32,026 nucleotides of DNA from Acidobacteriaceae bacterium. GTDB lineage: Bacteria; Acidobacteriota; Terriglobia; Terriglobales; Acidobacteriaceae. Made by a program: the position numbers and the translations under genes. This document shows, in pieces, positions 1-32,026 of the stretch. Under the pieces are notes generated by a model. The model was not told where the DNA came from. It did no database searches and worked only from the letters and a program-made list of their open reading frames with translations. Each line of letters begins with the position of its first letter. Positions within the stretch are counted from its first letter, which is position 1. The stretch is taken from assembly GCA_003140075.1 (NCBI GenBank), contig PLIO01000161.1, positions 1 through 32,026 of the forward strand, written 5' to 3'.

Positions 1-671
1 AGATGCGTGTCGCCGTTGGTGGCGATGACTTCGAAAATGCCGTCGTGCAGCTTGAGAATCGAAATGTCGAAAGTGCCGCCGCCAAGGTCGTAGACGGCGA
101 CAATGCCATTTTGTTTTTTGTCGAGACCGTAGGCGAGAGACGCGGCGGTGGGTTCGTTGACCAGGCGCAGAACTTCGAGGCCGGCGATGCGGCCGGCATC
201 TTTTGTGGCCTGACGCTGGGCATCGTTAAAGTACGCCGGCACGGTGATGACGGCTTTCGTGATCTGCGCTCCAAAGAAGCGCTCGGCGTTGCGTTTGAGC
301 TGGCGAAGAATCAGGGCAGAGATTTCCGGTGGCGTAAAGGTTTTTTCGCCGAGCTTGATGCGCAGCACTTCGCCGGCTTGCAGGTCTTCGGCTAGGCGGA
401 AGGGAAAGAATTTCAATTCGGCCTGAATGTCGTCAACCCCACGCCCCATCAGGCGTTTGATCGAATAGACGGCGCGATCCGGAGTTTCAATCAGAGAATC
501 GCGGGCGGCGTTGCCCACCACTGGCTGGTTGTTGCTGTCGAGCGCAACGACCGATGGAACAAGATTCGATCCGTCGTCGCCGGGGATCACGACAGGGCTC
601 TCCCCTTGCATAAAGGCCACGAGAGAATTCGTGGTTCCCAGGTCGATACCGACGATGCGATCAGAAGACAT
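1..671 (-). CDS. hscA: Hsp70-family chaperone HscA, N-terminal part (cut by left window edge)
   Basis: About 223 residues are present and the frame is still open at base 1, so the gene continues outside the window. The N-terminus carries the Hsp70 phosphate-1 motif IDLGTTNS (residues 9-16), and the phosphate-2 region [11 protein letters not shown] lies near residues 193-203, so this is the ATPase domain of an Hsp70. Hsp70 proteins of this family take substrates from a J-protein. Because it follows iscU, iscA and hscB in the same direction it is called HscA, the specialised Hsp70 that helps release Fe-S clusters from IscU, rather than DnaK. The substrate-binding half is not visible, so that choice rests on context. 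An 83-base gap holding a large hairpin separates it from hscB. Confidence 0.9.
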
Positions 672-682
672 AGTTCTAAATG

Positions 683-752
683 CAGAAGTTAGAAGTAAGA
701 ATGCAGAAGTAACGCCCGGTTTTCACTTCTGCATTCTTACTTCTGACTTCTG
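683..752. repeat. Inverted pair of four-heptad arrays forming a long hairpin (hscB-hscA gap)
   Basis: Bases 683-710 read as four heptamers (cagaagt, tagaagt, aagaatg, cagaagt). Bases 725-752 are their reverse complement with one mismatch, leaving a 14-base loop. The inner 20 base pairs (691-710 with 725-744) are perfect. Any transcript from hscB into hscA would fold into a 28-bp stem with one mismatch. It could act as an RNA processing or attenuation point between the two genes, or simply be a genomic repeat. The same heptad design recurs elsewhere in the window. Confidence 0.85.
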
Positions 753-754
753 AC

Positions 755-1510
755 TTATGCTTCCAAAACTTCGGTTACGTCTCGAACCAAATTCCGGATG
801 TAGTTGCGGCGGTTCAGTACGTCCACCATCTTGTCGCGCTCCTGTTTGCGCTCTTCTTCGGAGACGGGCTGGCCGTTTTGCTCACGCTGAATCATTCCAT
901 CCCACATCTTCCAGCGATACTCCAACTCACGCAGGAGCGATTCTTGCTTTTGTTCCAGATCGAGCTTCTGCCGGCCGATTTCTTCGATCAGGGCGGGATC
1001 GTCCTCGCCCATCTTCTTCTGCATCCGGAGCTCGTCAAGCTGCATGTTCAACTCGAAGACTTCTTCCAGCAAATCGGGCGGAACGATCTGCTTCTTGACC
1101 TGTCCGGTGGAGCGGGCTTGCTCGGTCGCCGATTTCGACTGCTCTTCCAGTTCCACGCCTTCCAGCTGCAAAAGATACTGAGTGCGCCGGATCGGGTCTT
1201 TCAAGGTGCGGTGAGCATCGTTGAGCAGGGAGCTTTGTTGCAGGCTCCACTCCTGCTCCTGGCTGCCGGCGCGGGCGTTGAGGTCGGGATGCAACTTGCG
1301 GCTCAGCTCGTAGAAATCCTTTTCCAAGGCGGCCACATCGAGATTCAGCTTGCGCGGCAAGCCGAAAAACGTGAAGTAGTCCACCGGCGCGGGAGGCTGA
1401 ACTTTGCCGCAGGCCTCGCAGAAATGCACGGCGCGCATAGTGCCGCACGACCAGCAGGATTGAGTCTCCTCTGGGGCGGGTTTCGCGGTGATCGTGGTTA
1501 AATTCGTCAT
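755..1510 (-). CDS. hscB: Co-chaperone HscB (J-domain protein with N-terminal zinc-finger-like cysteines)
   Basis: The 251-residue protein has a J domain around residues 43-115 with the HPD signature at 74-76, which stimulates the ATPase of the partner Hsp70. The C-terminal region is rich in charged helices, as expected for the HscB part that binds IscU. The N-terminus carries C19-x2-C22 and C31-x2-C34, a tetracysteine zinc-binding arrangement known from eukaryotic HSC20 and some bacterial HscB proteins but absent from E. coli HscB (171 residues). It sits between iscA and hscA, the usual order. The ATG at 1510 is the only start that keeps the cysteine pairs and the J domain. Confidence 0.93.
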   Translation of the reverse strand: MTNLTTITAKPAPEETQSCWSCGTMRAVHFCEACGKVQPPAPVDYFTFFGLPRKLNLDVAALEKDFYELSRKLHPDLNARAGSQEQEWSLQQSSLLNDAHRTLKDPIRRTQYLLQLEGVELEEQSKSATEQARSTGQVKKQIVPPDLLEEVFELNMQLDELRMQKKMGEDDPALIEEIGRQKLDLEQKQESLLRELEYRWKMWDGMIQREQNGQPVSEEERKQERDKMVDVLNRRNYIRNLVRDVTEVLEA

Positions 1511-1578
1511 ACTTCAATAACACCTTACGTGGGGCCGGGCGTGCCGCTCTGGAACAACAAGCTTCGTGGTGAGCTTTC

Positions 1579-1620
1579 TCGGACAGGCCTGCCCTGAGCT
1601 CGCCGAAGGGAGTGTCCGAG
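1579..1620. repeat. REP-like hairpin in the iscA-hscB gap
   Basis: Arms CTCGGACA (1579-1586) and TGTCCGAG (1613-1620) are perfect inverted repeats. Inside them is the element GCCTGCCCTGAGCTCGCCGA followed by AGGG. The reverse complement of this core resembles the element at 2085-2117. Short GC-rich elements of this CCCTTCG...CTCAGGGCAGGC type are scattered between genes in many environmental bacteria. No coding sense was found. Confidence 0.7.
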
Positions 1621-1649
1621 CCACACGGGCAATGCCACACGAGCAAGCC

Positions 1650-2024
1650 TCAAGCGGAGAACGAAGTGCCGCAGCCGCAACTCTTCGTGGCCTGGGGATT
1701 CACGAAGACGAATCCCTGCTGCATCAGCGTTTCCTGGTAGTCCAGGATCATGCCGTGCAGGTAGATGAACGACTTCGGATCGACGAAGACGCGCACATCG
1801 GCGAACTGGAAGATGCGGTCGCGTTCGCGCGGCTGCGTGTCGAAGCGGACGTTGTAGCTCAAGCCGGAGCAACCGCCGCCCTGCACGCCGAGGCGCAATC
1901 CGCCCTGCTCGGGCGAGATGCCTTCCTTGACCATCGCGCTGCGCACTTTGGACAGGGCTTTTTCGGTGACTTGAATGCCCTTGGCGGGTGCGGCTTGCGT
2001 TGCGGGTTCGGTTAGCGTTGTCAT
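1650..2024 (-). CDS. iscA: A-type iron-sulfur carrier IscA
   Basis: The 124-residue protein shows the A-type carrier pattern: C52 in GGGCSG and the C-terminal pair C116-x-C118 in SCGCG, the three cysteines that bind an Fe-S cluster or iron during cluster delivery. Length and motif spacing fit IscA/SufA/ErpA; the isc context favours IscA. An upstream in-frame ATG at 2063 exists, but its extension would translate through the TAAA-loop hairpin at 2047-2060. The ATG at 2024 has AGGAA five bases upstream, so that start is used. Residues 1-15 are a low-complexity lead before the domain. Confidence 0.92.
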   Translation of the reverse strand: MTTLTEPATQAAPAKGIQVTEKALSKVRSAMVKEGISPEQGGLRLGVQGGGCSGLSYNVRFDTQPRERDRIFQFADVRVFVDPKSFIYLHGMILDYQETLMQQGFVFVNPQATKSCGCGTSFSA

Positions 2025-2046
2025 TGTTTCCTGACGCGGTCCCTCA

Positions 2047-2060
2047 GCGGCTAAAGCCGC
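2047..2060. repeat. TAAA-loop mini-hairpin upstream of iscA
   Basis: GCGGC-TAAA-GCCGC, a perfect 5-bp stem with the tetraloop TAAA, lies just 5' of the iscA ribosome-binding region. It has the same design as the two hairpins at 2664-2715 in the next gap. Confidence 0.6.
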
Positions 2061-2084
2061 CATACATATGAGACGCTTTCGGCA

Positions 2085-2117
2085 CCCTTCGACGCGCTTC
2101 GCTTGCTCAGGGCAGGC
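2085..2117. repeat. REP-like element in the iscU-iscA gap
   Basis: CCCTTCGAC (2085-2093) and CTCAGGGCAGGC (2106-2117) flank an 11-base centre. The element resembles the reverse complement of the core at 1588-1610. A partial copy of the third hairpin type (ACTAAAGTCGTGCCCTT, from about 2124) follows immediately, so two repeat types abut here. Confidence 0.6.
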
Positions 2118-2214
2118 TCAGAAACTAAAGTCGTGCCCTTCCAGGTCCCTTCGTCCCGTTCCCCGGCGGCGCGACCGAAGCCGCGCCCTCTCAGAGCTCG
2201 GGGCACGCGAGGCG

Positions 2215-2631
2215 TTACTGTGCTACCGCAGATCGAACCGGCTTTGCGGCTTCCTGCTTTTTCTTCCAGTCGCCGATGGCGGCGCGGATGGCGTCTTCGG
2301 CCAACACGGAACAATGGATCTTCACCGGAGGGAGCGACAGTTCCTTCACGATGTCCATGTTCTTGATGGTGAGGGCTTCATCCACGGTCTTGCCTTTGAC
2401 CCACTCGGTGGCCAACGAAGACGAGGCGATGGCGGAACCGCAGCCGAAGGTCTTGAACTTGGCTTCTTCAATGACGTTGGTTTCGCGGTTGACCTTGATC
2501 TGCAACTTCATGACGTCGCCGCACTCGGGTGCGCCGACCAGGCCGGTGCCAACGTCAGCGCTGCTCTTATCCATGGAGCCGACGTTGCGGGGATTGTTGT
2601 AGTGATCGATTACTTTGTCGCTGTATGACAT
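2215..2631 (-). CDS. iscU: Iron-sulfur cluster scaffold protein IscU
   Basis: The 138-residue scaffold, on which Fe-S clusters are built from sulfur supplied by IscS, keeps all the hallmarks: C37 with D39 (PECGD), C64 (FGCGSA) and C107. The LPPVK motif at residues 100-104, just before C107, is the sequence HscA recognises in IscU, which ties this gene to the hscB/hscA genes downstream. Length is slightly above E. coli IscU (128) because of a lysine/alanine-rich tail. The ATG at 2631 is at the normal family start. Confidence 0.97.
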   Translation of the reverse strand: MSYSDKVIDHYNNPRNVGSMDKSSADVGTGLVGAPECGDVMKLQIKVNRETNVIEEAKFKTFGCGSAIASSSLATEWVKGKTVDEALTIKNMDIVKELSLPPVKIHCSVLAEDAIRAAIGDWKKKQEAAKPVRSAVAQ

Positions 2632-2663
2632 GTTTTCTCCTGAATCGTCTGACTTTACCCCAG

Positions 2664-2715
2664 GGGCTAAAGCCCATTAAGAACTCTGATCGCACGGCAC
2701 GACTAAAGTCGTGCC
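2664..2715. repeat. Two TAAA-loop hairpins in the iscS-iscU gap
   Basis: GGGC-TAAA-GCCC (2664-2675) is followed by GGCACGAC-TAAA-GTCGTGCC (2696-2715), the latter an 8-bp perfect stem. Both share the TAAA loop but differ in stem sequence, as expected if stem pairing rather than exact sequence is kept. They occupy about half of the 101-base gap. Confidence 0.7.
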
Positions 2716-2732
2716 CTTCCCAAAATCCAGCG

Positions 2733-4016
2733 CTAGTGCGTTTCTCCAGCCCATTTCACATCCGCCAGGTTGATGCCTTCCTTCGCCATTTCGTAGAGCG
2801 GCGAAAGTTCGCGGAGGCGCTCGACGGTTTCGATGACGCGATCGGCCACGTAATCGACTTCGGCTGCGGTGTTGAAGCGGCCGATGCCGAAGCGGATCGA
2901 ACTGTGCGCCAGGTCGTCGCCGGTGCCCAGAGCCTTCAATACATAAGATGGTTCCAGAGTCGCGGAGGTGCAGGCCGAACCGCTGGAAACCGCGATGTCG
3001 TTGATGCCCATCAGCAACGATTCGCCTTCGACATAGGCAAAGCTGATGTTCAAGTTGCCCGGCAGGCGGTGCTCCATGGAGCCGTTGATGTAAGTTTCGT
3101 CGAGACGGCTCATGATGCGGTCGCGCAGGCGATCGCGAAGGCCACTCAACTGGACCGCTTCGCGAGACATTTCTTCGGAGGCGATGGCGCAAGCCTTGCC
3201 CAGGCCGACAATGCCCGCGACGTTGAGCGTGCCGGAGCGCATGCCGCGTTCGTGGCCGCCGCCATCGATGATGGGAGAAATCTGCACCCGCGGATTCTTG
3301 CGTCGGACGTACAAAGCGCCGACGCCCTTGGGGCCGTACATCTTGTGGCCGGAGATCGACATCACGTCGATATTCTGTTTATTTACATCAACGGGAATCT
3401 TGCCGATGGCTTGCGTGGCGTCGGTGTGAAAGATGATGCCGCGCTCGTGGCACAGCTTGCCGATCTCTGCGGTGGGCTGCACTACGCCGATTTCGTTATT
3501 CGCGGCCATGATGGTGACCAGGATGGTCTTGTCATCCATGGCTCGCTTCAGCTCATCGAGATCGACCAGGCCGTCTTTCTGCACCGGCATGTAGGTGACG
3601 CGATAGCCATACTTTTCCAGGCGCTTGCAGGTATCGAGCACGGCCTTGTGCTCGGTGACCGCGGTGATGATGTGGTTGCCCTTCTCGCGATACATCTCGG
3701 CCACGCCCTTGATGGCGAGATTGTCGCTCTCGGTGGCGCCCGAGGTGAAGATGATTTCTTTGGTGGTGGCGCCGATCAGCCTGGCGATGCGCTCACGCGC
3801 CGTCTCCACGCCCTCTTCGCCCGCCCATCCGAAAGAGTGATTGCGGCTGGCGGCGTTGCCGAACTTTTCCATGAAATAGGGCAGCATCTCCTCCAGCACC
3901 CGGGGATCCATGGGGGTGGTGGCGTGGTTATCCATATAGATTGGCAGCTTCACTCCCTGAGGAGCCGCATGCTGCGTAACTGGAAGTTGCTGGGGGACCT
4001 TTACATCCGTGCTCAT
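2733..4016 (-). CDS. iscS: Cysteine desulfurase IscS
   Basis: The 427-residue PLP enzyme converts L-cysteine to alanine and passes the sulfur as a persulfide to IscU. The Schiff-base lysine is K225 in [10 protein letters not shown], and the catalytic cysteine is C349 in [14 protein letters not shown], on the long mobile loop typical of group I (IscS/NFS1) enzymes. About 20 extra N-terminal residues precede the family start region ([14 protein letters not shown]). AGGAG lies eight bases before the ATG at 4016. It is followed by iscU after a 101-base gap carrying two hairpins and preceded by iscR with a 59-base gap. Confidence 0.97.
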
Positions 4017-4075
4017 AATTGCTTCTCCTACCTTTGTCTACCGCGCGATCTTTTTCTTCGTGCCAGTTCTTCTTG

Positions 4076-4540
4076 CTAGATGATGGTTACCAATTCCGCC
4101 GGTTTCGCACCGGTACTCTCAGCCGCTTCCGGTTCTTCGCGCATGTGAGAAATCTTGATGCGCTTCAGCACTGCTTCGATGCTGTCATTTACCTTGCGCA
4201 GCGGTTCGCGAATATTGCAACGGTCGCTCTGGCCGCACTCCCCGCGGACGGTGACGCAGGATGTGATGAACAAAGGGCCGTCGATGGCCTGAATTACTTC
4301 GAAGGCCGAAATCGTATGCGCGGCGCGGGCCAGCCGGTAACCGCCGTTGGTGCCGTGCTGCGAATGCAGCAAACCAGCCTTGGCCAGGCGTTGCAGGATC
4401 TTGGCCAACGCCTCGGGCGGAATACCGAATGAGTCGGCAACATCTTTGGCGCTGGCGCTACGGGTTCCCTCATGGGCGTGGTCGGCCAAGTGCTTCATGG
4501 CCATAAGCGCGTAATCCGCTTTCTTGGTTAACTTGAGCAT
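4076..4540 (-). CDS. iscR: Rrf2-family iron-sulfur regulator IscR
   Basis: The 154-residue protein starts MLKLTKKADYALMA, the standard beginning of Rrf2 winged-helix regulators, so the ATG at 4540 was chosen over an in-frame upstream ATG at 4687 whose extension has no family likeness. The wing motif GTNGGYRLAR lies at residues 63-72. Three cysteines, C95, C102 and C108 (spacing x6 and x5), are the expected cluster ligands; E. coli IscR uses x5 and x5, so the loop is one residue longer. It heads the isc operon, and an IscR-type palindrome lies 47 bases upstream, which fits feedback repression by cluster-loaded IscR. No clear Shine-Dalgarno is visible. Confidence 0.9.
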   Translation of the reverse strand: MLKLTKKADYALMAMKHLADHAHEGTRSASAKDVADSFGIPPEALAKILQRLAKAGLLHSQHGTNGGYRLARAAHTISAFEVIQAIDGPLFITSCVTVRGECGQSDRCNIREPLRKVNDSIEAVLKRIKISHMREEPEAAESTGAKPAELVTII

Positions 4541-4553
4541 TTGATTGCGAAGG

Positions 4554-4574
4554 CCAGTTTCCGACTGCCGGTTG
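4554..4574. repeat. Three-heptad array in the iscR leader
   Basis: Three successive heptamers, ccagttt, ccgactg and ccggttg, lie directly between the candidate operator and the iscR start codon. It belongs to the same 7-base-period family as the arrays at 683-752, 5638-5665, 24806-24939 and 28817-28837. Confidence 0.55.
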
Positions 4575-4586
4575 CGCCTGCTATCG

Positions 4587-4611
4587 AACTCCGACCAGCC
4601 GAGTCGGAGAT
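4587..4611 (-). promoter_or_regulatory. IscR type-1-like operator upstream of iscR
   Basis: The 25-bp site contains CTCCGAC (4589-4595) and GTCGGAG (4603-4609), perfect 7-bp arms with a 7-base centre. Its core CCGACC-N5-AGTCGG has the spacing of the known IscR type-1 consensus (YYGACT-N5-AGTCRR). The outer A/T positions match only partly. On the minus strand it lies just upstream of iscR, and a weak promoter candidate (TTGCGT, 18 bases, TAGAAT) lies farther upstream. Autoregulation of iscR by this kind of site is established in E. coli; here it is inferred. Confidence 0.6.
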
Positions 4612-4837
4612 AATTACGACCTTTTCCGTCGTACTTCATTCTACGTCCAGAGCCCGAAATTACGCAAGCCCTCGCAGCCAACCGCAAGAAATTCCATTGA
4701 ATGGTAACTGGTAGTGATTGAATGGTTTAGGTATTCCCGATGCTTTTGGTCGGAAATCTGGAACGGGGGATTGATCCGTGATCGGGACCTTGCCGGAAGC
4801 AGGGGGAGGAAATTCACTCCAATGTAACGCAGAGGAC

Positions 4838-4865
4838 TTGACAAGTAGCGAAGCGGGGCTAAAAT
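4838..4865 (+). promoter_or_regulatory. Near-consensus sigma70-type promoter
   Basis: TTGACA (4838-4843), a 16-base spacer and TAAAAT (4860-4865) face the small gene at 4927. The predicted start near 4872 leaves a leader of about 55 bases containing the palindrome GGGAATTCCC. It is one of the best promoter matches in the window. Confidence 0.75.
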
Positions 4866-4926
4866 ACCGGGAATTCCCTGAATCGATCCCTCCGCGTGAT
4901 TCCATGAGGGCGACGCTTCCGGATTT

Positions 4927-5121
4927 ATGACTTCAAAGCCGTTCCCGCACCCGCAAAACGCAGGCCAACAACCTTGCAAGCACCCGCGCGTGCAAATCGT
5001 GAGCCGCGAGGAAGACGCCGAATTCGTGGAGTGCCTCGAGTGCCGCGAGATCTTCGAGTCCAGCGAGCTAAAGGACATGGGCATCGAGGAAAGCACGGAA
5101 GGCGAAGACCAGGAATCCTAG
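4927..5121 (+). CDS. Small zinc-ribbon-like acidic protein
   Basis: A 64-residue protein with a possible metal site made of C17-x-H19 (PCKHP) and C36-x2-C39 (ECLECRE), followed by a strongly acidic tail (residues 43-64). The spacing is that of a minimal zinc ribbon, but no named family was recognised. No transmembrane segment or signal peptide is visible, so it is probably cytoplasmic. A near-consensus promoter lies about 60 bases upstream, which argues for real expression despite a weak ribosome-binding site. Zinc binding and a role in nucleic-acid or protein contacts are guesses from the cysteine pattern. Confidence 0.65.
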   Translation: MTSKPFPHPQNAGQQPCKHPRVQIVSREEDAEFVECLECREIFESSELKDMGIEESTEGEDQES

Positions 5122-5247
5122 GCGCGAGGCATAAAGCTGCCGCCGCAGGTCACTATGGTAACCACTTTGCCCGATTCCGGCTTGGTCCGTGCGAGAAGGT
5201 TCTGCTAGTCTGCGTCCGGGGGCGTGCATTCCGCACGTTGCAAACTC

Positions 5248-5634
5248 ATGCCTGCCGTAGCGCTCGTGGTGGATGACTCGATGCTGATCCGCTACACCGT
5301 TTGCCGCTCTCTGGAAGAACGCGGCTTTGCGGTGGAGTCGGCCACGAACGGCGTGGAGGCCTTGCAGATTCTCGATCGGGTTCGTCCTGACTTGATCGTT
5401 ACCGACATGCAGATGCCGAAGATGACCGGCAGCGAGCTGATCACCGCGCTGAAAAAGAACCCGCGGACTGCCGACATTCCCATCATTATTGTTGCCGGCC
5501 GCGCCAGCGGCTTCGACGAAAAGGAAAAGCGCGCCGACTTTGCCATCTACAAAGACATCGACATCCAGGCCCAGCTCGAAAAAGCGCTGGATGCAGTGAT
5601 GGGGAAAAGCCACGGGCAAGGGGCGGGGAAGTAG
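5248..5634 (+). CDS. Stand-alone response-regulator receiver domain
   Basis: From the ATG at 5248 the protein is 128 residues and consists only of a CheY-like receiver: acidic pair D9-D10 (VVDDS), phospho-acceptor D53 (TDMQMP) and conserved lysine K102 (IYKD). The switch position after strand beta4, Thr or Ser in CheY-type proteins, is alanine here (IIIVAGRA, A83 by alignment with CheY), which may change how phosphorylation is relayed. A GTG at 5224 would add eight residues. There is no output domain and no adjacent kinase, so it must work with a partner elsewhere. It converges on tsaD. Confidence 0.85.
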   Translation: MPAVALVVDDSMLIRYTVCRSLEERGFAVESATNGVEALQILDRVRPDLIVTDMQMPKMTGSELITALKKNPRTADIPIIIVAGRASGFDEKEKRADFAIYKDIDIQAQLEKALDAVMGKSHGQGAGK

Positions 5635-5637
5635 ACG

Positions 5638-5665
5638 GCAGCTGGCAGTTAGCAGTTAGCAATTG
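5638..5665. repeat. Four-heptad array between receiver gene and tsaD
   Basis: Heptamers gcagctg, gcagtta, gcagtta and gcaattg fill the short convergent gap between the two genes. At 28 bases it has exactly the length of each arm of the hscB-hscA element. No inverted partner is nearby. Confidence 0.7.
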
Positions 5666-5686
5666 GCCGAAGTCTTCAAGCGCGGG

Positions 5687-6856
5687 CTAGCGCAAAACCA
5701 GGCCTGCTTCCGCCGAAAAATCCATGGCCGCAAAATCTTTTGCCAGGAATTTAGGATAGGCTGCGGCTGCAATCATGGCGGCGTTGTCGGTAGAAAGCGG
5801 CCGCGACGGAAAATACACGGGCACACCATCCTGGGCGCCCTGCCGCTCGAATGTCGCACGCAATTCGTTATTCGCGGCTACTCCTCCCGTGACGAACAGT
5901 GAAGCTACATCGCAGGCGCGGGCCGCGGCCAGGGTTTTACCCACCAGGTCTTCGACGATGGTACGCTGGAATGACGCTACCAGATCCAGAGTGCGCCGAT
6001 CGCAATTCGCAAGATAGTCTTCCAGCTTCGGCTTGGGAATCTTCGCCAAAGCCTTGCGGCGGATCTCGATGGAAGCTTGCATCTCGTGAACCTCAACATA
6101 GCGCAGCACGGCGGTCTTGATGCCGCTGTAGGAAAAATCAAAGCGCGGCTGATCGGTCTCCACTTCTTTGTATTCGCTGGGGTCTTTTCCGCGATGGTCG
6201 CGGCGATCGCGATGCTTGATCTGCGCGGGTGGAAATTTCACAGCGCTGGGGTCGCCATGCGGAGCCAGCCGGTCGATGATGGGGCCTCCGGGATAGCCCA
6301 GGCCGAGCAGCTTGGCGACTTTGTCGAAGGCCTCGCCGGCAGCATCGTCGCGAGTGTGGCCGATGTTTTCGTACGTCCAGCCCTCGCTCTTCTGAGCGGC
6401 AAGATACAGGTGCGTGTGTCCTCCGGACACGACCAGAGCGAGCACAGGAAATTGCAGCTCGTGATTGCCCTTCTGGCGCTCTTCGAGCAGAACCGCGTGG
6501 ATGTGGCCTTCGAGATGGTTGACCGCAAGCAGCGGCTTGTCGAGGGCGAAGGCCAGAGCCTTGGCATAGCTGATGCCCACCAGCAACGCTCCGGCAAGGC
6601 CGGGACCTTGCGTGACCGCGATGGCGTCGACCGAGTCGTAAGTCTGATTGGCCTCAGCAAGCGCTTGGCGCACAACGGGAACAATCGCCCGCAGGTGTTC
6701 ACGCGAAGCTAGCTCAGGCACGACTCCACCAAAAGGCTGATGGGTCGCGATCTGCGAGGCCACCACGTTTGAGATAAGCTGCTCACTCGAGCGCACCACG
6801 GCCGCAGCGGTTTCGTCGCAGGAACTTTCGATGCCGAGGATGTAGGCGTCGGGCAT
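5687..6856 (-). CDS. tsaD: tRNA threonylcarbamoyladenosine synthase subunit TsaD
   Basis: TsaD (ASKHA fold, with TsaB/TsaE) transfers the threonylcarbamoyl group to A37 of ANN-decoding tRNAs. The family start ILGIESSCDET, the iron-binding HLEGH (H114 and H118), SGGHTHL, DDAAGEAFDKVAK, FSYSGIKTAV and TGGVAANNELR are all present in order. At 389 residues it is longer than E. coli TsaD (337), mainly from a charged insertion (KHRDRRDHRGKDPSEYKEVE) near residue 220 and another after the SGIKT block. The ATG at 6856 begins close to the family start; a GTG at 6874 would add six residues. The palindrome GGAATA-TAG-TATTCC overlaps the start region. Confidence 0.95.
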   Translation of the reverse strand: MPDAYILGIESSCDETAAAVVRSSEQLISNVVASQIATHQPFGGVVPELASREHLRAIVPVVRQALAEANQTYDSVDAIAVTQGPGLAGALLVGISYAKALAFALDKPLLAVNHLEGHIHAVLLEERQKGNHELQFPVLALVVSGGHTHLYLAAQKSEGWTYENIGHTRDDAAGEAFDKVAKLLGLGYPGGPIIDRLAPHGDPSAVKFPPAQIKHRDRRDHRGKDPSEYKEVETDQPRFDFSYSGIKTAVLRYVEVHEMQASIEIRRKALAKIPKPKLEDYLANCDRRTLDLVASFQRTIVEDLVGKTLAAARACDVASLFVTGGVAANNELRATFERQGAQDGVPVYFPSRPLSTDNAAMIAAAAYPKFLAKDFAAMDFSAEAGLVLR

Positions 6857-7008
6857 GGGAATATAGTATTCCACGTCGTACTATATCCCCGTTGGAAACC
6901 CCTAGCCGAATTCCGAACAGACACGCAGCAGAGGATGAGGCTTCATTTACGGGGTGTAACGAGAGCACCGAGCGGGAGCCGGTAAGCTCCAACGCTGCCG
7001 TACTCAAT

Positions 7009-8121
7009 TCATTCCTGCAGAAGTACGTGGACGTGGCCCGGGATCTGTCCGTCTGTAACTACGATGTCCGGTTTTCCATCGCCGTTCAAGTCGCCGACGG
7101 CAACGGAGGCGGCAGTTATCCCGCCGTCATGAAGAACAATGGGAGATCGGAACGCGCCTTTACCCGAATTCATAAACAAATCAACCGTTCCATTGAATTC
7201 GTTCTCGGTAACCAGATCGAGCTTGCCATTCAGGGTGATGTCCGCGGCAACGATTAGGCGGGGCTCGTCGCCGTACGGATACTTTCGTTTGACATAGCCG
7301 TTGGGCGACGATTCGAAGACGGTGACATTGCTGCCTTCGTTGTTGACCGCTTCGTCCGCCGCGGCGAAATCGGGAATTCCGTCCCCGTTAAAATCCGCCG
7401 CGACCAGCGCGATGGGCGGCGTTGCGACCAGATAGCTCGACTCGAGCGTGAAGGTAGCGTTTCCGTTGCCGGTCAGAAGCTGGATGGTGTTGCCTGCGTT
7501 GTCGGCTGAAACCAGATCGAGTTTGCCGTCGCCGTTGAAATCCGCCGCCGCGAAGAAAACGGCATTGGAAGCGCCAATCGCGCTGCCAAGGTTGAATGTG
7601 CCGTCTCCGTTGCCCAGCAGCAGGCTGCCCGAGGCGGTGTCCCCAACGGCGATGTCGAGCGCTCCATCCTGGTTAAAGTCGCCGGTCGCCAGAGAAAATG
7701 CGTCGGTAAACGGACCATAAGAAACCGGAGGCCGCAAGGTTCCGTCTCCGTTGCCAAGCAAGATACTCACCCATCCCGGGCCGCCTATCGAGCGATTTCC
7801 AACCGCGACATCGAGATGGCCATCTCCGTTGAAATCGGCCAAAACTACAAACTCGGGATAGCCGCCTGCAGGGTAGGTCACAGCTTTTTGCAGCGTCCCA
7901 TCTCCGTTGCCGAGTAGAACGGCAACCGTACCAGAGACATCCGCGTTTGCGACTACAACGTCGAGCCGGCCGTCGCCGTTCAAATCGCCGAGCGCCACTC
8001 CATTGGGCGCCGGAGCTCCGGTCAGGTACGGAACAGGCCGTCCGAATTTCTGCGCCCATAGCGCCGTCGAAAAAATAGTCCAGACGAACAGAACTAGGGA
8101 AAAAGTGTTCCGAGGTCGCAT
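7009..8121 (-). CDS. Secreted FG-GAP/VCBS-repeat protein, probable seven-bladed beta-propeller
   Basis: A 370-residue protein with an N-terminal signal peptide (to about residue 24, ending ALWAQ) followed by seven regularly spaced FG-GAP-type calcium loops: DLNGDGRLDV, DFNGDGHLDV, DFNQDGALDI, DFNGDGKLDL, DFNGDGIPDF, the degenerate DITLNGKLDL and DLNGDGKPDI. Repeats of about 50 residues with LLGNGDGTL strands predict an integrin-like propeller, and the protein is essentially nothing but this domain. Such proteins are abundant in Acidobacteriota and are probably surface or matrix adhesion or carbohydrate-contact proteins; the ligand is unknown. The ATG at 8121 is chosen because GGAG lies five bases upstream; a GTG at 8127 is the alternative. 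Confidence 0.88.
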   Translation of the reverse strand: MRPRNTFSLVLFVWTIFSTALWAQKFGRPVPYLTGAPAPNGVALGDLNGDGRLDVVVANADVSGTVAVLLGNGDGTLQKAVTYPAGGYPEFVVLADFNGDGHLDVAVGNRSIGGPGWVSILLGNGDGTLRPPVSYGPFTDAFSLATGDFNQDGALDIAVGDTASGSLLLGNGDGTFNLGSAIGASNAVFFAAADFNGDGKLDLVSADNAGNTIQLLTGNGNATFTLESSYLVATPPIALVAADFNGDGIPDFAAADEAVNNEGSNVTVFESSPNGYVKRKYPYGDEPRLIVAADITLNGKLDLVTENEFNGTVDLFMNSGKGAFRSPIVLHDGGITAASVAVGDLNGDGKPDIVVTDGQIPGHVHVLLQE

Positions 8122-8246
8122 AGACACTCCATTTAGCGAAATCTCGAACTACTGTAGGGGAGGACCTGATCGACGTGACCAGGCTCACCAGCGATCAAGC
8201 GGGCATAGTATGGCATGGGATAGAAGGGTCGTCAATCAGGAGCAGC

Positions 8247-8879
8247 CTATAGCCAGCCCTTGGTCCTCGCGAGGCGGGAAGCTTCGACGCGGTTGCTGGC
8301 GCCCATCTTGCTGATGGCTTCGGAGAGATAGTTCCGGACGGTGCCTTCCGATAAGCCAAGTTCTGCGGCAATGTCTCCGCTCTGCATGCCTTCGCCGGCG
8401 AGCCGCAAGACCTGGCGTTCGCGATCGGTGAGCGGGTCCATCTCTCCCCACGCTTCGGTGGCAAGGTCGGGATGGATGACGCGCAATCCCTGCTGCACTC
8501 GCCTGACAGCATCGGCGAGTTCCTCGGCGCGCATGTCCTTCAACAGGTATCCCAAGGCTCCAGCTTCCATGGCGCGGCGCAAATATCCGGAGCGGGCGAA
8601 CGTGGTGAGAATGATGACGCGAGTGCTGGTACGGCGGCGTTTGAGCTCAGCGGCTGCATCAAGCCCGGTCATGAGCGGCATCTCAATGTCGGTAATGAGG
8701 ACATCCGGCTTGTGCGTGAGCACGGCCTCCAGCGCCTCTTTGCCATTGCGAACCTGAGCCACGACGGAGATGTCGCCTTCGATTTCGAGCAGGGCGGCAA
8801 GAGCGCCGAGCACCATGCCCTGATCTTCGGCGAGGACGACGCGAATGGTTTTGCGGCCTTCCTTCGAAGTGGGATTCAA
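8247..8879 (-). CDS. NarL/DesR-type response regulator
   Basis: A receiver domain (AEDQ; phospho-acceptor D64 in LITDIEMP) is joined to a C-terminal LuxR-type helix-turn-helix (PLTDRERQVLRLAGEGMQ, then GLSEGTVRNYLSEAI), giving 210 residues. The start is taken as TTG at 8879, which overlaps the kinase stop codon by four bases and has GAGG ten bases upstream. No ATG is available near the domain start. A longer open frame reaching 9698 is out of frame with the kinase gene and is not real upstream of this point. The four-base overlap implies translational coupling to the kinase. It probably controls the transporter operon it belongs to. Confidence 0.88.
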   Translation of the reverse strand: MNPTSKEGRKTIRVVLAEDQGMVLGALAALLEIEGDISVVAQVRNGKEALEAVLTHKPDVLITDIEMPLMTGLDAAAELKRRRTSTRVIILTTFARSGYLRRAMEAGALGYLLKDMRAEELADAVRRVQQGLRVIHPDLATEAWGEMDPLTDRERQVLRLAGEGMQSGDIAAELGLSEGTVRNYLSEAISKMGASNRVEASRLARTKGWL

Positions 8880-10006
8880 TTGGCACAATCCTCGGTTTTC
8901 GGCGTGACTTCTTTGAGCGGGAGGATGATGGTGATTTTGGTACCGGCCTGAGAGTCGCGGCTGAGCGTGCCGCCCAGCATCTCGACGCGCTCGCGCATGC
9001 CGCGCAGTCCGTTGCCTTCGTTTTGGAAGCCGCCGCGGCCATCGTCTTCGATCTGGAGGCGGCACGAACCGTTTTGCTGCTCCAGACGCAAACTGCAAGA
9101 GTGAGCCCGGGCGTGCCGCACTACGTTGGTGACGGCCTCCCGGACCGCCATGGACAGCACGCCTTCCTGCAACGCCGGCAGGGCGACTTTTGCGGCCTCG
9201 CATTTCACAGCGAGGCCGGCGGTCTCGAGCGTGGACTTGGCTTGGGCGAGTTCGGCTTCCAGTCCGCGAGAGCGATAGCCGCGGATCGCATCGCGGACTT
9301 CCGACAGCGCGTGGCGGGAGATTTGTTCGACCTCGCGGATTTCGGTGCCGGCGCGCTGAGGGTCGCGGTCCATCAGCTTTCCGGCGAGTTCGGATTTCAG
9401 GATGATCACCGAAAGCGTATGCCCGAGCACGTCGTGCAGATCGCGAGCGATGCGTTCGCGCTCGGCCACAGTCGCCAAGTGCTCGATTTCGTCTTGAGCG
9501 CGAATCAGCTTCTTGTTCGTCCGGTTGCGCTGCGCGAAGTGGATGTTGCTGGCGCCGACCACGAGCGCGAGGCCGTTGGCGAAGAGCAGGAACCAGCCGC
9601 CAAGATGGAAAGCCCACCACGTCAGCCCCGCCGCCGCCTCGACCATCAGCAAGAGCTTGATGCCCGCGGTTTCGTCTTCCACGACGAAGGGGCCGCAAGC
9701 CGCGGCGAAGATGAAGAATGTGGTGGCCCCGCCGTTATACTTGGCAAAGGCCACGCCCAGGAGAACCATGGCCGCAATGTGAAGCAGGCCCTGCCTGCGG
9801 CCCACCCAGAAGATTCCGAAGTACAGGACCAGGAAAGCGGCTGTCCCCAGAATCGTAAAGAGCCACACTCGCGCGCCGGCGTGACTCTCGATGGGGTCGA
9901 TGAAAAAGAAGCCAAAATAGAGGAAGGAATAGACCGCCCATGTGTATTCGGTGTTCTTCGGCAGGAGTCTCATACGGCGATCGAACCTTGATGCACGATA
10001 CGGCAT
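8876..10006 (-). CDS. DesK-like membrane sensor histidine kinase
   Basis: A 376-residue kinase with four to five hydrophobic segments in residues 22-152, then the HisKA_3 dimerisation region with phospho-accepting H191 (RDLHDVLGHTLSVI), the N box EAVTNVVRHA (290-299), G1 box DDGRGG (321-326) and G2 box GNGLRGM (331-337). No extracellular sensor domain is present, so as in DesK or LiaS-type kinases the signal is likely read in the membrane. An ATG at 9973 would drop 11 residues; neither start has a strong ribosome-binding site. It lies in one operon with the ABC transporter genes, a common arrangement for drug- or lipid-responsive systems. Confidence 0.9.
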   Translation of the reverse strand: MPYRASRFDRRMRLLPKNTEYTWAVYSFLYFGFFFIDPIESHAGARVWLFTILGTAAFLVLYFGIFWVGRRQGLLHIAAMVLLGVAFAKYNGGATTFFIFAAACGPFVVEDETAGIKLLLMVEAAAGLTWWAFHLGGWFLLFANGLALVVGASNIHFAQRNRTNKKLIRAQDEIEHLATVAERERIARDLHDVLGHTLSVIILKSELAGKLMDRDPQRAGTEIREVEQISRHALSEVRDAIRGYRSRGLEAELAQAKSTLETAGLAVKCEAAKVALPALQEGVLSMAVREAVTNVVRHARAHSCSLRLEQQNGSCRLQIEDDGRGGFQNEGNGLRGMRERVEMLGGTLSRDSQAGTKITIILPLKEVTPKTEDCAN

Positions 10007-10063
10007 TGCCCGAGCCGCATTCCGATTCGTTCGAACATCTCCACCATTATCGTCTATTCCCGG

Positions 10064-10225
10064 TCAGTTCCGGCTCCGGAATGTCGCCGCCGCAGTCGCG
10101 TAACAAACCAGCACTGCCGCGGGAATCAGCACTAGCAGCCAAAGTACGGGAGCGTAGAGCGCGACCAGGCCTAGGACCATCAAGGCCATGGTCGATCCGT
10201 ATCCTTTCTTAGTGTCGGCACTCAT
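10064..10225 (-). CDS. 53-residue hydrophobic membrane protein of the ABC/two-component operon
   Basis: From the ATG at 10225 (AAGG about nine bases upstream) the product is a short polar head (MSADTKKGYGST) and a hydrophobic stretch of some 35 residues, enough for two short membrane helices or one long one, ending TFRSRN. It lies between the permease and the kinase with small gaps and the same direction, so it is probably co-transcribed. An in-frame start at 10261 would add 12 residues. It could be an accessory subunit linking transporter and kinase, by analogy with small accessory proteins in LiaFSR-like systems; no family was recognised. Confidence 0.65.
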   Translation of the reverse strand: MSADTKKGYGSTMALMVLGLVALYAPVLWLLVLIPAAVLVCYATAAATFRSRN

Positions 10226-10290
10226 GATACTTCGCCTTTCTGCGTTCAAGTTCGCGGGCACAATAAAAACGACTGAGCAACGATTCCTTC

Positions 10291-11106
10291 CTAGCCGTAC
10301 AGCTTTCCCTGGTCACGCTGAAAGCCGATGCGGGCCACGCCCAGGCAGATCAGAGTGAAGGCAAGGAGGACTTCCCAGTGGGTGGCCGCCGACTCGTGGC
10401 GTCCTGCGCCTACGATCCCCAGCGCGAGTTGCGACAGGTGATAGGGCGGGAGGGCCAACGCGATCTGCCTGACCAGCTTGGGCAGAAACATGTACGGCAC
10501 CCACAATCCGCTACAGAACGACAGCGGCAGATAAAACATGTTGATGACGGCTGGAGCGGAGTTTGGACCGGCGAAATAACCGATTGCCAGTCCCATGGCA
10601 GAGAATGGGAGTGATCCGGCGACTAACGTCGCAATCAGCTTTGCCATTTCAGTAAGCGGCAACCGCACTCCGCCGAAGCTGATGCCCAACACCAACAGCA
10701 GCGAAACGACGATCGCGCTGAAGATCATGCTCAGAACAACCTTGGCCGCGAAGTAGGCGAACGGCGGCATGGGGCTCGCCCGCTTCACCTGGAGCCATCC
10801 CAGCCCGCGGTCGGCCGCCAGCCCGGACGCGGTTCCGAACAACGAAGCTCCCATCACTCCGAACGTGCCATAAGTCGCGATCAAGTAGGTTGGAACACTC
10901 GTGCCCGCGATCGCTTCCTTGGAGTTCAATACCAGCCCGAACAGTACATAGAACATCAACGGAAAGCTGATCACTGACGCCGTATACACGCGCAGGCGAA
11001 GGTTTTTCAGAAACTCATACTTCGCTTCCTTCAAGTAAATGGTTGCGGTGTGGCGAGTGGGGCGCGCGATCTGCGTGTGGCTCAGAGCGGTTGCGGTTGT
11101 ACTCAT
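10291..11106 (-). CDS. ABC-2-type transporter permease
   Basis: The 271-residue membrane protein has about six hydrophobic helices and the ABC-2 layout: cytoplasmic N-terminus with an amphipathic stretch (YLKEAKYEFLKNLRLRVYT), a first helix pair around residues 42-65, the characteristic central region near RGLGWLQVKRASPMP (residues 99-113), and a late motif FYLPLSFCSGLWVPYMFLP. It pairs with the ATPase encoded just upstream (54-base gap). Exporters of this class move drugs, lipids or peptides out of the cell. The substrate is unknown; the linked DesK-like kinase suggests an envelope-stress or antibiotic response. Confidence 0.9.
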   Translation of the reverse strand: MSTTATALSHTQIARPTRHTATIYLKEAKYEFLKNLRLRVYTASVISFPLMFYVLFGLVLNSKEAIAGTSVPTYLIATYGTFGVMGASLFGTASGLAADRGLGWLQVKRASPMPPFAYFAAKVVLSMIFSAIVVSLLLVLGISFGGVRLPLTEMAKLIATLVAGSLPFSAMGLAIGYFAGPNSAPAVINMFYLPLSFCSGLWVPYMFLPKLVRQIALALPPYHLSQLALGIVGAGRHESAATHWEVLLAFTLICLGVARIGFQRDQGKLYG

Positions 11107-11160
11107 GATCGGTTCCTCGCTTCATCCGCGCGTTTGCGGATAGAACTAGAAATTCGTGAA

Positions 11161-12114
11161 TCAGTTCCTACGGTCAGTGCTTGCGCCACTATCCTGCGTG
11201 AGAGCCAGGAAGGCTTCTTCCAGACCCGCGCTTGTGATCTCGAGCCCCGAGAGCGTAGGGTCGCGGGCCAGCAAAGCGCGGGCCACAGGCTCGGCTTCTC
11301 TGGCATGGATCTCCACTCCCTCGCGGTCTTGCCTGGCATCGTTCACACCTGGAATCTGCAGCAGATCGGCAACACCGAGCGCTGTGATGCAGCGAATGCG
11401 CTTGCCGCTGGTCTGGGCTTTGATCTCCGCCGGCGTGCCTTCCGCGGTGATGGCGCCCTGGTTGATGACGGCGATGCGGTCGGCGAGAGCGTCGGCCTCC
11501 TCCAGATAATGTGTGGTGAGCAGGACGGTCTTTCCGCGGTCGACCATGCGGCGGATTTCTTCCCATAGCATGCGCCGGGCTTCCACATCGAGCCCTACGG
11601 TCGGCTCGTCGAGAAAGAGCAGGTCTGGGTCTCCGCAAATGGCCAGAGCGAACAGGGTTCTTTGCCTTTGCCCACCGGAAAGATCGCCGAACTTCCGATC
11701 GCGCAATTTCTCCAGACCCGCAGCAGCCAGCACTTCCTCCAGGGGCAACGGTTTTGGGTAATAGCTGGAGAATAAGTCAATGTGTTCGCGCACGCGAAGG
11801 GTTTCCGGTACCCGCCCCACCTGCAGCATGGCGCCGGCGCGCATGCGATTCTGCAGATTGGTGGGATCTCCGCCGAACACGCGGGCGTGGCCGGAATCGG
11901 ATTGAATGAGTCCCAGCAGCAGTTTCACCGCGGTTGTCTTTCCGGCTCCATTAGGGCCGAGCAGTGCCACCACTTGCCCCGCACCCACAGTGAAATTCAC
12001 ACTACGGAGGGCGCGGACTTCACCATAGTTCTTACTGACGCCTTCCAGGCTCGCCACTACAGTGCCGAAGCCTGCACGCTCGATGCCTGGCATTTCTTCC
12101 AGAGTTGAGATCAT
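11161..12114 (-). CDS. ABC transporter ATP-binding protein
   Basis: From the ATG at 12114 (GAGAG six bases upstream) the 317-residue protein carries Walker A GPNGAGKT (53-60), Q-loop Q98, signature LSGGQ (145-149), Walker B LLFLDE (165-170), D-loop and switch H202. The C-terminal about 90 residues form the extension usual for ATPases of ABC-2 drug exporters (CcmA/DrrA type). Longer in-frame starts at 12168 and 12225 lack ribosome-binding sites and would overlap the TGACA-AA-TGTCA dyad. It heads the five-gene minus-strand operon ATPase, permease, small membrane protein, kinase, regulator. Confidence 0.93.
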   Translation of the reverse strand: MISTLEEMPGIERAGFGTVVASLEGVSKNYGEVRALRSVNFTVGAGQVVALLGPNGAGKTTAVKLLLGLIQSDSGHARVFGGDPTNLQNRMRAGAMLQVGRVPETLRVREHIDLFSSYYPKPLPLEEVLAAAGLEKLRDRKFGDLSGGQRQRTLFALAICGDPDLLFLDEPTVGLDVEARRMLWEEIRRMVDRGKTVLLTTHYLEEADALADRIAVINQGAITAEGTPAEIKAQTSGKRIRCITALGVADLLQIPGVNDARQDREGVEIHAREAEPVARALLARDPTLSGLEITSAGLEEAFLALTQDSGASTDRRN

Positions 12115-12219
12115 AGGAGCTCTCTTCGCTTGCCTGACCGGGCCCTCAATTTGTCCCGGTGAATGCATGATGGCTGAGTGGCGGGCGGTACGCCAGTGCT
12201 GTTCATCACGCCGGTAGCG

Positions 12220-12231
12220 TGACAAATGTCA
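12220..12231. promoter_or_regulatory. CRP/FNR-like dyad TGACA-AA-TGTCA
   Basis: A perfect 5-bp dyad with a 2-base centre, about 106 bases upstream of the ABC ATPase start. Its core TGACAnATGTCA is shared with the longer dyad at 16348-16363 before the TonB receptor gene. Confidence 0.45.
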
Positions 12232-12325
12232 TGACGGTGGAGGGGCGAATTGCATGGGAAAGGACGCTGATTCCACAACCGGACGAAGGGTCCCCGGATG
12301 AGGTTTTTGCGATTTTGGGCTTCGT

Positions 12326-12345
12326 TTGTTACGAAATCCGAACAG
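12326..12345 (+). promoter_or_regulatory. 20-bp operator-like motif, copy 1
   Basis: TTGTTACGAAATCCGAACAG. It matches the consensus TTGTTACGAAnnnCGAACAA at every fixed position except the last. Outer arms TGTT/AACA form a dyad. Confidence 0.6.
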
Positions 12346-12439
12346 ATGCTCCCCGCTTGGGCAACCGGGAACCTAATATGGAGTCGGCGCCTTTCGGGTG
12401 CAACCATAGCGATTCCCCAGGTAAGACGGGGGGAAGAGG

Positions 12440-12459
12440 TTGTTCGCGATTCGTAACAA
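12440..12459 (-). promoter_or_regulatory. 20-bp operator-like motif, copy 2
   Basis: On the minus strand it reads TTGTTACGAATCGCGAACAA, a full match to the consensus. It ends 31 bases before the -35 box of the XRE gene, a position suited to an activator or an auxiliary operator. Confidence 0.6.
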
Positions 12460-12490
12460 AAGCCGATCCGTTCAAATTTCTCACAAATTC

Positions 12491-12520
12491 ATGACACGCA
12501 AACGCACTCCCTGCTATGAT
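12491..12520 (+). promoter_or_regulatory. Promoter of the XRE regulator gene
   Basis: ATGACA (12491-12496), an 18-base spacer and TATGAT (12515-12520) with an extended -10 TG at 12512-12513. The predicted transcript start near 12527 gives a 40-base leader with GGAGG at 12556-12560. Confidence 0.65.
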
Positions 12521-12566
12521 GTCGGACACTTCATTATGATGTTCTCAAGTTCAATGGAGGCCAGCC

Positions 12567-13373
12567 ATGCTCCCAGCCGGTAAGAGTCTTCGCACGCTGC
12601 GCGAGAAACTCGGCTTGACTATGCGCGATATAGAAACTTCCAGTGCGCGCATGGCCGAGAAGTATCGCAACGAGGAATTCTCGATCCCTCCCAGCCGCTT
12701 GTCAGATATTGAGACTAAGGGTGTTTTGCCCAGTATTTTCCGGCTCTATACGCTCGCCGTCATCTACCGGCGCGACATGAGAGAACTGCTGTCCTGGTAC
12801 GGCGTTGACATGAACAACATGGCAGCGGATCTCGGGATGATCGCTCCACCGCGGTCGCACATCTCCGAAACTCTCTCCGGATTATCTTCCGTGCAAATGC
12901 CAATCCGCATGGATCCGGGCTTCGATGACCAACGCACGAGCAATCTGGGGAGGATGGTGGAGCAGTGGGGCCTGGTGCCCTTGTCTTATTTGGCGCAATT
13001 CGCCCACACCGATTTTACCTATGGCTACATTGGTCACCAGGATTTCACCATGTATCCGATTCTTCCGCCCGGCAGCTTCATCCAGGTCGATGAGGCCAAG
13101 AATAAAGTCGTGGAGGGATCCTGGCGGTCGGAATACGAGCGCCCCATCTATTTTGTGGAAACCCGGGATGGATACACTTGCTGCTGGTGCAGTATGCGTC
13201 GCGATGACGTGATCTTGCAGCCGCATCCGCTATCGCCGGTGCCGATCCGGGTTCTGCGCCATCCCCAGGAAGCTGAGATCATCGGCCAGGTGGTGGGAGT
13301 CGCTATGAAGCTGACGGAGTGGCACGCTTTTGGTTCTTCTCCAGGCTCGAAAGCGCAATCAGCACTGAATTAA
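12567..13373 (+). CDS. XRE-family regulator with a degenerate LexA/S24-like C-terminal domain
   Basis: Of 268 residues, about the first 75 form a helix-turn-helix of XRE type (SLRTLREKLGLTMRDIE, PPSRLSDIETKG). The C-terminal half resembles the S24/LexA fold: TMYPILPPGSFIQVD (161-175) aligns with the SMxP...GDxVxVD region, and VILQPHPLSP (215-224) with the LxPxNP region. The catalytic serine position is threonine (T161) and the lysine position appears to be cysteine (C205), so self-cleavage is unlikely; the domain may instead sense a ligand or dimerise. GGAGG lies six bases before the ATG. Two copies of a 20-bp dyad motif upstream suggest autoregulation. The 3' end overlaps a convergent gene by 71 bases. 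Confidence 0.82.
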   Translation: MLPAGKSLRTLREKLGLTMRDIETSSARMAEKYRNEEFSIPPSRLSDIETKGVLPSIFRLYTLAVIYRRDMRELLSWYGVDMNNMAADLGMIAPPRSHISETLSGLSSVQMPIRMDPGFDDQRTSNLGRMVEQWGLVPLSYLAQFAHTDFTYGYIGHQDFTMYPILPPGSFIQVDEAKNKVVEGSWRSEYERPIYFVETRDGYTCCWCSMRRDDVILQPHPLSPVPIRVLRHPQEAEIIGQVVGVAMKLTEWHAFGSSPGSKAQSALN

Positions 13374-13722
13374 GGTGGCTGGCGGAAACTGTGTCCTGCG
13401 GTGAGGGGAGCAGTTCGTTCCCCTGTTCGCGCATGCCTTCGACGTAAGTCGCCGCGCTTTTCTCGCTGCCTTGGCTCGATTCGCGCAAGTCTTCCACCAG
13501 GTCCGATATTGGAGTGCGCAGCACGGTCGATAGCACTTCGCTGTGAGCCGCCTTCAGGGCGCGGTCCGACGATTCTTCCCCGTGCACCAGCGACATGCCC
13601 CAGTGTTGGTAGCCGCCTTCGTGGCGGCGCAGAGAGCCCAAATAGGCGAGTTTCGCCAGCAGCCCGGAAATGGCGGCCAGCGTGGTTTCGCGAAGATCCT
13701 GTAGAGCGGATTTCAGCGTCAT
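13303..13722 (-). CDS. Conserved-looking hypothetical protein, convergent with the XRE gene
   Basis: The 139-residue product is soluble and mostly helical (LKSALQDLRETTLAAISGLL near the N-terminus, LRTPISDLVEDLRESS mid-protein), with a central region rich in histidine, glycine and aromatics (RRHEGGYQHWGMSLVHGEE, residues 32-50). No named family was recognised. AGGA lies about ten bases before the ATG at 13722. The last 23 codons are antisense to the XRE regulator's final codons, so the two genes converge and overlap by 71 bases. Given its position it may function with the regulator; that is inference. Confidence 0.7.
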   Translation of the reverse strand: MTLKSALQDLRETTLAAISGLLAKLAYLGSLRRHEGGYQHWGMSLVHGEESSDRALKAAHSEVLSTVLRTPISDLVEDLRESSQGSEKSAATYVEGMREQGNELLPSPQDTVSASHLNSVLIALSSLEKNQKRATPSAS

Positions 13723-13864
13723 GAACTCGTTTCCTAGGAGTCGAAGTCTTAGAAGAGTCCGCCGAATGTCGGCCTAGTCACAAAAATACCACGTTCAACC
13801 TCAATGACGAAGAGAAACCCTAATGAGATGGACGTCTTATTCCACAGTTGTGACTCCTTAATCC

Positions 13865-13893
13865 TTGCAGCCCCGGAAGAGGCACGGTATAGT
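13865..13893 (+). promoter_or_regulatory. Promoter of the first seven-helix paralog
   Basis: TTGCAG (13865-13870), exactly 17 bases, TATAGT (13888-13893). The expected transcript start at about 13900 leaves a leader of only about eight bases before the ATG at 13908. The same -35/-10 pattern, spacing and leader recur at 15001-15029. Confidence 0.65.
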
Positions 13894-13907
13894 GCCAAGC
13901 GACGGCC

Positions 13908-14702
13908 ATGCTGCAGCCGCATTCATTTCTGTGGCACTATCTGTGGGTCGGGCCTCACGTTCTGCTCGTGGTTTTGGCTGTCCTCGCCTGGCGCCGGGGA
14001 CTCCACAAGTTCTTCCCAGCCTTCTTGTTTTACCTGGTTTACGAGGCTCTGCAGGGGCTCACGCTTTATGTGCTTGATCGTCTCCCCTCAGTCAGCGGTG
14101 ATAACTACTGGCGTGCCGACATCGCCAGCTTGTTTATCGAAGGATTGGTGAAGCTGGCCGTCATTAGGGAACTGTTCTCTCATCTCGTCCGCCCCCGGCC
14201 ATCCGTGGCCAGGCTCGGGAGTCGGTTGATCGTCTGCACGGGGGCGGTTCTTGTGGCGCTGGCGGTGGAGGCTGCCGCGCATGCTCCGATCGCCAATTAC
14301 GCGATCCTTTCGCACGCCCACATCCTCGAAGAAGTGATCTACATAACCGAGTCCGGCCTTTTGTTATTTATCTTTCTCTTCGCGGCGTATCACCATCTGA
14401 TCTGGGACAGGACGGGCTTCGGCATCGCCTTAGGATTGAGCATCTCTGCGTGTGTTGGTCTTGGCGTTTTTGCAACTTGCGCGAACGGAGCTCTCTTCAA
14501 AGGGCGCTATCTTCTCGATTTCCTCGATATGGGCACCTACCACGCGTGCGTTCTGATCTGGTTCTACTACCTGCTGCCGTCAGTCCGCCCGCTCGCCGCC
14601 TCAACCGAGAGCGCCGCTTCCGTGAAAAAGGCAAATGCGCCGACTCATCCGGCAGCTCGAAGGCTCCGGCCAGCGTGGTTGCTCGCGCTTCTGCAGAGCT
14701 AG
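13908..14702 (+). CDS. Seven-helix integral membrane protein, paralog A
   Basis: The 264-residue protein has about seven hydrophobic segments (near residues 15-30, 38-56, 72-92, 104-123, 140-164, 170-192 and 206-224) and a polar Ala/Pro-rich tail. It opens MLQPHSFLWHYLW and has conserved blocks RRGLHKFFPAF, RYLLDFLDMGTYH and CVLIWFYYLL. It is clearly homologous over its whole length to the protein at 15044-15805. No known family was recognised; the pattern suggests a lineage-specific Acidobacteriota membrane family. No good Shine-Dalgarno is present, and the predicted leader is about eight bases, so translation may be near-leaderless. Confidence 0.82.
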   Translation: MLQPHSFLWHYLWVGPHVLLVVLAVLAWRRGLHKFFPAFLFYLVYEALQGLTLYVLDRLPSVSGDNYWRADIASLFIEGLVKLAVIRELFSHLVRPRPSVARLGSRLIVCTGAVLVALAVEAAAHAPIANYAILSHAHILEEVIYITESGLLLFIFLFAAYHHLIWDRTGFGIALGLSISACVGLGVFATCANGALFKGRYLLDFLDMGTYHACVLIWFYYLLPSVRPLAASTESAASVKKANAPTHPAARRLRPAWLLALLQS

Positions 14703-14717
14703 ATTGGGCCTGCGACC

Positions 14718-14737
14718 TTGTTACGAATTCCGAACAA
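14718..14737 (+). promoter_or_regulatory. 20-bp operator-like motif, copy 3
   Basis: TTGTTACGAATTCCGAACAA, a full match to the consensus. Its arms TTGTT/AACAA and the central GAATTC make it the most symmetric copy. It starts 105 bases before the start codon of the secreted peptide gene and lies just after the stop of paralog A. Confidence 0.6.
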
Positions 14738-14822
14738 GATACGGGCCGTCCGTGCTCTGTTCGGTTAGGCAGGCACCGTGAAAGTATCACGTTTCGCTTT
14801 TCCAAAACAAGGAGAAACAACT

Positions 14823-14957
14823 GTGAAACGCCTGCTACTCGTCGCTGCTGCAGCCCTTCTTTTCCTGAATACACTGGTAGTTCCAACGATAGCCCATGCC
14901 GATGGCGGAAGTGGCGGCGGCAACTGTTCCGGCAGTACTGGCTTGTGCAAGCCGTAA
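14823..14957 (+). CDS. Tiny secreted two-cysteine peptide precursor (44 residues)
   Basis: Starting at GTG 14823, with AAGGAG eight bases upstream, the frame encodes a classic signal peptide (MKRLLLVAAAALLFLNTLVV, then PTIAHA) and, after a predicted cut at residue 26, an 18-residue glycine-rich mature part, DGGSGGGNCSGSTGLCKP, with cysteines at precursor positions 35 and 42 that could form a disulfide. It is too short for ordinary gene calling but has a strong ribosome-binding site. It sits between two paralogous membrane proteins and downstream of an operator-like motif shared with the XRE regulator. A signalling or antimicrobial peptide is possible; no known family was recognised, and function is unproven. 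Confidence 0.7.
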   Translation: MKRLLLVAAAALLFLNTLVVPTIAHADGGSGGGNCSGSTGLCKP

Positions 14958-15000
14958 GTCGAGAGGCAGTTACAAAAAACGAACGCAGCTCACGAAGGTG

Positions 15001-15029
15001 TTGCCGACTCTGCCGTTCGGCGGTATAGT
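15001..15029 (+). promoter_or_regulatory. Promoter of the second seven-helix paralog
   Basis: TTGCCG (15001-15006), 17 bases, TATAGT (15024-15029), with an expected start near 15036 and a leader of about eight bases. TTCGGC (15017-15022) and GCCGAA (15030-15035) form an inverted repeat around the -10 box. Confidence 0.65.
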
Positions 15030-15043
15030 GCCGAACGACGGTT

Positions 15044-15805
15044 ATGCTGCAACCGCATTCACTTTTGTGGCACTACTTGTGGGTCGCACCCAACGTGCTG
15101 CTCGTCGTTCTTGCCTTCCTGATGCGAAGGCGTGGACTTCACAGGGAGTTCCCGGCTTTCTTCTGTTACGCCATTTTTGAGGCGGTGGGAGGAATAGCCA
15201 TCTATGCCATAGACGTGAGTCCGTCGATCTCCGGCCCGGTTTATTGGTGGAGCTACTTTGTTTTCTTGGTCGTTGAAGTTTTCGTAAAGTTCATCGTCAT
15301 TGGTGAGGTTTTTACTCACCTCTTGCGTCAGTACCCTCCGCTTGGCAGAACGGCGAAGGCACTCGTTAGTGCCGTCGGCATCGTTCTCGTATTTGCGGCG
15401 ACGATCGTCGCTACGCACGCGAATCCCACGACGTTCTGGCTGATTTCCGCCACGCGCATTCTGGGTAGAAGCGTAAGTGTGGTGCAGTGTGGATTAATTC
15501 TTTCTCTTCTTATCTTCGCCGCTCACTTTCACCTGAGGTGGGACCGCTCTGTTTTTGGTATCGTCCTTGGCCTCGGTATCGTCGCCGGGGTCTATGTGGC
15601 CTATTGGGCCCTGATGACCGAATGGCTCTTTGGGCAGAGAACCTACCTTCTAGATTTTCTCAACATGGCCACGTACCACCTCTGCGTGCTGATTTGGTTT
15701 TATTACCTCCTCGTCCCCCAGAAGAGTGCCACTACGTCTGCGGCTCCTTTGCCCGAGAATAATCTCGACATCTGGAACCGGGAACTGGAGCGTTTACTAC
15801 AATAA
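15044..15805 (+). CDS. Seven-helix integral membrane protein, paralog B
   Basis: The 253-residue paralog of the protein at 13908 shares MLQPHS-LWHYLWV, RRRGLH-FPAF, the mid-protein charged loop before LRQYPPLGRTAK, YLLDFLNMATYHLCVLIWFYYLL and the same seven-helix layout. The tail differs, ending NNLDIWNRELERLLQ. Codon and base use match the neighbours, so this is an old tandem duplication rather than a recent import. The promoter-to-start block is nearly identical to that of paralog A. Its stop overlaps the next start (TAATG), giving translational coupling with 15805-16344. Function unknown. Confidence 0.83.
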   Translation: MLQPHSLLWHYLWVAPNVLLVVLAFLMRRRGLHREFPAFFCYAIFEAVGGIAIYAIDVSPSISGPVYWWSYFVFLVVEVFVKFIVIGEVFTHLLRQYPPLGRTAKALVSAVGIVLVFAATIVATHANPTTFWLISATRILGRSVSVVQCGLILSLLIFAAHFHLRWDRSVFGIVLGLGIVAGVYVAYWALMTEWLFGQRTYLLDFLNMATYHLCVLIWFYYLLVPQKSATTSAAPLPENNLDIWNRELERLLQ

Positions 15806-16344
15806 TGAATCTGGCCATCGTCCTTGTCATTGCCGCTGTACTTGCGCTGAGTATTATTCTGCGCCTCGCTGTAACGCAAAGCCTGCAGGCCAAGAGAAGC
15901 GCCAACCTGGCCGGCGCGATCCGTCCAATCGACATTGAAGCGTTCCGCAATTTGATCAACCCTGCCGAGGACGAATACCTGCGGCGTCGTCTGCCGCCGG
16001 CGCAGTTTCGTCTGGTGCGCCGTGAGCGTCTGCGCGCCATGGCCGTCTATGCTCAGGCTGCAGGAAGAAACGCCGCAGTGCTGGTGCGCGTGGGTGAGGC
16101 AGCCCTAGCTAGCGGCGATCCGCGAGTTGCCGAAGCGGCTCACCAACTGGTGAGCGATGCGCTTCTACTCCGCCGCAATACCACCGTGGCGCTGGCGCGG
16201 ATCTACCTGGCATTGGCTTGGCCGAACTCCAGGTTCGCTGCAGTGCGAGTGGTCGACCGCTATGAGCAGGTGAGCGGCACGGCGATGCTCCTGGGGCGAC
16301 TACAAAATCCTGCCGTCCCGGTTCGCCTGTCCGCTCTGTCCTAG
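15805..16344 (+). CDS. Membrane-anchored helical protein, coupled to paralog B
   Basis: The 179-residue protein begins with one transmembrane anchor (residues 3-22) and continues as an Arg/Ala-rich helical domain (NPAEDEYLRRRLPPAQFRLVRRERLRAM and helical hairpins after it) that could be a TPR-like or HEAT-like fold on the cytoplasmic face. The ATG shares one base with the stop of the preceding gene (TAATG), so the two are almost certainly translated together, which suggests the proteins act as a pair. No named family was recognised. Confidence 0.78.
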   Translation: MNLAIVLVIAAVLALSIILRLAVTQSLQAKRSANLAGAIRPIDIEAFRNLINPAEDEYLRRRLPPAQFRLVRRERLRAMAVYAQAAGRNAAVLVRVGEAALASGDPRVAEAAHQLVSDALLLRRNTTVALARIYLALAWPNSRFAAVRVVDRYEQVSGTAMLLGRLQNPAVPVRLSALS

Positions 16345-16347
16345 AGG

Positions 16348-16363
16348 TGTGACAGATGTCACA
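16348..16363. promoter_or_regulatory. CRP-like dyad TGTGACA-GA-TGTCACA
   Basis: A perfect 7-bp dyad that also fits the CRP consensus TGTGA-N6-TCACA exactly. It lies 219 bases upstream of the TonB-dependent receptor gene and just after the stop of the coupled gene. CRP/FNR-family control of nutrient receptors is common; the cognate regulator is not in this window. Confidence 0.55.
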
Positions 16364-16581
16364 GACACCACAGCGGTGTTTGTGCGAAACTTTTGCCCGG
16401 CGTCTCCGTTTGCGGGTTAACTCTTACACCACCCCTTATCAGTCCCGCCTTGTTTTCGCTGCCTCTTCTGGTGTAAAAACCAGCGGGACCTAATCGCCCG
16501 GAATCTCGTGAACATTTCTGCCGCTCGCCGTTGGAGTTGTTTCTGCCAGCACCTTGAAGTGCCGGAGTCAGGGGACATTCT

Positions 16582-19500
16582 ATGATCCGCAGGATCACCA
16601 TGCACAGCCTGAAAGCCTTTTCCCTCTCACTGTTTGCCCTATTGCTTTGCTCCATCGCCTTGGGGCAGGGCGGCGTCGCCACGGGCGATCTGCTTGTAAC
16701 GGTGAAGGATCCCAAGGGGAGTCTTGTGACCAACGCCACGGTCACGGTGAGCGACCTTGCCAAAGGCTTGGAGCGCAGCGCCACCGGCGACGGCCAAGGC
16801 GGCTACAGCGCCCGACTGCTTCCGCCGGGCACTTATACGGTCACGGTGCAAGCGCCCGGCTTTGGCAAGGCCGAAGCCAGGGATGTCGGCATCACGGTCG
16901 GCGGACTAGTGGAGCTTCCGGTTGAGCTCGCAGTGGCTACCGGCAAAGAAGTGGTAGAAGTCAGCTCCCAGGCGGAATTGGTGGAGACGTCGCGCACCTC
17001 GACCACGGACACGATCGGACAGCGCCGCATCGACAATCTGCCGATCAACGGCCGCAATTACATCAACTTCACGCTGACCGATTCGCAGGTGGTACGCGAC
17101 AACGCCCCGAACACCGGTGCCGCGCCCACTTCCGGCCTAAACATGAGCGGCCAGCGCGCGCGCTCGAACCTGGTGAATGTCGATGGCGCCGACGCCACCG
17201 ACAACTCCACCAACGGCGTGCGCTCCACCGTTTCTCAGGAGGCGGTGCAGGAATTCCAGATCATCACCAATAGTTACAGCGCCGAATATGGCCGCGCCGC
17301 GGGCGGGGTGGTCAACATCATCACGCGCTCGGGATCGAATGATTTCCACGGCGACGTCTACGGCTACCTGCGTAACCGGAATTTTCAAGCGGTGAACCCG
17401 TTCAGCACGGTTCCGAATCCCGCTTACACCCGCGTTCAGGCCGGTGCCGCTTTCGGTGGACCGATCAAGAAGGACAAGACCTACTATTATTTCTCGTACG
17501 AGGTTACGCGGCGGCATGAGACCGGATTTTCAGACATCGGCCAGGGCAACTTCGGACTGGTGCCCTTCGACGCGTCGCCCTTCTTTGGCGCTCCCGCGGG
17601 AGCGTTTGGGATTCAAGTTACGCCAGAACAGGCGGACTTCCTCAGCACCCCCGGACTGCCCTTATCTCTGCTCCAGGAGTACGCGATCACGACGGGAGCA
17701 GCCTCCGGCCTTGCCGTCAACGGCAGTTATCCGGCAGCTTTTGGGCTGTTAGTTGGCGCTCCCGGAGGACTGCCCGCTCCCACCAATGGAAGCAATCCTC
17801 TGGCGCAATTTATTACATCGTGCAACAGTTCGGCGCCGCTCTGCAACGGTGTTCCTACGTCTTTCACATCGCTGAGCTCGCAAGTTGGCAATTTTCCGGT
17901 GTTCGAAGGCACCAGCCTTTACTCACTGCGGATTGACCATAACGTGAACAACAACAACCGGCTGACGCTGCGGGCGAACGTGAGTCCGAGTACGGTGACG
18001 GGAATTGAGGTCAGCGGTCAAGATCAACCCTTCGGGCAAAACGCATACTCGCGCACCTCGCAACAGACATACCGCGACGTGAGCGGAGTCGTGAAAGACA
18101 CATGGACCCTCGGCACCAACAAGGTCAATGAGTTTACTTTTCAATATGCGCGCCGCGGGCTTTCTTATTTCTACAATACGCAGATTCCAAGCGGCTCCGA
18201 CCCTGCCGTAAACATTCCGGGTTTCGCCTATTTCGGCCGCGAGCCCTATTCCTACATCCAGCGAGTAGAACAGCGCTACCAGTTCACTGACAATTTCTCC
18301 TGGACGATCGGCAGGCATCAGACCAAGTTCGGCGTGGATTTCAACTATCTGCCTCTCACCGCGACGTTCACAGTGAATTACGGCGGAGTTTACGACTTCG
18401 GCTCTATCAGTGCTGCCGATCTTGGATTTTCCGTGACCGGCCTCGCCATTCCTGGATTAAACGCCGTGCAGGCTTACGGTGCGGGACTTCCCGGAGACTT
18501 CATCCAGGGCTTCGGCAGCCCAAGCGATTCATTCAGTAACAAGCCGCTGGGCGCGTTCTGGCAGGATTCCTGGCGGGTCAGCCCTAAGCTCACGCTAAAC
18601 TACGGCGTCCGTTACGACGTCGAGTTTGCACCGCAGTTCAAGCCGCCGGATGCACTTGCGCTGGCAGGATACAACTTCCTGGGACTGCAAAAGGGAATCC
18701 AGACCGATACCAACAACGTCCAGCCCCGCTTTGGCCTGGCGTGGGATCCGAAAGGCGACGGCAAAACCGTGGTCCGCGCCTCCTACGGCATCTTCTATGA
18801 CCATCCGCTGCTCGGCCTCTACTTCCTAGGAGACGCTTCCGACGGGTCCACTAGCGGCCAGTTGGCGTTCGCCGGAACGGGAGGGTGCAGCGGGGCCGGC
18901 AGCCCAAGCAACCTAAACGCAATCCCGATTTTTCAGGGACTGCCCATCAACGTTCCCAGCTTGGCCAATCCCTGCGCCGCTTCTATCAACCCAGCGGTCA
19001 CCAGCGCTCTGGGATTTCTTCCGAACCAGCAGCAATTTCAAGCTTTGAATTTTCCCCAGTCGATTTTTCTCAACCAGAACTATTTGAGTTCTTCGTCGCC
19101 CCTGGCGCTGGCCTTCCAGCCCTTTGGCTATCCGCAGTCCAAGAACTTTGTCTACGCCTATTCGCAGCAGGTTAATTTTAGTATCGAGCGCGATCTGGGC
19201 GATGGTTTTGCTTTCAGCCTGGCCTACAACTTCAACGGCGGGCGCCATCTCAACCGGCCGATCAACGCCAACACGATCCGTGGCGATCTGATGATCGACA
19301 ATTACGAGACAGCCCTGGCGGCTGGCCAAACTCCAAGTAGTCCCTTTACGGTGAGTGGCTGCGGCCTCGCGGGCACGACTCCTTACGTCGATTCCTCGCT
19401 CATGAACTTCTTCCGTCCGTCCGGGTTGAACCCGTCGGTTGCCGCTTTTTACCTCTCAAGCGTACCGGGCGGCGCAGCCTGCGTGGGCCTGGCGCAAAGC

Positions 19501-20328
19501 GTTCTGCAGAGCTTGGTCCCTCAGGGTTTCAATGCCAATTGCGATCCCACTTCGCTCGCCAACTGCGTCCCGTTCGGCGACATGGACGCTAACTACTCGA
19601 ACGGCAGTTCCGTGTATCATGGTCTCACCGCCAACCTGCGCAAGCGCTTCAGGAGCCACTACGAATTTCTGGCTTCTTACACCTGGTCCCACGCCATCGA
19701 CGATTCGACCGATCTACAGTCCACCCTCACGCCGCAGGACAGCTACTTCCCCTCCGCGGACCGTTCCACGTCCCTGTTCGATCAACGCCAGCGCTTCGTC
19801 TTCAGCGGCGTCTACCAGTCGGGTAGGCTTGGGGGAAATGGCTTCAGCAGCAAGTTCTTCAGCAATTGGACTTTGGCTCCCATCATCGAGGTTGCGTCCG
19901 GCCGGCCTTTTAATATCATCACCGGCAACGACGACAATCTGCAGCTATCCTCGCTGACGGGCCGGCCCAACACTTTCGTCAACGCGGGATGTACCGCTCT
20001 TGGCTATCCTTCGGTACCGTCGAAGTACTCTCCAACGGGAGTTTTCCAGGAACCTTGCGGCGCGGACTTCAACGGAACGCTCCAGTCTCTCGACGGCAAC
20101 CTGGGCCGCAATGCCGGCCTTCAGCCCTGGACGATCTTCAACGACATGCGCGTGGCCAAGCGGATTTATTTCAGCGAACGCTACAACATGGACTTGATCG
20201 CCGACATGTTCAACATCGCCAACCGGTATAACGTGGCCGCTGTCAGCCCGCTGTTTACCAACGCCGGCCAGGCCACGGCGGCTTACGATCCGCGGCAGTT
20301 CCAGTTCGCGTTGAAATTCAACTGGTAG
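16582..20328 (+). CDS. Oar-like TonB-dependent outer-membrane receptor
   Basis: The 1248-residue protein has a signal peptide (to about residue 29, LCSIALGQ), a carboxypeptidase-regulatory-like (Cna-B-type) domain (about 33-115, ending PPGTYTVTVQAPGFGKA), a plug domain (about 125-250, with RRIDNLPINGRNY and VNIITRSGSNDFHG) and a long 22-strand-type barrel ending in the aromatic FNW, the C-terminal signal for the BAM machinery. The size and layout are those of the Oar-like receptors expanded in Acidobacteriota, thought to import oligosaccharides or other large substrates using TonB. AGGGGA six bases before the ATG at 16582 supports this start. A CRP-like dyad precedes it and a hairpin follows it. 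Confidence 0.93.
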   Translation: MIRRITMHSLKAFSLSLFALLLCSIALGQGGVATGDLLVTVKDPKGSLVTNATVTVSDLAKGLERSATGDGQGGYSARLLPPGTYTVTVQAPGFGKAEARDVGITVGGLVELPVELAVATGKEVVEVSSQAELVETSRTSTTDTIGQRRIDNLPINGRNYINFTLTDSQVVRDNAPNTGAAPTSGLNMSGQRARSNLVNVDGADATDNSTNGVRSTVSQEAVQEFQIITNSYSAEYGRAAGGVVNIITRSGSNDFHGDVYGYLRNRNFQAVNPFSTVPNPAYTRVQAGAAFGGPIKKDKTYYYFSYEVTRRHETGFSDIGQGNFGLVPFDASPFFGAPAGAFGIQVTPEQADFLSTPGLPLSLLQEYAITTGAASGLAVNGSYPAAFGLLVGAPGGLPAPTNGSNPLAQFITSCNSSAPLCNGVPTSFTSLSSQVGNFPVFEGTSLYSLRIDHNVNNNNRLTLRANVSPSTVTGIEVSGQDQPFGQNAYSRTSQQTYRDVSGVVKDTWTLGTNKVNEFTFQYARRGLSYFYNTQIPSGSDPAVNIPGFAYFGREPYSYIQRVEQRYQFTDNFSWTIGRHQTKFGVDFNYLPLTATFTVNYGGVYDFGSISAADLGFSVTGLAIPGLNAVQAYGAGLPGDFIQGFGSPSDSFSNKPLGAFWQDSWRVSPKLTLNYGVRYDVEFAPQFKPPDALALAGYNFLGLQKGIQTDTNNVQPRFGLAWDPKGDGKTVVRASYGIFYDHPLLGLYFLGDASDGSTSGQLAFAGTGGCSGAGSPSNLNAIPIFQGLPINVPSLANPCAASINPAVTSALGFLPNQQQFQALNFPQSIFLNQNYLSSSSPLALAFQPFGYPQSKNFVYAYSQQVNFSIERDLGDGFAFSLAYNFNGGRHLNRPINANTIRGDLMIDNYETALAAGQTPSSPFTVSGCGLAGTTPYVDSSLMNFFRPSGLNPSVAAFYLSSVPGGAACVGLAQSVLQSLVPQGFNANCDPTSLANCVPFGDMDANYSNGSSVYHGLTANLRKRFRSHYEFLASYTWSHAIDDSTDLQSTLTPQDSYFPSADRSTSLFDQRQRFVFSGVYQSGRLGGNGFSSKFFSNWTLAPIIEVASGRPFNIITGNDDNLQLSSLTGRPNTFVNAGCTALGYPSVPSKYSPTGVFQEPCGADFNGTLQSLDGNLGRNAGLQPWTIFNDMRVAKRIYFSERYNMDLIADMFNIANRYNVAAVSPLFTNAGQATAAYDPRQFQFALKFNW

Positions 20329-20353
20329 GTTTGGTTTCTAAATCGGCCATCGT

Positions 20354-20381
20354 CTGGATTCCGTGACTCCACGGAATCCAG
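20354..20381 (+). terminator. Strong hairpin after the TonB receptor gene
   Basis: CTGGATTCCGTG-actc-CACGGAATCCAG, a perfect 12-bp stem with a 4-base loop, 25 bases after the stop. There is no U-tract, so it may stabilise the 3' end or work with Rho rather than be an intrinsic terminator. Confidence 0.6.
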
Positions 20382-20495
20382 GCCATACGCTGCTGCGGAT
20401 CGCGCTACGAAAGCCCGAAGCGGCGGCCCCGCCGCTAACCGGGTGCTACACTTTCCTTTCACCATCCTTGGCGCTTGCCCGGAGTTTGTTTCCCA

Positions 20496-21155
20496 ATGTC
20501 CCAACCCTATACACCAACGCCGCGGACCCGTCTGGTCCGCGAAGCGGAGCGCGCCGTTTATGATCGCGAAGCCGCGTATCGCATCCTCGATGAAGGATTT
20601 CTTTGCCATGCCGGATTCGTCGCCGACGGCCAGCCTTTTGTGATTCCCACATCTTACGGGCGCAGAGACGACAACTTGTATATTCACGGCTCCGCCGCCA
20701 GCCGCATGTTGCGGCAGATAAAGGACGGCGTCCCGGTCTGCATTACGGTTACGTTGCTCGATGGACTGGTGCTCGCGCGCTCCATTTTTAATCACTCAAT
20801 GAACTATCGCTCGGTGGTGGTGCTGGGAAAGGCGACTTTGGTGGATGATCCGGGGGAAAAACTCGAGGCCTTGCGGCTGCTGTCCGAACACATAATTCCC
20901 GGGCGTTGGGCGGACTCGCGGCAGCCTAATGAGCGTGAACTGAAAGCGACGTCCGTGTTGCGCGTTCCAATCGAGGAATTCTCAGCGAAGGTGCGGGTCG
21001 GGCCGCCGATCGACGATGAAGAAGATTATTCTTTCCCCACTTGGGCGGGCGTGGTGCCGCTGGAAATGGTGGCAGGCGCGCCGATTGACGATCCGCGGCT
21101 CGATCCGGCGCGGGAGGTTCCGGCTTACGCGAGACAATACAACCGAAAGCCATAG
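20496..21155 (+). CDS. Pyridoxamine 5'-phosphate oxidase-like flavin-binding protein
   Basis: The 219-residue protein resembles the PPOX-like split-barrel group that binds FMN or F420 (Pyridox_ox_2/NimA-like): N-terminal helix with RLVREAERAVYDREAAYRIL, then FLCHAGFVADGQPFVIPTSY, LYIHGSAASRM (phosphate-contact region) and NYRSVVVLGKATLV. Members include nitroimidazole reductases and uncharacterised oxidoreductases; substrate unknown. The ATG at 20496 is chosen; an in-frame TTG at 20475 would add seven unlike residues. GGAG sits 13 bases upstream, so the ribosome-binding site is only fair. Confidence 0.85.
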   Translation: MSQPYTPTPRTRLVREAERAVYDREAAYRILDEGFLCHAGFVADGQPFVIPTSYGRRDDNLYIHGSAASRMLRQIKDGVPVCITVTLLDGLVLARSIFNHSMNYRSVVVLGKATLVDDPGEKLEALRLLSEHIIPGRWADSRQPNERELKATSVLRVPIEEFSAKVRVGPPIDDEEDYSFPTWAGVVPLEMVAGAPIDDPRLDPAREVPAYARQYNRKP

Positions 21156-21166
21156 TGGAAAAATGC

Positions 21167-21219
21167 TTGACTCCTTGGGTAAAGACAATTATCTTTACTG
21201 TAAAGAATAAAAGTAAAGA
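21167..21219 (+). promoter_or_regulatory. VapBC promoter with four GTAAAGA boxes
   Basis: Promoter TTGACT (21167-21172), 17 bases, TATCTT (21190-21195). Four copies of GTAAAGA overlap it: 21179-21185 (+), 21192-21198 (reverse, TCTTTAC), 21200-21206 (+) and 21213-21219 (+). The middle pair form the palindrome TCTTTAC-t-GTAAAGA, and the last box runs into the start codon. This is the expected layout for autorepression by an AbrB-type antitoxin. Confidence 0.7.
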
Positions 21220-21470
21220 TGAAAAACTCCAGCACAATCAGCAGTAAGGGCCAGATTACCGTCCCGCAAGAGATTCGCAAACGTCTTGGGTTGGAAACCG
21301 GCGACCGCGTCGAATTTGTGGTAGAGGAGGGTCGCTACGTGATCCGGCCGGCCCGCTCGGAACCCAACCCCTTCGAAAAGTACATCGGAATCTTGGGCCC
21401 GTTCCCCGGCGGGGAAGAGGGGATAAAGGCCTGGATCGACGATATGCGAAGCGATAAAGATTACGAATGA
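21219..21470 (+). CDS. vapB: AbrB/SpoVT-type antitoxin (VapB-like)
   Basis: The 83-residue protein has the N-terminal swapped-hairpin DNA-binding domain (STISSKGQITVPQEIRKRLG, then GDRVEFVVEEGRYVIRP; residues 5-44) and a C-terminal tail (FEKYIGILGPFPGGEEGIKAWIDDMR) of the kind that wraps the partner toxin. Its last four bases overlap the start of the PIN-domain gene (ATGA), standard for an antitoxin-toxin operon. It should bind the GTAAAGA boxes in its own promoter. Confidence 0.9.
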   Translation: MKNSSTISSKGQITVPQEIRKRLGLETGDRVEFVVEEGRYVIRPARSEPNPFEKYIGILGPFPGGEEGIKAWIDDMRSDKDYE

Positions 21471-21877
21471 GGACGGCCCTTGACACCAACATCTTATCCC
21501 TATTCTGGTCGGGAGGACCGTTGGCCGACGCGATTGCCGCTCGGTTGTCGAAAGTTCGCGCGGAGGGAGCGCTGGTATTAAGCGCTCCAGTATTCGTCGA
21601 GCTTTCGGCCATTCCCACAGGCGACCCGCAGCGCGTTCAGAAATTGCTCAGGGAGATGACCATCACAGTCGATTTCGACCTTGGAGAAGATGTCTGGCAA
21701 TTAGCGGCGGCAAGCTTCGCGGCTTATGCTATCCGCCGCCGTTCCGGTGGAGGTCAGCCAAAGCGCTTGCCGGCGGACTTCGTAATCGCATCGCACGCGC
21801 TGCTGCAAGCCGACAGGCTGATGACCCGCGATGCCACGCGCTATGCTGTGGACTTCCCGAATCTTCGTCTGATTTGA
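21467..21877 (+). CDS. vapC: PIN-domain ribonuclease toxin (VapC-like)
   Basis: The 136-residue protein has the four acidic residues of the PIN-domain active site: D6 (ALDTN), E45 (FVELSA), D104 (LPADFVIASHA) and D122 (MTRDATRY). VapC toxins are Mg-dependent RNases that cut tRNA or rRNA when the antitoxin is degraded. It is translationally coupled to the AbrB-type antitoxin, and all the active-site residues are intact, so the toxin is probably functional. Confidence 0.92.
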   Translation: MRTALDTNILSLFWSGGPLADAIAARLSKVRAEGALVLSAPVFVELSAIPTGDPQRVQKLLREMTITVDFDLGEDVWQLAAASFAAYAIRRRSGGGQPKRLPADFVIASHALLQADRLMTRDATRYAVDFPNLRLI

Positions 21878-21985
21878 GTTCGCCCGGAACAGGAAACAGC
21901 TCACCTCGCTGCAAAGGCAGAACGCCGCAATTCCCAGACTGAACCCCGGAGCAATAATTTATTTAGCGTTTTGGCTATGCGTCAC

Positions 21986-22013
21986 TTGACTGCGTGTCGC
22001 CTCGGATTATAGT
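21986..22013 (+). promoter_or_regulatory. Promoter of the small secreted-protein gene
   Basis: TTGACT (21986-21991), 16 bases, TATAGT (22008-22013), followed by GGAGG about 15 bases later and the GTG start at 22038. The leader is about 18 bases. Confidence 0.7.
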
Positions 22014-22037
22014 CGCCTCATCCACGGAGGTGCGGAC

Positions 22038-22442
22038 GTGAAAGCCTTGGTTGCCATCGGGATTCTTGCAGCTACGGTCGCGGCACATGGGCAGGAAACA
22101 CCGAATGTTTATCTGACATCGAAATCGGTGGGCAACAATTGGAACGCGTTTCGCGACCAGTCGCAGGAGATGGCGAAGGACTTCGCCAAGGCTTGCCCAG
22201 AAGTACAAATCACAACGAGCCGGCAGGACGCCGATTATCAGGTGAGCCTCAACCACATCGAGGCTGGCTTGTTTGTGCGTGACAATCAGATTGCGGTCGA
22301 GGACATGCTCGGTACCGTGCTTTCGACCAAGGAAAAAAGCAGCATTAACAGCGGGGTCAAGGGAGCCTGCGCCTTGATTCTCGCCGACTGGAAAAACCCC
22401 AACAGACACCCGGCAAAGGCTGGTGAAGGGAATAAATGCTGA
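22038..22442 (+). CDS. Small secreted hypothetical protein
   Basis: The 134-residue protein begins with a signal peptide (to about residue 19, AAHGQ). The mature part resembles a small alpha/beta domain: VYLTSKSVGNNWNAFRDQSQEMAKDFAKACPEVQITTSRQDADYQVSLNHIE. The DADYQVSLNHI segment and the flanking helix recall periplasmic proteins that read out as DxDY beta strands. No named family was assigned. GTG start with GGAGG seven bases upstream and a near-consensus promoter. The next gene begins 20 bases after its stop, so the two form an operon. Confidence 0.78.
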   Translation: MKALVAIGILAATVAAHGQETPNVYLTSKSVGNNWNAFRDQSQEMAKDFAKACPEVQITTSRQDADYQVSLNHIEAGLFVRDNQIAVEDMLGTVLSTKEKSSINSGVKGACALILADWKNPNRHPAKAGEGNKC

Positions 22443-22461
22443 ATTCCAAAGGGGAGGTGTC

Positions 22462-22680
22462 ATGGGTTACGCGGAGGTTTCCGACGACACGCTGACCATC
22501 CACAGCGAACGCGCGAGCGCGATGCGCTTTCGAATGATTCTTGCGAGCCGGGAGCTTTCTATGATTCGGCGGGCCGGTATCGCAACTTATATCTATACGA
22601 ACGATGCTGACCAGAGCTTCGTGTACGACGTAAAGGCGGGGCAGATCGTGACGCAGCAAGCGACACAGGCACACAACTAG
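22462..22680 (+). CDS. Small hypothetical protein, operon partner of the preceding gene
   Basis: From the ATG at 22462, with GGGGAGG five bases upstream, the product is 72 residues with no signal peptide. It carries the segment SERASAMRFRMILASRELS and the compact strand motif TYIYTNDADQSFVYDVK. The latter looks like the C-terminal domain of larger exported proteins, so this could be the separated C-terminal part of an ancestral fusion with the gene at 22038. A longer frame from 22423 lacks a ribosome-binding site. Function unknown. Confidence 0.65.
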   Translation: MGYAEVSDDTLTIHSERASAMRFRMILASRELSMIRRAGIATYIYTNDADQSFVYDVKAGQIVTQQATQAHN

Positions 22681-22702
22681 CTCAAACGCTCGCCCCGGGG
22701 AA

Positions 22703-23671
22703 TCACGGAATCAGCAGCAGCTTGCCAGCTACCTTGCGGGCTTCCATGTCGCGGTGCGCCTGCGGCGCGTCTGCCAGCGGATACGTCTTAGCGATCCGCA
22801 GTTTCAGCTTGCCCTCCGCGATCATGCCGAAGAGCGCGCTGGTGCGGGCCAGCAGCTCCGCGCGGGTCGCGGTGAAATGCGCGAGCGTGGTGCGCGCCAT
22901 ATAGAGCGACCCTTTCTCTGACAACCTCGCCGGATCCACCGGCAGCACCGGACCGCTCGACATGCCGTAAAGCACCAGCATCCCGCGCAATCGCATCACG
23001 TTCAGATTCTTCTCGAAGGTTGCTTTGCCCACGCCGTCGTACACCACTTCGACGCCCTTGCCGTCTGTCAGACGCTTCACTTCGGTTTCAAAATCATGCT
23101 TGGTGAAGACGATCAACTCGTCCGCGCCGGCCTCGCGCGCCAGTTGGGCCTTTTCATCGCCCGAAACCGTGCCAATCACCCGCGCACCGATCGCGTGCGC
23201 CATCTGCACCAGCAGGAGCCCGACTCCGCCTGCCGCGGCGTGAACCAGAGCCGTCTCTCCTGCCTTCAGCTTGTGCGCATCGTTTGCCAGGTAATGTGCG
23301 GTCAGGCCGTGCACCATCGAAGCGGCCGCCTGCTCGTCGTTGATCGATGCTGGCACAGGCACCAGATGCTCCTCCGCCGCCACCACGAACTCTGCGTAGG
23401 ACCCCAGCACCCCGCTCCACGCCACACGGTCGCCCACTTTCACCGTTTTGGCCTGGGCGCCAACCGCAACTACAACTCCGGCTCCCTCCTGTCCGGGGAT
23501 GAACGGCAGCGGCGTGCGATATCTGCCATCGCGGAAGTAGCCATCAATCGAGTTCACCCCCGCGACCGCGACCTTCACTACTGCTTCGGCAGGTTTCGCC
23601 TGAGGAACTGGAACGTCCTGCAGTTCCATTACCTCCGGCCCGCCCGTGTGGTGCACGCGGATCGCTTTCAT
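22703..23671 (-). CDS. Quinone oxidoreductase-like MDR protein, copy 1
   Basis: The 322-residue zinc-free medium-chain dehydrogenase/reductase of the QOR type has an N-terminal GroES-like catalytic domain (GVNSIDGYFRDGRY, PGQEGAGVVVAVG) and a Rossmann domain with the NADPH motif AAAGGVGLLLVQMA. It lacks the structural and catalytic zinc cysteines. QOR enzymes reduce quinones or other alpha,beta-unsaturated carbonyls with NADPH. The next gene encodes a paralog of identical length, a tandem duplication on the same strand. Confidence 0.92.
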   Translation of the reverse strand: MKAIRVHHTGGPEVMELQDVPVPQAKPAEAVVKVAVAGVNSIDGYFRDGRYRTPLPFIPGQEGAGVVVAVGAQAKTVKVGDRVAWSGVLGSYAEFVVAAEEHLVPVPASINDEQAAASMVHGLTAHYLANDAHKLKAGETALVHAAAGGVGLLLVQMAHAIGARVIGTVSGDEKAQLAREAGADELIVFTKHDFETEVKRLTDGKGVEVVYDGVGKATFEKNLNVMRLRGMLVLYGMSSGPVLPVDPARLSEKGSLYMARTTLAHFTATRAELLARTSALFGMIAEGKLKLRIAKTYPLADAPQAHRDMEARKVAGKLLLIP

Positions 23672-23679
23672 AGTTTTCC

Positions 23680-23779
23680 TTGTAGCGCCGCCGTCCCGGC
23701 GGCTTCCCGCAGCGGGGAAGCATTGGCACCGTACGGGTAGACTCGCGATGATATAGCCGGCAAGATGCCGGCGCTACAA
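23680..23779. repeat. Inverted-repeat element between the two oxidoreductase genes
   Basis: TTGTAGCGCCG (23680-23690) and CGGCGCTACAA (23769-23779) are perfect 11-bp inverted termini. Just inside each arm is its own small hairpin: GCCGCCG-tcc-CGGCGGC on the left and GCCGGC-aagat-GCCGGC on the right. The whole 100-base unit nearly fills the 109-base gap, has no gene, and looks like a REP/BIME-type mobile repeat. Confidence 0.75.
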
Positions 23780-23780
23780 C

Positions 23781-24749
23781 TTACGGTATCAGCAGCAGCT
23801 TTCCGGTGGTCTTCCGTCCTTCCAAATCGCGATGCGCCTGCTGCGCCTCGGCCAGGGGATAAGTATGTCCGATGCGGAGCTTGAGCTTTCCGGCAGCCAT
23901 CATGCCAAACACCGCGCCCGACCGTGCCAGCAACTCCTCCCGCGTGGCGATGTAATTCCCCAGCGAGGGCCTGGTCAGAAACAGCGATCCCTTTTGCGTC
24001 AGGACGATGGGATCAAACGGCGGTACCGCGCCGCTCGATCCGCCGAACAGCACCATCATTCCTCGAGGCCGCAAAATGTTCAGCCCTTTCTCGAATGTTG
24101 TCTTGCCGACCGAGTCGTAGACCACATCCACGCCTTTGCCGCCGGTCAGTTTCTTCGCTTCAGCTTCGAAATCGGCTTGCGTATAGAGGATCACGTCATC
24201 CGCGCCCGCCTCGCGCGCCAGCTTCGCCTTTTCCTCGGTCGAGACCGTCGCAATCACACGCGCTCCAAGGTTGTGCGCCATCTGCACCAGGATCAGTCCC
24301 ACGCCGCCGGCCGCGGCATGAACCAGCGCAGTCTCTCCGCGCTTAAGAGGATGGGTATCGTGCGACAGATAATGCGCGGTCATCCCCTGTAACATCGCAG
24401 ACGCAGCCTGCTGGTCGCTAATGCCCTGTGGAACCGGCACCAAGCGGTCCGCGGGCTGAGCCGCGTATTCCGCATACGAACTCAGCAGCCCGCTCCAGGC
24501 TACGCGATCTCCCACCTTGACTGACTTTACGTCAGCTCCTACGGCGGTCACCACACCCGCGCCTTCCTGTCCCAACACAAACGGCAGCGGCGCTTTGTAG
24601 CGCCCCTCACGGTGGTAGACGTCGATAAAGTTCACGCCCGAGGCAGCCAGTTTGACCACTGCCTCATTCGGCTTCGGCTGCGGCACCGGCAACTCCACCA
24701 CTTCCATCGCTTCCGGTCCGCCGACTTGTTTGACTTGAATGGCTTTCAT
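23781..24749 (-). CDS. Quinone oxidoreductase-like MDR protein, copy 2
   Basis: The 322-residue paralog of the gene at 22703 matches it along the whole length without gaps of note (GVNFIDVYHREGRY, GQEGAGVVTAVGA, AAAGGVGLILVQMA). Substitutions at the substrate-pocket side (YFRDG to YHREG) may give different substrate preferences. Both genes are minus strand; this one lies upstream, so it is transcribed first if they share a promoter, although the repeat element between them could uncouple the pair. Confidence 0.92.
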   Translation of the reverse strand: MKAIQVKQVGGPEAMEVVELPVPQPKPNEAVVKLAASGVNFIDVYHREGRYKAPLPFVLGQEGAGVVTAVGADVKSVKVGDRVAWSGLLSSYAEYAAQPADRLVPVPQGISDQQAASAMLQGMTAHYLSHDTHPLKRGETALVHAAAGGVGLILVQMAHNLGARVIATVSTEEKAKLAREAGADDVILYTQADFEAEAKKLTGGKGVDVVYDSVGKTTFEKGLNILRPRGMMVLFGGSSGAVPPFDPIVLTQKGSLFLTRPSLGNYIATREELLARSGAVFGMMAAGKLKLRIGHTYPLAEAQQAHRDLEGRKTTGKLLLIP

Positions 24750-24805
24750 GGCAAGTTGGATTCTTCTTTCTAAAGAAAAGATTCCGGATGGGCGAATCGA
24801 GTTCT

Positions 24806-24939
24806 CCAGTTCTCAGTTCTCAGAAAAGCAAACCGTCCGGGCGCGCGTGGTTAACATTACTGGGGCAAATAAACGCGCAGGGACGGGGCGGTTGATTTTA
24901 CTGAGAACTGAGAACTGGGAACTGAGTACTGAGAACTGT
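24806..24939. repeat. Inverted heptad arrays upstream of the DUF6526-like gene
   Basis: CCAGTTCTCAGTTCTCAG (24806-24823) is the exact reverse complement of 24901-24918. From 24900 the right arm continues as heptads actgaga, actgaga, actggga, actgagt, actgaga. The arms are separated by 77 bases. The design (7-base period, inverted pair) matches the hscB-hscA element although the heptamer sequence differs. Confidence 0.75.
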
Positions 24940-24982
24940 TCCTCTGTTACACTGTCCCGTCCGCGCCAGGAGCCTCTTCGTC

Positions 24983-25420
24983 ATGGCCGAAAAGATACCG
25001 CAAACTTTCGCCAACCACACCCGCTGGGATCCGTTGTATCACTTCTTCGCGTTGCCGGTCTTTCTCCTCTTGCCGCTCGCCGCCGCAGTCCACTTCATCT
25101 GGCGTCCCAGCCTTCACTTGGGATTGATCTTCCTGATCGCGGTGGCTGCGGCAATCGCGGTCTTGCGAATTCGCACGTACTCGCTCAAAGTGCAGGACCG
25201 GGTGATTCGCCTGGAAGAACGCCTGCGCCTGACTGCGCTTTTATCTGAGCCCTTGCGCTCGCGCATTCCGGAATTGACGGAGGGACAACTGCTCGCGCTG
25301 CGCTTTGCCTCGGATGCGGAGCTGCCCAAGTTGGCCGAGCGCGCACTTTCCGAAAAGCTGTCGCGGGCGGATATCAAGAAGGCGATCCAGACCTGGCGTC
25401 CAGACTACTGGCGCGTCTGA
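24983..25420 (+). CDS. DUF6526-like two-helix membrane protein
   Basis: The 145-residue protein starts NHTRWDPLYHFFALPV after a short lead (residues 11-26), has two transmembrane segments (about 22-40 and 44-60), a coiled stretch (SLKVQDRVIRLEERLRLTALL) and a C-terminal LTEGQLLALRFASDAELPKLAERAL segment. This order fits the family I recall as DUF6526, common in Acidobacteriota and Bacteroidota and of unknown function. GGAG lies ten bases before the ATG. The family name is from memory and should be treated as provisional. Confidence 0.75.
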   Translation: MAEKIPQTFANHTRWDPLYHFFALPVFLLLPLAAAVHFIWRPSLHLGLIFLIAVAAAIAVLRIRTYSLKVQDRVIRLEERLRLTALLSEPLRSRIPELTEGQLLALRFASDAELPKLAERALSEKLSRADIKKAIQTWRPDYWRV

Positions 25421-25572
25421 CCGATCTTGTCGAACGGCGGACTGGGAGTCTGAAGCCAAGCGGCTGGGGCCGATCGATCACTGGCAAACCGCTCCCCGGC
25501 TGTCTGAATAGTCAGGTTTAGGTAACCAGACGGCTTGGTGCCGAAGGTAACGGTGGCGGGTCCTTTTCGGCG

Positions 25573-25601
25573 TTGACCCGAGGGCGACCGCGGGGTACGA
25601 T
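25573..25601 (+). promoter_or_regulatory. Promoter of the lytic transglycosylase gene
   Basis: TTGACC (25573-25578), 17 bases, TACGAT (25596-25601). A second -10-like TAGAAT lies at about 25608. Confidence 0.5.
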
Positions 25602-25660
25602 TTTTGATAGAATTCACCCGGCATTCATCTTAGGGAGCAATCCGTATCTCGTTGAGAAAT

Positions 25661-27682
25661 ATGCGAGTTGCAAAACTCCAGGTTCGGATCACGGTGCGGA
25701 TCGCGCTGCTGGCCGTCACGGCCGTTGCTGGTACTTCGTGCCAGACAGCCCAGAAGCCGGTTTCGTTGCTGCCTGCGAGAACTGCTCCATCTTTAACAGC
25801 TGGCACATCCCCAGCTTCGGCGTCTGCGCCGCAGCGTGCTCCGGCGAGTGCGCCACAAGCCGCCGCTCCCGATCAATCGCAGGTCCGAGCTCAAGCTCCA
25901 GAGGCCAAACCAGAACCTCCATCCCCCGCACCTGCTCCCGACTTGGTCGGCGACCTCGTCGCCAGGGTGGAAAAGGACTATCAGGCGGGATTAGACGCCT
26001 ACCAGGCAGGCCAGACTGACACCGCCAAACAGGATTTCGACAGCGCCTTTAATGCATTGCTCGAAAGCAACCTTGATATCCGCTCCGACGGCCGTCTCGA
26101 GAAAGAGTTCGATCGCATCGTGGAGGGCGTCAATCACCTCGATCTGGGTAACTTGGCGTCCGATTCCGAGGCACAGAAGTCCGAACCCGCGCCCATCGAT
26201 GAAACCAACGGCATCACGCCGGCTGCCGATCCCAACGTAAAGGCCAAGGCGCAAGCCGAGATCAAGTCGACTCACTCCGACCTGCCGCTGATGATGACCG
26301 ACCAAGTCGCTGGATATATCAGCTACTTCTCCAATCGTGGACGCGGCAGCTTCGAGCACGCCTTCGCCCGCTCCGGCCGCTACCACGACATGATGGTTAA
26401 GATCCTGAAAGAGGAAGGCGTTCCGCAGGATCTGATCTACCTGGCCCAGGCCGAATCCGGATTCCAGCCGCTGGCGGTTTCTCGCGCAGGCGCTCGTGGT
26501 ATTTGGCAATTCATGGGCAGCCGCGCCCGCGGTTACGGTCTGCAGCGCAGCCTGTGGGTGGATGACCGCCAGGATCCCGAGAAATCGACTCGCGCCGCCG
26601 CCCGTCATCTGAAAGATCTTTATAAACAATTCGGCGACTGGTATCTCGCCATGGCTGCCTATAACTCCGGCCCGGGCACGGTGCAGGCGGCGGTGCGGCG
26701 CACTGGGTACGCCGACTTCTGGGAGCTTTACCGGCGCAACGTTCTCCCCAAGGAGACTCGCAACTACGTTCCCATCATCCTGGCCGTCACTATCGTGACC
26801 AAGAACCTTTCGCAGTATGGGTTTGATGATGTCTCGATGGACGAACCTGCGGCCTTTGACACCGTAACCGTCAACTATCCTGTGGATTTACGCCTCGTAG
26901 CCGATTGCGTGGATGCTACTCCCGCTCAGTTGCAGCAGTTGAATCCCAGCTTGCTGCGTCTGAGCACTCCGAAAGAAGGCGCATTCGACCTTCATCTGCC
27001 TGCCGGAAGCAAAGATCAGTATCAGACTGCCATCGCTGCGATTCCGTCCGGTATGCGCCTGTGGTGGCGCTACCCCAGGGTTCATTCCGGCGACACCTTG
27101 GTTTCGTTGGCGCGTAGCTACCGAACCACTGCGAAGTCCATTGCCGAAGCCAATCATCTCGACGGCGCGGAACTCCAAGCCGATGCCAAAGTAATCGTCC
27201 CGGTCGCGCCCGGCAAGCATCCGCTCAGCGATACAGCCACTTATGCCCGCCGGATTACTCGCTACAAAGTCCGTAAGGGGGACACGGTCCAGACCGTTGC
27301 CGAGAATTTCGGAGTGCCGGCTCAGATGGTCCGCCGCTGGAACGGTCTGCGCGGCGACGGCCTGCGCGGCAGAACAGTCCTGGCCCTGCACCTGCCGGTT
27401 ACGCCCAGCAACGAATCGGCTTCGGCTCCCTCCTCCAAACCAGTCCGGCACGGTAAGGCCGCGCAGACGGAAACCGAGGCCTCGGCGGGCACGGCCGTAA
27501 CCGTAGAGGACGAAGACACCTCAACCCAGGCCAGCCCGGTTCATCACAGGGTGAAGTCCGGCGAAACTCTCTACTCGATCGCCACTACGTACAAGACCAC
27601 AGTGGCTGCCCTGAAGCGCTATAACGGCAACGTGGCCACGCTCCGGCCTGGCATGATCCTGATCGTTCAGCCCAGCCGCTGA
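25661..27682 (+). CDS. Membrane-bound lytic transglycosylase with three LysM domains (MltD-like)
   Basis: The 673-residue exported protein (N-terminal hydrophobic segment; C27 in AGTSC could be a weak lipobox) has a Pro/Ala-rich linker, a helical region, and a GH23 SLT domain with catalytic glutamate E265 (YLAQAESGFQ) and the AYNSGPG motif. Three LysM modules follow (VHSGDTLVSLA, VRKGDTVQTVA, VKSGETLYSIA), which bind peptidoglycan glycan chains. It cleaves the MurNAc-GlcNAc bond with anhydro-ring formation, in wall remodelling. MltD of E. coli has two LysM; three is not unusual. A TTG at 25652 is an alternative start three codons earlier. Confidence 0.93.
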   Translation: MRVAKLQVRITVRIALLAVTAVAGTSCQTAQKPVSLLPARTAPSLTAGTSPASASAPQRAPASAPQAAAPDQSQVRAQAPEAKPEPPSPAPAPDLVGDLVARVEKDYQAGLDAYQAGQTDTAKQDFDSAFNALLESNLDIRSDGRLEKEFDRIVEGVNHLDLGNLASDSEAQKSEPAPIDETNGITPAADPNVKAKAQAEIKSTHSDLPLMMTDQVAGYISYFSNRGRGSFEHAFARSGRYHDMMVKILKEEGVPQDLIYLAQAESGFQPLAVSRAGARGIWQFMGSRARGYGLQRSLWVDDRQDPEKSTRAAARHLKDLYKQFGDWYLAMAAYNSGPGTVQAAVRRTGYADFWELYRRNVLPKETRNYVPIILAVTIVTKNLSQYGFDDVSMDEPAAFDTVTVNYPVDLRLVADCVDATPAQLQQLNPSLLRLSTPKEGAFDLHLPAGSKDQYQTAIAAIPSGMRLWWRYPRVHSGDTLVSLARSYRTTAKSIAEANHLDGAELQADAKVIVPVAPGKHPLSDTATYARRITRYKVRKGDTVQTVAENFGVPAQMVRRWNGLRGDGLRGRTVLALHLPVTPSNESASAPSSKPVRHGKAAQTETEASAGTAVTVEDEDTSTQASPVHHRVKSGETLYSIATTYKTTVAALKRYNGNVATLRPGMILIVQPSR

Positions 27683-27791
27683 TCCCACCGCCGAGCTTCC
27701 ATCGCCAAAACGTAGGGTGTAATCAGAATCTTCTTCCATTCCGCGGCCCCGTGTGATAACAGGATAGTCGGGCCGCATGTGACGACAGCCC

Positions 27792-27822
27792 TTGCAGTCT
27801 GCACCAAACGTCGTGCTATAAT
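27792..27822 (+). promoter_or_regulatory. Extended -10 promoter of the histone-like gene
   Basis: TATAAT (27817-27822) preceded by TG (27814-27815) gives a perfect extended -10; TTGCAG (27792-27797) is a -35 with a long 19-base spacer. The predicted start near 27829 leaves about 100 bases of untranslated leader. Confidence 0.7.
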
Positions 27823-27929
27823 CGCGCGCCGTTCCAGCACAAGTTTCGGGTGGTCTTTTAATTTCTCGTGCCCGGCAACCTTGCGTGGCCTTTATTGCGC
27901 CAGGAGCCAAATTAAGATCAGGAGGAGCA

Positions 27930-28322
27930 ATGACGTTCTACGATCCCACACTCTACGGTCGTGATGATGAAGAAGAATTCGGCGACAGCGGAGCCTACAG
28001 CGAGTCGCTCGAAGAAGATTTCGAAGAGGAGGAAGAGGAAGAGGAAGAAGCCGGCACTCCAGAACCAGCGCTGGGTGAGCCGGTGACGCCTGCTCCGCCG
28101 CCCCCCGCGCCCAAACCCAAACCCGCTGCTCCCGCCGGTGGAGGCGGTAGCCCCAAGAAACCGGTTGCCAAAAAGAAAGCACCCGCGAAGAAACCGGCCG
28201 CCAAGAAGCCGGCGAAGAAGGCCGCCAAGAAAGCTAAGAAACCCGCAAAGAAGGCGGCCAAGAAGCCGGCGAAAAAAGCCAAGAAGCCAGCGAAAAAGAA
28301 AGCCAAGAAAGGCCGGCGGTAG
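27930..28322 (+). CDS. Bipolar protein: acidic N-terminus, histone-H1-like lysine-rich C-terminus
   Basis: The 130-residue protein begins with a conserved-looking head (MTFYDPTLYGRDDEEEFGDS), then a run of glutamates (residues 32-40), a Pro/Ala linker (42-74), and about 55 residues of KKPAKK/AKKPAKK repeats ending KKGRR. The tail is of the type found in bacterial H1-like proteins (for example HctB, AlgP) and should bind DNA or RNA without sequence preference. The acidic head could mask the tail or bind a partner. GGAGG lies four bases before the ATG and a strong extended -10 promoter precedes it. A longer frame from 27885 adds 15 residues without support. A terminator follows. Confidence 0.82.
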   Translation: MTFYDPTLYGRDDEEEFGDSGAYSESLEEDFEEEEEEEEEAGTPEPALGEPVTPAPPPPAPKPKPAAPAGGGGSPKKPVAKKKAPAKKPAAKKPAKKAAKKAKKPAKKAAKKPAKKAKKPAKKKAKKGRR

Positions 28323-28361
28323 GAGCACCCACCCTGGCCCGTTTCTCATGACGCATTGCTA

Positions 28362-28391
28362 AAGCCGCGGCCCTTGGGGCCGCGGTTTCTT
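28362..28391. terminator. Rho-independent terminator after the histone-like gene
   Basis: Stem CCGCGGCCC (28365-28373) and GGGCCGCGG (28377-28385), loop TTG, preceded by AAAG and followed by TTTCTT. It can serve the plus-strand gene and, with AAA on the other side, also the minus-strand gene ending at 28440. Confidence 0.85.
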
Positions 28392-28439
28392 GGTCCCCTC
28401 TCCCGCCACCAGCCCCTGCCGATTGGTAGCTCGTACCTG

Positions 28440-28817
28440 CTACTTCTTACTCTGCACCGCTGCCCGGCACTTCCCATACAACTCCAGTAGATGGGTGGCA
28501 TATTCCTCCGGCTTCGATGCCGAGCCCGTCCCTTGAAACCCAACGCCCGATGAAGTCGTCCGTCCATACCCGGTAGTCATCGCGACAAATTTCATCAAAT
28601 CGAGCGCGATATCCTCATCGCGGCGCGCACTCGCATGCAAACCCGGACCTTCTTCCATGAGTCCTTCTCCTGAACCGGAAATATAAGGAAGCTGTTCCTC
28701 GTCTTCTTCCATGTCTTCCATGACGCCCACTTCCACTCCGCCCACGATGATAGCAGGGTCGACATCGCGCCGTCCGGAGTGTGCAACCTCACACTGTGTC
28801 GACGGTGAACGATTCAT
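28440..28817 (-). CDS. Small acidic hypothetical protein, coupled to HXXEE gene
   Basis: The 125-residue frame from ATG 28817 has an acidic middle (MEDMEEDEEQ, residues 33-42) and a C-terminal region that reads as a conserved small domain: GPGLHASARRDEDIALDLMKF, TTGYGRTTSSGVGFQG, EEYATHLLELYGKCRAAVQ. The start is uncertain: the ATG at 28817 overlaps the upstream stop (TGATG) inside a heptad repeat, while the internal ATG at 28721 begins closer to the conserved part. No named family was recognised. It is probably cytoplasmic. Confidence 0.65.
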   Translation of the reverse strand: MNRSPSTQCEVAHSGRRDVDPAIIVGGVEVGVMEDMEEDEEQLPYISGSGEGLMEEGPGLHASARRDEDIALDLMKFVAMTTGYGRTTSSGVGFQGTGSASKPEEYATHLLELYGKCRAAVQSKK

Positions 28818-28837
28818 CAGTCGGCAGTTGGTAACTG
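28817..28837. repeat. Three-heptad array at the junction of two coupled genes
   Basis: Heptamers tcagtcg, gcagttg and gtaactg (28817-28837). On the minus strand the array encodes the last residues (QLPTAD) and the stop codon of the HXXEE gene, and the next gene starts at its edge, so the repeat appears to have been exapted into coding sequence. Confidence 0.6.
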
Positions 28838-29299
28838 AAAATCTACCCGCGCCGTTCGCCGCAACCGGACCATCAGCCAGACCGAAGCCACAAATAGCAA
28901 CGGAGACGAATAGAACCCGGGTGCCGGACGCGGAAATGTCACCGCTGCCACCGTATGCCCGAGGATGGTTCCGATCGTATGCCCCAGGCCGTTGAGAAAC
29001 ATGATGACCGCATACGCCCACGCCAGCGGCCGCAAGCCGTTCATCCCGCGCGCCGCCACCGGAGCCAGGCAGAAGAGCAGGCCGCATACCAGGATGTGCC
29101 CGATCAGATATTCCCGCAGCTCGATCGTGAGCGCGGGAAACCAGGCCCAGCGCTCATGCAAGATGGTCACAGTTGGGTTATAAACCGCAAGAAAACCGGT
29201 GGAAGCTTCATCCACGATGTGCAGCGCGAAGGCCACGCACAGCGCAAACCACGCACTGCCGAAACCCGACGCGGAGAGTGCGGCAGGAGCTTGCCTCAT
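28817..29299 (-). CDS. HXXEE-domain-like membrane protein
   Basis: The 160-residue protein has four hydrophobic helices and the pattern of the HXXEE family: FALHIVDEASTGF near residues 24-36, IGHILVCGLLFCL mid-protein and NGLGHTIGTILGHTVA in the third helix, with His and Glu lining the membrane. The function of the family is unknown; metal binding in the membrane is a frequent suggestion. Its stop overlaps the downstream start by one base. The last residues come from a heptad repeat. Confidence 0.75.
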   Translation of the reverse strand: MRQAPAALSASGFGSAWFALCVAFALHIVDEASTGFLAVYNPTVTILHERWAWFPALTIELREYLIGHILVCGLLFCLAPVAARGMNGLRPLAWAYAVIMFLNGLGHTIGTILGHTVAAVTFPRPAPGFYSSPLLFVASVWLMVRLRRTARVDFQLPTAD

Positions 29300-29400
29300 G
29301 AAAAACGCCCGTCACCCGAATTCTCAATCACCCCACTGACAATTGGCAATCGAAAACCCGCCCCAGAAGGCGCACTGATGGGCACCGTCAGTCCGCCCGT

Positions 29401-29793
29401 TTACCGTGCCACTTCGCTCATCAGCGCCAGCAGATTCCCCTCGGAGTCGCGAAAGAACGTCATCCACAAGTCGTGCGTCGGCATTTTCGCGATCAAGTGC
29501 GGTTCGTCTTCGAAGCTTACGCCGCTTTCCTTCATTTTTCCGTAAGCCCCTTGAATGTCAGGCACGGCAAAATACAGCACCGAGCTGGGATGATCGAACT
29601 CGGGTTTTTCCGCCCGGTCCAGCATCAGGCGCACTCCGCCGCAATCGAAAAATGCCAGCCCCGGCGGCGCTTTGAAAAGCAGTTTCAAGCCGAGTTTGTC
29701 CTGGTAGAAGGCCGCCGCGCGTTCTACATCTTTGGCGTTAATGGCGATCTGGCCGAGGCGGGTAATTCCAACTCCGGTTGCGGTGGCGCTCAT
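29401..29793 (-). CDS. VOC (glyoxalase/bleomycin-resistance) family protein
   Basis: The 130-residue protein has the paired beta-alpha-beta-beta-beta modules of the vicinal-oxygen-chelate fold: RLGQIAINAKDVERAAAFYQ (first module), FFDCGGVRLML, VLYFAVPDIQGAYGKMKESG and FRDSEGNLLALMSE (last strand, metal-ligand glutamate). The first metal-ligand His position appears to be Gln, seen in some antibiotic-binding or dioxygenase-like members. Start at ATG 29793, with GGAGG eight bases upstream. It is divergent from a MarR gene across a palindromic operator. Confidence 0.87.
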   Translation of the reverse strand: MSATATGVGITRLGQIAINAKDVERAAAFYQDKLGLKLLFKAPPGLAFFDCGGVRLMLDRAEKPEFDHPSSVLYFAVPDIQGAYGKMKESGVSFEDEPHLIAKMPTHDLWMTFFRDSEGNLLALMSEVAR

Positions 29794-29816
29794 GTCCTTG
29801 ACCTCCGAAGCTATAT

Positions 29817-29835
29817 TAGTTAGCATAGCTAACTA
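29817..29835. promoter_or_regulatory. MarR-type palindromic operator
   Basis: TAGTTAGC-ATA-GCTAACTA, perfect 8-bp arms with a 3-base centre, sits between the divergent VOC and MarR genes. A candidate rightward promoter (TTGACC 29798-29803, 17 bases, TAGCAT 29821-29826) places the operator over the -10 box, as for repression. A TATAAT at 29834-29839 is too close to the ATG to serve this gene. Confidence 0.75.
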
Positions 29836-29841
29836 TAATCG

Positions 29842-30318
29842 ATGGCAAAAGTCAAGTCCGAAAACGTCGAGCGCAGAAGTGTTGCATCCCGGCCGGCGGC
29901 CGTGGAAGCCGCCGATCGCCTTCATTCCGCCGCCATCCATCTGCTGCGCCGCGTGCGTCGGCAGGATGTGGCTTCTGGCATAGGCCCGGCGCAGCTCTCC
30001 GCGCTTTCCGTGCTCGTGTTCGCCGGCCCCAAAGCGCTAGGCCAACTCGCCGCAGCCGAGCAGGTCAAGCCCCCGACCATGAGCCGCATCGTTGCCGGAC
30101 TCAAGCGTGGCCGCTTGGTAGAAATCACTCGCGATCCCCACGACGCACGCCGCATGCACATCCGCTCGACCGCCAAAGGAACGAGCGTTCTCCAGCGGGG
30201 ACGCAAGCGCCGCATCGACTATCTCGCGGCCCATCTCGATTCACTCGCCAGAAGCGAGCTTGCTCGCCTTGCGACGGCCGCCGCTATCTTGGAAAAACTG
30301 CTGAGCAACTGGCGCTGA
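29842..30318 (+). CDS. MarR-family transcriptional regulator
   Basis: The 158-residue protein has the MarR winged-helix fold: LHSAAIHLLRRVRRQDVASG helix, GPAQLSALSVLVFAG, the recognition region LAAAEQVKPPTMSRIVAGLKRG and wing VEITRDPHDARRMHIRST. MarR proteins usually repress neighbouring genes and release DNA on binding small aromatic or oxidised molecules. It is divergent from the VOC gene across an 8-bp-arm palindrome, so VOC is the likely target. The ATG at 29842 has almost no leader; an in-frame GTG at 29902 is a fallback start. Confidence 0.9.
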   Translation: MAKVKSENVERRSVASRPAAVEAADRLHSAAIHLLRRVRRQDVASGIGPAQLSALSVLVFAGPKALGQLAAAEQVKPPTMSRIVAGLKRGRLVEITRDPHDARRMHIRSTAKGTSVLQRGRKRRIDYLAAHLDSLARSELARLATAAAILEKLLSNWR

Positions 30319-30393
30319 CCTGTCCCGGCATGCACGCTGCTCTAATCCAGTTTAGAATGTCTGCGCCGTAGTCAAAATAAATTGAGGACGATC

Positions 30394-32026
<1,633 letters not shown>

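Follow-up and report, generated by a model that had tools for sequence, protein, structure and literature searches.

The window examined here, the whole stretch of 32,026 nucleotides from an Acidobacteriaceae bacterium that we analysed, carries a gene for an XRE-type regulator of 268 amino acids (12567..13373, + strand) with orthologs at 79-95% in the genus. Beyond it lie a convergent ORF, orf139 (13303..13722, - strand), an extra tandem seven-helix gene, mem264 (13908..14702, +), a gene for a putatively secreted two-cysteine peptide (14823..14957, +), the gene of the predicted seven-helix membrane protein mem253 (15044..15805, +) and that of p179 (15805..16344, +), a small protein whose N-terminal part includes a hydrophobic stretch, as read from its sequence. 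The peptide gene is plausible: its GTG start at 14823 is preceded by AAGGAG, it encodes 44 amino acids, and peptide-like ORFs are rare elsewhere (9 in 1.04 Mb of strand). An outer-membrane beta-barrel protein gene (OMP_b-brl_4; 16582..20328, +) adjoins these genes in the genus and had a match in all 17 genus loci compared. Genes for an ABC ATPase (11161..12114, -) and an ABC-2 permease (10291..11106, -) are divergent from the regulator.

As computed from the loci compared, the XRE gene, orf139, the peptide gene, the seven-helix gene and the gene of the small anchored protein form a conserved module, versions of which were found in the class beyond this genus and this family. The original prediction had linked the peptide to the XRE regulator, which is supported, and had overlooked the conserved module with its seven-helix protein. 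Two seven-helix genes are present at the locus in the window versus one in each of 17 genus relatives. The class-wide survey omits three paralog loci (L254, L259, L283) and includes one doubtful peptide (L309); the ABC permease, too, satisfies its seven-helix rule and was all that the rule picked up in one locus (L091). Searches of Pfam, NCBIfam and PDB sequences gave no convincing family for the XRE protein (beyond a weak HTH match), mem253, p179, orf139 or the peptide.

Three copies of a 20-bp motif lie where they had been placed before, at 12326-12345 (+, last base differs), 12440-12459 (-) and 14718-14737 (+). They are the window's only matches at ≤3 mismatches and compare with a mean of 0.05 in 100 dinucleotide shuffles of the window, none of which gave three. 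Because the outer T and A vary, we trimmed the motif to its conserved core, an 18-bp dyad TGTTACGAAnnnCGAACA with 7-bp arms and a 4-bp spacer (7-4-7). Site A (TGTTACGAAATCCGAACA; 12327..12344, +) is upstream of both the XRE gene and the divergent ABC operon, and site B (12441..12458, -) is convergent to it, 114 bp away. Site C (14719..14736, +) lies 86 bases ahead of the peptide start codon, counted from the end of the 18-mer; the distance of 105 bases given originally is correct from the first base of the 20-bp site, with 85 bases between its last base and the start codon. A weak fourth copy can be added, site D, with three mismatches to the 18-mer and a computed position before mem253 (14968..14985, +). 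The extra gene mem264 has no dyad of its own. In the window and in 14 of 17 relatives with long flanks, the ABC operon runs divergently from the same pair of sites, A and B, so that shared control is possible. A reading of the motif as an RNA element was dropped, an Rfam scan of the window having given no match to support it.

The arrangement is kept across the genus. All 35 genus loci examined have two convergent dyads, 111-114 bp apart, upstream of the XRE gene; the set comprises the window and 34 of 39 genus loci, with L142-L146 (partial or diverged) left out. Over these 35 loci we computed a mean column identity of 0.96 for site A and 0.94 for site B versus 0.48 for the remaining upstream region. 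Among the 33 loci with a recovered peptide, to which the peptide-related figures are confined, 31 have site C at ≤2 mismatches, 85-88 bp ahead of the peptide gene, and 32 have a dyad with ≤3 mismatches at the position of site D after it. A further locus outside the set (L101, genome G031) has one upstream site at ≤2 mismatches and a second with three. The many motif copies per genome could suggest a part of a dispersed repeat, but the 18 bp are conserved at the XRE locus while their flanks have diverged, sites are mostly intergenic and the distance to the peptide start is fixed; we rejected this reading and see next to no chance that it is correct.

Throughout five genomes of the genus, 67 sites were counted at ≤1 mismatch versus 2 for a reversed control. 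With 9-20 such sites in each of them, the regulon is not the small one that had been proposed. By codon-usage gene scores, 55 of 56 placed strong sites lie between called genes. This placement left aside 11 of the 67 strong sites, which belong to XRE loci (G014, G036, G019 and G026) outside the regions, and included 21 of 31 control sites; the gene calls are crude, with small genes missed. A cruder placement in the host genome (20-mer at ≤3 mismatches, longest ORFs of ≥80 amino acids) had 11 of 26 sites inside some ORF; several of these ORFs were short, low in GC3 or overlapping only via an over-long start, and one was 881 amino acids long. In genome G000 the putative XRE sites reach many unrelated genes, and few targets away from the locus are common to several species. 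Signal-like N-termini were seen in 14 of 41 targets versus 37 of 187 (p 0.06), so that an enrichment of secreted proteins among dyad targets is only suggestive. Six small signal-like ORFs stand beside dyad sites, namely the window peptide and five others, none of which resembles it by eye.

The conservation of the sites, the counts of 67 versus 2 and the intergenic placement make the dyad very probably the operator of the XRE protein in a genus-wide regulon, binding itself being inferred. The link to XRE can be computed outside the genus as well. In the family, the 28 genomes that match XRE strongly had 53 sites and the 45 without such a match had 6, while the reversed control gave 14 and 9, respectively. 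This count is limited to family genomes present in both the XRE and the motif surveys, and 21 of the 45 were taken to lack XRE because they did not appear among the listed matches. Within the genus, sites at ≤2 mismatches exceed the control in 35 of 37 genomes; the three genomes without an XRE match have 18 sites vs 14 control sites, and one genome with XRE (G009) shows no excess (8 vs 8). A related dyad at ≤1 mismatch lies ≤400 bp upstream of 15 of 78 XRE homologs vs about 0.05 expected from mononucleotide shuffles. The 78 exclude uncovered starts, homologs with <150 bases upstream and duplicates, and one site (L150) enters the count twice, once for each of two divergent genes. Genes neighbouring XRE failed as a control because dyads occur at them as well (in 22 of 221 regions, with double counting of some), and we relied on the shuffles instead.

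The link has its limits. The consensus dyad is absent upstream of 63 of the 78 homologs and of all seven sampled from four other families (f5, f7, f10, f12), and 13 of the 28 family genomes in which XRE matches strongly have no 18-mer site at ≤1 mismatch, which points to a drift in specificity or to a link that does not hold throughout. Of 20 XRE homologs from other families, 13 have a related dyad, all of them in f6 and f13, and some diverged homologs have upstream dyads of the 7-4-7 layout with altered letters. These altered dyads, and a motif number that follows XRE, speak against another transcription factor as the binder with XRE merely one of its targets; motif scans alone cannot identify the binder and there are no data on XRE binding, but we hold this alternative to be quite improbable. 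Returning to XRE as the binder, the proposal that it regulates its own gene and the peptide gene is thus backed by site conservation across species, by the match of motif number to XRE presence and by the related 18-bp dyads upstream of part of the diverged homologs, all without binding data. The scan of related genomes suggested as a check likewise recovered sites upstream of XRE orthologs and of the peptide gene.

The regulator protein itself is only partly recognisable. In its predicted structure, which drew only on orthologs 60-95% identical, the HTH part is confident (pLDDT mostly 71-91), but the model is poor for the C-terminal structure (mean pLDDT 45, under 50 at the C-terminus). The Pfam family HTH_31 matches 42 of 50 homologs weakly (E≤0.1), and HTH chains of DdrO match the XRE profile with a best E of 1.4e-4. 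LexA/CI-like repressors combine an HTH with an S24 domain and use paired operators. The XRE protein resembles them in its HTH and its putative paired operators, and its C-terminal part aligned co-linearly with LexA S24 domains (E 0.0012 for one hhalign comparison, though at a probability of 20%); a Pfam S24 match was obtained for only one of 50 homologs, at 0.047. In contrast to these repressors, the presumed catalytic-serine column holds Thr in 44 of 50 homologs, Ser in 3, Met in 2 and Arg in 1. The catalytic Ser-Lys dyad of S24 repressors is thus not seen in these homologs, and self-cleavage is unlikely. The serine column was assigned by motif and depends on the alignment, and the Lys column could not be aligned trustworthily.

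For mem253, the model (pLDDT 84) has seven long helices and a C-terminal helix, and the inner loops are basic, placing the N-terminus outside by the charge rule. Seven membrane helices with N out and C in are therefore predicted, on prediction alone. Foldseek with this model found no significant match (best E 0.15). VIA-align gave a best Z of 13.9 over 200 residues at an rmsd of 3.9, and a Z near 13 can reflect a common helical arrangement. It listed GPCR-like chains first, and the lack of other folds in its list is meaningless. Seven helices, an outside N-terminus and a C-terminal helix liken the predicted protein to GPCR-like receptors, but no sequence relation was seen, and neither shared ancestry nor a shared function follows from a similar arrangement of helices. 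The Agr system comprises the AgrD peptide, the membrane protein AgrB and AgrC/AgrA, and what it shares with our locus is a hypervariable peptide whose partner membrane protein varies with it. Unlike Agr, there is no histidine kinase or response regulator among nine window proteins scanned, and mem253 shows no convincing match to the AgrB membrane protease family: one of 33 mem253 proteins matched it (E 0.0081), which we take as chance, and the other 32 did not at E≤1.

Using the 32 of the 35 genus loci with all five genes recovered, we found that the co-divergence with mem253 is much stronger for the mature peptide than for the signal sequence of the same ORF: the partial Mantel correlation given XRE is 0.45 (p 0.0005) for the former and 0.11 (p 0.04) for the latter. 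The mature peptide gave -0.14 with p179 and -0.11 with orf139. The correlation is 0.43 with the predicted outer loops of mem253 and 0.15 with the inner loops, and the last third of mem253 does not track the peptide (0.12, p 0.13). Some linkage signal is present, as DNA between the peptide gene and mem253 also tracks mem253 (0.32), and the signal sequence tracks mem253 given the mature part (0.31). Two precursors hold two or three core copies of the peptide, and one locus has five peptide gene copies with a single mature sequence. A tblastn search with the peptide gave no match in one of 17 genus loci (L098), where an ORF scan found it.

Peptide/immunity pairs would co-diverge too, and the ABC-2 type operon adjoins the module in most genus relatives. 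Hence it might be possible that the peptide is a microcin-like antimicrobial, mem253 its producer's immunity protein and production regulated by XRE. Against this, the regulator, orf139 and p179 accompany the pair in other genera, the putative sites in G000 reach many unrelated genes, and in the other-genus loci examined for their gene set only two distant ABC ATPase matches (27-29%) lie near XRE. These points do not exclude an antimicrobial, which we consider rather unlikely. The cysteines raise a further alternative. Both are present in peptides found without any cysteine rule (other peptide surveys, including the co-divergence and core-repeat sets, did apply one), and XRE homologs have a near-invariant CxxC, with each position kept in 49 of 50. 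The peptide could act in the periplasm as a sentinel, reporting the state of disulfides or of the envelope to mem253 without passing from one cell to another. A hypervariable mature part paired with mem253 alleles fits specificity better than a general sensor, and we regard the sentinel as unlikely.

We consider it on balance probable that the locus is a peptide-receptor signalling module with the dyad as the XRE operator, binding and signalling both being inferred. The XRE protein would bind the 18-bp dyad and control its own gene via the two convergent sites 111-114 bp apart, and its control would extend to the peptide gene, to the operon of mem253 and p179 and to other genes throughout the genus; whether it represses or activates is a matter of inference. 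The peptide would be exported by the Sec route and its signal sequence removed, and the periplasm-facing side of mem253 may recognise the short mature two-cysteine part. A signal would then pass from mem253 to the cytoplasmic XRE protein, perhaps via p179, and alter its action at the dyads; export, maturation, receptor function and this route all remain inferred.

Rgg is an XRE-type HTH regulator. In Rgg-SHP quorum sensing of streptococci, the regulator stands beside a short peptide gene (PMC3679016). Both systems encode an HTH regulator beside a small peptide that is exported, in our case putatively. Our peptide differs in its Sec-like signal sequence and two cysteines, the module includes a seven-helix protein, the hosts are Acidobacteriota, and no TPR domain was found in the window regulator or, by Pfam at E≤0.1, among its 50 homologs.

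Acidobacteriota are an abundant soil phylum whose members are hard to grow. In the portions of the open-access PMC literature available to us, no described peptide-signalling system was found for them. Tentatively, and with the evidence falling somewhat short of making it probable, acidobacteria of this class might use an undescribed form of peptide communication. Its signal would be a hypervariable mini-peptide of the disulfide type, in some cases made as near-identical repeats within a single precursor; a kinase-free seven-helix receptor would read it and act, through a small membrane-anchored protein, on an XRE regulator with genome-wide dyad operators, and peptide/receptor types would be exchanged between species like pherotypes. 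If true, Gram-negative bacteria would be shown to use disulfide peptides with seven-helix receptors, and a signalling system of this kind would offer a concrete peptide for synthesis, a receptor for tests and an operator for use in reporters. Even if the peptide were a bacteriocin, the operator would make a regulon readable in a lineage about which little is known.

The original prediction placed three copies of a 20-bp dyad in the window, at 12326-12345 and 12440-12459 (reverse strand) before the gene of an XRE-type regulator (XRE) and at 14718-14737 before a secreted two-cysteine peptide gene. All three were found at these positions, with no other match in the window at up to three mismatches; shuffled versions of the window held a mean of 0.05 matches (100 shuffles). 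In the host genome the 20-mer (≤3 mismatches) gave 26 matches compared to 12 for the pattern read backwards, and the best of them have an 18-bp core, TGTTACGAAnnnCGAACA, in common. At up to one mismatch this core occurs at 67 sites in five genomes of the genus, compared to 2 for the reversed pattern. The relatives of the host are metagenome assemblies titled Candidatus Sulfotelmatobacter, Acidobacteriaceae or similar. Only one of the 56 placeable strong core sites in the five genomes lies inside a called gene, as against 16 of 21 reversed-control sites, 14 of these 16 being two-mismatch sites. The gene caller used for this placement was our own and is crude; in the still cruder view of longest ORFs, 11 of the 26 host-genome 20-mer sites fall within ORFs.

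That the XRE protein is the binder of the dyad, which would then be its operator, is in our judgement very probable in the absence of any binding data. Of 37 genus genomes, 34 gave an XRE match, in some cases a partial one, with full-length orthologs 79-95% identical; the 14 genomes from a sister family in the same order gave none. At up to two mismatches the motif count exceeds its reversed control in 35 of the 37 genus genomes; in the sister family it is 17 versus 15. In the three genus genomes that lack an XRE match (G010, G018 and G021), 18 motif and 14 control sites were counted in total. G009 has XRE, yet motif and control are equal there (8 each, ≤2 mismatches). The motif had been expected to cluster upstream of XRE orthologs and of two-cysteine peptides, and it does: two convergent sites, 111-114 bp apart, precede XRE in all 35 loci, and 31 of 33 have a site (≤2 mismatches) 85-88 bp upstream of the peptide start. 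A weaker site (≤3 mismatches) follows the peptide gene in 32 of 33 loci. Mean column identity is 0.96 and 0.94 in the two sites upstream of XRE and 0.48 in the remainder of the 300-bp upstream region.

Elsewhere in the family, 53 sites at up to one mismatch (control 14) were counted in the 28 genomes whose XRE match is strong (E below 1e-80), and 6 (control 9) in the 45 genomes without such a match. Site numbers differ between these groups with a Mann-Whitney p of 2e-5, which is optimistic because the species are related, and 13 of the 28 genomes have zero sites at this threshold. Related 18-bp dyads, for example TGTTCCGAAACCGGAACA and TGTTCTGAATTCAGAACA, are found upstream of part of the diverged XRE homologs. 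A dyad within one mismatch of TGTTCnGnnnnCnGAACA precedes 15 of 78 homologs, where mononucleotide shuffles would give about 0.05. Among the 20 homologs from other families of the class, 13 carry this type (11 of 11 in family f6 and both in f13), and it was found in none of the seven from f5, f7, f10 and f12. Some paralogs have a different dyad in the same layout (TGGTC...GACCA). Judged from sequence and without binding data, such variants are what would be left by changing specificity in an autoregulated family. As a separate observation, XRE paralogs in four genomes (L148-L155; G003, G004, G012 and G023) are transcribed divergently from the gene of a ~550-590-aa protein with two matches to the XRE profile, as if it were a tandem-fused form of the regulator; part of these paralogs have upstream dyads with altered letters.

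The structural model of XRE is reliable in the HTH alone. The C-terminal part can be aligned over its whole length with LexA S24 domains (E 0.0012 in one comparison, but a probability of 20%), and the column equated with the LexA catalytic serine is mostly threonine in XRE homologs. A CxxC pair at residues 205-208 of the window XRE, with each position conserved in 49 of 50 diverse homologs, could bind metal or sense redox state.

The order XRE, orf139 (a convergent ORF on the other strand), site, peptide, seven-helix gene, p179 (a small protein with an N-terminal hydrophobic stretch) and outer-membrane protein is kept in 17 relatives, that is, genus loci fetched with long flanks, the peptide of one being found by scanning only. 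The ABC operon upstream of XRE is present in 14 of them; two have no ABC match and one only a distant ATPase. Unlike its relatives, the window has an additional seven-helix gene, mem264 (13908-14702), located between orf139 and the peptide. It is most similar to seven-helix proteins of relatives (50-54% identical), its type differs from that of mem253, the seven-helix gene after the peptide, and no dyad or peptide of its own was found; it could be an additional receptor or a remnant left when types were exchanged.

Of 399 genomes in the class, 257 match the XRE profile, a figure that includes many weak matches within the host's own family; outside the class, among the matches listed, full-length XRE was seen only in two genomes of one genus (phylum sample of 149). 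Other genera of the family contributed 28 loci; we found orf139 in 27 of them, p179 in 25, the seven-helix gene in 22 and, by fixed rules, a two-cysteine secreted peptide in 18; in 20 loci from other families the numbers are 18, 1, 12 and, by the same rules, 9. Several of the latter loci have a p179-sized protein with one or two hydrophobic stretches after the seven-helix gene, which the p179 profile missed because of its divergence. In f7 (L320-L322) the seven-helix gene and an adjoining small membrane-protein gene lie on the strand opposite to XRE, and neither peptide nor dyad was found; the module may work differently there.

Applied to other loci (1.04 Mb of strand), the fixed peptide rules returned 9 ORFs. 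Scanning without the cysteine rule still returned two-cysteine peptides at the module position in the genus, and also at about twenty loci from other genera. The two cysteines are constant between genera and the mature parts strongly variable. One precursor (L307) holds three near-identical cores and another (L310) two; in L312 five tandem peptide genes encode the same mature sequence, and L311 carries an identical pair of genes. The repeated cores suggest that the short peptide core is the relevant product.

We give a little better than an even chance to the reading of the module as a peptide-receptor system; the main alternative is that the peptide is a bacteriocin and the seven-helix protein its immunity protein. 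No description of this module or regulon came up in our searches of open-access PMC text. Across 32 genus loci, mean pairwise identity is 86% for XRE, 51% for mem253 and 47% for the mature peptide. With XRE distance held constant, mature-peptide distance follows that of mem253 (partial Mantel r 0.45, p 0.0005) and has no relation to p179 (-0.14) or orf139 (-0.11). Mere linkage explains this poorly, since the signal sequence, part of the same short ORF, is only weakly related to mem253 (0.11, p 0.04) and the mature peptide shows no relation to the intergenic DNA that separates peptide and mem253 (-0.05). However, linkage is not excluded as a contributor, since this intergenic DNA also tracks mem253 (0.32, p 0.0005), as does the signal sequence with the mature part held constant (0.31). 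The predicted outer loops of mem253 relate to the peptide at 0.43 and the inner loops, which hold basic residues, at a lower 0.15 (p 0.03); the first two thirds of the protein give 0.46 and 0.47, and the last third no relation (0.12, p 0.13). The mem253 model (pLDDT 84) has seven long helices and a short C-terminal helix. VIA-align placed seven-helix receptors first (Z 13.9, 200 residues, rmsd 3.9) and Foldseek gave no significant match (best E 0.15); we take the comparison as support for helix number and topology only. An NCSG peptide is present in six of the 32 loci, the window and five others whose mem253 is 64-75% identical to that of the window, whereas a relative that is closer in XRE (95%) but has a different peptide shows only 56% identity in mem253. 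From such comparisons, it looks as if peptide/mem253 types move between species.

Genes faced by other strong sites include those of TonB-receptor-like, Omp85, FG-GAP/Ig-type, acid phosphatase, pro-kumamolisin-type, papain-family and PqqD proteins, and many of the putative targets fall in no Pfam family. Targets show a modest excess of signal-like N-termini (14 of 41 versus 37 of 187, p 0.06). In G026 a perfect dyad lies ~15 bp before the start of a PqqD-family gene (L198:3521-3913, E 9e-16), a hint that the regulon includes some modified-peptide clusters. A 47-aa ORF in G019 (L190:4001-4144), ~490 bp from a perfect dyad and without a Pfam match, resembles in our reading a modified-peptide precursor. 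Another observation concerns a 53-aa zinc-finger-like protein encoded in two species (L009:3149-3310 and L188:3309-3470) at a distance of 66-70 bp from a perfect dyad; its match to the DnaJ central domain (E about 3e-5) does not reach the cut-off. It is one of the few putative targets that the five species have in common with one another. As predicted from these sites, the core of the regulon is the locus itself, and the remainder changes fast.
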